A stretch of 64,000 nucleotides of DNA from Burkholderia seminalis DSM 23518 (GTDB lineage: Bacteria > Pseudomonadota > Gammaproteobacteria > Burkholderiales > Burkholderiaceae): NCBI RefSeq assembly GCF_902832885.1, contig NZ_CADFDK010000001.1, positions 248,001 through 312,000 on the forward strand, read 5' to 3'. The position numbers were made by a program, and so were the translations under genes. This document shows, piece after piece, positions 1-64,000 of this stretch. The notes beneath the pieces are model-generated. The model saw only the letters and a list, made by a program, of their open reading frames with translations, did no database searches and was not told where the DNA came from. The first letter of the stretch is position 1. Each line of letters begins with the position of its first letter.

Positions 1-1
1 A

Positions 2-55
2 CGCAACGAGGCCGGCCCGTGGTGGCGCCGCCACGACGAGTACGCGCGCGGCTGA
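2..55 (+). CDS. possible 3' end of an upstream gene (partial)
   Basis: An open frame enters from the left edge and stops at TGA 53-55, 22 bases before the DUF2182 start. DUF2182 genes often follow a DUF1326 gene, so this could be the last 17 codons of such a partner. The fragment is too short to identify, and it may simply be open by chance in GC-rich DNA. Confidence 0.25.
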   Translation, partial: RNEAGPWWRRHDEYARG

Positions 56-77
56 GCGGGCCGGCGACGGACGGGGC

Positions 78-896
78 GTGCGACGATGCGACCGCCGACC
101 GCCGACCGGCGACACCGGCCCCGATCCGCGGGCATTCGGTGGGGTGGTCGCCGTCGTGTTCGTCGTCGCGGTCATGGCGACCCTCGCGCAGCACGCGTCG
201 ATGGCCGCGATGGGCAGCGAACCGATGGCCGGCGGCTGGATGGCTTCGGCCGCATGGCTGCGGCCGTGCGGGCGGGGCGCCGGGCAAGCGTTCGCGGCGT
301 TCGCCGGAATGTGGGGAGCGATGACGGTGGCGATGATGCTGCCGGTGCTGGCGCCGACGCTCAGGCGATATGCACGGCGCGTCGGCCCGCTGGCCACGGC
401 GCGTTCGGCCTGGCTCGTCGTCGTCGCGGGCGTCGGGTATTTCTCGGTGTGGATGGCGCTCGGGGCGCTCGTGTTTCCGGCTGGCGCCGCGCTGACGGCC
501 GCCGCCGCGCGGCTGCCGATGCTGGCGCGTGCGCTGCCGTTCGCGGCCGGTGCGGTCGTATTGGCCGCGGGCATGCTGCAATTCACCGCGTGGAAGGCGC
601 GGCGGCTGGCGTGCTGCCGGCACGTGGCAGGCGACACGCACCGGTCGCCGGTTGTTGCCGGCGCAGCCTGGCGGTTTGGCGTGCGCGCCGCCACGCACTG
701 CAGCGCCTGTTGCGGGAACCTGATGGTGGTCGCGCTGGCGGCCGGCATGATGGACTTGCGCGTCATGGCCGCCGTGACGGTCGCCATCGCCGCCGAGCGC
801 CTTGCGCCGGCCACTTGGCGCGTGGCGCGGATCGCCGGCTGCGCGGCGGTCGGCGGCGGCATCGCGATGATCGCGCGCGCGGCAGGGCTGCTGTAA
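78..896 (+). CDS. DUF2182 integral membrane protein
   Basis: Predicted polytopic inner-membrane protein of about 272 residues with five or six hydrophobic segments. The segment after residue 75 reads WGAMTVAMMLPVLAP, the Met-rich signature typical of DUF2182 ('predicted metal-binding') proteins. A second conserved-looking stretch, HCSACCGNLMVV, lies near residue 215 and carries three cysteines. The GTG at 78 was chosen because the first hydrophobic segment starts about 20 residues later; the next in-frame ATG (about 174) would cut into that segment. The biochemical role of the family is not established. It is separated from guaB by a 277-base gap with its own promoter, so it is not part of the guanine operon. 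Confidence 0.75.
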   Translation: MRRCDRRPPTGDTGPDPRAFGGVVAVVFVVAVMATLAQHASMAAMGSEPMAGGWMASAAWLRPCGRGAGQAFAAFAGMWGAMTVAMMLPVLAPTLRRYARRVGPLATARSAWLVVVAGVGYFSVWMALGALVFPAGAALTAAAARLPMLARALPFAAGAVVLAAGMLQFTAWKARRLACCRHVAGDTHRSPVVAGAAWRFGVRAATHCSACCGNLMVVALAAGMMDLRVMAAVTVAIAAERLAPATWRVARIAGCAAVGGGIAMIARAAGLL

Positions 897-1116
897 CACA
901 TGGCAGACAGGTCGCCTCGACACGTCGCCGGCCTCGCTTCAGCGCGGCGGCGACCGCCGCGTGGCCTGCTCACAACAGGCGGGACGGCCGTTTTGCCGGC
1001 TGTTGCGCGAATCGTTCGATGCGGCGGTGAAACGAAAGGCGATCGAAAACGAACCGAACGGCGATCCGAACGATTCGGCCCCCGAACGGCCGAAACCGGC
1101 TAAGCCGTTGTTCGTG

Positions 1117-1147
1117 TTGTGAAAATTCACGGCGCTTCGCGTATAAT
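1117..1147 (+). promoter_or_regulatory. putative sigma-70 promoter of guaB with inverted repeat
   Basis: A perfect TATAAT (1142-1147) lies 26 bases before the guaB ATG, with TTGTGA (1117-1122) 19 bases upstream as a poor -35. The palindrome GTGAA-AA-TTCAC (1119-1130) overlaps the -35 region and could be an operator. The rest of the 897-1173 gap shows no gene. Confidence 0.6.
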
Positions 1148-1173
1148 TCGCTTTTGCGCCCATAGGATTTGCC

Positions 1174-2634
1174 ATGCGTCTGATCCAAAAAGCACTCACT
1201 TTCGATGACGTGCTCCTCGTTCCCGCCTTCTCCGACGTTCTCCCGCGCGACACCAGCCTCAAGACCAAGCTGACCCGCAACATCTCCCTGAACATGCCGC
1301 TCGTGTCCGCCGCGATGGACACGGTCACCGAAGGTCGCCTCGCGATCGCGATGGCACAGCAGGGTGGCGTCGGTATCGTCCACAAGAACCTCACGCCGGC
1401 CGAACAGGCCCGCGAAGTCGCGAAGGTCAAGCGTTTCGAGTCGGGCGTCGTCCGCGACCCGATCACCGTGCCGCCGCAAATGAAGGTGCGCGACGTGATC
1501 GCGCTGTCGCGCCAGCATGGCATCTCGGGTTTCCCGGTCGTTGAAGGCCCGCAGCTCGTCGGGATCGTCACGAACCGCGACCTGCGCTTCGAAACGCGCC
1601 TCGACGAACCGGTCAAGTCGATCATGACGCCGCGCGAGCGCCTCGTCACGGTCAAGGAAGGCACGCCGCTCGCCGAAGCGAAGGCGCTGATGCACAGCCA
1701 CCGCCTCGAGCGCGTGCTGGTCGTCAACGACGCGTTCGAACTGCGCGGCCTGATGACCGTCAAGGACATCACGAAGCAGACTGAGCACCCGGACGCGTGC
1801 AAGGACGAACACGGCAAGCTGCGCGCTGGCGCGGCGGTCGGTGTCGGCCCGGACAATGAAGAGCGTGTCGAACTGCTGGTGCAGGCCGGCGTCGACGTGA
1901 TCGTCGTCGATACCGCGCACGGTCACAGCAAGGGCGTGCTCGAGCGCGTGCGCTGGGTCAAGCAGAACTTCCCGCACGTCGAGGTGATCGGCGGCAACAT
2001 CGCGACGGCCGCCGCCGCGAAGGCGCTGGTCGAATACGGCGCGGACGCGGTCAAGGTCGGTATCGGCCCGGGCTCGATCTGCACGACGCGGATCGTCGCG
2101 GGGGTCGGCGTGCCGCAGATCAGCGCGATCGCGAACGTCGCGGATGCGCTGAAGGGTACCGGCGTGCCGTGCATCGCCGACGGCGGCGTGCGTTTCTCGG
2201 GCGACGTGTCGAAGGCTCTCGCGGCCGGCGCGAACGCGGTGATGATGGGCAGCATGTTCGCGGGCACCGAAGAGGCGCCGGGCGACGTGTTCCTGTACCA
2301 GGGCCGCCAGTACAAGTCGTACCGCGGCATGGGTTCGGTCGGCGCGATGAAGGACGGCGCGGCGGACCGCTACTTCCAGGACAACTCGGCGAACATCGAC
2401 AAGCTCGTGCCGGAAGGCATCGAAGGCCGCGTCGCGTACAAGGGTTCGGTCAACGCGATCCTGTTCCAGCTGGTCGGCGGCGTGCGCGCCAGCATGGGCT
2501 ACTGCGGCTGCCGCACGATCGACGAGCTGCACGACAAGGCCGAATTCGTCCAGATCACCGCGGCGGGCATGCGCGAGTCGCACGTGCACGACGTGCAGAT
2601 CACGAAGGAAGCGCCGAACTACCACGTGGACTGA
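1174..2634 (+). CDS. guaB: IMP dehydrogenase GuaB
   Basis: Inosine-5'-monophosphate dehydrogenase oxidises IMP to XMP with NAD+, the committed step of GMP synthesis, in the cytoplasm as a tetramer. The 486-residue length is standard for bacterial GuaB. Visible parts are the N-terminal TIM-barrel start ([10 protein letters not shown]), a pair of CBS domains about residues 95-205, the NAD/IMP region, and the catalytic-loop motif GPGSICTTR with the nucleophile at Cys303. The C-terminal flap region contains [10 protein letters not shown]. The ATG is preceded by an AGGA ribosome site in a short leader behind TATAAT. guaA follows after one small membrane gene. Confidence 0.98.
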
Positions 2635-2640
2635 TCGCCG

Positions 2641-3246
2641 ATGAAACCGCTGCTGCGAGCCGTGCTGATCCTCGATGCCGTGCTGCTGCTGGCGTTCGGC
2701 GTGCTGTTCGTGCTGACGCCCTGGCAGTCGCTGTTCAACGCGCTGCAGTTGCAGAACATCCAGCCGGTCATGCTCGGCCAGGCGTTCGGCATCGCGTTGC
2801 TCGGGCTCGCGTGGCTCGCGTTTCATGCGGCGTTCAACGGTGACCTCACGGCGCCGGTGGCGCGGTCGGTCGGCCACGTGTACTGGCTGACCGGCGTGCT
2901 GACGATCGTCTGGTCGCTCGGCGCCGGCAGCGGTCCCGCGCTGGCGGCCGCCGGCAGGGTGCTGTCGGTCGTGGCCGGCGTCGCGCTGATCGTGCTCGGC
3001 CTCGGCGGCGTGCGGATCGCAGCGGCCGTGCGCCGGCGGGAGAAGGCGCAGGCGCTCGAGGCACGCGCACCGGCCCAGCGTCCGGCCGAGCCGGCGATGG
3101 CGCCGGCGGCGTCGCCCGCACCGCAGCGCGTGGAGCCCGTCGTCGGCCGTCCCGCGGCACCCGAAGCATCGTCGCCGGCGTCATCCGGTTCCAGTCGATC
3201 GTCCGGCGGCGTCGCACTCGACGAACGCCCGCCGATGCAGGATTGA
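2641..3246 (+). CDS. small four-helix membrane protein of unknown function
   Basis: A 201-residue protein, not recognised as a characterised family. Four hydrophobic segments lie at about residues 5-24, 42-63, 77-97 and 101-123. They are followed by a basic stretch (RRREKAQ) and a Pro/Ala/Ser-rich low-complexity tail of about 70 residues that is probably disordered in the cytoplasm. It starts six bases after the guaB stop, so it is almost certainly cotranscribed with guaB. A hairpin terminator lies between it and guaA. Its place between guaB and guaA suggests positional conservation rather than a proven role in purine synthesis. Confidence 0.75.
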   Translation: MKPLLRAVLILDAVLLLAFGVLFVLTPWQSLFNALQLQNIQPVMLGQAFGIALLGLAWLAFHAAFNGDLTAPVARSVGHVYWLTGVLTIVWSLGAGSGPALAAAGRVLSVVAGVALIVLGLGGVRIAAAVRRREKAQALEARAPAQRPAEPAMAPAASPAPQRVEPVVGRPAAPEASSPASSGSSRSSGGVALDERPPMQD

Positions 3247-3303
3247 CCGGCGATGCGTCGCGCGAGCCGCCTGCCGCCCGACGCCGCTGTCCATGCTTTT
3301 GAC

Positions 3304-3330
3304 GCAGCGCTCGATGCGCTGCTTTTCTTA
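3304..3330 (+). terminator. hairpin with short U-run between the guaB operon and guaA
   Basis: GCAGCGC (3304-3310) pairs with GCGCTGC (3316-3322) and is followed by TTTTCTTATT. It fits a rho-independent terminator or attenuator ahead of guaA, which starts about 30 bases later. Confidence 0.6.
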
Positions 3331-3353
3331 TTCTCTTCATCCCGTCCGCAGCC

Positions 3354-4973
<1,620 letters not shown>

Positions 4974-4982
4974 TTCACAATC

Positions 4983-5030
4983 GGCTCACGTCGTCTCGAG
5001 CAGTATCAAAAATCGACCGTGAGCCTTTTG
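4983..5030 (+). terminator. weak terminator-like hairpin after guaA
   Basis: GGCTCACG (4983-4990) can pair with CGTGAGCC (5018-5025), followed by TTTTGT. The 27-base loop is long, so efficiency is doubtful. Confidence 0.4.
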
Positions 5031-5036
5031 TGTCAA

Positions 5037-5078
5037 GGGATTGAGTGATTCAGCGCGCATCCTGTTTCACTCAATCCC
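5037..5078. repeat. 12-bp perfect inverted repeat downstream of guaA
   Basis: GGGATTGAGTGA (5037-5048) and TCACTCAATCCC (5067-5078) are exact reverse complements around an 18-base spacer. There is no U-run, so it does not look like a terminator. The arm also contains GAGTGATTCA (5043-5052), which repeats the ten bases spanning the guaA stop codon (4968-4977). It may be a remnant of a recombination site or a regulatory palindrome. Confidence 0.5.
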
Positions 5079-5123
5079 GGTCATTCGGGCGGTACGAATG
5101 ACGGTACCGCATGAGACGGCTGG

Positions 5124-6020
5124 CTAGTCGCGCGAGGACGTTAGCCTGACCGTATCAAGGTGACCAATAAGGGCATCGATGAAAGCCCGGACCTTTGCCG
5201 ACATGCTGCGGTGCGTCGGATACAACGCGTGAAGCTCGATGGGTTCCCGTCGCAATGACGGAAGGACCCGCACCAGGGTGCCCGCCGTCAAGGCGGGAGC
5301 CGCGAGGTAGCTTGGAAGAAAACCAATCCCGCCGCCGCCTTCAAGAACGATCTTCTGCGCAGCCGCGTCCGGGATGATTGCCCTGCCACGCGGCTGTATG
5401 GTCAATTCCGCTTTGCCATCCTGAAAAATCCAGTTCGTGGGCGCCTCCCGAACGACGAGCGCATGTCCGTGAAGTTCAGCTGCCTCCATCGGAACGCCCG
5501 CTCGCGCCAGGTAGGACGGACTTGCGCATAACCACAATTCAACGGGTGGCAGCCTGCGAGCGATGAGCGACGAGTCAGGCAGTGTGCCGACGCGCACCGC
5601 TACGTCGATACCGTCGCGCGCAATGTCGACGTAGTTCGAGTCCGTGGTCAGCTCCACGGCGAGTTCCGGATAGCGGTCGAGAAATTCAGGCAGCATGGGC
5701 GCCACGAGTCCCTGCGCGAACGATTGCGTCGTGTTGATCCGTAGAAGCCCGCGCGGTTTCCCCGCGTAGCCATCGATGATCGCCTGCGCTTCCTGTAGGT
5801 CCTGAACTGCCCGCGACGCGTAGGGCAGCAGCAGTTGTCCCGCGTCAGTCAGCCGGAAATGTCGTGTGGACCGGTCGAAGAGCGCCGATCCAATCTCCGT
5901 CTCCAATCGGACGAGCGCCCGGCTGACGGACGATTTGGGCGTCTTCAGCGCCCGTGCGGTGCCGGAAAGGCTGCCGCTATCGGCTAATCGAAGAAAGATG
6001 ATGAGGTCGGCCTGATCCAT
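5124..6020 (-). CDS. LysR-family transcriptional regulator
   Basis: A DNA-binding regulator of 298 residues. It has an N-terminal winged helix-turn-helix (about residues 3-62; SLSGTARALKTPKSSVSRALVRLE) and a substrate-binding domain starting with GLLRINTTQSFA, the CrgA-like subclass. It is transcribed away from the reductase/epoxide-hydrolase pair across a 117-base gap, the usual arrangement for a LysR regulator controlling the neighbouring operon. The effector is unknown. Codon use is less GC-rich than in guaA, in line with transfer of this block. Confidence 0.9.
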   Translation of the reverse strand: MDQADLIIFLRLADSGSLSGTARALKTPKSSVSRALVRLETEIGSALFDRSTRHFRLTDAGQLLLPYASRAVQDLQEAQAIIDGYAGKPRGLLRINTTQSFAQGLVAPMLPEFLDRYPELAVELTTDSNYVDIARDGIDVAVRVGTLPDSSLIARRLPPVELWLCASPSYLARAGVPMEAAELHGHALVVREAPTNWIFQDGKAELTIQPRGRAIIPDAAAQKIVLEGGGGIGFLPSYLAAPALTAGTLVRVLPSLRREPIELHALYPTHRSMSAKVRAFIDALIGHLDTVRLTSSRD

Positions 6021-6033
6021 TTCGTATCGTTTT

Positions 6034-6082
6034 CCGGAACAGCGAGTCGCGATTCAGCCATCTTATATTCAAACCCGGAACA
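6034..6082. promoter_or_regulatory. putative LysR binding repeats in the divergent promoter
   Basis: The octamer CCGGAACA occurs twice in the same orientation, at 6034-6041 and 6075-6082, 41 bases apart (about four helical turns), inside the 117-base LysR/NmrA intergenic region. This arrangement suits cooperative binding by the adjacent LysR protein. It is inferred from position and repetition only. Confidence 0.35.
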
Positions 6083-6137
6083 ACCTAGACTTCTTCTCAA
6101 CGACGTACACCGCGCGTCATGACGAACCGAGGAAGTC

Positions 6138-7067
6138 ATGGAGAACACGCAAACGAGCTATCTGGTCGCCGGCGCCGCCGGCAATCTTGGGCGCAGGGTC
6201 ATTGATGCGTTGCTTCGCACGCGGCCCGCCAGTGAGATCCGTGCGGGTGTTCGCGGCGGTTCAGCAGGCAAACATGCCCATCGTGCAAAGGGGTGGGCAG
6301 CGAACGGCGTGACCGTCGTCAATATGGATCTGGACGACCCGCTCAGCCTCAGGCACGCCTGTGCCGGCGTCGGTACCGTCATTTCGGCAGTTCAGGGCGG
6401 ACCTGACACCATCATTGACGGCCAGTCCCGTTTGCTCGATGCAGCGCTCGCGGCGAACGTCGGGCGATTCGTCCCGTCGGACTTCTCGGAGAACCTGTTC
6501 TCGATTCCTGGAGGCATTAACCCTTACCTCGACATGCGGCGGACCTTCGATCGCAAGGTCGCCCCGAGTGGCATCGGCTATACCCACATCCTGAACGGTG
6601 GATTCATGGAGGCCGTGTTCTCCCATCCCGGCCTGATCGATGCCAACGCGGGCACGATCACTTACTGGGGTGACGACGAGGTGCCGCTCGATTTCACTTC
6701 CATGAGCGACGTCGCGGCCTGGACGGTGGCGGTCGTCGAGGATCCGGCATCGGCCAACCGGGTGGTGTCCGTGGCAGGTGACTGCCGCACCATTGCCCAG
6801 ATCGCAGGTGACTATGCGGCAGCGACGGGCAGGGCGCTTCATCGGATTCGTCGAGGCTCGATCGCGGACGGATACGCCGAACTACGGCGAATGGCGAAGG
6901 CCGGTGCTCATCCGACGGCGATGCTGTCGCTCCAGTATCTGCTACCGATGATGTCGGGCGAAGGGACTTTGCGCGACATCGCGAATGACCGATATCCGGC
7001 GGTGCGGCCGACATCGCTCGTCGACTTCATGAAACGTCGCTACGCAACTAAAGGCAGCAAGTCATGA
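6138..7067 (+). CDS. NmrA-like NAD(P)-binding oxidoreductase
   Basis: A Rossmann-fold protein of 309 residues in the atypical short-chain dehydrogenase (NmrA/isoflavone-reductase-like) group. Its N-terminal dinucleotide motif GAAGNLGRRV sits near residue 12. The phrase VGRFVPSDFSEN resembles the active-site region of NmrA/phenylcoumaran-type reductases, in which an aromatic or ester substrate is usually reduced. Its stop overlaps the epoxide hydrolase start by four bases (ATGA), so the two are translationally coupled. The substrate is unknown. The pair is probably controlled by the divergent LysR gene. Confidence 0.8.
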   Translation: MENTQTSYLVAGAAGNLGRRVIDALLRTRPASEIRAGVRGGSAGKHAHRAKGWAANGVTVVNMDLDDPLSLRHACAGVGTVISAVQGGPDTIIDGQSRLLDAALAANVGRFVPSDFSENLFSIPGGINPYLDMRRTFDRKVAPSGIGYTHILNGGFMEAVFSHPGLIDANAGTITYWGDDEVPLDFTSMSDVAAWTVAVVEDPASANRVVSVAGDCRTIAQIAGDYAAATGRALHRIRRGSIADGYAELRRMAKAGAHPTAMLSLQYLLPMMSGEGTLRDIANDRYPAVRPTSLVDFMKRRYATKGSKS

Positions 7068-8221
7068 GTGATCTGATCAAGCCGTTTCATCTCGATGTGC
7101 CCGAGCACGAATTGTCCGATTTGCGCGAGCGACTGCGGCGGGTGCGCTGGCCCGACCCTGAGACCGTCAATGACACGAGTCAGGGTCCGCGGCTTTCAAA
7201 GCTGCAGGCACTGGTCGCGCATTGGATAGAGGGTTACGACTGGCGTCGCTGCGAGTCGATGTTGAATGACTTCGGGCAGTTCAAGACGACCATTGACGGC
7301 CTTGACATCCACTTCCTCCACATTCGGTCACCTGAACCCGATGCCGTTCCATTGCTGATGGCGCATGGTTGGCCCGGTTCCGTGCTTGAGTTCCGCAAGG
7401 TGATAGGGCCGCTCGGCAATCCCGCCGCACATGGCGGCGATCCGAGGCAGGCGTTTCACCTCGTCATTCCGTCGATGCCGGGATTTGGTTTTTCCGACAA
7501 ACCTGATGAACCCGGATGGGACATGTCGCGCATTGGGCGCGCTTACGTTCAACTGATGCACCGACTGGGCTATGACCGTTGGGTCATGCAAGGTGGTGAT
7601 CTTGGCGCAGGCGTGACGGACGAAGTCGCGTCACTGGCGCTCCCCGAGCTTATGGGTATCCATCTGAACTTCGCGATGTTCATGCCCACGCCGGACGAAA
7701 TGCGCGACGCGACGCCGGATGAGCAAGGCATGCTCGACAGTGCCCGGTATTTCTGGAGCACGCTATCCGGATACGCTCAACAGCAGCAGACGCGACCGCA
7801 GACGATAGGCTACGCGCTCGCGGATTCTCCGGTTGCGCAGGCAGCGTGGATTTATGCGATGTTCCAGGACACGTGCGGCACCGCGGGCAACGCGGAAGCT
7901 TCCTTCACGCTCGACGACATGCTCGACGACATCATGTTGTACTGGATACCCAATACGTCGGCTTCGTCAGCACGGCTGTATTGGGAACTGAAGCGATCCA
8001 GCTGGTCCTCCGCGGCTCGTATCGATCGTCCCATTGCCGTGCCGTCTGGATTCACCATGCTTGCTGGCGAACACGTACGAAAATCGCGGCGGTGGATCGA
8101 ACGACGCTACCGCGATGTGCGGCACTTCGGCGAGCACGAGCAGGGCGGCCATTTCGCCGCGTTGGAAAATCCGAATGCGCTGGTAAGCGATATTCGCGCG
8201 ACATTTGCGAGCATCCGTTAA
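7064..8221 (+). CDS. epoxide hydrolase-like alpha/beta hydrolase with EHN domain
   Basis: A 385-residue protein with the N-terminal epoxide-hydrolase domain (PFHLDVPEHELSDLRERL, about residues 6-110) and an alpha/beta-hydrolase core. HGWPGSV gives the oxyanion-hole HGxP motif. GGDLGAG carries the expected nucleophilic Asp; the usual following Trp is Leu here. YWIPNT lies in the cap, and HFGEHEQGGHF supplies the catalytic His near the C-terminus. Family members hydrolyse epoxides to vicinal diols. Coupled to the NmrA-like reductase, it may detoxify or catabolise an aromatic or terpenoid epoxide; that substrate class is inference. Confidence 0.85.
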   Translation: MSDLIKPFHLDVPEHELSDLRERLRRVRWPDPETVNDTSQGPRLSKLQALVAHWIEGYDWRRCESMLNDFGQFKTTIDGLDIHFLHIRSPEPDAVPLLMAHGWPGSVLEFRKVIGPLGNPAAHGGDPRQAFHLVIPSMPGFGFSDKPDEPGWDMSRIGRAYVQLMHRLGYDRWVMQGGDLGAGVTDEVASLALPELMGIHLNFAMFMPTPDEMRDATPDEQGMLDSARYFWSTLSGYAQQQQTRPQTIGYALADSPVAQAAWIYAMFQDTCGTAGNAEASFTLDDMLDDIMLYWIPNTSASSARLYWELKRSSWSSAARIDRPIAVPSGFTMLAGEHVRKSRRWIERRYRDVRHFGEHEQGGHFAALENPNALVSDIRATFASIR

Positions 8222-8485
8222 AGATGAGCCAATGGCCCATCTGCTTCCGAACGTTGTTCGGAAGGGATTTAGCTCGGCCGCAAAAGGCTGAACGGCGAAC
8301 ACGATTGCGGCGGACGCAGACGAAGCAGTGGGTTCCTGGCCGGCCGATGCCGCAATCGTGCGTCAATCAACGTAGGGGGTGCGCCGCACGAATTTCATCC
8401 GCCACCTTTGGCGGACTGTCACGCCGTCCAAACCGAGCGGCGTGAACGGCTTGATCGGACCGGCCTGAAATAGCAGGAGGATCGC
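8222..8485. other. intergenic region with a 9-bp hairpin
   Basis: A gene-free gap between two converging genes. CTTCCGAAC (8244-8252) and GTTCGGAAG (8256-8264) form a tight hairpin with a GTT loop, 23 bases after the hydrolase stop. There is no U-run, so at most it is a transcript-end stabiliser. Nothing else is recognisable. Confidence 0.5.
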
Positions 8486-9052
8486 TCATCCGAACAGGCC
8501 GCGGATAACCAATGCTACCCGCGCCAGCCGCGTGCTGTGCTTGATCCGGCCTGAGCTTTCGAGCTGAACCAGCCCATGAAGGGTTGCCCAAAACGTCTCC
8601 GTCGCCACGTCGACATTCAGACTCGACGGCACGACAGCGGCAAGCACCTCGAAGGCTTCTCTCAGTTCAGGCCTGGTGTCGGCCTCTGCGAAAAGCAAGT
8701 CGGTCGGCATCGTGAACATCGCCTCGTAGAGCGCGGGATTGTCGCGAGCGAAGTCGAGATAGGCGATCGCAACGCTTTCGCACGCCTGGCGGGGATCGGT
8801 TGATCGCTGCGCCGCTTGATGAAGCGCCGCCTTGATTTCCCGAAAGCCTTCGAGCGCAACGGCGCCGACGATCGCGTCCCGGTTCCTGAAGTGCGAATAG
8901 AGGACGGGCTGGCTGTACTCGATCTCGTCAGCCAGGCGGCGAACCGTAACGGCGCTCCAGCCCTCTGCCTCCGCAATTTGTCGGGCCGCTGCGGTGATGC
9001 GCTGCTCGCGTGCGTCCCGGTCCCTGTTCTTGCGCTCGGCGACCCCCATCAC
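8486..9052 (-). CDS. TetR-family transcriptional regulator
   Basis: A 188-residue regulator. The N-terminal helix-turn-helix (about residues 14-60) contains TVRRLADEIEYSQPVLYSHFRNRDAIV, characteristic of TetR, and is followed by a helical ligand domain of the WHG (TetR_C_13) type. It is divergent from the SnoaL-like gene. The 155-base gap holds two copies of a palindromic operator-like sequence laid over the SnoaL promoter, so repression of that gene is the likely job. The ligand is unknown. Confidence 0.9.
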   Translation of the reverse strand: MMGVAERKNRDRDAREQRITAAARQIAEAEGWSAVTVRRLADEIEYSQPVLYSHFRNRDAIVGAVALEGFREIKAALHQAAQRSTDPRQACESVAIAYLDFARDNPALYEAMFTMPTDLLFAEADTRPELREAFEVLAAVVPSSLNVDVATETFWATLHGLVQLESSGRIKHSTRLARVALVIRGLFG

Positions 9053-9094
9053 TGATTCCCCAAAAGCCTCTTTGATCCGTAATTATACCGACGC

Positions 9095-9138
9095 TTGAAG
9101 AAATAGCGTTGCTAGACTATGATCTTAGCGTTGCTAGA
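9095..9138 (+). promoter_or_regulatory. SnoaL-gene promoter overlaid by two TetR-type operators
   Basis: TTGAAG (9095-9100) and TATGAT (9118-9123) are separated by 17 bases, a good sigma-70 promoter. The 13-mer TAGCGTTGCTAGA occurs at 9104-9116, inside the spacer, and again at 9126-9138, just after the -10. Each copy contains the small palindrome TAGC-GTT-GCTA. The copies start 22 bases apart, about two helical turns. Binding by the divergent TetR protein would occlude RNA polymerase. Confidence 0.7.
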
Positions 9139-9207
9139 TATTTTTGCTCGGATAGAGCTCCGAAGCAGGCAGTGATGCGACCCCCTAACCGCAAAAGGAC
9201 TTCATCC

Positions 9208-9645
9208 ATGAACAGCGCTCCTTCCCCTGATCTGGCCAGGCTCGGCTACCTCTTTGCCGAGATCATGTCCAGCCACGATGTGTCGCGCCTCGACGAGATC
9301 AAGGCGCCGAACTACGTGAACCACAACGCATTCGCTGAGCCCGGACGGGAAGGTTCCAGGAAGGTGCTTGGGGCCATCATCGCGGGCGTTCCCGACCTGA
9401 AGGTCACCGCGGAGGACGTTTTCGTGTCGGCCGACGGCTCCCGCGTGGTCGGTCGCTATCGCTACGAGGGCACCCACACCGGCAACCTTCTCGGCTACCC
9501 CGCGACCGGCAGGCCCTTCGTCATGCGCTCGATCGACATCTGGCGGGTGGAACACGGCCGCTTCGTCGAACACTGGGACGAACTCAACACCCTCGAGGTC
9601 TTCATCCAGATCGGCGCCGTCCAGCCGCCCAAGCAGCCTGCGTAA
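9208..9645 (+). CDS. SnoaL-like / ester cyclase family protein
   Basis: A 145-residue NTF2-fold protein of the SnoaL-like polyketide-cyclase/ester-cyclase group. The motif YVNHNAFAEPGREG and the central stretch GRYRYEGTHTGNLLGYPATGR (about residues 75-95) are typical. Such proteins include small cyclases, isomerases and many members of unknown function. The ATG at 9208 was chosen because it follows an AAAAGGA ribosome site; an upstream in-frame start at 9109 lies within the promoter and operators. It is probably repressed by the divergent TetR gene. The gene ends in a strong bidirectional terminator. Confidence 0.8.
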   Translation: MNSAPSPDLARLGYLFAEIMSSHDVSRLDEIKAPNYVNHNAFAEPGREGSRKVLGAIIAGVPDLKVTAEDVFVSADGSRVVGRYRYEGTHTGNLLGYPATGRPFVMRSIDIWRVEHGRFVEHWDELNTLEVFIQIGAVQPPKQPA

Positions 9646-9672
9646 GCTTCCGGGTCGGGTTCACGTCCGGGC

Positions 9673-9707
9673 AAAAAAAAACGGCTTGGCGCTTGCCAAG
9701 CCGTTTT
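9673..9707. terminator. bidirectional rho-independent terminator
   Basis: ACGGCTTGGC (9681-9690) and GCCAAGCCGT (9695-9704) form a perfect 10-bp stem with loop GCTT, flanked by eight A on the left and T-rich sequence on the right. It serves the SnoaL gene from the left and the exonuclease gene from the right. Confidence 0.92.
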
Positions 9708-9764
9708 TGCATTCACGCATCGCGTGGAACGGGACGCGTCGTGTCACCGGGCGCGACCGGATGC

Positions 9765-10382
9765 CTACGCGTGCGCGCACCCGAGCGAACGCAGATACGT
9801 CGGCACCTTCGCCTTGCTCGTTGCCTGGACCCGCGACATCAGCGCGTGATCGATGCGATCCAGCCCGTACGTCCGGGCGATGTCGTGCTGCAACCGGCAC
9901 CACAGATGGCCGGCCATTTCGGCATCGACCATCGCCCGGTGCGCGCGGCCCGATTTCGGCAACCGCAGCATCTCGACCAGGCTCGACAGGCGATGACTTC
10001 GAGCGTCCGGGTAGATCCGTCTCGCCACCAGCATCGTGCAGGCGAACGCATGCTCGGCCGGCATGCCGAGCTGCCCGAGCTCCGATTGCCAGAAGCGTTT
10101 GTCGAAACCGGCGTTGTGGGCGACGACCGCATGCTTGCCGACGAACGCCGCGGCTTCCTTCATGACTTCGGACGCCGGCGGTGCCGACGCGATCATGTCG
10201 TTCGTGATGCCGGTGAGCGCGACGACATCGGACGGGATGCGCCGGCCCGCATTCATCAGGCTCTGGAAGCGGTCGACGATCTGCCCGTCACGCAGAAGGA
10301 TGACGGCGATTTCGGTCGCGCGGTCGCCCATGTTCGGCGACAGTCCGGTGGTTTCGAAGTCCAGTACCGCGACGGTCTGCAT
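9765..10382 (-). CDS. DEDDh 3'-5' exonuclease (DNA polymerase III epsilon-like)
   Basis: An exonuclease of the RNase T/DnaQ superfamily, about 205 residues. All motifs are visible: Exo I VLDFETTG near the N-terminus, Exo II in VVAHNAGFDKRFW, and Exo III HRAMVDAE, with His five residues before the Asp (DEDDh). It probably removes 3' nucleotides in a two-metal reaction. It lacks the polymerase-binding tail of true DnaQ, so it is likely a stand-alone repair or RNA-processing enzyme. An alternative start seven codons upstream (10403) is possible. The start chosen begins MQTVAVLDFE. Confidence 0.88.
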   Translation of the reverse strand: MQTVAVLDFETTGLSPNMGDRATEIAVILLRDGQIVDRFQSLMNAGRRIPSDVVALTGITNDMIASAPPASEVMKEAAAFVGKHAVVAHNAGFDKRFWQSELGQLGMPAEHAFACTMLVARRIYPDARSHRLSSLVEMLRLPKSGRAHRAMVDAEMAGHLWCRLQHDIARTYGLDRIDHALMSRVQATSKAKVPTYLRSLGCAHA

Positions 10383-10403
10383 GGTTGAATCCTGCTGCTT
10401 CAT

Positions 10404-10772
10404 GGGGTGACGTTTGGGTTGGCCGAGAGAGTAGCATCATCGGGGCGGAGATAGGCTCGTTTGGCCCGAGAAACGCGCGTTCTCGCTATTGCACCGTTTG
10501 TGACTGGCTGCGATGCAGGGGCGTGATCCGACTGACGTTGTTCCACGCGTGATCGTCGCGCGGCTAGCTCACCCGGACCTTCGGCCATCCGGATCAAGAT
10601 CGGATGACGGCAGGAAATCCGGGCTTGCCAGCGCGGCGGCTATCCGTTACCTGCGCTCGAGAACGACATGGCATCGGCGCGATTGGCGTCCGACAGCGGG
10701 CCGCGAACGGGAATCGAGATGTCATCGCTCGGATAACGTGCGAATGGATGTCGCACCGGTTCCCGATCCTGC
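10404..10772. other. intergenic region, no gene recognised
   Basis: A gap of 369 bases between the exonuclease start and the GNAT stop. The open frames it contains are short, lack ribosome sites and have no recognisable protein features. No tRNA, terminator or clear promoter was seen. It must hold the promoter of the leftward exonuclease gene. Confidence 0.5.
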
Positions 10773-11222
10773 TCAGGATCGTTCGCTACCGCGATAACGA
10801 AGGTGAATCAGCGGATACGGCCGCCCTTGTCCGTCGCAGGCCGATCGTCCGCAGCGCTCGAACCCGAGCCGCTCGTAGAATGCCGTCGCCGCTTCGTTCT
10901 GCTCGTTGACGTCGGTCGTCAAATCGGGGTGGCGCCCGAGCGCAGCTTCGACAAGCCGCCGACCGACGCCCGTCCCATGATGGGCGGGATCGACGAACAG
11001 CGCTTCCATGTGACTGCCGTCGAGCAGCATGAAGCCGATCGGTCGATCGTGCGCGTCGACAGCGAGGTCGAGCGGCGCGGCCGGCAGGAACGTGACGACT
11101 TCGGCTTCGATGGCGCGGCGGTCGTCGTCGCTCAGGAAGGGGTGGGTTGCGTCGACGGCACGGCGCCAGATATCCAGCACGCTTGTGCCGTCGGCCTCGG
11201 TGGATTGGCGAATTCTGATCAT
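10773..11222 (-). CDS. GNAT-family N-acetyltransferase
   Basis: A 149-residue acetyl-CoA-dependent acetyltransferase. The beta4/acetyl-CoA binding region reads ALFVDPAHHGTGVGRRLV (motif A, Q/RxxGxG/A form HGTGVG), and NEQNEAATAFYERLGFERCG is the typical C-terminal motif B. The overall pattern resembles E. coli YjaB. The acceptor is unknown. It lies 97 bases behind the NUDIX gene on the same strand and could be the last gene of that transcript. Confidence 0.88.
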   Translation of the reverse strand: MIRIRQSTEADGTSVLDIWRRAVDATHPFLSDDDRRAIEAEVVTFLPAAPLDLAVDAHDRPIGFMLLDGSHMEALFVDPAHHGTGVGRRLVEAALGRHPDLTTDVNEQNEAATAFYERLGFERCGRSACDGQGRPYPLIHLRYRGSERS

Positions 11223-11319
11223 GATTGGATAGGTTGTGATCCGGTGCCCGGCGGGTAGCCCGCACCGCGATGGATCGGGCGCATCGTCCGCGCGGTAGCG
11301 CGGAAACGACGGCGAAGCG

Positions 11320-11808
11320 TCAAACGGGCGAGCTCCGCGCGTCGCCCAGGGATGCCGACCGTTCGATCGCCCGTCGCGCGACGTCGCGCACGCCCGCGCT
11401 CATCGGCACGTCATCACGATCGAGCTCGTCGAGGGCGAACCAGCGCGCATCGAGCGCATCGTCGCCGGCGGCGGGCGTGCCGCGCAGCCATCGGCACAGC
11501 ACCGCGACCATGATGAAATGCTGGCGCACGGCGCCGCCCGCATCGTAATCGAACGCATCGAGCGCGGTAAAGGCGTCGAGTGCATCGACCGCGACGGTCG
11601 TCTCTTCGGCGATCTCGCGAACGACCGCGTCCGCGATCGGTTCGCCCGGTTCGATCTTGCCGCCGGGGAACCCCCAGCAGCCCGCGTCGGGCGGATTCGC
11701 GCGGCGCACGAGCAAAACGTCGCGTTCGCGCAGCACGATGCCGATCACGGCGGGAATGGGGCGCACGGTTGCGGCGGCGCCGATTGCGGAGTGTGCCGAT
11801 CCGGACAT
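11320..11808 (-). CDS. NUDIX hydrolase
   Basis: A 162-residue NUDIX pyrophosphohydrolase. The 23-residue NUDIX box begins GGKIEPGEPIADAVVREI (residues 49-66) and continues AEETTV, with the metal-binding REIAEE intact. NUDIX enzymes cleave nucleoside diphosphates linked to another moiety; this one resembles the ADP-ribose/MutT-like group. The ATG at 11808 is eight bases from the end of the upstream dehydrogenase gene, so the two are cotranscribed. A longer frame through this region is an artefact of the shared reading frame upstream. Confidence 0.88.
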   Translation of the reverse strand: MSGSAHSAIGAAATVRPIPAVIGIVLRERDVLLVRRANPPDAGCWGFPGGKIEPGEPIADAVVREIAEETTVAVDALDAFTALDAFDYDAGGAVRQHFIMVAVLCRWLRGTPAAGDDALDARWFALDELDRDDVPMSAGVRDVARRAIERSASLGDARSSPV

Positions 11809-11816
11809 GGGCGCGC

Positions 11817-12695
11817 CTATGCGTCGGTGCGTCGTTCGATCGCGCGAATCACCGCGACCATGTCGTCCGATCCATGTCCGGCTTTTTCGGTCTCGCCGTA
11901 AAGCGCGTGACAGACGTCGAGCAGCGGCGACGCGATGCCGGTGCCGCGCGCGGATTCGGCGACGAGGCGCGCGTTCTTCAGCACGTCGGTGATCGCGGCC
12001 TGCACGGAGAAATCTTCCGCGACGAGCTTGCCGAGTTTCACGCGCGATACGTCGCTTGCCATCGGGCCGGCGTTCAGCACGTCGGCGAAACGTGCGAGAT
12101 CGATACCGTGACGTTGTGCGAAATGCGTGGCTTCGGTCAGGCCGGTGACCATCGTGATCAGGAACAGGTTGACGGCCAGCTTCATCGTCAGCGCCGACGG
12201 CACGTCGCCGCACACGAAGCTGTCGCGGCACAGCGGCTTCACGAGCGCGCGCACGGCGTCGACGTCGTCCGGCGCACCGGCCAGCATCACGACGAGCTGG
12301 CCCGCTTCGGCCGGCTTGCGCGACCCCGATACGGGCGCCTCGACGTAGCGGCCCGACGCGGCGGCGATTTCATCGGCGAGCGCACGCGAATACCCGGGTG
12401 CGTTGGTGCCCATGTTCACGATCGTGTGGCCGCCGACGCGCGCGGCAAAACCGGGTGTGCCGCGCGCGAGGACGGCGTCGATCGCCGCGTCGTTCGCGAG
12501 CATCAGGATCACGGTGCGGCACGCCGCGAACACGTCGTCGACGTGCTCGGCGATGCGCGCGCCGGCGGCGCGCAGCGCATCGTCGTTGCCGCGCGACCGG
12601 CTCCACGCGACGAGCGGCGTGCCGGCACGCGCGAGATTGAGCGCCATCGGCGTGCCCATCACGCCGAGGCCGATGAATCCGACTGCGGTTTGCAT
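11817..12695 (-). CDS. beta-hydroxyacid dehydrogenase (3-hydroxyisobutyrate dehydrogenase family)
   Basis: A 292-residue NAD(P)-dependent oxidoreductase. GFIGLGVMGTPMALNLA is the N-terminal dinucleotide motif and EAPVSGSRKPAEAGQL is the substrate-binding signature. TMKLAVN supplies the catalytic Lys, and the all-alpha C-terminal domain follows. Members oxidise 3-hydroxyisobutyrate, tartronate or similar hydroxyacids; the family also includes glyoxylate and succinic semialdehyde reductases. It is in the leftward operon behind the DUF971 gene (97-base gap), so its substrate may relate to the AprAB-like complex. Confidence 0.85.
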   Translation of the reverse strand: MQTAVGFIGLGVMGTPMALNLARAGTPLVAWSRSRGNDDALRAAGARIAEHVDDVFAACRTVILMLANDAAIDAVLARGTPGFAARVGGHTIVNMGTNAPGYSRALADEIAAASGRYVEAPVSGSRKPAEAGQLVVMLAGAPDDVDAVRALVKPLCRDSFVCGDVPSALTMKLAVNLFLITMVTGLTEATHFAQRHGIDLARFADVLNAGPMASDVSRVKLGKLVAEDFSVQAAITDVLKNARLVAESARGTGIASPLLDVCHALYGETEKAGHGSDDMVAVIRAIERRTDA

Positions 12696-12792
12696 GTCCT
12701 TGCTCCCACGGTGGGTGGAGACGTTCGTGGGCGTCAGTATCGCAGCGTTTCCACACGCGTGCCATCGCGCCCGCGAACCCGCGCGGCGGCTG

Positions 12793-13071
12793 CTAGTCGA
12801 TGTCCGCCAGATAGGGCCACGGATAGATGCCGCGCGCGTGGCCGTCGCCGAACATGAAGCGCACGCCGTAGCCGGCCGGCTCCACGCCTTCGAGCGTCAG
12901 GTCGGGCCGGGCATCGACGCGACCGCCGTCACGCCGGATGCGTCGGCATGCCGCGCACGGGCATTCGGAGCGCAATCGCGCATAGCCGATGCGCTGCGTT
13001 GCGCCGTCGGGCCAGCGCAGCATGAGCGCGCCTGCCGGATGGTCGAGCGCGATTTCGGTCGGCGCGATCAT
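12793..13071 (-). CDS. DUF971 / GBBH-like N-terminal domain protein
   Basis: A 92-residue single-domain protein. The pattern LRWPDGATQRIGYARLR, then ECPCAACRR and the C-terminal GIYPWPYLADID match DUF971, the fold of the gamma-butyrobetaine hydroxylase N-terminus. The CPCAAC cysteines may bind zinc. DUF971 domains are also found fused to Mrp/ApbC-type iron-sulfur carrier proteins. Here the gene is coupled by a four-base ATGA overlap to the HEAT gene and lies two genes from a ferredoxin, so a helper role in Fe-S cluster or flavoprotein assembly is a reasonable guess. Confidence 0.85.
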   Translation of the reverse strand: MIAPTEIALDHPAGALMLRWPDGATQRIGYARLRSECPCAACRRIRRDGGRVDARPDLTLEGVEPAGYGVRFMFGDGHARGIYPWPYLADID

Positions 13072-14063
13072 CGGGGCGCGTCGCCGATTTGCCGGATCGC
13101 GATCCGTACGGCCTTGCGGACTTCCGGGTCGCGATCCTCGAGCACATCGTTCAGGGCGGGCAGCGTCGCAGGGTCGCCCAATTCGCCGAGCGCGAGCGCG
13201 GCTTCCTTGCGCAGATTGCTGATCGCATGCGAGAGCAGCGCGACGACGGCCGGCGCCGCAGCCGCGTCGCGCAACTGCCCGAGTGCGCGTGCTGCGCGCA
13301 GACGCACCTGCCAGTAGTCGTCGTCGAGCGCGGCGACGAGCGGCTCGCGTGCCAGCGTCACGCGCAGCTTGCCGAGCGTGGTGGCTGCTTCCTCGCGTAC
13401 TTGCCATGCGCGATCGCGCAGCGCGGCGAACAGCGCATCGATGACGGCCGCATCGCCGGCTGCCGCGAAGCCGATCGAGCCGACCGCGGCACGTCGCACG
13501 TCCGCATCGGTATCGGCCGTCGCGATGCGCGCGAGCGGCGAAAGCGCGCGCGGATCCTTGAGCCAGCCGAGCACCGTGACGGCTTCGGCGCGCACGGCGG
13601 GGGGCTCGGCCTCGAGCGCATGCAGCGCGGGTGCGAACGCACCGGGGTCGCGCAACTCGCGCAATCCGCGCAGCACGGCACGGCGCACGAACGGCTCGGG
13701 CCGGTCGGCCCAGCGGCACAGTACGGGACCCGACGCCGGATCCTTCAGTTCGGACAGGCTCTGGGCGGCGGCGGCGCGCACGTCGTCGTCCGGATCGAGC
13801 AGCGCGCCGCACAGCGCCTCGACGACGTCGGGCTGTTCCCACGCACCGAGTACGCGGGCGGCTTCGCCGCGCACGTCGGCCGACGGGTCGGTGCGCAGCG
13901 CGGCGACGAACGCCGGCACGCGTTCGGGATCCTCGAGATCCGCGAGTTCGAACAGCGCGACGCGGCGCACGGATGCGTCGGACGCGGCGAGGCGGGCGAC
14001 GAGCGCGGCCGGGTCGCGCTCGTGTGCGCCGGGTAGCGGTGCGGCGAAAGGAGAGTCGGTCAT
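13068..14063 (-). CDS. HEAT-repeat protein
   Basis: A 331-residue protein built almost wholly of HEAT/PBS-lyase-like helical repeats of about 31 residues. Examples are DPERVPAFVAALRTDPSADV, LRELRDPGAFAPALHALEAE and LGELGDPATLPALNDVLEDR. At least eight repeats can be counted. There is no signal peptide or catalytic motif. Such solenoids act as scaffolds or as accessory factors for cofactor-bearing enzymes. It lies between the AprB-like ferredoxin (31-base gap) and DUF971 (overlap), so it probably serves the same complex. Confidence 0.88.
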   Translation of the reverse strand: MTDSPFAAPLPGAHERDPAALVARLAASDASVRRVALFELADLEDPERVPAFVAALRTDPSADVRGEAARVLGAWEQPDVVEALCGALLDPDDDVRAAAAQSLSELKDPASGPVLCRWADRPEPFVRRAVLRGLRELRDPGAFAPALHALEAEPPAVRAEAVTVLGWLKDPRALSPLARIATADTDADVRRAAVGSIGFAAAGDAAVIDALFAALRDRAWQVREEAATTLGKLRVTLAREPLVAALDDDYWQVRLRAARALGQLRDAAAAPAVVALLSHAISNLRKEAALALGELGDPATLPALNDVLEDRDPEVRKAVRIAIRQIGDAPR

Positions 14064-14094
14064 GAGCGAAGAAAAAGGGCGTTGACGTACGCGG

Positions 14095-14340
14095 TCAGCG
14101 CAGCAGGTAAGGGATCTCGACCTTGACTGCGCCGGTCGGGCAATCGCGCTCGCACGGCATGCAGTACCAGCATTCGTCGAACTGCATGTAGGCCTTGCCC
14201 TTGGTCACGTCGATCGCGAGCAGGTCGAGCGGGCACACGTCGACGCAGACGGTGCACCCCTTGTCGGCGATGCAGCGTTCCTCGTCGATCGTCACGGGTG
14301 CGCTGCTGCGCAGGAAGATGTCGTGCGGGGTATGGGGCAC
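14095..14340 (-). CDS. 2x[4Fe-4S] ferredoxin, AprB-like
   Basis: An 81-residue electron carrier with two cluster motifs: C-x5-C-x2-C-x3-CP (residues 23-37) and CWYCMPCERDCP (57-68). The order CPLDLLAID, KGKAYMQ, CWYC resembles the beta subunit of dissimilatory APS reductase (AprB) more than simple bacterial ferredoxins, but AprB's long C-terminal tail is missing. The start is GTG at 14340, with AAGGA eight bases upstream and 11 bases after the flavoprotein stop. It probably passes electrons to or from the adjacent flavoprotein. Confidence 0.85.
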   Translation of the reverse strand: MPHTPHDIFLRSSAPVTIDEERCIADKGCTVCVDVCPLDLLAIDVTKGKAYMQFDECWYCMPCERDCPTGAVKVEIPYLLR

Positions 14341-14351
14341 GGTAGGGTTCC

Positions 14352-16091
14352 TTAGAGGGCAGTCGCGAGCGCGGCCGGTTCGCGGATGCGCAGATTCGTG
14401 TAGGCACCGCGATCGTCGTCGGCCAGCGGCACGACGTACGGTTCGACCGGCCGCTTCTCGCTGCGCATCGCACCATCGGCATCCTTGCGCAGCCACGTGT
14501 GGCAGAACCATTCGGCGTCATCGCGATGCGGGAAGTCGACACGATGGTGGTACAGCCCCCAGCGGCTCTCGGTGCGGAACAGCGACGCGCGCGCGGCCAT
14601 TTCCGCGCAGTCGCGGATCGCGCGCACTTCGGCCGCCCGCATCAGTTCGTGCGGATGACCGGCCTTGATCTGTTCGATATCCTCAGTAATATCGTCAAGG
14701 CGTTGCAGCCCGATTTCCATCTTGCGCGTCACCTTCGGCGGTTGCAGGTAATCGTTCACCATGCGGCGCAGCTTGTATTCGACCTGCGCCGGCGCGAGGC
14801 CGTGTTCGCGCAGAAGCGGGGCGATCACGCGGGCGCGTTCGGCCTCGACCTGTTCGTCGTCCACCGGCGCAAGGTCGCGTCCGGCCACGTCGTCGGCCGC
14901 GTTCTGCCCGGCGAACCAGCCGTACGTGAACGCGCCGAGCATGTAGTTGTGCGGGACGGCCGCCATGTCGCCGGCCGCGTAGAGCCCCGGCACGGTCGTC
15001 TCCGCGCGTGCGTTCACGTACACGCCCGATGCGCTGTGACCGCTGCAGAAGCCGATCTCGGAGATGTGCATCTCGACCATCTGGCTGCGGTAGTCGGTGC
15101 CGCGCCCCGCGTGGAAGCGGCCGCGGCTCGGCCGTTCGTTCGTATGCAGGATCTGCTCGATGGTCTGGATCGTTTCTTCCGCGAGATGGTCGAGCTTCAG
15201 GAACACCGGGCCGTTGCCGCTCTGCAGTTCCTGGTAGAACTCCCACATCATCTGGCCGCTCCAGTAGTCGCATTCGATGAAGCGCTCGCCCTTGCCGTTC
15301 GCGGTGAAGCCGCCGAGCGGGCCCGTCACGTACGCGCACGCCGGGCCGTTGTAGTCCTTGATCAGCGGATTGATCTGGAAGCATTCGAGATTCGCGAGCG
15401 CGGCGCCCGCGTGATAGGCCATTGCGTAACCGTCGCCCGCGTTGGTCGGGTTCTCGTAGGTGCCCATCAGGTAACCCGATGCCGGCAAGCCGAGGCGGCC
15501 GGCCGCGCCGCAGCAGAGGATCACGGCCTTCGCGCGGATCACGTGAAACTCGGCGGTGCGGCAGTCGAAACCGAGCACGCCGCTTGCGCGGCCCTGCGTA
15601 TCGGTCAGCACGCGCGTCGCGACGATCCGGTTCGTGATCGCGATGCGCGCGCGCTTCAGTTGCCGGTACAGCACCTTCTTGATGTCGTGCCCCTCCGGCA
15701 TCGGCAGCACGTACGAGCCCATGTGATGGACCTTCTTCACCGCGTAGTCGCCGGTGCCGTCCTTCTCGAACTTCACGCCCCAGCGGTCGAGCTGCTCGAT
15801 CGTCGTGAAGCTGTGCGCCGCGTACGCGTACACGGCTTCCTGGTCGACGATGCCGTCGTTGGCGATCGTGATTTCGCGCGTGTACTGTTCGGGCGTCGCA
15901 TGACCGGGGATCACCGCGTTGTTCAGGCCGTCCATGCCCATCGAGATCGCGCCGCTGCGCTTCACGTGGGCCTTCTCGAGCAGCAGCACACGCAGGGACG
16001 GGTCGCGCTCCTTCGCCTTGATCGCCGCCATCGGCCCGGCCGTGCCGCCGCCGACCACGACGACGTCGTATTCGTGAACCTGGGTTGTCAT
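14352..16091 (-). CDS. AprA-like FAD-dependent oxidoreductase (fumarate reductase/APS reductase alpha family)
   Basis: A 579-residue flavoprotein. VVVVGGGTAGPMAA near the N-terminus is the FAD dinucleotide fold. EKAHVKRSGAISMGMDGLNN resembles the equivalent EKAxVERSGAVAQG segment of AprA. GLYAAGDMAAVPHNYMLGAF is the second FAD motif and carries a His at the place of an AprA active-site His, as far as I recall that family. Full AprA is longer (about 620-660 residues). It is coupled to the GntR gene by a four-base overlap and followed by the AprB-like ferredoxin. The substrate is unknown. Nothing in the window indicates dissimilatory sulfur metabolism, so a different organic substrate is likely. 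Confidence 0.85.
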   Translation of the reverse strand: MTTQVHEYDVVVVGGGTAGPMAAIKAKERDPSLRVLLLEKAHVKRSGAISMGMDGLNNAVIPGHATPEQYTREITIANDGIVDQEAVYAYAAHSFTTIEQLDRWGVKFEKDGTGDYAVKKVHHMGSYVLPMPEGHDIKKVLYRQLKRARIAITNRIVATRVLTDTQGRASGVLGFDCRTAEFHVIRAKAVILCCGAAGRLGLPASGYLMGTYENPTNAGDGYAMAYHAGAALANLECFQINPLIKDYNGPACAYVTGPLGGFTANGKGERFIECDYWSGQMMWEFYQELQSGNGPVFLKLDHLAEETIQTIEQILHTNERPSRGRFHAGRGTDYRSQMVEMHISEIGFCSGHSASGVYVNARAETTVPGLYAAGDMAAVPHNYMLGAFTYGWFAGQNAADDVAGRDLAPVDDEQVEAERARVIAPLLREHGLAPAQVEYKLRRMVNDYLQPPKVTRKMEIGLQRLDDITEDIEQIKAGHPHELMRAAEVRAIRDCAEMAARASLFRTESRWGLYHHRVDFPHRDDAEWFCHTWLRKDADGAMRSEKRPVEPYVVPLADDDRGAYTNLRIREPAALATAL

Positions 16092-16858
16092 CGCTGTTTC
16101 CTTGCAGATTTGCGTGGTTTTTGCCGGTCGATGCGCAGCCGGTACTGGAATGCGTCGCCACGGAAGTAGAGGTATTCGTAGTCGATCGGGGCGCCCGACG
16201 CGTCGTGCGTGAGGCGCTCGATGCGCAGCACGGGGCTGCCGTCCTCGACGTGCAGCGCATCGACGATCTCGTCGTCGGCGAGGATCGCGTCGATCGACAC
16301 GTCGGCATGGCCGAGCGGGATGCCGCAGTCGTTTTCCAGCACGAGGAAGATGTCGCGGGTCGCGAGATCGGCGCCCGCGAGGCGCTTGCCGAGCGCTTCC
16401 GGCACCCAGGTCTGTTCGAGCGACACCGGTTCGCGGTTCAGCAGCCGCACGCGGTGGATCTCGACGAGCGGCGCGCCTTCCGGCACGTTCAGCTTGGTCG
16501 CGAGATGGCGGTCGGCTTTCACGGTGCGCAAGCTGCGCAACTGGTTGACGATCTCGTAACCCATCGACGACATCGCCTCGGCGAAGCCCTGCAGCGACGT
16601 CACGTTCTGGAACGCCTTCGGCTTCGACACGAACGTGCCCTTGCCGTGCAGCTTGAACAGCAGTCCTTCCTTCTGCAGGTCGCCGAGCGCCTGGCGCACC
16701 GTGATGCGGCTGACGTCGAACATCGCGCACAGCTCGTGCTCGGACGGCATCCGGCTGTGCGGCGCATAGGTGCCGTCGAGAATGCGCGCGCGCAGCATGT
16801 CCTTGATCTGTACGTAGAGCGGGGCCGCCGACAGCGGCACGACGTTGGATGCGGTCAT
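16088..16858 (-). CDS. GntR-family regulator, HutC/UTRA type
   Basis: A 256-residue regulator with an N-terminal winged helix (about residues 12-75; MPSEHELCAMFDVSRITVRQAL) and a C-terminal UTRA ligand domain. It is the first gene of the leftward AprAB-like operon, overlapping the flavoprotein start by four bases. A palindrome of the kind bound by this subfamily lies 7 bases ahead of its own start codon, implying autoregulation of the whole operon by a small ligand, perhaps the pathway substrate. Confidence 0.92.
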   Translation of the reverse strand: MTASNVVPLSAAPLYVQIKDMLRARILDGTYAPHSRMPSEHELCAMFDVSRITVRQALGDLQKEGLLFKLHGKGTFVSKPKAFQNVTSLQGFAEAMSSMGYEIVNQLRSLRTVKADRHLATKLNVPEGAPLVEIHRVRLLNREPVSLEQTWVPEALGKRLAGADLATRDIFLVLENDCGIPLGHADVSIDAILADDEIVDALHVEDGSPVLRIERLTHDASGAPIDYEYLYFRGDAFQYRLRIDRQKPRKSARKQR

Positions 16859-16865
16859 CGATCAA

Positions 16866-16879
16866 CTTGTTATGACAAG
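16866..16879. promoter_or_regulatory. putative GntR/HutC operator
   Basis: CTTGT-TATG-ACAAG is a perfect 5-bp-arm palindrome immediately upstream of the GntR start and in the divergent region shared with the MFS gene. HutC-subfamily regulators typically bind TTGT...ACAA-type sites. The rest of the 289-base gap (16859-17147) shows no gene. Confidence 0.55.
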
Positions 16880-17147
16880 ATGGACCGAGTGTAGTCAGCG
16901 TGGCCGCGCGGCCAAACCAACCATTTCCGATAACGAATTTCCGATTCCGGCAAAGCGGGGCGAACGCGTGACCGGTTCGTTGCCGGCCGCGCGGATTGGC
17001 CGACAATGAAAAATCGCCGGCTCGTGACCCGCGGATGTCGATTTCCCGATGATTCGCCCGTCGTATCCATGTCGACCGGGTATGGCGCCGCACATGCGGC
17101 CTGTACCCGGTTTCCGAGGATGGCCGAAACGGACAAGGAGGCGCCAA

Positions 17148-18365
17148 ATGACGGATTCCCGTTACCGCTGGGTGATCGTCGCCGCGGGCGGCCTGATGGG
17201 CTGCGTCGCGATCGGCGCGATGTTTTCCCTGCCGGTGTTCCTGCGCGCGATTGCGCGCGACACGGGCTGGTCGATGACCGGCATTTCCACGGCGATGACG
17301 CTCGGCTTCATCGCGATGGCCTTCGCGAGCATGGCGTGGGGCAGCCTGTCGGACCGGATCGGCACGCGGCCGGTCGTCCTCGCGGGCGCGGTGCTGCTGT
17401 CGGCGAGCCTCGCGCTGGCGAGCCGCGCGCCGTCGCTGTTCGCGTTCCAGCTGGCCTTCGGCCTGGCCGTCGGCGGCGCGACGGCCGCGATATTCGCGCC
17501 GATGATGGCGTGCGTGACGGGCTGGTTCGACACGCACCGCAGCCTCGCGGTGTCGCTCGTGTCGGCCGGCATGGGAATGGCGCCGATGACGATGGCGCCG
17601 CTCGCCGCGTGGCTCGTGTCGGTGCGCGACTGGCGCACGTCGATGCTGCTGATCGCCGGGCTGGCGGCCGTCGTGATGATTCCGGTGTCGCTCCTGGTAC
17701 GGCGGCCGCCCGCGCTCGACCCTGCCTCCGCGCACGCCGCGCCTTCGGCTGCCGGCGCACCGGCGGCGATGTCGGTCGCGGATGCGCTGCGCTCGCCGCA
17801 GTTCATGATCCTGCTGCTGACCAACTTCTTCTGCTGCGCGACGCACTCGGGCCCGATCTTCCACACGGTCAGCTACGCGGTCACGTGCGGCATCCCGCTG
17901 ATCGTCGCGGTGTCGATCTACAGCGTCGAGGGGCTCGCCGGGATGGGCGGCCGGATCGCGTTCGGCATGCTCGGCGACCGCCTCGGCGCGAAGCGCATGC
18001 TGGTGGCGGGGCTGCTCGCGCAGGCGCTCGGCGCGCTCGGCTATTACTTCGTGCGCTCGCTCGACGGGTTCTACGCGGTCGCGACGCTGTTCGGCTTCAT
18101 CTATGCGGGCGTGATGCCGTTGTATGCGGTGCTCGCGCGCGAGAACTTCCCGCTGCGGATGATGGGCACCGTGATCGGCGGTTGCGCGATGGCCGGCAGC
18201 CTCGGGATGGCCGCGGGCCCGGTCGCCGGCGGCCTGATCGTCGATACGTTCGGCAGTTACGGCTGGCTGTACCTCGGTTCGTTCGCGATCGGCCTCGGCG
18301 CGTTCCTGATCGCGATGATGTTTCGCCCGTTCGCGAAAACGCGGCCGGAAACGGCGGCCGCTTGA
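17148..18365 (+). CDS. MFS transporter
   Basis: A 405-residue major facilitator with twelve predicted membrane helices. SLSDRIGTRPVVLAG between helices 2 and 3 is the MFS motif A, and MLGDRLGAKRMLVAG is its second-half counterpart. The ATG at 17148 follows ACAAGGAGG; an earlier in-frame ATG has no ribosome site. The protein resembles the monocarboxylate/oxalate-formate-like antiporter group. It is divergent from the GntR-AprAB-like operon, so it may import or export that operon's substrate. Confidence 0.88.
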   Translation: MTDSRYRWVIVAAGGLMGCVAIGAMFSLPVFLRAIARDTGWSMTGISTAMTLGFIAMAFASMAWGSLSDRIGTRPVVLAGAVLLSASLALASRAPSLFAFQLAFGLAVGGATAAIFAPMMACVTGWFDTHRSLAVSLVSAGMGMAPMTMAPLAAWLVSVRDWRTSMLLIAGLAAVVMIPVSLLVRRPPALDPASAHAAPSAAGAPAAMSVADALRSPQFMILLLTNFFCCATHSGPIFHTVSYAVTCGIPLIVAVSIYSVEGLAGMGGRIAFGMLGDRLGAKRMLVAGLLAQALGALGYYFVRSLDGFYAVATLFGFIYAGVMPLYAVLARENFPLRMMGTVIGGCAMAGSLGMAAGPVAGGLIVDTFGSYGWLYLGSFAIGLGAFLIAMMFRPFAKTRPETAAA

Positions 18366-18587
18366 TGCGGCGGCGGAAACGGAACGGCTGCCGTTTCGTC
18401 GGACCGGCGCGGTCCGGCGCGCCTCGTCACGAATAGAAAACAGGGCCCGACGCCGTTTGCGTCTGGAGCGGCCCGCACGGCGCTCGGCCCGCTGCGGCGC
18501 AGCAGAGCGGCATTTGACGGTGATCGGCGTGCATGCGTGGCGATTCGGCCCCTAAAAAGCACAATATCGAGCATATATTCGAAGGGC

Positions 18588-18616
18588 CTGTCATAGCCGC
18601 GTCACCCTGCTAGAAT
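18588..18616 (+). promoter_or_regulatory. putative sigma-70 promoter of the DUF1992-tadA-ldcA genes
   Basis: CTGTCA (18588-18593), a 17-base spacer and TAGAAT (18611-18616) lie 30 bases before the DUF1992 ATG. The remaining 18366-18587 sequence has GC-rich partial hairpins after the MFS stop and no gene. Confidence 0.5.
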
Positions 18617-18645
18617 TCGGCCTGCCGCATTGTTCCGATTGACTG

Positions 18646-19640
<995 letters not shown>

Positions 19641-19722
19641 GCCCACCCGTCAGGCACGGCGCCGTGAACCGGAGACGGTTCGGACCCTCTAAGCAGGTTT
19701 GACGACCCGACACCTTTCCCCC

Positions 19723-20661
19723 ATGTCCTTCCAGCCCGCCGCGTCCTATACCATCCGCCTGCTGGCGCCGTCCGGTTATCCGCACGACCCGGACGCGATC
19801 AATCGCGCGCTCGAACGCCTCAGCACCGCGCAGCATCGCATCGAGAACATCGAGGCGACGCAGCGGCGCTACCAGCGGTTCGGCGGTACCGACGGGGAGC
19901 GGGCAGGCGACCTGAACCGCCTCGCCGATCCCGAGCGGCCGCTGCCGGACATCGCGCTCGCGGTGCGCGGCGGCTACGGCGCCGCGCGGATCCTGCACGG
20001 GCTCGACTACCGCGGGCTCGAGCGCCGGCTGCGCGACCAGCCGGTCGCGCTCGTCGGCCACAGCGACTTCACCGCGATCCAGCTCGCGCTGTATGCGAAG
20101 GCGCGCATCAAGACGTTCGGCGGCCCGATGCTGTCCGCCGACTTCGGCGCGGAAACGCCGAGCGACTTCACGATGCAGCACTTCTGGCAGACGCTGACGC
20201 AGCCGGGCACGACGATCGTCACCGAGGCGCCGCAGGTGCAGGCGGCGAACGTGACGGGCACGCTGTGGGGCGGCAACCTCGCGATCCTGACGTCGCTGAT
20301 CGGCACGCCGTACATGCCCGACATCGAAGGCGGCATCCTGTTCATCGAGGACGTCAACGAGCAGCCGTTCCGGATCGAGCGGATGATCTACCAGTTGCAC
20401 CTGTCGGGGCTGCTCGCGCGCCAGCAGGCGCTCGTGCTCGGCCAGTTCACCGGCGCGCGGCCGTTCGAGTACGACAACGGCTACGACATGCAGGCCATGA
20501 TCGACCAGGTCCGAGCGGTGATCGGGATCCCGGTCGTCACGGGGCTCCAGTTCGGCCATGTGCCCGACCTGCTGACGCTGCCGTTCGGCGCGCAGGCGCA
20601 ACTGGTCGCGAATGCGCACGGCTTCCGGCTGACCTTGTCGGACTACCCGCATCTCGGCTGA
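19723..20661 (+). CDS. ldcA: LD-carboxypeptidase (S66 family)
   Basis: Muramoyltetrapeptide carboxypeptidase, which trims the terminal D-Ala from recycled murein tetrapeptides in the cytoplasm. The 312-residue protein shows the S66 order: nucleophile Ser in VGHSDFTA, GTLWGGNL, catalytic Glu in FIEDVNEQPFRIERM, and the late His in QFGHVPDL. The ATG at 19723 was preferred over a TTG eight codons upstream. It lies 82 bases behind tadA and is followed by a strong terminator, closing the transcript. Confidence 0.92.
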   Translation: MSFQPAASYTIRLLAPSGYPHDPDAINRALERLSTAQHRIENIEATQRRYQRFGGTDGERAGDLNRLADPERPLPDIALAVRGGYGAARILHGLDYRGLERRLRDQPVALVGHSDFTAIQLALYAKARIKTFGGPMLSADFGAETPSDFTMQHFWQTLTQPGTTIVTEAPQVQAANVTGTLWGGNLAILTSLIGTPYMPDIEGGILFIEDVNEQPFRIERMIYQLHLSGLLARQQALVLGQFTGARPFEYDNGYDMQAMIDQVRAVIGIPVVTGLQFGHVPDLLTLPFGAQAQLVANAHGFRLTLSDYPHLG

Positions 20662-20679
20662 TGCAGGCGCGATCGATCG

Positions 20680-20706
20680 AAAGGCGGGTTTCCCGCCTTT
20701 TTCTTT
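20680..20706 (+). terminator. rho-independent terminator after ldcA
   Basis: AAAGGCGGG (20680-20688), loop TTT, CCCGCCTTT (20692-20700), then TTCTTT. Confidence 0.9.
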
Positions 20707-20921
20707 ATGTAAATGCGCAACTAACGGTCGAAAATTTTCGTCGACGCACGACCGATTGTTGCCCGGGTATGCACCAGTTTTGTCAACAAAATGGCCGGTC
20801 GGGTATACGACAGGAAAGGCCTCCGACAGGCATGTGAGGCTTGTCTTGCATGGAATAAGCGCATCCTGCACCGAACCGGGTCGCGTCGATGCACGCCGAT
20901 TGTGCGAAATCCCGGAAAAGA

Positions 20922-20953
20922 ATTGTTGACAATCTTTATGTCCGCCCTAGGAT
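20922..20953 (+). promoter_or_regulatory. promoter and operator of the FCD-GntR gene
   Basis: TTGACA (20926-20931), 16-base spacer, TAGGAT (20948-20953). The perfect palindrome ATTGT-TG-ACAAT (20922-20933) covers the -35 and has the TTGTxxACAA form bound by FCD-type GntR repressors, suggesting autorepression. The preceding gap (20707-20921) has no gene. Confidence 0.65.
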
Positions 20954-20968
20954 GAGGACCATCACACG

Positions 20969-21673
20969 ATGCAGATCATGAACGAGCCCGATTCCCAGCC
21001 GTCCGGCGCAGCCGGTCCCGAAGCGATCGCCGAGCGGATCCGCACCGCGATCCTCGAGCACCGGCTCGCGCCCGGCGCGAAGCTGACGGAGGCGCAGCTC
21101 TGCGACGTGTTCGGCGTGAAGCGCGGGACGATCCGCCAGGCGCTCGCGCAGCTCGCGACCGACAAGCTGGTCGATCTCGAGCCGAACCGCGGCGCGTTCG
21201 TCGCGAGCCCGACGCTGCAGGACGTGCACGAGGTGTTCGAGATGCGCCGGATCATCGAGCTGGCGGTGGTCGAGCGGCTGGCAACCGGGCCCGGCGCGAA
21301 GCGGCTCAAGGGCGTCGCCGCGCTGATCGACAAGGAACGCAAGGCGTTCGAGCGGCACGACTTCGCGGCGTGGATCCGGCTGTCGGGCGAATTCCACACG
21401 GCGCTCGCCACGCTGATGGGCAATGCGACGCTCAGCGCGTGCCTCGAAGGGCTCGTCGCACGCTCGACGCTGATGTCGGCGCTGTACGAATCGCACGGGC
21501 GCAGCCCGTGCTCGTGCGACGACCACGACGAGATCCTCGCCGCGCTGGAGGCGGGAGACCCGAAGCAGGCGGTGACGCTGATGGCGCGCCACCTGCAGCA
21601 TGTCGAACTGAAGATGCTGGACCGGCCCGCGCAAGGGCAGGTCGATTTGCGCGAAGTGTTCGGCGGCGCCTGA
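20969..21673 (+). CDS. GntR-family regulator, FCD type, of the allantoin cluster
   Basis: A 234-residue regulator. The N-terminal winged helix (about residues 15-80) includes KLTEAQLCDVFGVKRGTIRQALAQL, and the all-helical FCD ligand domain has its usual metal-binding His/Asp pattern (EFHTALATLMGN and a late DDHDEIL). It heads the permease-racemase-puuE-uraD-alc-allA series 150 bases upstream of the permease and has a palindrome over its own -35 box. It is probably the cluster's repressor, responding to allantoin or a downstream intermediate. An ATG three codons later is an alternative start. Confidence 0.9.
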   Translation: MQIMNEPDSQPSGAAGPEAIAERIRTAILEHRLAPGAKLTEAQLCDVFGVKRGTIRQALAQLATDKLVDLEPNRGAFVASPTLQDVHEVFEMRRIIELAVVERLATGPGAKRLKGVAALIDKERKAFERHDFAAWIRLSGEFHTALATLMGNATLSACLEGLVARSTLMSALYESHGRSPCSCDDHDEILAALEAGDPKQAVTLMARHLQHVELKMLDRPAQGQVDLREVFGGA

Positions 21674-21719
21674 GCGGCGACGCGAACCCGGCCGCGCGCC
21701 ACAGAACGAGCGAAATGCA

Positions 21720-21743
21720 GGCCCGCGGTATTTGCCGCGGGCC
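21720..21743 (+). repeat. 9-bp hairpin in the regulator-permease gap
   Basis: GGCCCGCGG (21720-21728) and CCGCGGGCC (21735-21743) with loop TATTTG. There is no U-run. It could stabilise the downstream transcript or mark a processing site. Confidence 0.45.
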
Positions 21744-21822
21744 GCTGGTCCGACTCCGGGCGACGATCCGGAGCGATATCGATGACGGTGGAGCGGCCGC
21801 CCGGCCGCGTCAAGGAGAAGTC

Positions 21823-23307
21823 ATGGCTCAGTTCAGTGTGGCGCACGAGAGCGCCTTTCCGGCGAAAGAAGGCGGCGAGGGCGGCGATCCGACGCTGCCG
21901 GATGGTTACAGCGAACGTCTGTACAACGAAGATTTGGCACCCCTGAAGAATCAGACGTGGGGCGCGTACAACATCTTCGCGTTCTGGATGTCGGACGTGC
22001 ACAGCGTCGGCGGCTACGTGTTCGCGGGCAGCCTGTTCGCGCTCGGGCTGACGAGCTGGCAGGTGCTGATCGCGCTGATCGTCGGCATCGGCCTCGTGAA
22101 CGCGCTGTGCAACCTGATCGCGCGACCGAGCCAGCAGATCGGCGTGCCGTATCCGGTCGCGTGCCGCGCGACCTTCGGCGTGCTCGGCGCGAACGTGCCG
22201 GCGGTGATCCGCGGGCTGATCGCGATCGCGTGGTACGGCATCCAGACCTATCTCGCGTCGAGCGCGCTCGTGATCGTCGTGCTGAAGTTCTTCCCGCAAT
22301 GGCTGCCGTACGCGGACGTCCATCGCTACGGCTTCCTCGGGCTGTCGGCGGTCGGCTGGGCCGGCTTCATGCTGCTGTGGGTGCTTCAGGCGTTCGTGTT
22401 CTGGAACGGGATGGAGACGATCAAGAAGTTCATCGACTTCGCCGGCCCGGCGGTCTACGTCGTGATGTTCATCCTCGCCGGCTACATGGTGTGGCGCGCG
22501 GGCTGGCGCAACATCGGCATCAACCTCGGCGGCGTCAAGTATCACGGCGCGGAAGTGATCCCGGTGATGATCACGGCGGTGTCGCTGGTCGTGTCGTACT
22601 TCTCCGGGCCGATGCTGAACTTCGGCGACTTCTCGCGCTACTGCCGCTCGTTCGGCGACGTGAAGCGCGGCAATTTCTGGGGGCTGCCCGTCAACTTCCT
22701 CGCGTTCTCGCTCGTCACGGTGATCACGACGGCGGCAACCTTGCCGGTGTTCGGCGAACTGATCACCGACCCGGTCGAGACGGTCGGCCGCATCGACCAT
22801 CCGACCGCGGTGATCCTCGGCGCGCTGACGTTCACGATCGCGACGATCGGCATCAACATCGTCGCGAACTTCGTGTCGCCCGCGTTCGACTTCTCGAACG
22901 TCGCGCCGCGGCTGATCAGCTGGCGTGCGGGCGGGATGCTCGCGGCCGTCGCGTCGATCTTCATCACGCCGTGGAACCTGTTCAACAACCCGGCCGTGAT
23001 CCACTACACGCTCGACGTGCTCGGCGCGTTCATCGGCCCGCTGTACGGCGTGCTGATCGCCGACTTCTATCTCGTCAAGCGCGGCCGGCTCGTGCGCGAC
23101 GACCTGTACACGATGTCGGAGAGCGGCAGCTACTGGTATACGGGCGGCGTGAACCGCCGCGCGCTCGCCGCGCTGCTGCCGGCGGCCGTGATCGCGGTCG
23201 TCTGCGTGATGGTGCCGGGCTGGCAGGCCGCCGCGAATTTTTCCTGGTTCATCGGCGCGGGGCTCGGCTTCGTGTTCTACCGGCTGCTCGTGAGCACGAA
23301 GGCGTGA
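21823..23307 (+). CDS. NCS1-family permease (probable allantoin transporter)
   Basis: A 494-residue inner-membrane nucleobase:cation symporter-1 protein with about twelve helices. YNEDLAPLKNQTWGAYNIF and MSDVHSVGGYVFAGSLF form the NCS1 N-terminal signature (helix 1). GMETIKKFIDFAGPAVYVVM and FSGPMLNFGDFSRY correspond to helices 5-7. The ATG at 21823 follows AAGGAG; the longer frame upstream overlaps the GntR gene and is spurious. The neighbourhood of allantoin genes makes allantoin (PucI/HpxB-like) the likely substrate, with uracil or cytosine as alternatives. Confidence 0.9.
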   Translation: MAQFSVAHESAFPAKEGGEGGDPTLPDGYSERLYNEDLAPLKNQTWGAYNIFAFWMSDVHSVGGYVFAGSLFALGLTSWQVLIALIVGIGLVNALCNLIARPSQQIGVPYPVACRATFGVLGANVPAVIRGLIAIAWYGIQTYLASSALVIVVLKFFPQWLPYADVHRYGFLGLSAVGWAGFMLLWVLQAFVFWNGMETIKKFIDFAGPAVYVVMFILAGYMVWRAGWRNIGINLGGVKYHGAEVIPVMITAVSLVVSYFSGPMLNFGDFSRYCRSFGDVKRGNFWGLPVNFLAFSLVTVITTAATLPVFGELITDPVETVGRIDHPTAVILGALTFTIATIGINIVANFVSPAFDFSNVAPRLISWRAGGMLAAVASIFITPWNLFNNPAVIHYTLDVLGAFIGPLYGVLIADFYLVKRGRLVRDDLYTMSESGSYWYTGGVNRRALAALLPAAVIAVVCVMVPGWQAAANFSWFIGAGLGFVFYRLLVSTKA

Positions 23308-23317
23308 GGAGCGTGCG

Positions 23318-24109
23318 ATGAAGATCCGACTGATCAATCCGAATACGACGCAGCGGATGACCGACGCGATGGGGCGCTGCGCCCGCGAGGTCGCGGCCGC
23401 GGGCACGGAGATCGTCGCGGTGAGCCCGCCGATGGGGCCGCCGTCGATCGAAGGTTATTACGACGAGGCGCTCGCGACGCCGGGGCTGCTCGCCGAGATC
23501 GCGCAGGGCGAGCGCGACGGCTGCGACGCCTATGTGATCGCGTGCTTCGGCGACCCCGGCCTGTACGCGGCGCGCGAACTCGCGCGCGGGCCGGTGATCG
23601 GCATCGCCGAGGCCGCGATGCATGCGGCGAGCGTGCTCGCGCCGGGCTTCTCGGTCGTCACGACGCTCGCGCGCACCTGCGGGATGGCGTGGCACCTCGC
23701 GGAGCGCTACGGGATGAAGCGCTTCTGCCGCAACGTGCGCGCGACCGACGTCGCGGTGCTCGAACTCGACCGGCCGGGCTCGGCCGCGCGCCGGATCATC
23801 GTCGACGAATGCCGGCGCGCGCTCGACGAGGACGGCGCCGACGCGATCGTGCTCGGCTGCGCGGGGATGGCCGAGTTCGCGCACGAGATCGAGCAGCAGA
23901 TCGGCGCGCCGGTGGTCGAAGGCGTCACGGCGGCCGTCAAGTGGGCCGAGGCGCTCGTCGCGCTGCGCCTCGCGACCGCGAAACGCGGCGATTACGCGCG
24001 GCCGCTGGCGAAACGCTACGACGGCGCATTCGCCCGCTTCAGCCCGCCGGACGGGGAGGCGGCGGAGCCGGTCCCGAATTTGCCGCAACCGCACATACAC
24101 ACCGTCTGA
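23318..24109 (+). CDS. allantoin (hydantoin) racemase, Asp/Glu racemase family
   Basis: A 263-residue cofactor-independent racemase. The two catalytic cysteines lie in VIACFGDPGLYAARE (about residue 78) and VLGCAGMAEF (about residue 184), as in HyuE/HpxA proteins, and RLINPNTTQRMT is the conserved start. It would interconvert (R)- and (S)-allantoin so that the whole pool reaches the stereospecific allantoinase. It starts 10 bases after the permease. Confidence 0.9.
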   Translation: MKIRLINPNTTQRMTDAMGRCAREVAAAGTEIVAVSPPMGPPSIEGYYDEALATPGLLAEIAQGERDGCDAYVIACFGDPGLYAARELARGPVIGIAEAAMHAASVLAPGFSVVTTLARTCGMAWHLAERYGMKRFCRNVRATDVAVLELDRPGSAARRIIVDECRRALDEDGADAIVLGCAGMAEFAHEIEQQIGAPVVEGVTAAVKWAEALVALRLATAKRGDYARPLAKRYDGAFARFSPPDGEAAEPVPNLPQPHIHTV

Positions 24110-24257
24110 CACGCACTATCTGCGTCGCTGTATGGGCGCGTATGAACGTTTTCGCTACACTGGGCCGTCATCGCATCGGCTCGTGCGGCCGGCTTCCGGC
24201 GCCGCGCGGTCGATGCGAACCCATTATTTCAGCCCGCTTTCGCCGTACTTCGAACCC

Positions 24258-25211
24258 ATGTCACTCGATCCCAACTATCCTCGCGACCTGATCGGCTACG
24301 GCCGCCATCCCGTTCAGGCGAACTGGCCGGGGCGCGCCCGCGTCGCCGTGCAATTCGTGCTGAACTACGAGGAGGGCGGCGAGAACTGCGTGCTGCACGG
24401 CGATCCGGGCTCCGAGCAGTTCCTGTCCGAAATCGTCGGCGCGGCCGCGTATCCGGACCGCCACATGAGCATGGAGTCGATCTACGAATACGGTTCGCGG
24501 GCCGGCGTGTGGCGCATCCTGCGCGAATTCGAGAAGCGCGGGATGCCGCTGACGGTCTTCGGCGTCGGCATGGCGATCGAGCGTCATCCGGAGCTCGCGC
24601 GCGCCTTCGTCGAGCTCGGCCATGAAATCGCGTGCCACGGCTGGCGCTGGATCCACTACCAGAGCATGACGCCGGAACTCGAAGCGGAGCACATGCGCCT
24701 CGGGATGGAAGCGATCGAGCGCGTGACGGGCGAGCGTCCGCTCGGCTGGTATACCGGCCGCGACAGCCCCAATACGCACCGCCTGGTCGCGGAATACGGC
24801 GGCTTCCTGTACGACTCCGACAACTACGGCGACGACTTGCCGTTCTGGATGGACGTCAAGGTGTCGGGCGGCGGCACGTCGCCGCAACTGATCGTGCCGT
24901 ACACGCTCGACACGAACGACATGCGCTTCGCGACGCCGCAGGGTTTCAACACCGGCGATCACTTCTTCGACTACCTGCGCGACGCATTCGACGTGCTGTA
25001 CGCGGAGGGCGACGAGGCGCCGAAGATGCTGTCGATCGGCATGCATTGCCGGCTGCTCGGCCGGCCGGGCCGGTTCCGCGGGCTGCAGCGTTTTCTCGAT
25101 CACCTCGAGAAGCACGATCGCGTTTGGGTGACGCGCCGTGTCGATATCGCGCGTCACTGGCGTGAACATCATCCGTATCAGCCCAATCATCAAGACGAAG
25201 GGAAAGCATGA
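24258..25211 (+). CDS. puuE: allantoinase PuuE (polysaccharide-deacetylase fold)
   Basis: A 317-residue metal-independent allantoinase that opens the hydantoin ring of allantoin to allantoate. It starts DPNYPRDLIGYGRHP and has VQFVLNYEEGGENCVLHGD, CHGWRWIHYQSM and GWYTGRDSPNTHRLV, all diagnostic of PuuE rather than the amidohydrolase-type AllB. The ATG at 24258 matches the conserved N-terminus; upstream in-frame starts add an unconserved stretch. The stop overlaps uraD by four bases. Confidence 0.95.
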   Translation: MSLDPNYPRDLIGYGRHPVQANWPGRARVAVQFVLNYEEGGENCVLHGDPGSEQFLSEIVGAAAYPDRHMSMESIYEYGSRAGVWRILREFEKRGMPLTVFGVGMAIERHPELARAFVELGHEIACHGWRWIHYQSMTPELEAEHMRLGMEAIERVTGERPLGWYTGRDSPNTHRLVAEYGGFLYDSDNYGDDLPFWMDVKVSGGGTSPQLIVPYTLDTNDMRFATPQGFNTGDHFFDYLRDAFDVLYAEGDEAPKMLSIGMHCRLLGRPGRFRGLQRFLDHLEKHDRVWVTRRVDIARHWREHHPYQPNHQDEGKA

Positions 25212-25729
25212 AGGCGATGCGCTACACGTTGGAACAACTGAACACGATGGCGCCGAGCGCATTTGTCGCGGCGCTGTCGGGGATCTTCGAACATTCGCCG
25301 TGGGTGGCCGAGGTCGCCGCGGGCGAGCGGCCGTTCGCGAGCATCGACGCGCTGCACAAGACGATGGCGGACGCGGTGGAAACGGGCGGCGAAGCGCGCC
25401 AGCTCGCGCTGATCAACGCTCACCCGGAATTGGCCGGCAAGGCCGCCGTGCGCGGCGAGCTGACGGCCGAGTCGACGCGCGAGCAGAGCGGTGCGGGCCT
25501 CGACCAGTGCACGCAGGACGAATTCGACAAGCTGCTGACGCTGAACCGCACGTATCGCGAGAAGTTCGGCTTCCCGTTCATCCTCGCGGTGCGCGGTTAT
25601 GACCGCCACGGCATCATCGCGAACTTCGAGTCGCGCGTGAATCATTCGCGCACCGAGGAACTGCGTGCGAGCCTCGACCAGATCTACCGGATCGCGCGCT
25701 TTCGCCTCGACGACCTGATCGACGCCTGA
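25208..25729 (+). CDS. uraD: OHCU decarboxylase UraD
   Basis: 2-oxo-4-hydroxy-4-carboxy-5-ureidoimidazoline decarboxylase, the step that yields (S)-allantoin. At 173 residues it has the expected length. [13 protein letters not shown] carries the catalytic His, [11 protein letters not shown] the Glu region, and [14 protein letters not shown] the C-terminal signature. It is coupled to puuE by ATGA overlap. Its partner enzymes PuuD and UraH lie about 6 kb downstream on the other strand. Confidence 0.95.
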
Positions 25730-25791
25730 CACCGCGCACGGCCCGCTGTGTCGCGGCGGCCGGATCGCAATCACTGAAACAAGGAAACATC

Positions 25792-26805
25792 ATGGCTGTT
25801 CCGCTTCTCGATCCCAACGCACCCGAATTCACGCGGCGCTACGTGAATCTTGCCGACCCGCGTCTCGGTGCGCAGGCGCTCGAGGCCAGCGACGATTTCT
25901 TCGCGCCGAAGGACCGGATGCTGAACCCCGAGCCGGCCGTCTTCATCCCCGGCAAGTACGACGACCACGGCAAGTGGATGGACGGTTGGGAAACGCGCCG
26001 CAAGCGCACGACGGGGTACGACTGGTGCATCGTCAAGCTCGCGCGCCCGGGCGTGATCAAGGGCTTCGACATCGACACGAGCCACTTCACCGGCAACTTC
26101 CCGCCGGCCGCGTCGATCGAGGCCGCGTTCGTGGCCGACGGCGCGCCGACGCATGCGACCGAGTGGGTCGAGATCGTGCCGTCGACGACGCTGCAGGGCA
26201 ACAGCCATCACTACGTCGAAGCGAGCGACGCACGCGCGTTCACGCACCTGCGCGTGAACATCTACCCGGACGGCGGCATCGCGCGCCTGCGCGTGTACGG
26301 CCAGCCGCAGCTCGACTGGGCCGGCGCGAGCGCGACCGAGCAGTTCGACCTCGCGGCGATGGAAAACGGCGGTTACGTCGTGGCCGCGAACAACCAGCAT
26401 TTCGGCGTCGCGTCGAACCTGCTGCTGCCGGGCCGCGGCGTGAACATGGGCGATGGCTGGGAAACCCGCCGCCGCCGCGAGCCGGGCAACGACTGGGCGA
26501 TCATCGCGCTCGCGCAGCCGGGCGTGATCCGCAAGATCGAAGTCGATACCGCGTTCTTCAAGGGCAACTTCCCGGACCGCTGCTCGATCCAGGCCGCGTA
26601 CGTGTCGGGCGGCACGGACAGCTCGCTGATCACGCAGTCGATGTTCTGGCCGGTGCTGCTCGGCGAACAGAAACTGCAGATGGACAAGCAGCACTATTTC
26701 GAACAGGACATCGCGTCGCTTGGCCCCGTCACGCACGTGCGACTGAACATCATTCCGGACGGCGGCGTGTCGCGCCTGCGCCTGTGGGGAACGCTCGACA
26801 AATGA
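25792..26805 (+). CDS. alc: allantoicase
   Basis: Hydrolyses allantoate to (S)-ureidoglycolate and urea. The 337-residue protein shows the family's internal duplication: [20 protein letters not shown] with [14 protein letters not shown] in the first half, and [20 protein letters not shown] with [14 protein letters not shown] in the second. Each half is a jelly-roll domain. Its last codon overlaps the allA start (ATGA). Confidence 0.95.
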
Positions 26806-27314
26806 AGACGCTCGTTATCGAACCGCTGACCAGGGAAGCCTTCGCGCCGTTCGGCGACGTGATCGAAACGGACGGGGCGAAGCAGATCCCGATCAACCTC
26901 GGCACGACGATCCGCTTTCACGATCTCGCGAAAGTCGACGTGACGGACGAGGGCGGCCGCACGCTCGTCAACCTGTTCCGCGGCCAGCCGCGCACGCTGC
27001 CGTTCGAAGTGAAGATGCTGGAGCGGCACCCGCTCGGCAGCCAGGCGTTCGTGCCGCTGAACGACCAGCCGTATCTCGTCGTCGTCGCGCCCGCGGGCGA
27101 TCTCGATCCGGCGAAGATCCGTGCGTTCGTGACGAGCGGCTGGCAGGGCGTCAACTACGCGAAGGGCGTGTGGCATCATCCGCTGATCGCGCTCGGCGGC
27201 GTCAGCGATTTCATCGTCGTCGATCGCGGCGGTGACGGCCTGAACCTGAACGAGCAGGATCTGCAGGAATCGCTTTGGCTCACCGACGAGGCGCTGCATG
27301 CGCTGACCGCCTGA
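26802..27314 (+). CDS. allA: ureidoglycolate lyase
   Basis: Splits ureidoglycolate into glyoxylate and urea. The 170-residue cupin-fold protein begins [19 protein letters not shown]. It contains [19 protein letters not shown], and the late WHHPLIAL carries the probable metal or substrate His residues. It is the last gene of the rightward allantoin operon and is followed by a strong terminator. No urease genes are in the window, so urea disposal must be encoded elsewhere. Confidence 0.95.
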
Positions 27315-27344
27315 GTCGTCGACGCTTCCGTTGCCTGCCCGCCG

Positions 27345-27373
27345 AAACCCGCGCAAGATGCGCGGGTTTTTTT
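27345..27373 (+). terminator. rho-independent terminator after allA
   Basis: AAACCCGCGC (27345-27354), loop AAGAT, GCGCGGGTTT (27360-27369), then further T. It closes the allantoin operon. Confidence 0.93.
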
Positions 27374-27396
27374 ATGTGCGCTCGCTTTGTCGCGAC

Positions 27397-28359
27397 TCAG
27401 GTCAACACGGCCTTGCGCGCGTCGCGCGAACCGCCGCCGCGACGACGGTTCGCGACTGGCGCATGCTCGGCCATCAGATCGGCGACCCAGTCGACGAACA
27501 CGCGCAGCTTTGCGCTGACGTGGCGGTTCGGCGGGAATGCGACGTACATCGGCATCGGTTCGAGTTGCCATGGCTCGAACAGCGGTACGAGTTCGCCCCG
27601 CGTGCGATACGCGGCGGCCATGTAGTCGGGCAGCCACAGGATGCCGAGCCCGGCGAGGCCGGCTTCGAGGTACGCATTGCCGTCGTCGACGGCGAGCACG
27701 TAGCGGCCGCGTACGGTGATCTGCTCGCCGTCGCGCGCCATCGCAAACGGCAGTGCCTTGCCGGTGCGCGCCCACAGAAAGCCGACGATGCGGTGATGCG
27801 TGCCTTCGAGTTCGCCCGGGTGCGTCGGTGTGCCGGCGCGCGCGAGGTAAGCGGGCGATGCGTATACGCCGAGCCGCAGGTCGCCGATGCGGCGCGCGAT
27901 CAGCGAGCGGTCGGCCGGCTCGCCGCCGCGCACGACGCAGTCGACGTTCTCGCCGATCACGTCGACCACGCGGTCGCTCACGCCCATGTCGATCTGGATG
28001 TCCGGATAGCGCGCGTGGAACGCGGGCAGCGCGGGGATCAGGATCAGGCGCGCGAGCGGGGTCGGCACGTCCACGCGCAGCCGCCCCGTCGGCGACGCCG
28101 ACGCGGCGGACAGGCTCGTTTCGGCATCGTTCATGTCGGCCAGCAGCCGCACGACGCGCTCGTAGTACGCGGCACCGTCGGCCGTGACGACGACCTTGCG
28201 GGTCGTGCGGTGGAACAGCTTCACGCGCAGCCGCGCCTCGAGTTGCTGCACCAGTTGCGTGACGGTGGTGCGGCTCATGTGCAGCGTGTCGGCCGCCTTC
28301 GTGAAGCTGCCGGCCTCCACCACGCGGGCGAACGCCTGCATTGCGTCGAATCGATCCAT
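27397..28359 (-). CDS. LysR-family regulator
   Basis: A 320-residue regulator of the CrgA-like subclass. The N-terminal helix-turn-helix AFARVVEAGSFTKAADTLHMSRTTV and linker are followed by GRLRVDVPTPLARL opening the effector domain. The start at 28359 gives the conserved MDRFDAMQAF beginning. It is divergent from the ridA-like gene across 152 bases and may regulate it. A C-terminal basic tail (NRRRGGGSRDARK) is unusual but short. Confidence 0.9.
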   Translation of the reverse strand: MDRFDAMQAFARVVEAGSFTKAADTLHMSRTTVTQLVQQLEARLRVKLFHRTTRKVVVTADGAAYYERVVRLLADMNDAETSLSAASASPTGRLRVDVPTPLARLILIPALPAFHARYPDIQIDMGVSDRVVDVIGENVDCVVRGGEPADRSLIARRIGDLRLGVYASPAYLARAGTPTHPGELEGTHHRIVGFLWARTGKALPFAMARDGEQITVRGRYVLAVDDGNAYLEAGLAGLGILWLPDYMAAAYRTRGELVPLFEPWQLEPMPMYVAFPPNRHVSAKLRVFVDWVADLMAEHAPVANRRRGGGSRDARKAVLT

Positions 28360-28511
28360 CGGGTCAGGGCTCCGCGGCGCCCGGACATTGTTTGGCGCGC
28401 GCAAACAGTGTTGGACAAGGTTGCCGGTTTATCCGCCGTGCAACGGTCCTTAAAGTGCCTTCATCGTTGAGACCGGGGCGGCGACGCCCCACCGACCGAT
28501 GGAGGGGTTGA

Positions 28512-28916
28512 ATGGCAAAGCGTAGCGTAGTTTTTCCGCCCGGTCGCCGGGCGCTGTATGACCGCAACCGCTATTCGCCGGCGGTGCGCGCGAACGGCTT
28601 CCTGTTCGTGTCCGGGCAGGTCGGCAGCCGCGACGACGGTTCGCCCGAGCCGGAGCTGGGCGCGCAGGTCCGCCGCGCGTTCGACAACCTGAATGCGGTG
28701 CTGCGCGCGGCCGGCTGCACGTTCGACGACGTCGTCGACGTGACGGTGTTCCTTGTCGATCCCGAGGAGACGTTCGAACGGATCTGGGCGATCGTCCCCG
28801 AATACTGGGGCGATGCGCCGCATCCGGCGCTGACCGCCGTCGGCGTGACCTGGCTGTACGGTTTCCAGTTCGAGATCAAGGCGATCGCACGGCTGCCGGA
28901 GTCGGCCGATGCGTGA
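28512..28916 (+). CDS. RidA/YjgF-family protein
   Basis: A 134-residue Rid-family protein, a trimeric enzyme type that hydrolyses reactive enamines/imines released by PLP enzymes or amino-acid oxidases. The pattern RYSPAVRANGFLFVSGQVG and the late VDVTVFLVD are typical. The Arg that defines active RidA would fall near 'AIARLPE' at the C-terminus, where an Arg is present but the context differs from archetypal RidA, so it may belong to one of the Rid1-7 subgroups. It converges with the class-IV aminotransferase-like gene. Confidence 0.88.
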   Translation: MAKRSVVFPPGRRALYDRNRYSPAVRANGFLFVSGQVGSRDDGSPEPELGAQVRRAFDNLNAVLRAAGCTFDDVVDVTVFLVDPEETFERIWAIVPEYWGDAPHPALTAVGVTWLYGFQFEIKAIARLPESADA

Positions 28917-28932
28917 GCGGGGCGCGTGCGTA

Positions 28933-29748
28933 TCACGGCGCGACGGGCGGCTCCTGTTCATACGCGCGATGCAGTCGCGCGGTCAGCGACAGCGAATCGG
29001 GCAGCGTCGCCGTGCCGAACCGGCGCACGGCGATGCCCGGCGTCCACGAATTCATCACGACGGCGCCGGCCATCGACGGCAGGTCGGCCGGCGTCACTTC
29101 ACGGTCGTGCTGCGCGATGCCCAGACGTGCCAGCTGCCGCCGCAGGATGCCCATCGTGACACCGCCGAGCATGCCGGCCACTGGCCACACGAGCGCGTCG
29201 CCGGTCCAGAACGCGATGTTCCAGATCGAGCCTTCGCTGATGCGTCCACGACGATCGATGAAGGCCGCGTCGTCGAACCCTTGCGCCGCCGCACGGCGCA
29301 GGAAGTGCGTTTTCGCGACTTCGCCGACGTGCTTGATGGCCGGCAGCACGCGCTCGTGTTCGAACAGCGCGAGATCGAGCGGGCCGGCCGGCCCCGACGA
29401 CGGCGCGGCGGTGCGGATCAGCACGTCGAGCGCTTCGTCGTCGCGCGGCGCGGCGAATTCGCCGGTCGTCGCATGGACGGTCGCGCTCAGCGACAGCGCC
29501 GACGGCGCACGATCGAGCGCGGCGCGCAGGAACGCGCGAATCCGTGCATCGGGCAGCGCATGCCCGAACAGCGCGTTCGATGCATCGCGCAGCCGTGCAA
29601 GGTGCAGGTCGAGGCCGCGTACGCGGCCGTCGCGAACCTGCATCGCGGTGAAATGCGCGTGGCCCGCGAAAGCCAGCGCGGCAAGCGCATCGGGTGTGGC
29701 GGCCACGCCGTTGATGTGGGCGACGGACGGGAACGGTGCAGCGGTCAT
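28933..29748 (-). CDS. class-IV PLP aminotransferase-like protein (ADCL/BCAT fold)
   Basis: A 271-residue fold-type IV PLP protein. KHVGEVAKTHFLRRAA is in the region of the PLP-binding lysine and carries Lys residues. FIDRRGRISEGSIWNIAFW matches the E-x-S/T-x-x-N-I/V motif of aminodeoxychorismate lyases and branched-chain aminotransferases. No pabA/pabB gene is nearby, so a folate role is not supported by context. It lies between a RidA-like gene and a divergent LysR regulator, and a deaminating lyase working with RidA is plausible. The ATG at 29748 follows GGAGA. Confidence 0.82.
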   Translation of the reverse strand: MTAAPFPSVAHINGVAATPDALAALAFAGHAHFTAMQVRDGRVRGLDLHLARLRDASNALFGHALPDARIRAFLRAALDRAPSALSLSATVHATTGEFAAPRDDEALDVLIRTAAPSSGPAGPLDLALFEHERVLPAIKHVGEVAKTHFLRRAAAQGFDDAAFIDRRGRISEGSIWNIAFWTGDALVWPVAGMLGGVTMGILRRQLARLGIAQHDREVTPADLPSMAGAVVMNSWTPGIAVRRFGTATLPDSLSLTARLHRAYEQEPPVAP

Positions 29749-29879
29749 CGGCGAATCTCCAGGTTGGCCGCGGGCGCGGGGCGGCGCGGCATCTTCAAGA
29801 AAACCTATTGTTTGCCGATTGATGGTGTCGTGAAAAACGAGTAGTTTTGGAACGGTCGTCAAATTCTGTTTGAAGATCG

Positions 29880-30800
29880 ATGGAACGCATGTGGCCTGGC
29901 ACGCGCGCGCTGAGGACGTTCGAGGCGGCGGCGCGGCACCTGAATTTTTCGCGGGCGGCCGACGAGGTCGGGCTGACGCCGGCAGCCGTTAGTCACCAGA
30001 TCAAGGAAATCGAGGCGCAGCTCGGCATCGAACTGTTCGTCCGGACGAGCCGCAGCATCCGGCTGACGCCGGCCGGCGCGGTGCTGACTGCGGCCGCCGC
30101 CGATGCGCTGGCGGGCCTGCGGCACGCGACCGCACGGGCACGGCGCATCGCGCGCGAGCGGACGGAACTGCGCGTGTCGGTCGGCGCGCGCTTCGCGACG
30201 CACTGGCTGCTGCCGCGCCTGCCGCGCTTCAAGGCCGCGCATCCGGCGCTCGAACTGACGTTCGACATCACCGACCGGCTGCGCGATTTCGACGGCGACG
30301 ACGTGGATGTCGCGATCCGCTTCGGCACCGGGCGTTATCGCGACGCGTGCGTGCAGCGCCTGTTCGGCACATCGGTCGTCGCGATCTGCAGCCCCGCGCT
30401 GGTGTCGGCCGGCCCCGCGTTGCGCAAGCCGCGCGACCTGCTGCGCCACACGCTTTGCCACGCCGACTGCGAAGTCGACGGCGTGACCTGGCCGCGCTGG
30501 TCGGCGTGGATGGCCGCCGCCGGCGTCGACGGTTTCGACGACAGCCGGTGCGTTGCGTTTCCGGATTCGAGCCACGTCGTGCAGGCCGTGATCGACGGTA
30601 CGACGATCGGCCTGGCGGAGCCGCACATGATTGCGCGCGATCTCGCGGACGGGCGCCTCGTCCGGCTGTTCGACGTGAGCGTCGAGGTGGCGCCGGGGCT
30701 CGCGTATCACGTCGTGTATCCGGCGCACACGCAGGACGATCCGCGCATCGTCGCGTTGCGCGACTGGCTCGCGGACGAAGCGGCGATGGCGCACGCGTAG
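29880..30800 (+). CDS. LysR-family regulator, GcvA-like
   Basis: A 306-residue regulator. ALRTFEAAARHLNFSRAADEVGLTPAAVSHQI is the GcvA-type helix-turn-helix, followed by ELRVSVGARFATHWLLPRL. It is divergent from the class-IV aminotransferase-like gene, with 131 bases between them, so it likely controls that gene. GcvA-like proteins often respond to amino acids or purines. Confidence 0.9.
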   Translation: MERMWPGTRALRTFEAAARHLNFSRAADEVGLTPAAVSHQIKEIEAQLGIELFVRTSRSIRLTPAGAVLTAAAADALAGLRHATARARRIARERTELRVSVGARFATHWLLPRLPRFKAAHPALELTFDITDRLRDFDGDDVDVAIRFGTGRYRDACVQRLFGTSVVAICSPALVSAGPALRKPRDLLRHTLCHADCEVDGVTWPRWSAWMAAAGVDGFDDSRCVAFPDSSHVVQAVIDGTTIGLAEPHMIARDLADGRLVRLFDVSVEVAPGLAYHVVYPAHTQDDPRIVALRDWLADEAAMAHA

Positions 30801-30870
30801 CGCGTCGTCGTGCGTGCTATCGTGCCCGCATTACCACCGCACGACGTCCGGCGCCGGACGTGCCCCTTCG

Positions 30871-31281
30871 ATGAGCCAACCTGAAAACGACCTCAGGGTC
30901 CTGCTACGGACGATGCAACCCGAACTGCATCCGGGCGCGTTCGCCTTCGTGTCGCTGCCGACCGGTGCGGACGTATCGTTATCCGAAGTCATCGCGACGT
31001 TCCGCGAAGCGGAAGGGCTGACGGTCGTGGTCGAAGAGGCAACGGCAGCACGTCGCGGCTGGCCCGTGCTGTTCCGCGCCGCATGGATCACGCTCACCGT
31101 CGATTCCGATCTCGCGGCCGTCGGTCTCACGGCCGCCTTCGCGCGGGCGCTCGGCGCGGCCGGCATCAGCTGCAACGTGATGGCCGCCGCATGCCACGAT
31201 CACATCTTCGTACCGGTCGACGACGGCCCGCGCGCGCGCGATGCGCTCGTTGCCCTGCAGCGCGACGCGATGCGCGGCTAG
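30871..31281 (+). CDS. ACT-domain protein
   Basis: A 136-residue stand-alone ACT-type ligand-binding protein. DLRVLLRTMQPELHPGAFAFVSLP and WITLTVDSDLAAVGLTAAFARALGAAGISCNVMAA correspond to the two ACT-like halves seen in the conserved 'ACT (CASTOR-like)' family. Such domains usually sense amino acids, but this group has no assigned function. It lies 70 bases after the LysR gene on the same strand. Confidence 0.8.
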   Translation: MSQPENDLRVLLRTMQPELHPGAFAFVSLPTGADVSLSEVIATFREAEGLTVVVEEATAARRGWPVLFRAAWITLTVDSDLAAVGLTAAFARALGAAGISCNVMAAACHDHIFVPVDDGPRARDALVALQRDAMRG

Positions 31282-31313
31282 TGCCCGAAGTGCATGCGGC
31301 GCACGCGGCGCAT

Positions 31314-31342
31314 GAAAAAAAACGGGCCCGTCACCGGGCCCG
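31314..31342 (-). terminator. rho-independent terminator of the puuD transcript
   Basis: CGGGCCC (31323-31329) and GGGCCCG (31336-31342), loop GTCACC. On the minus strand the stem is followed by eight U (A-run 31315-31322 on plus). It may also serve the converging ACT gene weakly. Confidence 0.85.
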
Positions 31343-31382
31343 CGAACGGAGAGGATCGCGCCGGCGACCGGCGCACGGCGGC

Positions 31383-32576
31383 TTACTTGACCGCGCCACC
31401 CTCGAACCAGGCGGCGAGCTTGGTCCGCTCGTCGTCGGTCATGTGCGTGACGTTGCCGATCGGCATCGCCTTCAGGCGCACGGCCTGTTCGTAGATACGC
31501 TGCGCGTTCTTCGACACTTCGTCCGGCGTGTCGAACATCACGCCTGCGGGAGCGCTGCCCATCAGCGTCGGCTTCGACGAGTGGCACTCGACGCAGCGCT
31601 GCTGCAGGATCGGCATGATGTCGTTGATCGCGATCTTCGGCGCGTTCGCGGCCTGCGCTTCCGGTGCGACCGGCTTCGGCATCGTCCACACCAGCGCGCC
31701 CGACAGCAGCGCGACGCCGCCGATCGGCAGGTACCACAACTGCTTGCCGCGGTGGCGCATCACGAAGAACTGGCGGATCAGCGCGCCGGCCAGCATGATC
31801 AGCACGAGCACGACCCAGTTGAACTTGTTCGTGTACGTCATCGCATAGTGGTTCGACAGCATCGCGAACACGACCGGCAGCGTGAAGTACGTGTTGTGCA
31901 CCGAACGCTGCTTGCCGCGCTTGCCGTAGATCGGGTTCGGTTCCTCGCCCTTGAGCATCTTGTCGACCATCTTGCGCTGGCCGGGGATGATCACGAAGAA
32001 CACGTTCGCCGACATGATCGTCGCGAGCATCGCGCCGACGATCAGGTAGGCGGCACGGCCCGAGAAGATGTGGCACGCGAGGTACGCGGCGACGACGACG
32101 TAGAGGCCGACGCAGATGCCGAGCACGCGGTCGTTGGTGCCGAGGATGCGGCACAGCGAGTCGTAGACGATCCAGCCGGCCGCGAGGAAGCCGAGCGCGG
32201 AGGCGACGGCGACCACCGGGCCCATGTCGAGCACGCTCTTGTCGATCAGGTACGTGTTCGGCGCGAGCAGGTACAGCACGAAGAACAGCGAGAAGCCCGA
32301 CAGCCATGTGGTGTACGACGGCCACTTCGACCAGTGCAGGTCATCGGGCATTTCCGGCGGGGCCACCGTGTACTTCTGCATGTTGTAGAACCCGCCGCCG
32401 TGCACGTGCCACAGCTCGCCGAACACGCCGCGCTTGCGCTGGTTCGCGTCGGTCGGCGGTTTCAGGCTGTTGTCGAGCGCGACGAAATAGAAGGACTCGC
32501 CGATCCACGCAATGGCGACGATGACGTGCAGCCATCGCAGCGCGAGGTTCAGCCAGTCGGTGATGAAGCCTTCCAT
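31383..32576 (-). CDS. puuD: membrane urate hydroxylase PuuD (cytochrome c-linked urate oxidase)
   Basis: Oxidises urate to 5-hydroxyisourate at the inner membrane, passing electrons to a C-terminal cytochrome c domain rather than making hydrogen peroxide. The 397-residue protein has the urate-oxidase N-terminal membrane domain (about eight helices; WLHVIVAIAWIGESFYFVALDN at the start). A heme motif CVECH lies near residue 343, with a Met-containing C-terminus as a possible axial ligand (PIGNVTHM). It replaces the soluble UaZ or HpxO enzymes, which are absent here. UraH lies 52 bases upstream in the same transcript. Confidence 0.94.
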   Translation of the reverse strand: MEGFITDWLNLALRWLHVIVAIAWIGESFYFVALDNSLKPPTDANQRKRGVFGELWHVHGGGFYNMQKYTVAPPEMPDDLHWSKWPSYTTWLSGFSLFFVLYLLAPNTYLIDKSVLDMGPVVAVASALGFLAAGWIVYDSLCRILGTNDRVLGICVGLYVVVAAYLACHIFSGRAAYLIVGAMLATIMSANVFFVIIPGQRKMVDKMLKGEEPNPIYGKRGKQRSVHNTYFTLPVVFAMLSNHYAMTYTNKFNWVVLVLIMLAGALIRQFFVMRHRGKQLWYLPIGGVALLSGALVWTMPKPVAPEAQAANAPKIAINDIMPILQQRCVECHSSKPTLMGSAPAGVMFDTPDEVSKNAQRIYEQAVRLKAMPIGNVTHMTDDERTKLAAWFEGGAVK

Positions 32577-32628
32577 GAAACTCCTCCAGACTCAATTCGT
32601 TTGTTCGATGCGGGCGCTGATTCGTCTG

Positions 32629-32982
32629 TCAGCTGCCGCGATAGGTGCTGTACGACCACGGCGACACGAGCAGCGGCACGTGGTAGTGCGAGCCGGCGTC
32701 GGCGATGCCGAAGCGGAGCACGACGCGGTCGACGAAGCGGGGTTCGGGCACCTTCACGCCGAGCGCCGCGAAGTAGTCGCCGGCATGGAACACGAGTTCG
32801 TATTCGCCGGTGGCGAGCGCGGCGCCTTCGAGCAGGGGTTCGTCGCAGCGGCCGTCGCTATTGGTCAGCACGGTCTTGATCGCGCGGCGCGATTCGCCGT
32901 CGAGCGCGTAGAGGTCCACCTTGATGGCCGCGCCGGGACGGCCGTGCGCCGTATCGAGTACGTGGGTAGTGAGCTTTCCCAT
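32629..32982 (-). CDS. uraH: 5-hydroxyisourate hydrolase UraH
   Basis: A transthyretin-like protein of 117 residues that hydrolyses 5-hydroxyisourate to OHCU. The family ends are intact: N-terminal KLTTHVLDTAHGRPG with the catalytic His, an internal RCDEPLL, SHYHVPLLVSP, and the diagnostic C-terminus YRGS. It is the first gene of the leftward uraH-puuD transcript, and UraD is supplied by the other operon of the cluster. Confidence 0.96.
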   Translation of the reverse strand: MGKLTTHVLDTAHGRPGAAIKVDLYALDGESRRAIKTVLTNSDGRCDEPLLEGAALATGEYELVFHAGDYFAALGVKVPEPRFVDRVVLRFGIADAGSHYHVPLLVSPWSYSTYRGS

Positions 32983-33491
32983 TCGTTGTGTCCTTGTGTG
33001 AATGCGAGGTTCGGCGGCGACCCGATCCATTGACTATGCGGCGGATCGAGGCTCCACGTCACACGTGGCTACATACCCGTCGGCGAGATTGAAGCGAGCG
33101 CCGTGCAGGCATTGTAAAAAGGTTCCCCGTGCAAATACGTGCGCGATATCGAAGATAATGCGCCGAGCATGAGCGGCTGTCGACGGCCCGCCGGGCAAGG
33201 CTGCCGGCCCGGTTTCGGGCGCCGGGCGGCGCCGCGGGCGGCGTACCATATCGAAACCCTGAGGTACGGTATTCCGGTTCGCGCATTGTGCGCGGCGCGC
33301 GCGTGGGCGATCCTCCCGCCGTGCGCGTCGGCCCGTGGCCCGCGCGTACCCCGAAGACGGCGAGCACGCCGGGTAACCGGGCCAGGGCGTTCGAACGGAC
33401 GCAGGCACCGGGGCGTGCCGCGATTCAGCGTTCGAACGGCTGTGTGACCGCCGCCAGGCAACGCCTGGAGGCAGACCGACGCGGAGAACGC
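32983..33491. other. 509-base divergent control region between uraH and the 8-oxoguanine deaminase gene
   Basis: No convincing gene is present; the open frames here lack ribosome sites or family features. The region must contain promoters for both directions. CCACGT-CAC-ACGTGG (33054-33068) is a palindrome with 6-bp arms about 70 bases before uraH. The stretch around 33170-33240 is very GC-rich with overlapping inverted repeats (GCCCGCCGGGC and similar). Confidence 0.55.
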
Positions 33492-34904
33492 ATGAACCTC
33501 GAGCAGCACGCTGGCGCACGCGCGCCGAACCCCACCTCATCCCGCCCGACCACCCTGCTGGTCAAGCACGCCGACGTGCTCGTGACCATGGACGACACGC
33601 GCCGCGAACTGCGCGATGCCGGGCTCTACATCGAAGACAACCGGATCGTCGCGGTCGGTCCGACCGCCGAGCTGCCCGACACGGCCGACGAAGTGCTCGA
33701 CCTGCGCGGCCACCTCGTGATCCCGGGGCTCGTGAACACGCATCACCACATGTACCAGAGCCTCACGCGCGCGGTGCCCGCGGCGCAGAACGCCGAACTG
33801 TTCGGCTGGCTCACGAACCTGTACCGGATCTGGGCGCACCTGACGCCCGAGATGATCGAGGTGTCGACGCTGACCGCGATGGCCGAGCTGCTGCAGTCGG
33901 GCTGCACGACGTCGAGCGATCACCTGTACATCTACCCGAACGGCAGCCGGCTCGACGACAGCATCGGCGCCGCGCGGCGGATCGGCATGCGTTTTCACGC
34001 GAGCCGCGGCGCGATGAGCGTCGGGCAGCGCGACGGCGGGCTGCCGCCCGATTCGGTCGTCGAGCGCGAGCCCGACATCCTTCGCGACACGCAGCGCCTG
34101 ATCGAAACCTATCACGACGAAGGCCGCTACGCGATGCTGCGCGTGGTGGTCGCGCCGTGCTCGCCGTTCTCCGTGAGCCGCGACCTGATGCGCGATGCGG
34201 CCGTGCTCGCGCGCGAATACGGTGTGTCGCTGCACACGCACCTCGCGGAGAACGTCAACGACATTGCTTACAGCCGCGAGAAGTTCGGGATGACGCCGGC
34301 CGAATATGCGGAGGATCTGGGCTGGGTCGGCCACGATGTGTGGCATGCGCACTGCGTGCAGCTCGACGATGCGGGCATCGGCCTGTTCGCGCGCACCGGC
34401 ACGGGCGTCGCGCACTGTCCGTGCTCGAACATGCGGCTCGCGTCGGGCATCGCGCCGGTGAAGAAGATGCGTCTCGCGGGCGTGCCGGTCGGCCTCGGCG
34501 TCGACGGCTCCGCGTCGAACGACGGCGCGCAGATGGTCGCGGAAGTGCGGCAGGCGCTGCTGCTGCAGCGGGTCGGGTTCGGGCCCGACGCGATGACCGC
34601 GCGCGAAGCGCTCGAGATCGCGACGCTCGGCGGGGCGAAGGTGCTGAACCGCGACGACATCGGCGCGCTGAAGCCCGGCATGGCCGCGGACTTTGCCGCG
34701 TTCGACCTGCGCCAGCCGCTGTTCGCGGGCGCGCTGCACGATCCGGTCGCGGCGCTCGTGTTCTGCGCGCCGTCGCAGACGGCCTACACGGTGGTGAACG
34801 GGAAGGTGGTGGTGCGGGAAGGGCGGTTGGCGACGCTCGATCTGCCGCCCGTCATCGAGCGCCACAACGCGCTGGCGCACGCGCTCGTCGAGGCCTCGCG
34901 CTGA
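33492..34904 (+). CDS. 8-oxoguanine deaminase-like amidohydrolase
   Basis: A 470-residue amidohydrolase of the AtzB/TrzN/guanine-deaminase superfamily. Metal and substrate residues appear in order: NTHHHMYQSLTRA, HTHLAEN, HAHCVQLDD, HCPCSNMRLASG and GVDGSASNDG. The last motif is typical of bacterial 8-oxoguanine deaminases, which convert 8-oxoguanine to urate plus ammonia. That product is the substrate of the neighbouring PuuD, and this context supports the call. Alternatives are an s-triazine or guanine deaminase. The ATG at 33492 follows GGAGAA; the longer frame starting at 33288 is intergenic. Confidence 0.85.
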   Translation: MNLEQHAGARAPNPTSSRPTTLLVKHADVLVTMDDTRRELRDAGLYIEDNRIVAVGPTAELPDTADEVLDLRGHLVIPGLVNTHHHMYQSLTRAVPAAQNAELFGWLTNLYRIWAHLTPEMIEVSTLTAMAELLQSGCTTSSDHLYIYPNGSRLDDSIGAARRIGMRFHASRGAMSVGQRDGGLPPDSVVEREPDILRDTQRLIETYHDEGRYAMLRVVVAPCSPFSVSRDLMRDAAVLAREYGVSLHTHLAENVNDIAYSREKFGMTPAEYAEDLGWVGHDVWHAHCVQLDDAGIGLFARTGTGVAHCPCSNMRLASGIAPVKKMRLAGVPVGLGVDGSASNDGAQMVAEVRQALLLQRVGFGPDAMTAREALEIATLGGAKVLNRDDIGALKPGMAADFAAFDLRQPLFAGALHDPVAALVFCAPSQTAYTVVNGKVVVREGRLATLDLPPVIERHNALAHALVEASR

Positions 34905-35019
34905 CGCGGGACCGACGTCGGGCGGCCGCCGCCTGACGGGGCGTGCCGCCGGCCGTCGTCGCGCCCTGAGCGGCCGCGGCGCGCGACGGCGGCGCGTGCC
35001 GCGCGGGCCGTGCGTGCCG

Positions 35020-35949
35020 TTACGGCTCGATCAGCGTGCGGGTGGCTTCGGCGACGAGGCCGCGCAGCCAGCGCACTTCGTCGGAGTAATGGCAGCGTTC
35101 GTGCCACAGCTGGTAGTACTGCATCGGCGGGAAGTCGAGCGGCGCCGGCACGACCGACAGCGGCAGGAACTTCGCATAGTGATCGGCGAACAGGCGCGTG
35201 GTCGTGAAGATCAGGTCCGACTTCACGAGCACGTACGGCGCGAGGTTGAAGTACGGCAGCGTGACGACCACGTGGCGCTTGAGCCGCTCGCGCGCGAGAT
35301 GCACGTCGATCGCGCCGCGCTGGCCGACCGAGTACGGCGTCGGCGCCAGATGCGGCGCGTTCAGGTACTGGTCGAGCGTGAGCCCGCCGCGCTTCGCGAA
35401 CGGGTGCGTGTTGCTCATCAGGCAGACGATTTCGTCGACGAACAGGTTCGACAGGTGCAGCTGCTCGGGCGGCTCGGGCCAGTTGCCGACGACGATGTCG
35501 AGCTTGCCGTCTTCCAGCGCGAGCTCGTAGTCGAACGCCGGGCCGAGCGAATGGAACTCGAGCGTCGCGTTCGGCGCGGCCAGGCGGAAACGCTCGACGA
35601 CGGTCGGCACGAACAGCACGTTCAGGTAGTCGGGGCAGCCGATCCGGTAGCAGCGGATCGACGTGGCCGGGTCGAAGTTGTGCTGCTGGAACTTGATGCG
35701 CTCGATTTCACGCAACGCGTTCTGCACGGGCTCGAGCAGGCGCAGCCCGTATTCGGTCGGCACCATGCCGGATTTGCCGCGCACCAGCAGCGGATCGCCG
35801 GTGATGTCGCGCAGGCGTCGCAGCGCGGCGCTGATCGCCGGTTGCGACTGGTTCAGTTTGACGGCCGCGCGCGTGACGCTGCGCTCCATCAACAAGGTGT
35901 GCAAGACGCGCAAGAGGTACGTGTCGATCGCCTCGCGTTGCTGACTCAT
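35020..35949 (-). CDS. LysR-family regulator (NodD/NahR-like subclass)
   Basis: A 309-residue regulator. The helix-turn-helix RSVTRAAVKLNQSQPAISAALRRLRDITGDPLLVRGKSGMVPT identifies the NodD/LinR/NahR-type subgroup. It converges with the 8-oxoguanine deaminase gene, 115 bases away, and marks the right end of the purine cluster. Its target is unknown; the uraH/deaminase divergent region is a candidate. Confidence 0.9.
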   Translation of the reverse strand: MSQQREAIDTYLLRVLHTLLMERSVTRAAVKLNQSQPAISAALRRLRDITGDPLLVRGKSGMVPTEYGLRLLEPVQNALREIERIKFQQHNFDPATSIRCYRIGCPDYLNVLFVPTVVERFRLAAPNATLEFHSLGPAFDYELALEDGKLDIVVGNWPEPPEQLHLSNLFVDEIVCLMSNTHPFAKRGGLTLDQYLNAPHLAPTPYSVGQRGAIDVHLARERLKRHVVVTLPYFNLAPYVLVKSDLIFTTTRLFADHYAKFLPLSVVPAPLDFPPMQYYQLWHERCHYSDEVRWLRGLVAEATRTLIEP

Positions 35950-36170
35950 GTTATCTCCGGTTTATATGGCTGGGCTGATCGAGGGATGGGGTGGGTATAT
36001 TGTTTTTAATATGAACGAAAAGCAGCGTCAAGAGATGGATACCCGCGGCTACCCGCCGGTCGGGCCGCGACAAGGGGCCCGAACGAGGTGAAATGCGGGA
36101 CGCGCGGCGCCGCGCGGGTCTGTATTGCGCGGATCCGGATCGCGACGCGGCGGGTGAGGCGACGGATGCG

Positions 36171-36380
36171 TCAGTCGTCGATGCGCATGCCGACCTTCAG
36201 CGTGACCTGCCAGTGCACGACCTGGTCGCCTTCGATGTGGCCGCGCGTTTCGGTCACCTGGAACCAGTGCAGGTTGTGCAGCGTCTTGCCGGCTTTCGAG
36301 ATCGCGTTGCGGATCGCGTCGTCGCTCGATTGCCGCGACGAACCGGTCAGCTCGATCATCTTGTACACGTGGTCGCTCAT
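36171..36380 (-). CDS. dodecin (flavin-binding protein)
   Basis: A 69-residue dodecin. [38 protein letters not shown] and [12 protein letters not shown] match this small dodecameric flavin-binding family, including the Trp (residue 39) that stacks on the isoalloxazine and the Gln in WQVTLKVG. It buffers FMN/FAD or quenches free flavin. It lies alone between a LysR gene and a divergent dehydrogenase gene, with AGGGAGCGCATC upstream of its ATG as ribosome site. Confidence 0.93.
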
Positions 36381-36515
36381 GATGCGCTCCCTGGGATATC
36401 GGTCCGTATTGCCGGTGCAAGCCGCGGTCCCGAAGCGGTGCCGCGCGTGCCCGGCTTCTTGAGTGATAGGTATGATGGGCGGCAAGTGCAACCCGTATTG
36501 GAGACGAGGAGCATC

Positions 36516-37409
36516 GTGGAAGTCGGATTTTGCGGACCGGGATTGATGGGCGCGCCGATGATTCGGCATTTGCTGGCGGCGGGGCACCGCGTCAGCGTGT
36601 GGAACCGCTCGCGCGACAAGGCCGAAGCGCTGGTCGGGGACGGTGCGCAGGTGGCCGGCACGCCGCGCGAACTGGCCGAACGTGTCGAGACGGTATTCGT
36701 GTGCGTGCTCGACGGCCGTGCGGTCGGCGACGTCGTGTTCGGCGAGCACGGGCTGCTCTCCGGTGACGCGGCGGCGCGCCGCCTGCTGCGCATCGTCGAT
36801 CATTCGAGCATTCCGCCCGCGGCGACGCGCGACTACGCGGCGCGCGCGGCCGCGCTCGGGGTCGGCTGGGTCGATGCGCCGGTGTCCGGCGGCGTGCCGG
36901 GCGCGCAGGCCGGCACGCTCGCGGTGATGGCGGGCGGCCGCGCGGCCGATCTCGACGCGGTGCGGCCGCTGATCGACTCGTACGCGTCGCGTGTCACGCA
37001 CATGGGCGACGCGGGCGCGGGCCAGACGGCGAAGCTGTGCAACCAGGCGATCGTCACCGCGACGGTCACGGCGATCGCCGAGGCCGTCGGTCTCGCACAG
37101 GCGAGCGGCATCGACGCCGCGCGCCTGGCCGAGGCGCTGTCCGGCGGCTGGGCCGACTCGGTGCTGCTGCAGACGTTCGTGCCGCGCATGACGTCGGGCG
37201 GTCATCCGCCGATCGGCGCGCTCGGCACGTTCCAGAAGGATGTCGATGCGATTGCCGATGCCGCGCGCGACACGGGCGCGGTGATGCCCGTGTCGGCCAC
37301 CGTCCAGCAGGTGCTGCGGCTCGGTGCCGCGCAGGGGCTCGCGGGCGCGGATTTCGCCGCGTTCATCGACATCGTGCGGCCGGGCAACGGCCGCGGGCAG
37401 GCATCGTGA
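36516..37409 (+). CDS. beta-hydroxyacid dehydrogenase (3-hydroxyisobutyrate dehydrogenase family)
   Basis: A 297-residue NAD(P)-dependent enzyme. The N-terminal motif is [16 protein letters not shown], where canonical GxGxMG becomes [28 protein letters not shown] is the substrate signature and TAKLCNQ contains the catalytic Lys. The start is GTG 36516 behind GACGAGGAG. It is a second member of the family in this window, only distantly like the one at 11.8 kb. The substrate is unresolved; tartronate semialdehyde would fit the glyoxylate released by allantoin breakdown, but the gene is outside that cluster. Confidence 0.85.
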
Positions 37410-37436
37410 CGGGCAAGCGGAGCGCGTGAATGACAG

Positions 37437-37460
37437 ATGGGCCGCCCGGAGGCGGCCCAT
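37437..37460. terminator. stem-loop between converging genes
   Basis: ATGGGCCGCC (37437-37446), loop CGGA, GGCGGCCCAT (37451-37460). It is a perfect 10-bp stem midway between two converging genes, though neither side has a clear U-run. Confidence 0.65.
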
Positions 37461-37475
37461 CGAATGGCTGGCGAA

Positions 37476-37976
37476 TCAGCCGAGCGAGCGGGGTGTCGTG
37501 TCGCCGGCGTTCTGGCGGCCGAGCCCGCCGCGCAGGCTCGCTTTCGTGCCTGCACCAAACTCGGGCAGGATGCGCGCTCGCGCACGGCTCGCGAATACGA
37601 GGAAGCCGAAGCCGTTCGCCTCGTACCAGTAGCCGCCGTTTTCGAGGCCGTCGAGCGGCTGCTCGAGCGCGTTGGCGATCGATTCGATGCAGCGCTTGCG
37701 CAGCTCCGCGATCGCCGGATAGGGCGGCTGGGCGCCGCGTACGCTGCACAGGAGCACGTCGAGACCGGGCAGCACGTGCGCATAGAGGACGGGTTCGTCC
37801 TGCGCACGGGCGCGGGCAATCTTGGTGTCGAGTTGCGCAAACGGTTTCGAGTGGCGCAAGACCGCGAGGAACGACTCCTGGCCATCCTGTTGCGCACGCC
37901 GACGTTTTTTCGGGAAGGACATAAACACTCGCCTCAAAAACAATTGCAAGAAATGCGGCACTTTCATGCGACCCAC
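37476..37976 (-). CDS. hypothetical protein, unrecognised
   Basis: A 166-residue soluble protein. The first 30 residues are strongly basic (FLRRVFMSFPKKRRRAQQ) and could be excluded by a start at residue 19. The middle reads ARAQDEPVLYAHVLPGLDVLLCSVRGAQPPYPAI and the end YWYEANGFGFLVFASRARARILPEFGAG. No catalytic or cofactor motif is obvious. The codon use and amino-acid composition are those of a real gene. It is separated from the dehydrogenase by a convergent terminator-like stem and stands alone. Confidence 0.65.
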   Translation of the reverse strand: MGRMKVPHFLQLFLRRVFMSFPKKRRRAQQDGQESFLAVLRHSKPFAQLDTKIARARAQDEPVLYAHVLPGLDVLLCSVRGAQPPYPAIAELRKRCIESIANALEQPLDGLENGGYWYEANGFGFLVFASRARARILPEFGAGTKASLRGGLGRQNAGDTTPRSLG

Positions 37977-38205
37977 TCCCGGCTATGTACGCCGCATGTC
38001 GATCCTTTATAGCACACGAAAATGCTGCATTCGTGCAGTACGACGATCAATGTCTCCCGTCGACCTGCTCGCCATGATCGACACAGCCAGCGTCTTGGCG
38101 CCCGTACTGTCGTTTAGTCTCCATCATAGACCTGCTTTTCCCGCGCGTGCATTCGCCCGTCACAAAAAAGTGAGATAGGCCGCTTGTGGCGGTGCGCCGC
38201 GCGCA

Positions 38206-38232
38206 ATAAAAAGGCCCGCACGCGGCGGGCCT
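38206..38232 (-). terminator. rho-independent terminator of mscL
   Basis: AGGCCCGC (38212-38219) and GCGGGCCT (38225-38232), loop ACGCG. The A-run at 38208-38212 gives U on the minus transcript. The 37977-38205 region has no gene. Confidence 0.85.
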
Positions 38233-38253
38233 GGCGGGCGGAGCGCTTGGCGC

Positions 38254-38685
38254 TCAGCGCTGCTTGAGCGAATCGCGGATCTCGCGCAGCAGCACGGTGT
38301 CTTCCGGCGTCGCGGCCGGCGCGGCTTCTTCCGGCTTGCGCAGCTTGTTGATGAATTTCACCATCAGGAAAATGATGAACGCGAGGATGACGAAATTGAT
38401 CGCCACGGTGATGAACGAGCCGTAACCGAATGCGGCGACACCGGCGGCCTGCAGGTCCTTGAACGAATCGGGATTACCCTTGAACGTCGGGGGGATGGTG
38501 CCGAGCAGAACGAACTTGTTCGAGAAATCCAGACCGCCGGTCAGCACGCCGATGACCGGCATGATGAGGTCTTTCACGACCGAGTCGACGATCTTCGAGA
38601 ATGCGCCGCCGATGATCACGCCGACGGCGAGATCCATCACGTTGCCCTTGACGGCGAACTCCTTGAATTCCTTGATGATGCTCAT
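38254..38685 (-). CDS. mscL: large-conductance mechanosensitive channel MscL
   Basis: A pentameric inner-membrane channel that opens under hypo-osmotic membrane tension. The 143-residue protein starts [33 protein letters not shown]-like (first amphipathic helix and TM1 gate). A periplasmic loop with [10 protein letters not shown] follows, then TM2 ([24 protein letters not shown]) and a C-terminal bundle ending [10 protein letters not shown]. All parts are intact and of normal length. An AGGAGAAAG ribosome site precedes the ATG. Confidence 0.97.
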
Positions 38686-38922
38686 GAGCGGCTTTCTCCT
38701 GGTTGGGGCGAGGGGAGGCGTGCCGCGACGCGCAGGATTGCTTTGCGTCGAATGAGGGTCGGTGGCACGCCGATGGCCGCATGATAACGAACGCTCCCCA
38801 TTGCCGGTAGTCCATCTTGAAATGATTGACAAATCCGCGCGTGGGCGCGGCCGGCCGTGCAGCGAAGCGTGGCGTGCGTGACGGAGCGCCGGCATGCGCG
38901 CCGGCGCCCGGTGCATGGGTGC

Positions 38923-40104
38923 TCAGGTGTTGTCGTCGGTCCAGCCGTCGTCGTTGCTGCCGAGGTCCATGCCGCCGCCGCTACCGCTGCCGTCGCTCCA
39001 GTTCGAATCGTCGCCGCGGCCGAGGTCGAAGCCCGGGTCGGCTTCCTGCCGGCGGCGCTCGCCGTCGACGATCACGTCGCGTTCGACCACGCGCTCGCGG
39101 CCGCCCGACATCGCCTCGCCGAGCAGCACGCCGGTCAGCAGCCCGCCCATCCCGCCGCCGAAACCACCGCCGCCTTGCTGGATCACGACGGGCGGCTGCT
39201 GTTGCGGATACGGCTGTTGCGGCGGGTAGGGCTGCTGATACGGCTGGCCCTGCGCGCCCGTCATGCGATCGGCTTCCTGCGCGTACACGGAGCCGCTGCC
39301 GTTCGCCGGTGCCGCGGGTTGCGCGGCCGGGTCGGGCCGGCCTTCGACGCGGGCCTTCACGCTCGCATGGCGTTGCTCGAGTTCATCGACGCGATACGGC
39401 GGCACCGGATTCTTGCCGTTCGACAGCGTCTCGACGAGCGTGCGCGCGTCGGCCTCGATCGTTTCGAGTTCGCCCGTGAGCGCCGCGGCGCCGGGCGCCG
39501 TCGACAGCTTCGCGTCGAGTTTCAGCGGACGGATGTCGTTCAGCACGTCGGTCGCGCGCTTGAGCTGCGCGCGGCGTTCGTCGTCGGCGCGGCCGTTGTC
39601 GGCGGTGCGTGCGCGCCGCAGCGTCCAGCGCAGCACCAGCGCGATCACGGCGACGATCAGCCCGAGGCCGATCCACATGCCGGTCGACGGACCGTGTTTT
39701 TCGGCCGGCGCGACGGCCGGGGCGAGCCCCGGCTGCAGCGTGCCGGCCTGCGTGGCCGACGGCACGTTGCCGCTCACGCGCGCGGCGTCGGCGCGAATGC
39801 GCGACTCCGTCTGTGCGAACCGCGACGCGTCGGTGAAGCGCAGTTGCGGATCGAGCGATTTCGCGCGCTGCAGCTGCGCGAGCGCGTCGGACGCGCGGCC
39901 CTCGCGGTCCAGCACCTGCGCATACAGGTAGCGCGCGTGCGCGTTGTTCGGATGGGCGTCGATGACTTGCGACAGCTGCGCGTCGGCTTGTTGCCAGTTG
40001 CGCTGCGCGATCGATTGCTCGACCTGCTGCAGCGACGGGACCGCGAACGCGGCGGACGACAGCAACATCAGCGAGAGGCCGAGTGCGGCGAGAGATTTCT
40101 TCAT
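38923..40104 (-). CDS. exported TPR-containing single-span membrane protein with Gln/Gly-rich tail
   Basis: A 393-residue protein. A signal peptide (residues 1-21, ending AAFA) is followed by TPR-like helices (about 25-105) and a transmembrane helix at 142-163. After a charged helical segment comes a low-complexity tail with QPYPPQQPYPQQQPP and Gly-rich GGGGFGGGMGGLLTG, ending in an acidic Asp/Gly/Ser stretch. The family was not recognised as characterised. It follows the pspA-like gene by 80 bases on the same strand, so the two probably share a transcript and it may be a membrane partner of PspA. Confidence 0.8.
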   Translation of the reverse strand: MKKSLAALGLSLMLLSSAAFAVPSLQQVEQSIAQRNWQQADAQLSQVIDAHPNNAHARYLYAQVLDREGRASDALAQLQRAKSLDPQLRFTDASRFAQTESRIRADAARVSGNVPSATQAGTLQPGLAPAVAPAEKHGPSTGMWIGLGLIVAVIALVLRWTLRRARTADNGRADDERRAQLKRATDVLNDIRPLKLDAKLSTAPGAAALTGELETIEADARTLVETLSNGKNPVPPYRVDELEQRHASVKARVEGRPDPAAQPAAPANGSGSVYAQEADRMTGAQGQPYQQPYPPQQPYPQQQPPVVIQQGGGGFGGGMGGLLTGVLLGEAMSGGRERVVERDVIVDGERRRQEADPGFDLGRGDDSNWSDGSGSGGGMDLGSNDDGWTDDNT

Positions 40105-40184
40105 GGTCGAACCGGGCGCAGGCGCCCGTCTCCTGACGATCGGTTCGCGCCGCGCACCCGGGCCGGGGCGCGGCACGTTTGCCG

Positions 40185-40865
40185 TTACTGCGCGGGCGTG
40201 TCGAGCTGCTTCTTCAGCGCGGCGAGGCGATCCTCGACCGACGGGCCCTTGTTCAGCGCGGCGAGCTTGTCGTCGAGCGCCTTGCCGCTCGACGTGTCGG
40301 CCGAATTCAGGCGTGCGTCCGAACGCGCGTTCTGCAGCGCGACCTTGTCCTCGAGCTTCTGGAAATCCTCGGACAGGTTCTTGCCGCCGATGCCGCCCAG
40401 CGCGCTGGCCGCGACGTCCTTCGCCTGTGCGATTTCCTGCTTGGCCTGCAGGATGTTCGAGCGCGCATTCAGGTCGTTGCGGCGCTGACGCATGTCGGCG
40501 ATCTGCCCCTTCAGCTTGTCGACCGACGGCTCGAGCGTCGTCAGCTCGGCCGCGAGCGCATCGCGCTCGGCTTCCGCGTTCGACTGCGCGGCGAGGGCCT
40601 CGCGGGCGAGCGCTTCGTCGCCGGACTGCAGCGCACGTTTCGCGCCGTCCTCGTACTTCTTCACCTTGTCGTCGGCCGCATCGCGCTTGCTGCGCTGGGT
40701 CGCGACCTGTGCCTCGATCTCGATCAGCGAGTTCTCGGCGCGGCCGATGCTGTCGTCGAGCTCCCGCACGATCTGCCGTGCGTCGCGCGACGGATCCTGT
40801 ACCGAATCGGCCGCATCGTTCAGCAGGCCTTTGATCGTGCGCGAAATAGAGTCGAAAAGCGACAT
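40185..40865 (-). CDS. pspA: PspA/IM30-family protein
   Basis: A 226-residue, almost entirely coiled-coil protein of the PspA/Vipp1 (ESCRT-III-like) family that protects the inner membrane under stress. MSLFDSISRTIKGLLNDAADSVQDP is the amphipathic N-terminus with the conserved following DARQIVRELDDSI. The helical hairpin runs to about residue 180, and the C-terminus carries ALDDKLAALNKG. No pspF, pspB or pspC genes are adjacent. It heads a two-gene leftward unit with the exported TPR protein. Confidence 0.92.
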   Translation of the reverse strand: MSLFDSISRTIKGLLNDAADSVQDPSRDARQIVRELDDSIGRAENSLIEIEAQVATQRSKRDAADDKVKKYEDGAKRALQSGDEALAREALAAQSNAEAERDALAAELTTLEPSVDKLKGQIADMRQRRNDLNARSNILQAKQEIAQAKDVAASALGGIGGKNLSEDFQKLEDKVALQNARSDARLNSADTSSGKALDDKLAALNKGPSVEDRLAALKKQLDTPAQ

Positions 40866-41307
40866 GAAATCCTCCGTGGTTAAAGGCGCCGCGCATTCGC
40901 GGCCGTGCCCGCCGCGGGCCGGTTCCGACCCGCGTGAGCCGGCGGATATTACACCACCGGTTCACTTAAATACGGCTTAAACGCGTGAGTTCAAGCGGCG
41001 TGCGCATCAGGATGCCAAACCTTTCGCGGTTGAAAGAAAAAGCCGGCGACACGGCCCATTGCGTGTCCATCATAGGCCGAGGAGGCCGACAATACGTTCC
41101 GCAAATCACGGCATTGCGGGAATTTTTACAAAAAATCGCGAAGGCGCCCGGTCGATTTCATTAAAATGCGCTGTCACGTCGCGGGAACGGATCGCCGCGC
41201 GGCGGGGTCTGTCGACGTGACAGCCGCATCTCGATGCACCCACTCTGATTCATCCGCTTGCATTTCCGCATGCGTTCGAGGGCGCCACGACCGCCCGCCA
41301 TTCCGAC
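40866..41307. other. 442-base divergent region between pspA-like and mrcA genes
   Basis: No gene recognised. It must carry both promoters. An AT-rich patch at 41120-41170 (AATTTTTACAAAAAATC and TTCATTAAAATG) is the likely promoter zone for mrcA, but no -35/-10 pair with normal spacing stands out. Short frames starting at 41166 run into mrcA out of frame. Confidence 0.5.
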
Positions 41308-43824
41308 ATGCCAATTATCAAACGACCGCCTTCTTCTTCCGACAGGAACGAACCCCACTACACGCTGCGCCGTTCGCCGTCCGGGGCCTATTACCCCGAT
41401 GACGACGATCGTGACGACCGCCGCGCGCAGCAGCGCAGCGGCGGCGGCGGGCGGCGCCGCACGTTCGGCTCGCGCGTCGCGCTGTGGTTCGCCGGCCTGT
41501 TCGCGACGCTGGCGATCGTCGGCGCGCTGATCGTCGGCTATGCGCTGGTCGTGATGGCGCCGCAGCTGCCGTCGCTCGACGCGCTGACCAACTACCAGCC
41601 GAAGGTGCCGCTGCGCGTGTTCACGGCCGATCACGTGCTGATCGGCGAGTTCGGCGAGGAGCGCCGCAGCCTCGTGCGCTTCCAGGACATTCCCGACGTG
41701 ATGAAGAAGGCCGTGCTCGCGATCGAGGACTACCGCTTCTACGAACACGGCGGCGTCGACTTCGTCGGCATCCTGCGGGCGGGCGTGGCCGACCTGATGC
41801 ACGGCGGCGCGCGGCAGGGGGCGAGCACGATCACGATGCAGGTCGCGCGCAACTTCTTCCTGTCGAGCGAGAAGACCTATACGCGCAAGATCTACGAAAT
41901 GCTGCTCGCGTACAAGATCGAGAAGGCCCTGACGAAGGACCAGATCCTCGAGCTGTACATGAACCAGATCTATCTCGGCCAGCGCGCATACGGCTTCGCG
42001 GCCGCCGCGCGCGTGTACTTCGGCAAGGACCTGAAGGACATCACCCTTGCCGAGGCGGCGATGCTCGCGGGGCTGCCGAAGGCGCCGTCCGCGTACAACC
42101 CGGTCGTCAATCCGAAGCGCGCGAAGGTGCGCCAGGAGTACATCCTGAAGCGCATGCTCGAGGTCGGCTACATCACGCAGCCGCAGTACGACGAAGCGAT
42201 CAAGGAAGAGATCCACGTGCGCACGCCGGGCAACCAGTATGCGGTGCACGGCGAATACGTCGCCGAGATGGTGCGGCAGATGATGTACCAGCAGTACAAG
42301 GACGAAACCTATACGCGCGGGCTGACCGTCACGACGACGATCAACTCGGCCGACCAGGAAGCCGCGTACCAGGCCGTGCGCCGCGGCATTCTCGACTACG
42401 AGCGCCGCCACGGCTACCGTGGGCCGGAGGCGTCGATCAACCTGCCTGCGGCCGGCGACGAGCGCGACGAGGCGATCGACGACGCGCTCGCCGATCATCC
42501 GGACAACGGCGACCTGCAATCGGCGGTCGTGCTGTCGGCGTCGCCGAACGCGGTCGAGGTGCAGTTCGTCGGCGGCGCGACCACCACGATCGGCCCGGCC
42601 GGGCTGCGCTTCGTGTCGGCCGCGCTCGGCCCGCGCGCGAACAACGCGCTGCGCATCAAGCCGGGCTCGGTCGTGCGCGTGCTGAAGGACGGCAAGACGG
42701 GCTGGCAGGTCGTGCAGCTGCCGCAGGTCGAAGGCGCGCTCGTCGCGATTGCGCCGCAGGACGGCGCGATCCGCTCGCTCGTGGGCGGCTTCGACTTCAA
42801 CAAGAGCAAGTTCAACCACGTGACGCAGGCATGGCGGCAGCCGGGCTCGTCGTTCAAGCCGTTCATCTACTCGGCGTCGCTCGACAAGGGGCTCGGGCCG
42901 GCGACGATGATCAACGACGCGCCGCTGTACTTCCCGCCGAGCGTGCCGGGCGGCACCGCGTGGGAGCCGAAGGACGACGACCAGCCGGACGGCCCGATGA
43001 CGATGCGCACCGGCCTGCAGCGTTCGAAGAACCTCGTGTCGATCCGGATCCTCGCGTCGATCGGCACGCAGTATGCGCAGCAGTACGTGACGCAGCGCTT
43101 CGGCTTCGATCCGGCGAAGACGCCGCCTTACCTGCCGATGGCGCTCGGCGCGGGCCTCGTCACGCCGCTGCAGCTCGCGACCGGCTACGCGGTATTTGCG
43201 AACGGCGGCTACAAGGTCGATCCGTACCTGATCGCCGAAGTCGACGACGCGCGCGGCCAGCCGCTGCAGAAGTCGCAGCCGGTGATCGCGGGCGGCACGG
43301 CGCCGCGTACGATCGAAGGCCGCAACGCATACGTGATGAACAGCCTGCTGCACTCGGTCGCGACGGCCGGCACGGGGGCAGGCACCAACGTGCTGGGCCG
43401 CAGCGACCTGCAGGGCAAGACGGGTACGACGAACGACGCGAAGGACGGCTGGTTCGCCGGCTACCAGCAGTCGCTCGTCGCGGTCGCATGGATGGGTTTC
43501 GACCAGCCGAAGAGCCTCGGCAGCCGCGAATTCGGCGCGCAGCTCGCGTTGCCGATCTGGGTGAACTACATGCGCACCGCGCTGAACGGCGTGCCCGAGC
43601 AGCAGATGCCGATGCCGGACGGCCTGACCACGATCGACGGCGAGCTGTACTACGCCGATCGCACGCCGGGCAACGGCTTCGTCGCGAACGTCGACATCAA
43701 CCCGGCCGAGAACGCGATCAGCGCGAACGACGCGCTGGGTTCGGCCGGCGCGGCCGGTCTGGCACCGCCGCCCGTCACGCCGCAGGAGAAGCAGCAGATC
43801 ATGGACATGTTCGAGAACAAGTAA
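41308..43824 (+). CDS. mrcA: penicillin-binding protein 1A
   Basis: A bifunctional class A peptidoglycan synthase of 838 residues. After an N-terminal basic cytoplasmic tail comes one membrane anchor (about residues 58-82). The glycosyltransferase domain contains IEDYRFYEHGGVDFVGI and STITMQVARNFFLS. The transpeptidase domain has SSFKPF (SxxK), RSKN (SxN) and KTGTTND (KTG). The C-terminal tail NAISANDALGSAG and so on is disordered. All catalytic motifs are intact. It is monocistronic with its own terminator. Confidence 0.96.
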   Translation: MPIIKRPPSSSDRNEPHYTLRRSPSGAYYPDDDDRDDRRAQQRSGGGGRRRTFGSRVALWFAGLFATLAIVGALIVGYALVVMAPQLPSLDALTNYQPKVPLRVFTADHVLIGEFGEERRSLVRFQDIPDVMKKAVLAIEDYRFYEHGGVDFVGILRAGVADLMHGGARQGASTITMQVARNFFLSSEKTYTRKIYEMLLAYKIEKALTKDQILELYMNQIYLGQRAYGFAAAARVYFGKDLKDITLAEAAMLAGLPKAPSAYNPVVNPKRAKVRQEYILKRMLEVGYITQPQYDEAIKEEIHVRTPGNQYAVHGEYVAEMVRQMMYQQYKDETYTRGLTVTTTINSADQEAAYQAVRRGILDYERRHGYRGPEASINLPAAGDERDEAIDDALADHPDNGDLQSAVVLSASPNAVEVQFVGGATTTIGPAGLRFVSAALGPRANNALRIKPGSVVRVLKDGKTGWQVVQLPQVEGALVAIAPQDGAIRSLVGGFDFNKSKFNHVTQAWRQPGSSFKPFIYSASLDKGLGPATMINDAPLYFPPSVPGGTAWEPKDDDQPDGPMTMRTGLQRSKNLVSIRILASIGTQYAQQYVTQRFGFDPAKTPPYLPMALGAGLVTPLQLATGYAVFANGGYKVDPYLIAEVDDARGQPLQKSQPVIAGGTAPRTIEGRNAYVMNSLLHSVATAGTGAGTNVLGRSDLQGKTGTTNDAKDGWFAGYQQSLVAVAWMGFDQPKSLGSREFGAQLALPIWVNYMRTALNGVPEQQMPMPDGLTTIDGELYYADRTPGNGFVANVDINPAENAISANDALGSAGAAGLAPPPVTPQEKQQIMDMFENK

Positions 43825-43850
43825 GCGATACGCGTTGCTTCGGACATGCG

Positions 43851-43877
43851 ACGGGCGCCTTCGGGCGCCCGTTTTTC
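43851..43877 (+). terminator. rho-independent terminator after mrcA
   Basis: ACGGGCGCC (43851-43859), loop TTCG, GGCGCCCGT (43864-43872), then TTTTC. Confidence 0.92.
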
Positions 43878-43910
43878 TTGTGCGAGTCGCGAGCAGCAGG
43901 AGAAGGTGAA

Positions 43911-44438
43911 TCAGAACGATACGCAGGCCGGCGCGATCGTCACGCCGACCGATTGCTGGTGAAATCGCTTCATGTACGCCAGCCGGATCGCGGCGAGCCG
44001 TGTGCGCGTGTCGGGTGTATCGTCGGCGATGATACGGATCACGAAGCTGTCTTCACGCGTGACGCCGCCGGTCGCGCGGTCGCGCCACTGTCCGTGCGTG
44101 TCCCAGTAGGTGAGGCCGTCGGGGAAGCGCGGCGTGACCGTGTCGGCGAGAAACGTCGCGCGTTCCGCATCGGTGACGGGACCGCGCCCCGTGACGTCGC
44201 GCCCGAACAGCAGGTCGGCCTGCAGCATCCGGCTTTCGCCCGGTTGCGTGCAGGACACCGGTTGCGCGACGGGCGACGGCGCCGTCGCGCAACCGGCGAG
44301 CAGCGTGAGCGCCGCCGCGCATGCGACCAGCGTCCGTGTCTGCCCATTTCGTGACGATCGACCTTCGCGCGCGCAAAATGCTGCGCGCTCAACCACTTGC
44401 GTGCGTGTCCGGCGGGTTATCAACAGGGCTGTCAACAT
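43911..44438 (-). CDS. DUF3574 lipoprotein-like protein
   Basis: A frame of up to 175 residues. LVACAAALTLLAGCATAPS is a signal peptide with lipobox LAGC, so the mature protein is probably an anchored lipoprotein of about 125 residues. The domain with LLFGRDVTGRGPVTDAERATFLADTVTPRFPDGLTYWDTHGQW is DUF3574, whose function is unknown. The start is uncertain: the ATG at 44438 leaves an unusually long 30-residue leader before the hydrophobic core, and an internal GTG (about residue 15) would be more natural. Confidence 0.75.
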   Translation of the reverse strand: MLTALLITRRTRTQVVERAAFCAREGRSSRNGQTRTLVACAAALTLLAGCATAPSPVAQPVSCTQPGESRMLQADLLFGRDVTGRGPVTDAERATFLADTVTPRFPDGLTYWDTHGQWRDRATGGVTREDSFVIRIIADDTPDTRTRLAAIRLAYMKRFHQQSVGVTIAPACVSF

Positions 44439-44484
44439 AATCTGGGGATAACCCTGGGGTGGTTCGTCGGTGCCCGATGTGGGG

Positions 44485-45504
44485 TCAGTGCTGCAGTTTC
44501 GCGTGCGCGAGGTGCATGCCGAGCGTGGCGGGATCGGTATTCGTGCCCGACAGCAGCACGCCGACGCGCTTGCCCTGCAGCGTTTCGCGCAGCGGGCCGA
44601 GCAGCGCGGCGAGCGCGGCCGCGCAGGCCGGTTCGACCGACAGCTTCAGGTGCGAGAACAGGAACAGCATCGCGGCGCGCAGCGCGTCGTCGGACACGGT
44701 GACGATGCGGTCGACGTGGCGCCGGCACAGCTGGTAGCTGTATTCCTCGGTGTGCGGCGCCATCAGCGAATCGGCGATGGTCTGCATCGCGCTCATCTTG
44801 ATCGTGTGATTCGCCGCGAAACTGCGGCTCATCGCGTCGGCGCCTTCCGGCTCGACGCCGTACACGTGCACGCGCGGGTTCGCGAGCCGCAGCGCGGTCG
44901 CCATGCCGGCCGCGAGCCCGCCGCCGCCGATCGGCACGATCACCGCGTCGAGGTCGGGCGTCTGCGTCGCCCATTCGTAGCCGAGCGTCGCGGTGCCGAG
45001 GATCGTGTGATAGCCGTTGAACGGATGAATGAAGAAGCGGCCTTCCTCGGCCTCGATGCGGCGCACGAGATCGAAGGCCTGCGACGCGCTGCCCGCGAGC
45101 ACGACTTCCGCGCGGTACTGCTTGCATTGCGCGATGCGCGACGGGCTCGCGGTGTGGAACATCACGACCTTCGCGCTGCTGCCGAGCCGCATGGCCGCAT
45201 ACGCGACGGCCGCCGCGTGATTGCCGGCCGACACGCAGGTGACGCCCGCGTTCTTGCGCGCCTCGTCCAGCGAGAGCAGGTGCGTGAACGCGCCGCGCGC
45301 CTTGAAGCTGCCGCTCGCCTGCAGCAGCTCGAACTTGAAGTTGACGTGCGTGCCCTCGAGGGACGGCAGGTCGGCGCGCTCGAACACGGGCGTGCGCGCG
45401 ACCCACGGCGACAGAGCGAAATGCTGCGCGGCGATTTCGTCGAGCGTCGGAATCGGCTCGCCGTCGATCGTCGTATGGGCGGTGCCCTGTTGTTCGGTCG
45501 GCAT
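44485..45504 (-). CDS. threonine/serine dehydratase (PLP fold type II)
   Basis: A 339-residue catabolic-type threonine dehydratase-like enzyme. LLQASGSFKARGAF carries the PLP-binding Lys, VSAGNHAAAVAYAA the substrate loop, and VPIGGGGLAAGMA the phosphate-binding glycine loop. It lacks the C-terminal ACT-like regulatory domain of biosynthetic IlvA. It deaminates threonine or serine to the 2-oxoacid and ammonia; hydroxy-aspartate dehydratase is a related possibility. It lies 59 bases behind argE on the same strand. Confidence 0.88.
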   Translation of the reverse strand: MPTEQQGTAHTTIDGEPIPTLDEIAAQHFALSPWVARTPVFERADLPSLEGTHVNFKFELLQASGSFKARGAFTHLLSLDEARKNAGVTCVSAGNHAAAVAYAAMRLGSSAKVVMFHTASPSRIAQCKQYRAEVVLAGSASQAFDLVRRIEAEEGRFFIHPFNGYHTILGTATLGYEWATQTPDLDAVIVPIGGGGLAAGMATALRLANPRVHVYGVEPEGADAMSRSFAANHTIKMSAMQTIADSLMAPHTEEYSYQLCRRHVDRIVTVSDDALRAAMLFLFSHLKLSVEPACAAALAALLGPLRETLQGKRVGVLLSGTNTDPATLGMHLAHAKLQH

Positions 45505-45563
45505 GACGTGGCGGTGGCGGAGTGGGCCGGCCCGCACACGCGGGCCGGCGTGGCGGGAGGCAG

Positions 45564-46784
45564 TCAGTGCGCGTCGACCGACATGCTGCGGATGAACTTG
45601 CGCAGGAACTGCTCGCAGCCGGCGAGCTGCGCGAGCTCGACATACTCGTTCGGCTTGTGCGCCTGCTCGATGTTGCCGGGCCCGCACACGACGCTCGGGA
45701 TGCCCGCGCGCTCGAACAGGCCGGCCTCGGTGCCGTACGCGACCTTGCGCTTGTCCTGGTCGGCCGTCAGCGCGCGCACGAGCTGCGTGATCGCGGCCTG
45801 TTCGGTTGCATCGAGGCCGGGCGCCGCGGCGATCTTCGAGAACTCGATCGCGGCGTTCGGATGCTCGCGCAGCATCTGCGGCAGCAGCGTTTCCTGCGCA
45901 TACGCCTCGATGCGCGTGAAGATCTGCTCGGGGTCGAGCGTGGGCAGGTTGCGGAATTCGAAATCGAAGCGGCACTCGGCCGGCACCGTGTTGATCGCGT
46001 TGCCGCCCTGGATCGTGCTCGTCTGCGCGGTCGTGAACGGCACGTCGTACAGTTCGTCGAACGGGCCTTCGGCACGGAAGCGGTCGGCGATGTCGCGGAT
46101 ATGGCAGATCAGGCGTGCCGCATATTCGATCGCGTTGAGCCCCTTCGGCGTCAGCGACGAATGGGCCGCGTGGCCGCGCACGCAGCAGCGGTACGCGTTG
46201 ATGCCCTTGTGCGCGATGATCGGCCGCATGCTGGTCGGCTCGCCGACGATGCAGCCCGACGGCTGCACACCGCGCTTCACGAGGTCGGCGATCATCAGCG
46301 GCGCGCCCGCGCAGCCGATTTCCTCATCGTAGGACAGCGCGAAATGGATCGGCTTCGCGAGCTTCGTCGCCTGCATCTCGGGCAGCAGCGCGAGCGCCGC
46401 GCCGATGAAGCCCTTCATGTCGCAGGTACCGCGGCCGTACAGGCGGCCGTCGCGGATCTCCGGCGCGAACGGGTTGCTGTCCCATTGCTGGCCGTCGACC
46501 GGCACGACGTCGGTATGCCCCGACAGCACGATGCCGCCGTTCGTTGTGCCGTCGTGCGCGGGCACGGTGGCAAACAGGTTCGCCCAGCCTTCGCGCGGAT
46601 CGTGCGTGATCGTCGAAGCGATGCCCTTCGCGGCGAGTGCGTCGCGTACCGTCTCGATCAGGCCGAGGTTCGGCACGCGGCTCGTCGTGTCCATCGACAC
46701 CAGTTGCTTGACCCAGGGCAGGCTGACGAGCGATTCGTCGCCCCGGGTTGCGGCGGAAGGCGCCGTCGCGTCGAGAGTGGACAT
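45564..46784 (-). CDS. argE: acetylornithine deacetylase
   Basis: A 406-residue M20-family zinc deacetylase of arginine synthesis, releasing ornithine from N-acetylornithine. Metal and active-site residues are in LSGHTDVVPVDGQQW (His, Asp), GTCDMKGF (bridging Asp) and LSYDEEIGCAG (Glu pair); the late VCGPGNIEQAHKPNEY holds the final His. The start at 46784 gives a normal N-terminus with a 30-residue extension; an earlier ATG at 46823 adds an unconserved leader. The 105-base gap before the end of mfd contains no clear terminator. Confidence 0.93.
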   Translation of the reverse strand: MSTLDATAPSAATRGDESLVSLPWVKQLVSMDTTSRVPNLGLIETVRDALAAKGIASTITHDPREGWANLFATVPAHDGTTNGGIVLSGHTDVVPVDGQQWDSNPFAPEIRDGRLYGRGTCDMKGFIGAALALLPEMQATKLAKPIHFALSYDEEIGCAGAPLMIADLVKRGVQPSGCIVGEPTSMRPIIAHKGINAYRCCVRGHAAHSSLTPKGLNAIEYAARLICHIRDIADRFRAEGPFDELYDVPFTTAQTSTIQGGNAINTVPAECRFDFEFRNLPTLDPEQIFTRIEAYAQETLLPQMLREHPNAAIEFSKIAAAPGLDATEQAAITQLVRALTADQDKRKVAYGTEAGLFERAGIPSVVCGPGNIEQAHKPNEYVELAQLAGCEQFLRKFIRSMSVDAH

Positions 46785-46889
46785 GGCAAAACTCCGTCTG
46801 ATGAATGGGAAAATCATACTCAAAAACGCGCCGGCCCGCCTTCGTCGGGCGCGATGCGGTGCAGCAACGTCGCGCCCGCCGGTATCGCG

Positions 46890-49800
46890 TCAGCGCGCCG
46901 CGGCGGCCGCGCCCTGTTTCGGGCCGAGCGCGCGCAGCGTTTCCTTGATCGTCGACACGCGGATCGCGAGATCGGGCGAGCGCGTCTCGATGCGCAGCTT
47001 GTCCTGGCCCGCGAGCTTGATGTGCCGGTGCTTCTGCACCATCTCGATGATCCGCATCGGATCGATCGGCGGATTCGGCTCGAACTGCAGCCCGATCGCG
47101 GCCTCGCTCGCGTCGATCTTCACGATGCCGAGCGGCTTCGCGGCGATCCGCAGCCGATGCGTCTCGACGAGCGCGTGCGCCTGCGGCGGCAGCTTGCCGA
47201 AGCGGTCGATCAACTCCTCCTGGATGCCGTCGATCGCGTCGCCGTGCTCGCAGTTCGCGAGCCGCTTGTACAGCGACAGCCGCTCCTGCACGTCCGCGCA
47301 GTAGTCGGCCGGCAGGATCGCGGGCGCATGCAGGTTGATTTCCGTCGTCGCGGCGAGCGGGGCGGTGAGGTCGGGCTCCTTGCCGTTCTTCAACGCCTTC
47401 ACCGCGTCGTTCAGCATGTCCGTGTAGAGCTGGAAGCCGATCTCGTGGATCTCGCCCGACTGCTTGTCGCCGAGCACCTCGCCGGTGCCGCGGATCTCGA
47501 GGTCGTGCATCGCGAGATAGAAACCCGAGCCGAGTTCCTCCATCTGCTGGATCGCCTCGAGCCGGCGCTGCGCCTGCTTGGTCAGCGACTGCGGATCGTG
47601 GACCAGCAGGTACGCATAGGCCTGGTGATGCGAGCGGCCGACGCGGCCGCGCAGCTGGTGCAGTTGCGCGAGGCCGAACTTGTCCGCGCGGTGCATGATG
47701 ATCGTGTTCGCGCTCGGCACGTCGATGCCGGTCTCGATGATGGTCGTGCACAGCAGCACGTTCGCGCGCTGCGCGACGAAATCGCGCATCACGCGTTCGA
47801 GCTCGCGCTCGTGCATCTGGCCGTGCGCGATCACGATCCGCGCCTCGGGCACGAGCGCCTCGAGCATCGCCTTGCGGTTCTCGATCGTCTCGACTTCGTT
47901 GTGCAGGAAGTACACCTGGCCGCCGCGCTTCAGCTCGCGCAGCATTGCCTCGCGGATCACGCTTTCCTCCTCGCGGCGCACGAAGGTCTTGATCGCAAGC
48001 CGCTTCTGCGGCGCGGTCGCGATGACCGAGAAATCGCGCAGCCCTTCGAGCGCCATCCCGAGCGTGCGCGGGATCGGCGTCGCGGTGAGCGTCAGCACGT
48101 CGACTTCCGCGCGCAGCGCCTTCAGCGCTTCCTTCTGGCGCACGCCGAAGCGGTGTTCCTCGTCGATGATCACGAGGCCGAGGCGTTTGAACTGCACGTC
48201 CGACGACAGCAGCTTGTGCGTGCCGATCACGATGTCGACGCTGCCTTCGTTGATCTGCGCGATCGCCGCGTTCACTTCCTTCGTGGTCTTGAAGCGCGAC
48301 AGCTCGACGATCCGCACCGGCCAGTCCGCGAAGCGGTCGGCGAAGGTCTGCGTGTGCTGCTCGGCGAGCAGCGTGGTCGGCGACAGCAGCGCGACCTGCT
48401 TGCCGCCCAGCACCGCGATGAACGCGGCGCGCAGCGCGACCTCGGTCTTGCCGAAGCCGACGTCGCCGCACACGAGGCGGTCCATCGGCTTGCCGCTCGT
48501 CATGTCGCCGATCACGGCCGCGATCGCCGCGGCCTGGTCGGGCGTTTCCTCGAAGCCGAAGCTTTCCGCGAATTTCACGTAGTCGCGCGGGTCGAGCGTG
48601 AACGCGTGGCCTTCGCGGGCCGCGCGACGCGCGTACAGGTTCAGCAGCTCGGCGGCCGTATCGCGGATCTGCTGCGCGGCCTTGCGCTTCGCGCGTTCCC
48701 ACTGGCCGGAGCCGAGCGCGTGCAACGGCGCGCTGTCGGGGTCGGCGCCGCTGTAGCGCGAGATCACGTGCAATTGCGCGACGGGCACGTAGAGCTTGCT
48801 TTCGCCCGAGTATTCGAGATGCAGGAATTCGGTCTCGCCTTCGCCGAGATCCATCGAGACGAGGCCCAGGTAGCGGCCGATGCCGTGCTGCGAGTGCACG
48901 ACCGGATCGCCCACCTTCAGCTCCGACAGGTCGCGCACCATCGCGTCGACGTTGCTCGCCTGTTCCTGCCGGCGGCGGCCCGCTCGGCGGCCGAGCGCGC
49001 CGTACAGCTCGGTTTCGGTGACGACCGCGTAGCCTTCGCCCGGCACCGCGAAGCCGTTCGCGAGCGGCGCGACGCCGAGCGCGAAACGTTCGTCGCTCGC
49101 GAGCCAGCCCGCGAAGTGGTCGTTCGACGCGGGGCGCAGGTGATGCTCGGCGAGCAGTTGCAGGATCGTCTCGCGGCGGCCGGCCGATTCGACGGTCAGC
49201 AGCACGCGCTTGCCGGACGTTTCGACGAAGGTGCGCAGCGACGCGAGCGGGTCGTCCGCATGGCGGTCGACGGTCAGCTCGGGCAGCGCGGTTGCCCAGC
49301 CGCCGGCCGGCTGCGCGGGCAGCACGACGCGCGCGAACGGCTTCGCGAACGCGAAGAAATCCTCGTCGGACAGGAACAGCCGCTGCGGCTCGAGGATCGG
49401 CCGCTCGCGATCGTGCGAGAGGAACGCATGGCGCTGCTTCGTGTCGGCGGTGAAGCGGCGGATCGACGCCTCGAGATCGCCGGTGAACACGAGGTGCGCG
49501 TCCTGCGGCAGGTAGTGGAACAGCGTGGCGGTTTCGTCGAAGAACAGCGGCAGGTAGTACTCGATGCCGGCCGACGGCACGCCGTTGCCGATGTCCTTGT
49601 AGATCGGCGCGCGGCTCGGGTCGCCTTCGAAGGTTTCGCGCCAGCGGCTGCGGAAGGCCGTGCGCGCGGCTTCGTCGAACGGAAACTCGCGGCCGGGCAG
49701 CAGGCGCACGTCGCGCACCGGGTAGAGGCTGCGCTGCGTGTCGGGGTCGAACGCGCGGATCGAGTCGACCTGGTCGTCGAACAGGTCGATCCGGTACGGC

Positions 49801-50384
49801 AGCGGCGAGCCCATCGGGTACAGGTCGATCAGCGAGCCGCGCACGCAGTATTCGCCGGGCCGCACGACCTGGCTCACGTGCTCGTAGCCGGCCAGCGTCA
49901 ACTGTGCCTTCAGCTTCGCCTCGTCGAGCCGCTCGCCCTGCGCGAACGCGAACGTGTACGCGGCCATGAACGACGCGGGCGGCATCCGGTACAGCGCGGT
50001 GGTCGCGGGCACGAGCAGGATGTCGCAGCGGCCCTCGCCGAGGTCGTGCAGCGTCGCGAGCCGCTCGGACACGAGGTCCTGGTGCGGCGAAAAGGTGTCG
50101 TACGGCAGCGTTTCCCAGTCCGGGAGCAGGCGCACGCGCGCGTCGGGCGAGAAATAGCGGATTTCCTGCGACAGCCGCTGCGCGTCGACCGCATTCGCGC
50201 AGATCACCGCGAGGAGCGGCACGTCCTGACGGTTGTCGGCGAGATAACGGGCGATGGCGAGCGCGTCGGCGGAGCCGTGCGCGCCGTCGAAGGCGAAGCG
50301 CTGGCCGGGCTTGACGCGGGCAACGGGGGAGGCTGACGGGTTGGAAGCGTTATCTGGCATAGGGACGACAGGGGTGGCGTGCAC
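46890..50384 (-). CDS. mfd: transcription-repair coupling factor Mfd
   Basis: An 1164-residue DNA translocase that removes stalled RNA polymerase and recruits UvrA. The N-terminal UvrB-homology region (LLPDWETLPYDTFSPH) is intact. The RNA-polymerase-interaction/CarD-like module follows with GDPVVHSQHGIGRYLGL. The RecG-like motor has Walker A CGDVGFGKTEVALRAAF, DEEHRFG (Walker B), TATPIPRT and GRVGRS. The C-terminal TRCF domain is complete. The start is either 50384 or the ATG eight codons later. The length is close to E. coli Mfd (1148). Confidence 0.97.
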   Translation of the reverse strand: MHATPVVPMPDNASNPSASPVARVKPGQRFAFDGAHGSADALAIARYLADNRQDVPLLAVICANAVDAQRLSQEIRYFSPDARVRLLPDWETLPYDTFSPHQDLVSERLATLHDLGEGRCDILLVPATTALYRMPPASFMAAYTFAFAQGERLDEAKLKAQLTLAGYEHVSQVVRPGEYCVRGSLIDLYPMGSPLPYRIDLFDDQVDSIRAFDPDTQRSLYPVRDVRLLPGREFPFDEAARTAFRSRWRETFEGDPSRAPIYKDIGNGVPSAGIEYYLPLFFDETATLFHYLPQDAHLVFTGDLEASIRRFTADTKQRHAFLSHDRERPILEPQRLFLSDEDFFAFAKPFARVVLPAQPAGGWATALPELTVDRHADDPLASLRTFVETSGKRVLLTVESAGRRETILQLLAEHHLRPASNDHFAGWLASDERFALGVAPLANGFAVPGEGYAVVTETELYGALGRRAGRRRQEQASNVDAMVRDLSELKVGDPVVHSQHGIGRYLGLVSMDLGEGETEFLHLEYSGESKLYVPVAQLHVISRYSGADPDSAPLHALGSGQWERAKRKAAQQIRDTAAELLNLYARRAAREGHAFTLDPRDYVKFAESFGFEETPDQAAAIAAVIGDMTSGKPMDRLVCGDVGFGKTEVALRAAFIAVLGGKQVALLSPTTLLAEQHTQTFADRFADWPVRIVELSRFKTTKEVNAAIAQINEGSVDIVIGTHKLLSSDVQFKRLGLVIIDEEHRFGVRQKEALKALRAEVDVLTLTATPIPRTLGMALEGLRDFSVIATAPQKRLAIKTFVRREEESVIREAMLRELKRGGQVYFLHNEVETIENRKAMLEALVPEARIVIAHGQMHERELERVMRDFVAQRANVLLCTTIIETGIDVPSANTIIMHRADKFGLAQLHQLRGRVGRSHHQAYAYLLVHDPQSLTKQAQRRLEAIQQMEELGSGFYLAMHDLEIRGTGEVLGDKQSGEIHEIGFQLYTDMLNDAVKALKNGKEPDLTAPLAATTEINLHAPAILPADYCADVQERLSLYKRLANCEHGDAIDGIQEELIDRFGKLPPQAHALVETHRLRIAAKPLGIVKIDASEAAIGLQFEPNPPIDPMRIIEMVQKHRHIKLAGQDKLRIETRSPDLAIRVSTIKETLRALGPKQGAAAAAR

Positions 50385-50467
50385 GGGCGCATCGCGGTGC
50401 GCCGGTCGAGACGAAAGACCTATTATAAAATCCGCTTCTCGATTTCATCTTTCCGGCGTTTCCCTTC

Positions 50468-51178
50468 GTGACTCCCCGACTTTTCGCCCTGATTCCCTGT
50501 GCCGGCACGGGCAGCCGTTCCGGCTCGGCCGTGCCGAAGCAATACCGCACGCTGGCCGGCCGCGCGCTGCTGCACTACACGCTCGCCGCGTTCGACGCGT
50601 GCAGCGAGTTCGCGCAGACGCTCGTCGTGCTCGCGCCCGACGATTCCCATTTCGACGCGCGCCGCTTCGCGGGCCTGCGTTTCGCGGTGCGCCGCTGCGG
50701 CGGCGGCTCGCGGCAGGCGTCGGTGCTGAACGGGCTGCTCGAACTGGCCGAATTCGGCGCGACCGACCAGGACTGGGTGCTCGTGCACGACGCGGCGCGC
50801 CCGGGCATCACGCCGGCGCTGATCCGCACGCTCGTCGCGACGCTGAAGGACGACCCCGTCGGCGGCATCGTCGCGCTGCCGGTGGCCGATACGCTCAAGC
50901 GCGTGCCGGCCGGCGGCGACGCGATCGCGCGCACGGAATCGCGCGACGCGCTGTGGCAGGCGCAGACGCCGCAGATGTTCCGCATCGGCATGCTGCGCGA
51001 GGCGATCCTGCGCGCGCAGCGCGAAGGGCACGACCTGACCGACGAGGCCAGCGCGATCGAATGGGCGGGCCACACGCCGCGCGTCGTCCAGGGCAGCCTG
51101 CGCAATTTCAAGGTCACGTACCCGGAAGATTTCGCGCTCGCGGAAGCGATCCTCGCGCGTGCCGCGAACGCTTCCTGA
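50468..51178 (+). CDS. ispD: 2-C-methyl-D-erythritol 4-phosphate cytidylyltransferase
   Basis: A 236-residue MEP-pathway enzyme that joins CTP and methylerythritol phosphate. [21 protein letters not shown] is the nucleotide-binding signature, and [16 protein letters not shown] and TDEASAIEW are the expected later motifs. The start is a GTG at 50468. It is divergent from mfd across an 83-base region and 28 bases ahead of ispF, the usual ispDF operon. Confidence 0.96.
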
Positions 51179-51206
51179 CATTCACCCCCTCTCAATCGGA
51201 ACACGC

Positions 51207-51692
51207 ATGGATTTCAGAATCGGACAAGGCTACGACGTGCACCAGCTCGTCGAAGGACGCCCCCTCATCATCGGCGGCGTGACGATTCCGTACGAGCGCG
51301 GCCTGCTCGGCCACTCGGACGCGGACGTGCTGCTGCACGCGATCACCGACGCGCTGTTCGGCGCGGCGGCGCTCGGCGACATCGGCCGTCATTTCTCCGA
51401 CACGGACGCGGCGTTCAAGGGCGCGGACAGCCGCGTGCTGCTGCGTGCGTGCGCCGAGCGCGTGAAGGCGGCGGGTTTCACGATCCAGAACGTCGACAGC
51501 ACCGTGATCGCGCAGGCGCCGAAGCTTGCGCCGCATATCGACGGGATGCGCGCGAACATCGCGGCCGATCTCGGGCTGCCGCTCGATCGCGTGAACGTGA
51601 AGGCGAAGACCAACGAGAAGCTCGGTTATCTCGGCCGCGGCGAAGGCATCGAGGCGCAGGCCGCCGCGCTGCTGGTGAAGCAGGGCGGCTGA
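51207..51692 (+). CDS. ispF: 2-C-methyl-D-erythritol 2,4-cyclodiphosphate synthase
   Basis: A 161-residue trimeric MEP-pathway enzyme. [14 protein letters not shown] holds the zinc-binding Asp/His, [28 protein letters not shown] the second His and cation site, and [20 protein letters not shown] the cytidine-binding loop. It follows ispD directly. IspE would act between the two steps and is not in this window. Confidence 0.97.
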
Positions 51693-51744
51693 CGGCTGCC
51701 GGCGGCATCGCGCGGTTCGCCCCGCGCGATGCCGCTGCAATGAA

Positions 51745-51770
51745 AAATGCCACGCGTCGGCGTGGCATTG
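51745..51770. terminator. stem-loop between ispF and ahpD
   Basis: AATGCCACG (51746-51754), loop CGTCGG, CGTGGCATT (51761-51769). The preceding A-run gives U on the minus strand, so it fits termination of the ahpCD transcript best and may also work for ispF. Confidence 0.75.
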
Positions 51771-51821
51771 TCGTTTGAAGCGGGCGCCGCGCGGCATGGC
51801 TGCCGCACGGCACGCGACCGC

Positions 51822-52349
51822 TTATTCGCCTTCGGCGGCGATCACCTGCGCGGCGGCGTTGATCACCGACGCGATGCGGCCGACGTCGCGCAGCTGCGTG
51901 ACGGTCATGCCTTGCTCGTTCTTCAGCAGCGCATAGTGCGACTTCACGCAGAAGTGGCACTTGCCGACGATCGACGCGGCGAGCGCGTACATCTCGAACT
52001 TGCGCTTGTCGACACCGCCGTGCGTCGCATACGCGCCCATCCGCAGCTCGGCGCGCTGCGTCTTCAGGTCGGCGTCGTCGGCCATCTCGACATACGGATA
52101 CCAGGTGTTGTTCATCCCCATCAGCGCGGCCGCCGTCAGCACGGCGTTCGTCTCTTCGGGCGACAGGACGCCGGCTTCGCGGATCGTCTTGATGAGCACG
52201 GTGCTCTTCGCCGCGATGGCCGCCGCCAGCGCGACGCCCACCGCGTCGGTGCCTTCGAGCGACGAGCGCGAGATCGTGCCGTCGAGGTTCAGGCGAATGT
52301 CCTTCGCGTAATCGGGGATTCGTGCCTTAATCGAGTCGATGAATTCCAT
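51822..52349 (-). CDS. ahpD: alkyl hydroperoxide reductase AhpD (carboxymuconolactone decarboxylase fold)
   Basis: A 175-residue peroxidase-reductase partner of AhpC. The redox motif KCHFCVKSHY (CxxC with downstream His) lies at about residues 130-139, with the preceding Glu proton-relay context VGK. The helical AhpD core is complete (ALMGMNNTWYPYVEM). It lies 76 bases behind ahpC on the same strand; an intervening stem-loop probably lowers its expression relative to ahpC. An AGGAGAT ribosome site precedes the ATG. Confidence 0.94.
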   Translation of the reverse strand: MEFIDSIKARIPDYAKDIRLNLDGTISRSSLEGTDAVGVALAAAIAAKSTVLIKTIREAGVLSPEETNAVLTAAALMGMNNTWYPYVEMADDADLKTQRAELRMGAYATHGGVDKRKFEMYALAASIVGKCHFCVKSHYALLKNEQGMTVTQLRDVGRIASVINAAAQVIAAEGE

Positions 52350-52372
52350 TGATATCTCCTATGGGTTGGCCG

Positions 52373-52410
52373 TTAAAAAAGCCCGCAGGCAGGACGTGCG
52401 CCGCGGGCTT
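52373..52410 (-). terminator. intercistronic terminator/attenuator between ahpC and ahpD
   Basis: AAGCCCGC (52379-52386) and GCGGGCTT (52403-52410) with a 16-base loop. Read on the minus strand it is followed by six U. It lies after ahpC and before the ahpD ribosome site. Confidence 0.7.
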
Positions 52411-52425
52411 CGTGCATCGATGCGC

Positions 52426-52974
52426 TTACAGCGTTGCGCCGCCGACTGCACGGTTGCACGGGCACAGTTCGTCCGTCTGCAGGCCGTCCAGAATGCGCAG
52501 GACTTCTTCCGGGCTGCGGCCGACGTTCAGGTTGTTCACCGAAACGTGCTGGATCGTGTTGTCCGGATCGACGATGAACGTTGCACGCAGGGCCACGCCG
52601 GCTTCCTTGTCGCGCACGCCGAGCTGGTCGATCAGCTCGCCCTTGACGTCGCCGAACGAGTAGTGGTTCAGCTTGTCGAGGTCCTTGTGCTCACGGCGCC
52701 ATGCGAGCTTGACGAATTCGTTGTCCGAGCTGCCGCCGAGCAGGACGGCATCGCGCTCTTCGAACTGCTTCGTCAGCTTCGCGAACTCGACGATTTCCGT
52801 CGGGCACACGAACGTGAAATCCTTCGGATAGAAGTAGATGATCTTCCACTTGCCCGGGAACGACGCTTCGGTGACGGTCTCGAACGCCGACTGGCCGTTT
52901 TCCTCGTGATTGTTGAAGCCCGGCTTCGCGGCTACGACGGTGAAAGCTTCGAGTTTATCGCCCACGGTTTTCAT
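52426..52974 (-). CDS. ahpC: peroxiredoxin AhpC
   Basis: A 182-residue AhpC/Prx1-type peroxiredoxin that reduces hydroperoxides. The peroxidatic Cys is in FTFVCPTEIVEF, and resolving cysteines are in DELCPCNRAVGGATL at the C-terminus. The short form with a CPC ending and an adjacent AhpD resembles the mycobacterial AhpC-AhpD pair rather than the enteric AhpC-AhpF pair; no ahpF is nearby. The promoter is described separately. Confidence 0.96.
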   Translation of the reverse strand: MKTVGDKLEAFTVVAAKPGFNNHEENGQSAFETVTEASFPGKWKIIYFYPKDFTFVCPTEIVEFAKLTKQFEERDAVLLGGSSDNEFVKLAWRREHKDLDKLNHYSFGDVKGELIDQLGVRDKEAGVALRATFIVDPDNTIQHVSVNNLNVGRSPEEVLRILDGLQTDELCPCNRAVGGATL

Positions 52975-53056
52975 GCGGATACTCCTGTGTGAATGGGGAA
53001 GAAGACTGAGTCAAGCTACCTCGGTGCTGCAACGATGATGTGACAGCATGAGGCAA

Positions 53057-53085
53057 ACTATAACACTATTAGTAAAACACTTCAA
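53057..53085 (-). promoter_or_regulatory. ahpC promoter
   Basis: On the minus strand TTGAAG (53085-53080), a 17-base spacer and TATAGT (53062-53057) form a strong sigma-70 promoter, giving a leader of about 75 bases before the ahpC ATG. The surroundings are AT-rich and contain ATAG and CTAT pieces (ATCTATTG, AATAGTGTTATAG) suggestive of OxyR half-sites, though not a full consensus. Confidence 0.7.
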
Positions 53086-53163
53086 TAGATTTTAACTAAC
53101 GATCCTCATAGCTTTTTTCAACCGGATCGATAGTGTGACGCGCGGGAGGCAGGCGCGAGCGTG

Positions 53164-54525
53164 TCACGCGGTCGCACGCGCCTTGCCGGCGCCGGGGAAT
53201 TCGAGCGTGACTTCGAGGCCCGCGTCGGGGTTCCGGTTGCGCAGGCGCAGCGCGCCGCGATAGCGGCCGACGAGCCGCAGCACGATCGCCATCCCGAGGC
53301 CCGTGCCGTCCGCCTTGGTGCGTGCGGTGTCGACGCGGTAGAACGGGCGCATCACGAGCGGCAGCTGATCCTCGGGGATGCCGGGGCCTTCGTCGCTCAC
53401 CGACAGCTCGACGCGCGCATGCGACACGCGGGTCTCGACCGTGATGCGCGAGACGCCGTCCTGCTTGCTCTGGCCATACTTGCGCGCATTCTCGACGAGG
53501 TTGCCGATCACGCGGCGCATGTCGGTCTCGTCCGCTTCGATGATCGCGCTCGGCGCGAGCCGCGTGCGGATCTCGACGCCGTCCTCGCCCGAGACGCGCG
53601 CGGCGACTTCCTGCGCGATCGACGACAGGTCGACCGGCTCGGGCTTGCGCTGCGACGGGCGCGCGTAGTCGATGAAGGCCGCGATGATGCGGTCCATCTG
53701 CTCGATGTCGTCGACCATCGCGTCCTTGGTCGCCTGGTCGGACGGGCTCATCTCGGTTTCGAGCCGCAGCCGCGCGAGCGGCGTGCGCAGGTCGTGCGAG
53801 ATACCCGCGAGCATCAGCGCACGGTCGGCCTCGAGCTGTTCGAGGTCGCGCACCATCTGGTTGAAGCTGCGGTTGGTGTCGGCCGCGACGCCCATCCCGC
53901 GCTCGGGCAGCGGTTCGGGCGCCTGGCCCGAACCGACCTGGCGCGCGGCGAGCGCGAGCCGCGAGAACGGCCGGTTCACGAGGCTGGTGATGAACGCGGA
54001 GCCGAACAGCGACAGCGCGAGCGCGAACAGCCCCCAGCCCGCCCATTGCAGGCCCGTGACGTTGTCGAGCTGGTCGCGGTCGAGCGCGACCCAGTAATCG
54101 TCGTCGTCGATCTTGAAGCTGATCCACACGCCGGGAATGTCGTTGACCGACTGCGCGATCACGGTATCGTCGCCGAGGCGGCTGCGGATGTCGTGTTCGA
54201 TCAGGCGGTTCAGCGATTCGTCGGGCTGCAGCTTGAACTTGTCGGTCTTTTCGCGCGGGTAGACGCGCACGCCCTCGTTGCTCTCGAGATCCTGCAGCAG
54301 CGCGCGCCGCAGATCGGGATCGGAATAGAGCAGGGCGGTGCGCGTGAGCTTGACGACCGCGACGAGCTGCAGCGCGACGCGCTGCGCGCGCGGCTCGCGC
54401 TCGATCACGCGAAAGCTCTGGAACCACGCGGCGAGACTGACCGAGATCAGCAGCGCGATCAGCAGGAAGGTGCGCCAGAACAGCCCGCCGAACGCGAGCT
54501 GCAGGAGGCGCCGGTCGATACGCAT
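53164..54525 (-). CDS. risS: sensor histidine kinase (EnvZ/RisS-like)
   Basis: A 453-residue inner-membrane kinase. TM1 (about residues 15-35), a periplasmic sensor of about 120 residues and TM2 (about 160-185) precede the HAMP linker RPFSRLALAARQVGSG. The dimerisation H-box is GISHDLRTPLARLRLETEM, with the N-box NLVENARKYG and G-boxes SDEGPGIP and GTGLGMAI. It is 40 bases behind the response-regulator gene and is its partner. The sequence best fits the RisS/OmpR-partner kinases of Bordetella and Burkholderia; the stimulus is unknown. Confidence 0.92.
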   Translation of the reverse strand: MRIDRRLLQLAFGGLFWRTFLLIALLISVSLAAWFQSFRVIEREPRAQRVALQLVAVVKLTRTALLYSDPDLRRALLQDLESNEGVRVYPREKTDKFKLQPDESLNRLIEHDIRSRLGDDTVIAQSVNDIPGVWISFKIDDDDYWVALDRDQLDNVTGLQWAGWGLFALALSLFGSAFITSLVNRPFSRLALAARQVGSGQAPEPLPERGMGVAADTNRSFNQMVRDLEQLEADRALMLAGISHDLRTPLARLRLETEMSPSDQATKDAMVDDIEQMDRIIAAFIDYARPSQRKPEPVDLSSIAQEVAARVSGEDGVEIRTRLAPSAIIEADETDMRRVIGNLVENARKYGQSKQDGVSRITVETRVSHARVELSVSDEGPGIPEDQLPLVMRPFYRVDTARTKADGTGLGMAIVLRLVGRYRGALRLRNRNPDAGLEVTLEFPGAGKARATA

Positions 54526-54565
54526 GGGACGGGCCGTGGACGGGCGAAACCGGGAGGGAGAAAGG

Positions 54566-55300
54566 TCAGGCGGCGCCGTCCGGGATGAACACGTAGCCGA
54601 GGCCCCAGACGGTCTGGATGAAGCGCGGGCTGCCCGGATCCGGTTCGATCAGCTTGCGCAGGCGCGAGATCTGCACGTCGAGGCTGCGGTCGAACACTTC
54701 GTATTCGCGGCCGCGCGCGAGCTCCATCAGCTTTTCGCGCGACAGCGGCTGGCGCGGATGACGCGCGAACACTTTCAGCACCGAGAATTCGCCGGTCGTC
54801 AGCGGGATTTCCTGGCCGGACTTCGTCAGCGTGCGCGTGGCGAGATTCAGCGAGAATTCGCCGAACTCGAACACCTCGGTGGTTTCCGACGGTGCGCCCG
54901 GCAGTTCGGCCGGCGCCTGGCGGCGCAGCACCGCATGAATGCGCGCGACGAGTTCGCGCGGATTGAACGGCTTCGGCAGGTAGTCGTCGGCGCCCATCTC
55001 GAGGCCGACGATGCGGTCGACGTCCTCGCCCTTCGCGGTGAGCATGATGATCGGCGTGCGGTCGTTGCTGCCGCGCAGGCGGCGGCAGATCGACAGGCCG
55101 TCCTCGCCCGGCAGCATCAGGTCGAGCACGAGCAGGTCGAAACGCTCGCGTACCCAGAGCTTGTTCATCGCGGTCGCGTTTTCGGCGACGTATACGTTGA
55201 AACCCTGTTCGCCGAGATAGCGGCGCAGCAGATCGCGCAGGCGAGGGTCGTCGTCAACGACGAGAATCTTGGAGGGGTTTTTCGTTTCCATGATCGGCAT
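54566..55300 (-). CDS. risA: OmpR-family response regulator (RisA-like)
   Basis: A 244-residue transcription factor. The receiver domain has the acidic pair in VVDDDPRLRDLL, phospho-acceptor Asp in LLVLDLMLPGEDGLS, Thr in MLTAKGED and Lys in YLPKPF. A C-terminal OmpR winged helix follows (LTTGEFSVLKVFARHPRQPLSREKLM, and late QTVWGLGYVF). DPRLRDLLRRYLGEQGF is characteristic of RisA. It is transcribed with the kinase gene and is divergent from a small secreted protein gene across 257 bases. Confidence 0.94.
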   Translation of the reverse strand: MPIMETKNPSKILVVDDDPRLRDLLRRYLGEQGFNVYVAENATAMNKLWVRERFDLLVLDLMLPGEDGLSICRRLRGSNDRTPIIMLTAKGEDVDRIVGLEMGADDYLPKPFNPRELVARIHAVLRRQAPAELPGAPSETTEVFEFGEFSLNLATRTLTKSGQEIPLTTGEFSVLKVFARHPRQPLSREKLMELARGREYEVFDRSLDVQISRLRKLIEPDPGSPRFIQTVWGLGYVFIPDGAA

Positions 55301-55557
55301 CTTATCGCGAATGGGAATTGACGCACGGCCACGTATTTTCGTGCGTTACAGTCGGTTACAAAATTTACCCGTAGTGTCGCGCCGAGTAAAGGCAGGCTAT
55401 ATAGATTCCTTTACTCGAAGCCGAAATTCGGTAGATACTCCCTGCACTCCATCTTTCATCTTTGTACACCCGATTTCCGCAGGGTTTTTCAAGTACCAGA
55501 GGTAGCCGGTTGCCGCGTGACGAAGGGAACAAATCGACCAAAGAAGCGAGGACGGTC

Positions 55558-55836
55558 ATGCGATCTTTCCGGATTGCACTGACGCTGACGATCGCGCTCG
55601 CCGGTCCGTATGCGTCGAACTTCGCGTATGCGCAGCGCCCCGAGCAGGGCGCACCGTCGCGCAAGCTGCCGCGCGGCAAAGCGCCGCAGCCCGACCGTGC
55701 CGCCGAGGCGGCGGTTCGTTCCGCCGTGCCCCCCGATCTCGAACAGCGCCGCCGCGACGGGCACATGACGCCCGAAGAGCGGCACCTGTTGCGCCAGCAC
55801 ATCGAAGACGCCGTTCGCGAGTTGTACAAGCGCTGA
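55558..55836 (+). CDS. small exported protein of unknown function
   Basis: A 92-residue protein. A signal peptide with hydrophobic core LTLTIALAG ends at about AYA in NFAYAQRPE (residues 22-26). The mature part is basic and Pro-rich (PSRKLPRGKAPQPDRAAE), then GHMTPEERHLLRQHIEDAVRELYKR, a predicted helix. The family was not recognised. It is divergent from risA and could be under its control. An AGAAGCGAGGA ribosome site precedes the ATG. Confidence 0.7.
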   Translation: MRSFRIALTLTIALAGPYASNFAYAQRPEQGAPSRKLPRGKAPQPDRAAEAAVRSAVPPDLEQRRRDGHMTPEERHLLRQHIEDAVRELYKR

Positions 55837-55965
55837 CACGTGCCGTCCTTGCCCTGCGCGGCCCGCCCCGCGCAGAAAGAATTCGTAGCACTTTTTCGGT
55901 CAACTTTCGCGTGCCGAATGCCGTTGTACCGGCATCCGCACCGCCGGTGCGTTCCGGGAGAGTCC

Positions 55966-57474
55966 ATGACGATGAAAGCGAACGCTGCCATACCGGCGTC
56001 GTCGCCTGCCATGCAGTCGCCGCTCGATGCCGACGACGCGCTGTTTTTCCTCAGTCGCACCGGTTTCTCTCCCGCGCCCGCCGACGTCGCGCGTGTCGTC
56101 GGCATGACGCGCGCGCAGATCGTGGCCGACACGCTCGGCAGCGTGCGCCGCGAACCGGTGACGACATGGCCCGACTGGATCGCCGAGCCGCCGCCGACGC
56201 GCGCGCAGCGCCAGGCGCTGACGCCCGACATGCGGCGCGACGAGCAGCGCGAGCGCAACCGCCGCTACGATGAATTGCGTGCCGCCTGGGTCAACGAGAT
56301 GGTCGTCACGCCGTCGCCGCTGACCGAGCGCATGACGCTGTTCTGGCACGGGCACTTCACGTCGGGCCAGGACAAGGTGCCTTACCCGCAGACGATGGCC
56401 GCGCAGAACGCGCTGTTTCGCCGCGAGGCGCTCGGCAACTTCGGCACGCTGCTGCATGCGGTCGCGAAGGATCCGGCGATGCTGCAGTATCTCGACGGCG
56501 CGAGCAATCGCAAGGGGCGTCCGAACGAGAATTTCGCGCGCGAGGTGATGGAGCTGTTCACGCTCGGCGAAGGGCATTACACGCAGGTCGACGTGACCGA
56601 GGCCGCGCGCGCGATGACGGGCTGGACGATCGATCCCGATACGCTGCGCTTCGAGGTGCGGCCCGACACCCACGACGCCGGCGAGAAGACGATTCTCGGC
56701 GAAACGGGGCCGTTCGACGGCGACGGCTTTCTCGACATCCTGCTGAAGCGGCCGGGCACCGCGCGTTTCATCGCCGCCAAGTTGTGGCGCGAGTTCGTGT
56801 CCGACACGCCCGATCCGGGGGCGCTCGATACGGTCGCCGACCGGTTCCGCGCGAGCGGTTACGACATTCGCGCGGCGCTCGCCGCGCTGTGGTCGACCGA
56901 CGCGTTCTGGGATCCGCGCAACCGCGGCGTGCTCGTCAAGTCGCCGGCCGAGTTCGTCGTCGGGTCGGTGCGGCTGTTCGACGTGGCGTACGGCGATCCG
57001 CAGATGCTCGCGAACACCGTGCGCACGCTCGGGCAGAACCTGTTCTATCCGCCGAACGTCAAAGGCTGGCCGGGCGGTGCGCTGTGGATCAACAGCACCA
57101 CGCTGCTGTCGCGCAAGCAGTTCGTCGAGCAGTTGTTCCGCGCGACGGAGACGGCCGGCATGCGCGTGCCCGCGCATCCGATGGCGCCGCCGCCGAATGC
57201 GTGGACGCATGCGATGCCGGTGGCCGACATGGCGTCCGCGGCCGGCATGCGCGGCACGCCGGCCAGGCCCGCGCGCGGCGGGCTGCGGTTCGACCTCGAA
57301 CGCTGGCTCGCGCAATATCGCGCGCGGCCGCAGGCAATCGCCGGATTGTCGACCGAGCTTCAGTTGCAGCACGCGGTGCTGCAACTGTCGCCGGTCGCGG
57401 CGATCGACACGGATTCGACCGGCAGCGCGTATCTCGAGGCGCTGCTGATGGATCCGGCCTATCAGCTGAAATGA
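55966..57474 (+). CDS. DUF1800 protein
   Basis: A 502-residue protein of the DUF1800 family, nearly always found next to a DUF1501 gene. Signatures visible are HFLSRTGF-like FFLSRTGFSPAPADV, ERMTLFWHGHFTS, GRPNENFAREVMELFTLGEGHYTQ and LYPPNVKGWPGG-like FYPPNVKGWPGG. No signal peptide is evident. The ATG at 55966 lies behind GGGAGAGTCC; the frame upstream lacks similarity. The function is unknown. DUF1501 follows 67 bases downstream. Confidence 0.9.
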   Translation: MTMKANAAIPASSPAMQSPLDADDALFFLSRTGFSPAPADVARVVGMTRAQIVADTLGSVRREPVTTWPDWIAEPPPTRAQRQALTPDMRRDEQRERNRRYDELRAAWVNEMVVTPSPLTERMTLFWHGHFTSGQDKVPYPQTMAAQNALFRREALGNFGTLLHAVAKDPAMLQYLDGASNRKGRPNENFAREVMELFTLGEGHYTQVDVTEAARAMTGWTIDPDTLRFEVRPDTHDAGEKTILGETGPFDGDGFLDILLKRPGTARFIAAKLWREFVSDTPDPGALDTVADRFRASGYDIRAALAALWSTDAFWDPRNRGVLVKSPAEFVVGSVRLFDVAYGDPQMLANTVRTLGQNLFYPPNVKGWPGGALWINSTTLLSRKQFVEQLFRATETAGMRVPAHPMAPPPNAWTHAMPVADMASAAGMRGTPARPARGGLRFDLERWLAQYRARPQAIAGLSTELQLQHAVLQLSPVAAIDTDSTGSAYLEALLMDPAYQLK

Positions 57475-57541
57475 TGCAAACAACGACGAAGCGGGGCGCC
57501 GCCGCGGCAAACGTGCCGGACGGCGAACCAAAGGATGCGCG

Positions 57542-58762
57542 ATGAACCGACGTGATTTTCTGACGCTGACCGGCGCCGCGGCCGCGGCCGGCGTGTCGAT
57601 GTGGCAAGCGCCCGCGATCGCCGCTTCCGCGGCGCAGGCGGGGCGGCAACCGGCGGCCGGGTACGCGAACGTGCTGATTCTCGTCGAGCTGAAGGGCGGC
57701 AACGACGGCCTCAATACGGTGGTGCCGTACGCGGACCCGCTGTATTACCAGTTCCGGCGCAGCATCGGCATCAAGCGCGAGCAGGTGCTGCAGCTCGACG
57801 CGCACACGGGGCTGCACCCGTCGCTCGCGGCGTTGATGCCGCTGTGGCGTGACGGGCAGGTCGCGGTCGTGCAAGGCGTCGGTTATCCGCAGCCGAACCT
57901 GTCGCATTTCCGTTCGATCGAGATCTGGGACACCGCATCGCGCTCCGACCAGTATCTGCATGAAGGGTGGCTGACGCGCACGTTCGCGCAGGCGCCCGTG
58001 CCGCCCGGTTTCGCGGCGGATGGCGTCGTCCTCGGCAGCGCGGAGATGGGGCCGCTGTCGAACGGCGCGCGTGCGATCGCGCTCGTCAACCCCGCGCAGT
58101 TCATCCGGGCGGCGCGGCTCGCCGAGCCGTCGTCGCTGCGCGAGCAGAACCCGGCGCTCGCGCACATCATCGACGTCGAGAACGACATCGTGAAGGCGGC
58201 CGACCGGCTGCGGCCGCGCGGCGGCATGCGCGAGTTCAGGACGGCCTTCCCGGCCGGCGCGTTCGGCACGTCGGTGAAGACCGCGATGCAGGTGCTGGCC
58301 GCGTGCGAGGCGTCCGGGCCCGGCGCGCAGGATGGCGTCGCGGTGCTGCGTCTGACGCTCAACGGTTTCGATACGCACCAGAACCAGCCGGGGCAGCAGG
58401 CTGCGTTGCTCAAGCAGTTCGCGGAAGGGATGAGCGCGATGCGTGGCGCGCTGATCGAACTCGGGCGCTGGAACCAGACGCTCGTGATGACGTATGCGGA
58501 ATTCGGGCGGCGGGTGCGCGAGAACCAGAGCAACGGCACCGATCACGGTACGGCCGCGCCGCATTTCGTGATGGGCGGCCGCGTGGCCGGCGGGCTGTAC
58601 GGCGCGCCGCCCGCGCTCGGCCGGCTCGACGGCAACGGCAACCTGCCGGTCGCGGTCGATTTCCGCCAGCTTTATGCCACCGTGCTCGGGCCGTGGTGGG
58701 GGCTCGACGCGACGCGCGTGCTGCAGCAGCGCTTCGACACGCTGCCGCTGTTGAAGGCGTGA
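57542..58762 (+). CDS. DUF1501 protein with Tat signal
   Basis: A 406-residue exported protein. NRRDFLTLTGAAAAAG is a twin-arginine signal, so it is folded in the cytoplasm before export. The mature protein has VLVELKGGNDGLNTVVPY-like ILVELKGGNDGLNTVVPYAD, DTASRSDQYLHEGWL, GFDTHQNQPGQQAAL, MTYAEFGRRVREN and DHGTAAPHFVMGG. These are metal-type His/Asp motifs of the sulfatase/alkaline-phosphatase-like DUF1501 family. It pairs with DUF1800; the substrate is unknown. The stop is 10 bases from the end of the converging synthase gene. Confidence 0.92.
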   Translation: MNRRDFLTLTGAAAAAGVSMWQAPAIAASAAQAGRQPAAGYANVLILVELKGGNDGLNTVVPYADPLYYQFRRSIGIKREQVLQLDAHTGLHPSLAALMPLWRDGQVAVVQGVGYPQPNLSHFRSIEIWDTASRSDQYLHEGWLTRTFAQAPVPPGFAADGVVLGSAEMGPLSNGARAIALVNPAQFIRAARLAEPSSLREQNPALAHIIDVENDIVKAADRLRPRGGMREFRTAFPAGAFGTSVKTAMQVLAACEASGPGAQDGVAVLRLTLNGFDTHQNQPGQQAALLKQFAEGMSAMRGALIELGRWNQTLVMTYAEFGRRVRENQSNGTDHGTAAPHFVMGGRVAGGLYGAPPALGRLDGNGNLPVAVDFRQLYATVLGPWWGLDATRVLQQRFDTLPLLKA

Positions 58763-58772
58763 CGCGTAAGGG

Positions 58773-59606
58773 TCAGCGGCGCCGCGACGCGCGCCACGCG
58801 ATCCACAGTTTGCGGATCGGCGTGAGCGCGATGCGCTGGTGCAGCACCTGGTAGCCGTCGCGCTCGATTTCGTCGAGCAGCGCGCCGGCCAGCGCGATCT
58901 GCGCGCGCAGCGTGCGCTGCGCGCGGCGTTCGGACGCGGGGATCGCCGCGTCGGCGGCGGCGAGCGCTTCGCGCGCGCGGGCCGTCTGGAATTGCAGCAA
59001 TTCGGTGAAGGCCGGGCTGTAGCGGCGATTCAGCAGATCGGCCGCGGTCACGTTGTAGCGCTGCAGTTCGTCGATCGGCAGGTAGATGCGGCCGTGGCGC
59101 GCGTCGTTGCCGAGTTCCTGCACGAACTGCGCGAGCATCAGCGCGCGGCCGGCCTCCGCGGCCCACGGCTGCGGGTCGGCCGGGTTCGCGGCACTTGCGC
59201 GCGCAACCAGTGACGCGAACGTGCCGCCCGCCTGAGCGATGTAGCGCTGCAGGTTCGCGAAATCGAGGTAGCGCGCCTGTTCGAGATCCATCCCGTAGCC
59301 GTTGACGAGCGTGCGCAACGCATCGGCCTCGGCCGCGATCGCCGGGTGATGCTGCGCGAGTGCCTTCGTGACGGGGTGCGACGGCTGCCCGTCGGCCAGC
59401 GCCGCGAGTTCCTTGTGCCACCACGCGAGCTTCGTGTGTCCGACGGTCGGGTCGCTGGTTTCCTTGACGGTTTCCTCGAGTTCGCGGCGCAGCGCGAACA
59501 GCGCCGTCAGGCGCGGCTGCGTGGCGAGCGGCGCCTGACGCAGCGCGTAGTAGACGCTGGAGCCCGCGGGGGCGGCCTTTTGCTGACAGTAGTCGTCGAA
59601 GTTCAC
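58773..59606 (-). CDS. squalene/phytoene synthase-family protein
   Basis: A 277-residue all-alpha prenyl-transferase fold similar to HpnC/HpnD. YCQQKAAPAGSSVYYALRQAP and TKLAWWHKEL are typical. The first Asp-rich motif is replaced by ELEETVKE (residues 42-49), and the second reads QELGNDARHGRIYLP (163-177) instead of the usual RDxxEDxxxGRxYLP. Either this is a divergent head-to-head synthase or its activity has changed. The start is GTG 59606. There are no hopanoid genes nearby. Confidence 0.85.
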   Translation of the reverse strand: MNFDDYCQQKAAPAGSSVYYALRQAPLATQPRLTALFALRRELEETVKETSDPTVGHTKLAWWHKELAALADGQPSHPVTKALAQHHPAIAAEADALRTLVNGYGMDLEQARYLDFANLQRYIAQAGGTFASLVARASAANPADPQPWAAEAGRALMLAQFVQELGNDARHGRIYLPIDELQRYNVTAADLLNRRYSPAFTELLQFQTARAREALAAADAAIPASERRAQRTLRAQIALAGALLDEIERDGYQVLHQRIALTPIRKLWIAWRASRRR

Positions 59607-59709
59607 GGGCGGAATCGGTGGGGGCGGGTTCGGGGGACGCGCGGCGGCGCGGTGCCGAAACGTCGAGCGCGGCATTCTAGCATCGCTGCACGATGGGTGC
59701 CGGCGGGGC

Positions 59710-59738
59710 GAGACAAGGCCGCACGGATCGGGTAGAAT
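59710..59738 (+). promoter_or_regulatory. putative promoter of tRNA-Leu
   Basis: TAGAAT (59733-59738) with a weak GAGACA (59710-59715) 17 bases upstream. Position about 100 bases before the tRNA. Confidence 0.4.
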
Positions 59739-59842
59739 CTCGCGCTCGCCTGATCGGGCGTGCCGGTTTTCGGGCCGGCATGAAAGTCCCGGGCGCGTGG
59801 CGCACGCATCTTGCGTGCCGCGCGGTCAGGCGACGGAAATGC

Positions 59843-59929
59843 GCGTGAGTGGCGAAATTGGTAGACGCACCAGGTTTAGGTCCTGACGCCCGCAAGGGTG
59901 TGCCGGTTCGAGTCCGGCCTCACGCACCA
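59843..59929 (+). tRNA. tRNA-Leu (anticodon TAG)
   Basis: An 87-base class II tRNA. The acceptor GCGTGAG (59843-59849) pairs with CTCACGC (59919-59925), followed by A73 and an encoded CCA. The D-arm is TGGCGAAATTGGTAGACGCA, and the anticodon loop TTTAGGT carries TAG between arms ending CAGG and CCTG. A long variable arm (CGCCCGCAAGGGTG region) and the T-loop GGTTCGAGTCC identify leucine. Confidence 0.97.
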
Positions 59930-59965
59930 GAAGTCGGATACGCACCCGTCAAGGGGCGGTTCCCC

Positions 59966-60005
59966 AAAAAAGCGCTGCCGGTCGACTGACCGCAGCGCTT
60001 TTTTC
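59966..60005 (+). terminator. rho-independent terminator after tRNA-Leu
   Basis: AGCGCTGCCGGTC (59971-59983) pairs with GACCGCAGCGCT (59988-59999) with one bulged C and loop GACT, preceded by an A-run and followed by TTTTTT. It is usable in both directions. Confidence 0.9.
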
Positions 60006-60128
60006 GTTTGATGGCCGTTTTTCTTGCCGGGACGCAGGTCCATATGGACGCACACGGAAATTCGGTCGCGTGTAATGTGTCATATCGCGATCGAATACAA
60101 GAAGCGCAAATACACCGAGGGGCCGCCG

Positions 60129-60422
60129 ATGAAGAACACCCTACCCATCCCGATTTCCGTTCTGGCGCTGATGCTGTCCGCGCCGGCCATGGCCAATACG
60201 CCGGCCGACAACGTCGCATGGAGCGCGAGGCCCGTGCAGACGGTTGCATCGCCGTCGGCATGCTCCGCGTATTCCGGGCGGATGACGTTGAACGGCGAGC
60301 CGTTGTCGACCGAGGGTGTGCTGAAAGTGCTCGGCACGTCGTTCGCTGGCGCCGCACTGGGTGCCGTCGTCGGCGGATATCAGGGCGCGGCGCCCAATCC
60401 GTGCCCGCGTCCCGGCCTGTGA
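60129..60422 (+). CDS. small exported protein with glycine-zipper segment
   Basis: A 97-residue protein. The signal peptide MKNTLPIPISVLALMLSAPAMA ends at residue 22. The mature part contains two Cys residues and a late hydrophobic glycine-zipper stretch GTSFAGAALGAVVGGYQG (about residues 69-86), as in small outer-membrane or periplasmic proteins that oligomerise or insert. It was not recognised as a named family. It stands alone after tRNA-Leu and is preceded by CGAGGGG about 9 bases before the ATG. Confidence 0.65.
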   Translation: MKNTLPIPISVLALMLSAPAMANTPADNVAWSARPVQTVASPSACSAYSGRMTLNGEPLSTEGVLKVLGTSFAGAALGAVVGGYQGAAPNPCPRPGL

Positions 60423-60486
60423 CCGGCGTGCGAGCGAATCGCGGGGTTCGCCGCTTCATCTGCAACAAGCCCGGTACCAGGCGCGC

Positions 60487-60717
60487 CTACTCCCAGAAAC
60501 TCCGGATCGCGACCGCCACGATCACCGGCACCGAGAACACCAGCGGAATGGCGAAATACTGCGCTTCGCGATCGACGACCCAACTGTAGATCACCCACGC
60601 CGCGCCGATCGCGAACGTGATGAGGCCGACCGTGACGGCGGCGATGTTCAGGACCAGCTTCGACGGCTGGCGGCGCGTTCTGGTGTTGTCGTTGTCATCG
60701 CGCGGGGACGATTTCAT
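60487..60717 (-). CDS. small two-helix membrane protein, unknown
   Basis: A 76-residue protein. The first 20 residues are polar and charged (SSPRDDNDNTRTRRQPSK), then two transmembrane helices (LVLNIAAVTVGLITFAIGAAWVIYSWVV-like and FAIPLVFSVPVIVAVAIRSF). The start at 60717 follows a plausible ribosome site. No family recognised. It is downstream of the histone-deacetylase-like gene on the same strand with a gap of 111 bases. Confidence 0.55.
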   Translation of the reverse strand: MKSSPRDDNDNTRTRRQPSKLVLNIAAVTVGLITFAIGAAWVIYSWVVDREAQYFAIPLVFSVPVIVAVAIRSFWE

Positions 60718-60828
60718 CGGAAGAGTGCGGCCTCGAGCCGGAACAGGGGTAAAGGCACAGGAAACCCCATCCGCACGGATCGCGCAAGGGCCGGCGCGGG
60801 CCGGCCCCGTCACGTCCGTTCCCGCGCG

Positions 60829-61938
60829 TTACAACCCGAACGACGCAGCCAGTTCGTCCAGCAGCGCGCGCTGGAACGCGACGAACCGTTCACCCGGCTG
60901 CTGGGCGATCGCGAGATCGAGCATCGGATCGGCGACGTCGGTGCGAATGCCGGCCAGTTCCTCGACGATCGCGAGTCCGCAGAATGGCACGTATGCCTCC
61001 GAATAGCCGCCTTCGTGGACGATCACGAGCCGCCCGCCGCAATGGCGTTGCGCGGCCTCCTTCACCGCGCGCGTCGTGAACCGGTAGCTGTCGGTATGCA
61101 GTTGCATGCGCGCGAGCGGATCGACGGCGCTCGCGTCGAGGCCGCTTGCGATGACGATCAGCTCGGGCCGGAAGCGCTCCAGCGCAGGCAGCACGATTCG
61201 CTCGAACGCGTAGCGATACGCGTCGTCGCCGCTGCCGGCGAGCAGCGGCACGTTCAGGTTTGCGTCGATACCCGCGCCTTCGCCGCGATCGTCCGCGCCG
61301 CTGTAGCCGGGCGGAAAGCAGCGGTCCTGGTGCAGCGAGATCGTCAGCGTGTCCGGGTCATCGTAGTAGATCGACTGCGTGCCGTTGCCGTGATGCACGT
61401 CCCAGTCGATCACCGCGACGCGCTCGATGCCGTGTTTCGCGCGAGCGGCCTCGATGGCGATCGGAATGTTCGCCAGCATGCAGAAGCCCATCGGACGGTC
61501 GCGCAGGCAGTGGTGGCCGGGCGGCCGCGACAGCGAGAACGCGTTGGCCGCGCGCTCGCCGACGACCGCATCGACGGCCGCGATCGCGAGGCCGGCGGAC
61601 AGCGCGGCGATCTCGTAGCTGCCCTTGCCGAACGGCGCGAGATCGCCGAGGTCGCCGCCATTCGCGTCGCTGAGTGCGCGGAACGCGTCGAGATAGTGCG
61701 CCGGATGAATGCGCAGCAGGTCGGTGCTCGTCGCCGGCTCGGCGCCGCGCAGGTCGAGTTGCGCGGCCAGGCCCGATGCCTGGACGAGCGACAGGAAGCG
61801 GCGCTTCGAGTCGGGCGATTCCGCGTAGCCCGCGCTCGACGGCGGCTGGACCCAGCCGCCGACCGGGAAGAACAGCGCGTGCGTGCCGCCGGTATGCCAG
61901 AAGGTGCGTTCGTCGGTGAAGAAGGCAGTGCGATTCAT
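60829..61938 (-). CDS. class II histone deacetylase-like amidohydrolase (acetylpolyamine amidohydrolase family)
   Basis: A 369-residue zinc deacetylase. RPPGHHC is the active-site His pair, VIDWDVHHGNGTQSIYYDD supplies Asp and His zinc ligands, and ASGLDASAVDPLARM gives the third ligand region. In bacteria these enzymes deacetylate acetylpolyamines or other small acetyl-amines rather than histones. The ATG at 61938 is 14 bases from the MFS gene's stop, so the two genes form one unit and the transporter may bring in the substrate. Confidence 0.9.
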   Translation of the reverse strand: MNRTAFFTDERTFWHTGGTHALFFPVGGWVQPPSSAGYAESPDSKRRFLSLVQASGLAAQLDLRGAEPATSTDLLRIHPAHYLDAFRALSDANGGDLGDLAPFGKGSYEIAALSAGLAIAAVDAVVGERAANAFSLSRPPGHHCLRDRPMGFCMLANIPIAIEAARAKHGIERVAVIDWDVHHGNGTQSIYYDDPDTLTISLHQDRCFPPGYSGADDRGEGAGIDANLNVPLLAGSGDDAYRYAFERIVLPALERFRPELIVIASGLDASAVDPLARMQLHTDSYRFTTRAVKEAAQRHCGGRLVIVHEGGYSEAYVPFCGLAIVEELAGIRTDVADPMLDLAIAQQPGERFVAFQRALLDELAASFGL

Positions 61939-61952
61939 GGATGCGTGACCTG

Positions 61953-63161
61953 TCACGGTTGGGGGGAAGCGGAGGCGCGCGCGCGGCGATCGATATGGCG
62001 CAGCGCGGCGAACGACACGATCGCGACGGCCGTCGCGGCGATGAACAACGTGCGCATCGTGCTGCCGGCGTCGAGCATCAGCCCGGCAAGCAGCGGGCCG
62101 GCGGCAAGGCCGGCGCCGATCACGAAATTGAGCGTGGCGACGAGCCGGCCCGACGTGTCGATCTGCGCGACCGTCGCGAGGATGAACGGCAGCACGAACG
62201 TCCACGCGAACTTGAACGCGAAGATCGCCGCGCTGTAGCCGCCGGTGTCATGCATCGCGGCGAGCGCGACGAGCGACGCCGCGAGCAGCGCGTAACCGGC
62301 CGCGAGCATCGTGTGTCGCGCGAGCCGGCCGCCCGCGCACGACGCGAGCGCCGCGCCGGCGATCCCCATCACGCTCGCGATCGCGAGCACGTTGCCGGTC
62401 GACTGCGGATCGAGCCCGGCGTCGGCCGCCGCGCGGCTCGCGAACGTCCACACGCTGCCGATCGCGAGATAGAACGTCAGCACCGCGCCGATGGCGAGCA
62501 CGACGCAGCTTCGCGGCGTCTGCATCGCATCGCCGCGTGCGGTGCGCGCGGCTGCCGTCCGCGTACCGAGCGACGACGGAAAGCCGCGCGACAACGGCGC
62601 CGCGAGCAGGGCGAGCCCGGCGAGCGCCACGTACAGCGCGCGCAGCCCGAACGCGGCGAACACGTGCGGCAGCACGAACAGGCCGATCGCCCCCGCGATC
62701 AGCTGGCCGACGACCCACAGGCCGTACACACGGTCGCTGTTCTCGCTCGTCGCCGCGCTCGTCATGCAGAGCACCATCAGCGAACCGCCGCCGAGCGCGG
62801 TGACGGCCCGCAGCGCGAGCAGCGCGGCGAAGCCGGGCATCCACAGTGCGGTCAGCAGGTTGCCCGCGCCGAACAGCGCGATCGCGAAGGCGGCGACGCG
62901 GCGCGCGTCGACCCGGCCGAGCCACAGGTACGACGGCACGGTCGCGAGGCTGAACGCACCGAGTTCGACGAAGAAGTAGGTGCCGATCTGCGACGCCGAC
63001 AAGCCGAGTTGCGTCGCGAGCTGACCGGCCACGGCCGGTGCAACGAGCAGCAGGAGCGGCGTGATGGCCGCGAACACGACGAGCGCGGCGAGCGTCGAGC
63101 GGGCGAAGGCCGGCGCACGGCCGTCGGGCGAGCATGCGGCATCCGGGGACAGGGTTTTCAT
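61953..63161 (-). CDS. MFS transporter
   Basis: A 402-residue twelve-helix transporter. SYLWLGRVDARRVAAFAIAL takes the motif A position in a degenerate form, and the second half begins after a short basic loop (GTRTAAARTARGDAM). No strong substrate signature was recognised. It lies just ahead of the HDAC-like gene in the same direction and 22 bases behind the end of the porin gene, so porin, transporter and deacetylase may be one uptake-and-use unit. Confidence 0.85.
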   Translation of the reverse strand: MKTLSPDAACSPDGRAPAFARSTLAALVVFAAITPLLLLVAPAVAGQLATQLGLSASQIGTYFFVELGAFSLATVPSYLWLGRVDARRVAAFAIALFGAGNLLTALWMPGFAALLALRAVTALGGGSLMVLCMTSAATSENSDRVYGLWVVGQLIAGAIGLFVLPHVFAAFGLRALYVALAGLALLAAPLSRGFPSSLGTRTAAARTARGDAMQTPRSCVVLAIGAVLTFYLAIGSVWTFASRAAADAGLDPQSTGNVLAIASVMGIAGAALASCAGGRLARHTMLAAGYALLAASLVALAAMHDTGGYSAAIFAFKFAWTFVLPFILATVAQIDTSGRLVATLNFVIGAGLAAGPLLAGLMLDAGSTMRTLFIAATAVAIVSFAALRHIDRRARASASPQP

Positions 63162-63183
63162 GGCGGGATCTCGTTGGGGGAAG

Positions 63184-64000
63184 TCAGAACAGGTGGTACA
63201 TGCCGACCATCGCGCCGAACTGCGACGCGCCGGCGAGCGGCGTCGGGTCGTACTCGTAGACGGCTTGCGAGCTCTGGCCGCTGTTGCGCGCGTAGCCGAG
63301 GTTCACGTACGCGACCGTGCGTTTCGACAGCGCGTACGTGGTGCTCGCGATGAACAGCGTCGGGTGGCCGATGGCGGGCGTGTGCGAATCGGTGTGGTAG
63401 ACGCCCGCGTTCAGGCCGATCCCGCTCGACGTCTGGTAGCGCGCACCGCCCCAGACGATCGTGCGCGCCGCGTCGAGGTCGCCGGTCAGGCGTTCGACGC
63501 CCGCATAGACGGTGAGCGGCAGCGTGGCGAACGCATAACGCGCGGCGAGCGTACCGAGTTCGCGGCGCCGCGCGGACGCGTCGTCGGCCGCCGACACGTC
63601 GCCGTGCGCCTGATGCAGCACCGCGCTGACCGACAGCCCGTTGCTCGTGTACTGGCCGCCGAGTTCGAGCACGCGTCCGGCGCGGGTATTGCCGGCGACG
63701 CCGGACGTCGCGGCGAGCGCCTCGACGTCGACACCCGCGAACGTCGGCGACTGGTACTTCACCGAATGGTCGATGAAGTTCGCCTGCATCGGCACGAGCA
63801 CGCCCTGGCCGCTGTAAGACGCGTACCAGAGCGGGTCGTAGAACAGCGTCTTGTCGAACAGCACGCTGAACTGCCGGCCGAGCGTGACGGTGCCGACGGG
63901 CCCCGCGATGCCGACGTACGCGCCGCGGAAGAACGCGTAGCCCGGTGCGGTCGCGGTGCCGTCGTTGACGTTGAGGCCCTGTTCGAGCTTGAACAGCGCG
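63184..64000 (-). CDS. Gram-negative porin (5' part outside the window)
   Basis: The C-terminal 272 or so residues of a trimeric outer-membrane porin; the frame stays open to the right edge (ALFKLEQGLNVNDGT at the edge). The visible alternating beta strands include GRQFSVLFDKTLFYDPLWYASY and KRTVAYVNLGYARNS, and the protein ends GAMVGMYHLF with the terminal Phe needed for BAM-mediated assembly. It is a member of the OmpC/Omp38-like Burkholderia porins. The start codon, signal peptide and constriction loop start lie beyond 64000. Confidence 0.92.
   Translation of the reverse strand, partial: ALFKLEQGLNVNDGTATAPGYAFFRGAYVGIAGPVGTVTLGRQFSVLFDKTLFYDPLWYASYSGQGVLVPMQANFIDHSVKYQSPTFAGVDVEALAATSGVAGNTRAGRVLELGGQYTSNGLSVSAVLHQAHGDVSAADDASARRRELGTLAARYAFATLPLTVYAGVERLTGDLDAARTIVWGGARYQTSSGIGLNAGVYHTDSHTPAIGHPTLFIASTTYALSKRTVAYVNLGYARNSGQSSQAVYEYDPTPLAGASQFGAMVGMYHLF

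Follow-up and report, generated by a model that had tools for sequence, protein, structure and literature searches.

The genome of Burkholderia seminalis DSM 23518 encodes a conserved enzyme module, uncharacterised so far, that is kin to the enzymes reducing activated sulfate. We propose, with a probability of roughly 0.55, that this module serves the acquisition of sulfur from a sulfonate or a close organosulfur compound. The conserved unit consists of a regulator, a FAD flavoprotein (FP), a small ferredoxin (Fd), in most relatives an SsuA-like ABC transporter trio, a HEAT-repeat protein and a DUF971 protein, in this order. The proposed role is supported by the grouping of FP with reductases of S(VI) compounds, by the SsuA-like importer, the asfAB neighbourhood, additional sulfonate-type neighbours and electron-supply genes seen among the relatives, and by a palindrome preceding the regulator in 71 of 79 of them. 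FP is probably a sulfur-scavenging enzyme that goes under the database name "fumarate reductase".

Genes of the locus

Within the 64,000-nucleotide stretch of DNA analysed here (the window), the minus strand carries genes for a GntR/UTRA (HutC-type) transcriptional regulator (16088-16858; Pfam UTRA, 134 bits; GntR, 77 bits), FP (14352-16091; NCBIfam NF006131/PRK08275, 1148 bits), Fd, an 81-amino acid ferredoxin with a GTG start (14095-14340; Pfam Fer4_7, 36 bits), a HEAT-repeat protein (13068-14063; Pfam HEAT_2, 196 bits), a DUF971 (GBBH-like_N) protein (12793-13071; PF06155, 68 bits), a beta-hydroxyacid dehydrogenase (11817-12695; PF03446, 118 bits, with no NCBIfam cut-off reached) and a NUDIX hydrolase (11320-11808; PF00293, 82 bits). 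An MFS transporter gene (17148-18365, with 17148 as the likely start; MFS_1, 178 bits) lies on the plus strand and is divergent from this series, as a preliminary description of this DNA had it. All eight genes named in that description were recovered approximately where it had placed them, and the Pfam and NCBIfam families agree with its assignments. The "several" four-base overlaps of the leftward series come down to two (GntR/FP and HEAT/DUF971), the other gaps being 11, 31, 97 and 8 bases. Scanning for promoters and terminators yielded no signal above chance level.

A conserved unit across distant genomes

The comparison covered the loci of the 80 nearest named relatives of FP, 38 of which come from Pseudomonas. 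FP is followed by HEAT in 77 of the 80 loci, and the remaining three hit a contig end before HEAT. A GntR/UTRA regulator precedes FP in 75 of the 77 relatives, and DUF971 comes after HEAT in 69 of 77, its place being taken by a Mrp/ApbC-type ATPase in three cyanobacteria; the linkage of HEAT and DUF971 to the flavoprotein, on which the preliminary description had relied, is thus conserved in other genomes. In 52 of the 77 relatives, Fd and HEAT are separated by the ABC trio with the SsuA-like binding protein, which is missing at the B. seminalis locus. In Tsukamurella, HEAT is fused to FP (family NF010374/PRK13800; the fusion protein was scanned), and residues 23-324 of the B. seminalis HEAT protein match the C-terminal part of NF010374; among 41 relatives searched, none scored over the cut-off of this fusion family. 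FP identity is 57-88% across ten relatives from several proteobacterial classes, a cyanobacterium and an actinobacterium. Members of the FP family exceeding its cut-off were found in 42 of the 61 genomes sampled for the genus and in 15 of the 299 for the phylum, and the module is found on plant-symbiont plasmids, among other places. The gene set is far from chance. In the clustering of neighbours, antisense frames also formed groups, which were disregarded.

The dehydrogenase, the NUDIX hydrolase and the MFS transporter, which had been counted as members of the system, have relatives in Burkholderia loci only: in 3 of 77 loci for the dehydrogenase and NUDIX, and in all five Burkholderia loci (L019-L023) and none of the other 72 for the transporter. 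This distribution rules them out as core parts, and the dehydrogenase and NUDIX are probably Burkholderia-only neighbours outside the core. The transporter is nearest to lactate and oxalate/formate-type families (L-lactate MFS, 156 bits, under the cut-off of 320); this lactate/oxalate-like MFS of Burkholderia is the one feature pointing to the carboxylic-acid substrates that had been considered, an alternative with scant support.

FP groups with APS and PAPS reductases but differs at proposed catalytic positions

Nearly the whole of FP matches NF006131 (1148 bits against a cut-off of 587, over residues 1-573 of 579), which makes it a full member of this family; it contains the Pfam domains FAD_binding_2 and Succ_DH_flav_C. 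NF006131 and NF010374, the family of FP-HEAT fusions, are both named fumarate reductase/succinate dehydrogenase flavoprotein subunit, an activity for which the present analysis found no support. Literature searches returned nothing under PRK08275 or for one combination of sulfonate with HEAT; the matches listed, mostly titles and abstract starts, give no results on growth, expression or enzyme activity for any NF006131 member, and neither this family nor the gene set is named in them.

The best solved relative of FP is the alpha subunit of the Methanothermococcus thermolithotrophicus PAPS reductase (MtPAPSR; PDB 8a8o, 197 bits), an AprA-type enzyme in assimilatory use with a beta subunit of 104 residues. 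In the tree, FP groups with the APS/PAPS reductases (99/96), although the AU test rejected neither a grouping with AsfA (p 0.070) nor one with SdhA-like proteins (p 0.099). With that qualification, the AprA-like resemblance pointed out previously is borne out, and both AprA-type motifs quoted for it, EKAHVKRSGA and AAGDMAAVPH, are present in FP. The likeness to AprAB extends over the full length of the flavoprotein and includes the FAD motifs, AprA residues N74, K267 and D268, a conserved His column (which we take to be H398) and a two-cluster ferredoxin partner. The histidine is not AprA-specific: at the position of FP His352, all 10 AprA, MtPAPSR and all 5 SdhA-like proteins have His.

AprA Arg265 and Trp234 (A. 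fulgidus numbering) have a proposed catalytic role. Both columns are invariant in 10 of 10 AprA and MtPAPSR, whereas all 11 aligned FP sequences contain Leu and Tyr, respectively; at Q145, 10 of 10 AprA have Gln, MtPAPSR has Ser and all 11 FP have Val. Because FP proteins consistently lack the Arg and Trp that never vary within the AprA set, FP is not an APS reductase, and these residues together with the family cut-offs rule out its assignment as an APS or PAPS reductase (AprA profile TIGR02061, 177 bits, cut-off 641.75). MtPAPSR, in contrast to FP, keeps the Arg, and passages of its structural description state that it retains the proposed AprA catalytic residues (PMC10322725).

Fd contains eight Cys and is predicted from its sequence to bind two [4Fe-4S] clusters; a DECW(Y/F)C motif and a PYLLR-like tail are kept in 11 of 11 aligned proteins. 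Against the aprB profile TIGR02060, it scores 39.9 bits, far under the cut-off of 135.65; the short AprA loci yielded no AprB for the ferredoxin alignment. Genome-wide, nothing exceeds the cut-off for dissimilatory dsrA (392.85), the one match being a 42.7-bit fragment, in agreement with the lack of a dsr context remarked on earlier and in a further difference from AprAB systems. An FP that is a (P)APS reductase variant for assimilatory sulfate reduction, as its closest solved relative, position in the tree and retained AprA residues might suggest, is thus very improbable given the three substitutions and the low Fd score, and a dedicated importer for APS would make little sense.

Neither does FP qualify as a member of the fumarate reductase family, its score to sdhA_frdA_Gneg being 171 bits against a cut-off of 567.3. 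The database name, the two Pfam domains, the SdhA-like grouping that the AU test did not reject and the monocarboxylate-type MFS of Burkholderia would fit a fumarate-reductase-type enzyme acting on a sulfur-free organic acid with the help of the dehydrogenase, NUDIX and the lactate/oxalate-like MFS. We consider this quite unlikely: these three helpers have relatives in Burkholderia only, the importer of the relatives is SsuA-like, and their recurrent neighbours are sulfonate genes.

Relation to the asf system

According to passages of a review (PMC4267179), Pseudomonas putida S-313 desulfurizes aromatic sulfonates by means of the asfRABC cluster, which has a LysR regulator; desulfonation is oxygenolytic, with AsfAB as electron carriers, and the cleavage is credited to the SsuD monooxygenase, asf being an added electron-supply kit. 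The present module resembles asfRABC in combining a FAD flavoprotein of the fumarate-reductase superfamily with a small 2[4Fe-4S] ferredoxin and an SsuA-type ABC transporter, the latter in 52 of 77 relatives, with a binding protein under the SsuA cut-off, and with the trio missing at the B. seminalis locus. It differs from asf in several respects: FP is 23% identical to AsfA of C. metallidurans CH34 over 418 residues and in the tree forms a group separate from the AsfA of CH34, Azospirillum, Paracoccus and Rhizobium (a joint grouping of FP and AsfA, as noted above, was not rejected by the AU test), the Asf ferredoxin has another spacing and a longer tail than Fd, no HEAT or DUF971 is listed beside asfAB in three annotated asf loci, and a UTRA regulator is present instead of the LysR described for S-313 (PMC4267179).

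That FP is simply the AsfA of S-313, and the system one already known by another name, appears unlikely. The order FP-Fd-SBP is the same as asfA-asfB-asfC, and close to half of the relatives compared come from Pseudomonas; the Pseudomonas FP modules, however, have a GntR regulator, and comparison with CH34 also argues against the identity. Part of a published account gives CH34 AsfA/AsfB as Rmet_4334/5, together with six tauD locus tags (PMC2864759). Interpolation between these tags and six TauD places on the CH34 record, which is unannotated and of which 905-920 kb was left unread, puts Rmet_4334/5 at 923.4-924.5 kb; a flavoprotein-ferredoxin pair lies at 927.9-929.9 kb, corresponding to tags 4338-4340, 4-5 tags off. 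Of the matches to NF006131 on this replicon (at 895, 929 and 794 kb), that at 929 kb is nearest to the interpolated place, and the one at 895 kb is adjoined, judging by eye, by an SdhB-look iron-sulfur protein and a NuoF-like protein. The flavoprotein taken by this interpolated position to be CH34 AsfA scores 56 bits to NF006131 and, accordingly, represents a different family. No frame on the CH34 megaplasmid exceeds the NF006131 cut-off, no FP relative occurs in a 49-kb stretch from an assumed position, and a search of the megaplasmid with the module binding protein, run without a positive control, yielded no match. The identification of FP as AsfA from gene order alone was dropped given that this megaplasmid has no NF006131 member over the cut-off. 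A CH34-type asfA is absent from the B. seminalis genome, where the best match to CH34 AsfA is FP itself (26%).

Sulfonate-related neighbourhood

The binding protein of the module has its best NCBIfam match in the SsuA family (112-134 bits in the three scanned, under the cut-off of 163.5) and its best PDB match in SsuA (2x26), with a nitrate-transport protein third among the solved matches. A NosL-like domain was also seen in module binding proteins. On plasmid C of Sinorhizobium americanum, AsfA-type, AsfB-type, DUF971, FP, Fd and HEAT genes succeed each other on one strand, followed by a Crp gene on the opposite strand and then the ABC trio; the AsfA/AsfB-type genes are 74% identical to a Rhizobium pair. 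This order recurs in S. fredii NXT3, where asfA is partial. In one further genome (G289), 16 kb containing several SsuA/NitT-type ABC sets separate the FP module from AsfB and the end of an AsfA (57%; the contig edge cuts it). When 22 genomes with FP were queried with CH34 AsfA, G289 alone proved to contain a near relative; the asfAB link is thus limited to few genomes, which lowers our confidence in sulfonate acquisition. Neither this asfAB link nor the SsuA-like transporter of the relatives was part of the preliminary description.

An extra SsuA/TauA-like binding protein accompanies the module in 14 of the 80 named loci and in none of the other 66, compared to ~3.3 expected; by our grouping, the 14 loci reduce to ~8 arrangements (Poisson p ~0.02), and the queries were binding proteins noticed beforehand in these same loci. 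A curated cut-off was passed by 5 of the 7 of these proteins that were scanned. TauE/SafE exporters adjoin the module in Aquabacterium, Pseudanabaena and Leptolyngbya. Genes for electron supply are neighbours in Methylobacterium (FdxA and ferredoxin-NADP reductase), A. caldus (FdxA and a GltD/PyrK-like protein) and Variovorax (FdxA). Counted against a sulfonate role, thiamine genes lie upstream of the module in Rhizobium acidisoli.

A likely operator upstream of the regulator

The regulator combines a GntR HTH with a UTRA domain and is therefore of the UTRA/HutC type, but scores under every NCBIfam cut-off shown, including the HutC equivalog (143 bits, cut-off 220). Seven bases ahead of its start codon is a CTTGT-N4-ACAAG palindrome, CTTGTTATGACAAG (16866..16879, assigned to neither strand), an exact match that occurs once within the window (0.01 expected). 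In front of the regulator, the palindrome is exact in 37 of 79 relatives, many of them closely related, and present with at most one mismatch in 71, against 0.8% of random 160-bp windows from the same loci. It is likely the operator of the UTRA regulator. Both this operator-like site and the sulfonate context agree with the earlier proposal of an uncharacterised oxidoreductase, controlled by a UTRA regulator, for a small molecule that contains sulfur.

Possible mechanism

Under the sulfonate reading, the operon would scavenge sulfur from an organosulfonate, with the UTRA repressor in control and opening probably under sulfate limitation. The sulfonate would be imported by the SsuA-like ABC transporter in most relatives seen and by another importer in B. 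seminalis. Starting from NAD(P)H, electrons would reach Fd by way of a housekeeping ferredoxin/reductase, which a few relatives encode beside the module, and Fd would hand them on to the FAD of FP. FP would then handle the sulfonate such that sulfur is released as sulfite and assimilated. The HEAT protein may keep FP and its partners together, and DUF971 may aid the loading of iron-sulfur clusters.

That FP itself acts on the substrate is a tentative proposal, disfavoured by the oxygenolytic desulfonation and the electron-carrier role of AsfAB in the passages of the review (PMC4267179). A comparably tentative alternative, with the same sulfonate role and a different mechanism, is that FP and Fd are an electron chain only, feeding a separate C-S-cleaving monooxygenase, either SsuD-like or aromatic. 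This matches the role proposed for AsfAB, the two SsuD over the cut-off in the B. seminalis genome and the FMN-dependent monooxygenases near some modules. Conversely, no oxygenase was recognised among neighbour clusters common to at least 5 genera, the long invariant stretches of FP (eleven rows) and its AprA-like residues are as expected for an enzyme with its own substrate, and the nearest solved relatives convert their substrates at FAD, according to the portions of the structural study cited above (PMC10322725). Somewhat more speculatively, the FP clade beside the APS/PAPS reductases could be an O2-independent, ferredoxin-driven sulfonatase of aerobic bacteria and cyanobacteria that reductively frees sulfite from an imported organosulfonate at FAD, with HEAT as a dedicated scaffold and DUF971/Mrp as a loading factor, providing a second route beside asfAB.

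Organic compounds make up more than 95% of the sulfur in soil, and aromatic sulfonates are accessible to some bacteria only, as stated in part of the review (PMC4267179). The module is widespread yet annotated as fumarate reductase. Its correct naming would add a marker for sulfonate use and would make available for testing an enzyme that has (P)APS reductases as its nearest solved relatives.

A conserved flavoprotein module

The eight genes listed in the preliminary description are present at the places it gave, under names that agree with their domain matches, and four-base overlaps do exist, but at only two junctions rather than the several that had been reported. The host genome comprises 8.0 Mb in 55 contigs. 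The AprA-like FAD flavoprotein (FP; 14352-16091, minus strand) lies beside an 81-aa ferredoxin (Fd), and the closest named relatives at this locus, five among the best 80 of at least 588, are from Burkholderia (among them B. lata, B. cenocepacia and B. ambifaria), with 94-96% identity in FP.

We scanned named bacterial genomes for FP, confirming at least 588 relatives; because only the best 80 of these were returned, near kin from Burkholderiaceae and Pseudomonas are over-represented in the sample used here. Three loci (L041, L065 and L091), in which the contig ends before the HEAT gene, were left out, leaving 77. The linkage of HEAT and DUF971 to the flavoprotein, whose absence would have refuted the preliminary description, holds in these loci from the best 80 of at least 588: FP, Fd and HEAT follow in this order in all 77, DUF971 is located 3' of HEAT in 69, a UTRA regulator precedes FP in 75, and an SsuA-like ABC trio, absent from the window locus and from 25 of the relatives, is inserted between Fd and HEAT in 52. 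Relatives of the dehydrogenase and NUDIX genes (3 loci) and of the MFS gene (5 loci) were found, in the same set of 77, exclusively in Burkholderia.

More distant, plasmid-borne FP sequences are 63-69% identical in alphaproteobacteria, Acidithiobacillus and cyanobacteria, and 57% identical in Tsukamurella. In these relatives, DUF971 and the ABC trio are differently placed, and on the alphaproteobacterial plasmids, a Crp/Fnr gene mostly takes the place of GntR nearby. In Tsukamurella, FP and HEAT are fused into an 893-aa protein with C-terminal HEAT repeats, a full member of the fusion family NF010374 (1568 bits). A relative of the HEAT protein occurs in 42 plasmid records, and 40 of 40 among the matches listed also carry FP. 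In three cyanobacteria, an Mrp/ApbC ATPase follows HEAT, and plant HCF101 contains a DUF971 domain; this replacement, together with HCF101, suggests that DUF971 may be an iron-sulfur assembly factor.

In Nostoc edaphicum (L103:11707-14888), five genes, encoding two HAD hydrolases, a methyltransferase, a GNAT protein and a VOC/FosA-like protein, separate FP from Fd; in Rhizobium acidisoli (L099:4011-7782), thiC, thiO, thiS and a thiazole synthase gene lie just upstream of the module.

Affinities of the flavoprotein

With 1148 bits, FP falls fully within NF006131, whose assigned name is fumarate reductase/succinate dehydrogenase flavoprotein. Among proteins of solved structure, it matches the PAPS reductase alpha subunit of Methanothermococcus best and AprA next. 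In a maximum-likelihood tree of 36 rows, the FP rows form one group (94/97), and a 99/96 branch of this unrooted tree places them together with the APS/PAPS reductases and separates them from the SdhA-like and AsfA rows. The resemblance to APS reductase noted earlier is recovered in this tree, but two rival groupings of FP survive the AU test, one with AsfA (p 0.070) and one with SdhA-like proteins (p 0.099). Because these rivals are retained, the root is not known, and the PAPS reductase is represented by a long, incomplete row, a place beside AprA is likely rather than proven.

In the alignment, Arg265 (which we take to be catalytic) and Trp234 of Archaeoglobus fulgidus AprA are retained in 10 of 10 AprA and in the PAPS reductase, whereas 11 of 11 FP have Leu and Tyr there; a conserved His is retained in FP as well as in the SdhA-like rows. 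Judged from these replacements, the protein is AprA-like without being an APS reductase.

Regulation

The palindrome CTTGT-N4-ACAAG, which presumably resembles HutC operators, occurs exactly once in the window, 7 bases 5' of the regulator start codon (0.01 expected). Upstream of 79 relatives, many of them close kin, it is exact in 37 and has at most one mismatch in 71, compared with 0.8% of windows drawn at random from these loci. The intergenic region between the regulator and MFS genes (16904-16994) also contains a ten-base perfect inverted repeat, CCGCGCGGCC / GGCCGCGCGG, with the arms 71 bases apart.

Sulfonate-related neighbours and possible electron supply

The nearest family and the nearest structure of the module binding protein are both SsuA, with a score below the curated cut-off. 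Additional SsuA/TauA-like binding proteins, searched for with queries already noticed in the loci, are neighbours in 14 of the best 80 of at least 588 relatives (3.3 expected), representing about 8 arrangements by our grouping, and were not found in the other 66. The module binding protein (L015:12049-13476 and homologues) carries a C-terminal NosL-like domain, which, among nine proteins scanned, is over the Pfam cut-off in four, below it in four and missing in Tsukamurella; in a 14-row alignment, this stretch has no invariant Cys or Met. It is odd for a binding protein to be joined to a fold like that of a copper chaperone.

Relatives of the family 2A encapsulin cargo cysteine desulfurase (82-100% identity) occur within 5 kb of FP in 4 of the best 80 of at least 588 loci, all Paraburkholderia-type (L032:13411, L035:13376, L038:14962 and L046:6926); the L038 copy scores 961 bits, and the others are 82-94% identical to it. 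In Azospirillum, such a desulfurase is annotated 7 kb from asfB. These neighbours hint that sulfur storage and the use of sulfonates may be connected. Sulfite or sulfate exporters lie near the module in two cyanobacteria; in Aquabacterium, TauE/SafE does.

FdxA and a ferredoxin-NADP reductase follow the module in Methylobacterium, FdxA and a GltD/PyrK-like protein accompany it in Acidithiobacillus caldus, and FdxA does so in Variovorax. These three lineages suggest that NAD(P)H is the source of the electrons and that FP would act as a reductase.

Comparison with asfAB

According to the review PMC4267179, asfAB (reductase and ferredoxin) of Pseudomonas putida S-313 is required for the use of aromatic, not aliphatic, sulfonates; PMC2864759 gives AsfA/AsfB of Cupriavidus metallidurans CH34 as Rmet_4334/5. 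We assigned this pair by locus-tag interpolation, 4-5 tags off the exact value, to 927.9-929.9 kb of NC_007974.2, where genes for a flavoprotein of 549 aa and a ferredoxin of 111 aa adjoin an SsuA-family ABC set. Relatives of the pair precede ABC transporter genes in Azospirillum and Paracoccus and have an SfnB-family gene nearby in Rhizobium.

On plasmid C of Sinorhizobium americanum, an asfAB-type pair and DUF971-FP-Fd-HEAT follow each other on one strand, separated by ~136 bases from match to match, and the order is the same in S. fredii NXT3, where the asfA match before asfB is partial (L100:6645-8524). In another FP-carrying genome (G289), asfAB and the FP module are 16 kb apart, amid several SsuA/NitT-type transporters, with asfA clipped by the contig edge. 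A search with CH34 AsfA through 22 genomes that carry FP gave a near relative in G289 alone (57%); the window's genome has none, its best match being FP itself (26%). Under the interpolated assignment, CH34 AsfA and FP probably represent separate families (23% identity). It is less likely, though conceivable, that FP is the S-313 AsfA under another name and hence already known. That FP itself performs direct reductive desulfonation is conceivable, if doubtful. The probabilities of the rivals overlap, since the electron-shuttle and already-known readings both imply a sulfonate role.

We put the sulfonate reading at about 0.55, lowered from 0.6 because of the single near AsfA, the 66 loci lacking an extra binding protein and the use of pre-noticed queries. 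On this best reading, the genes would constitute a conserved enzyme module, probably misnamed, with which the cell obtains sulfur from a sulfonate or a close organosulfur compound.
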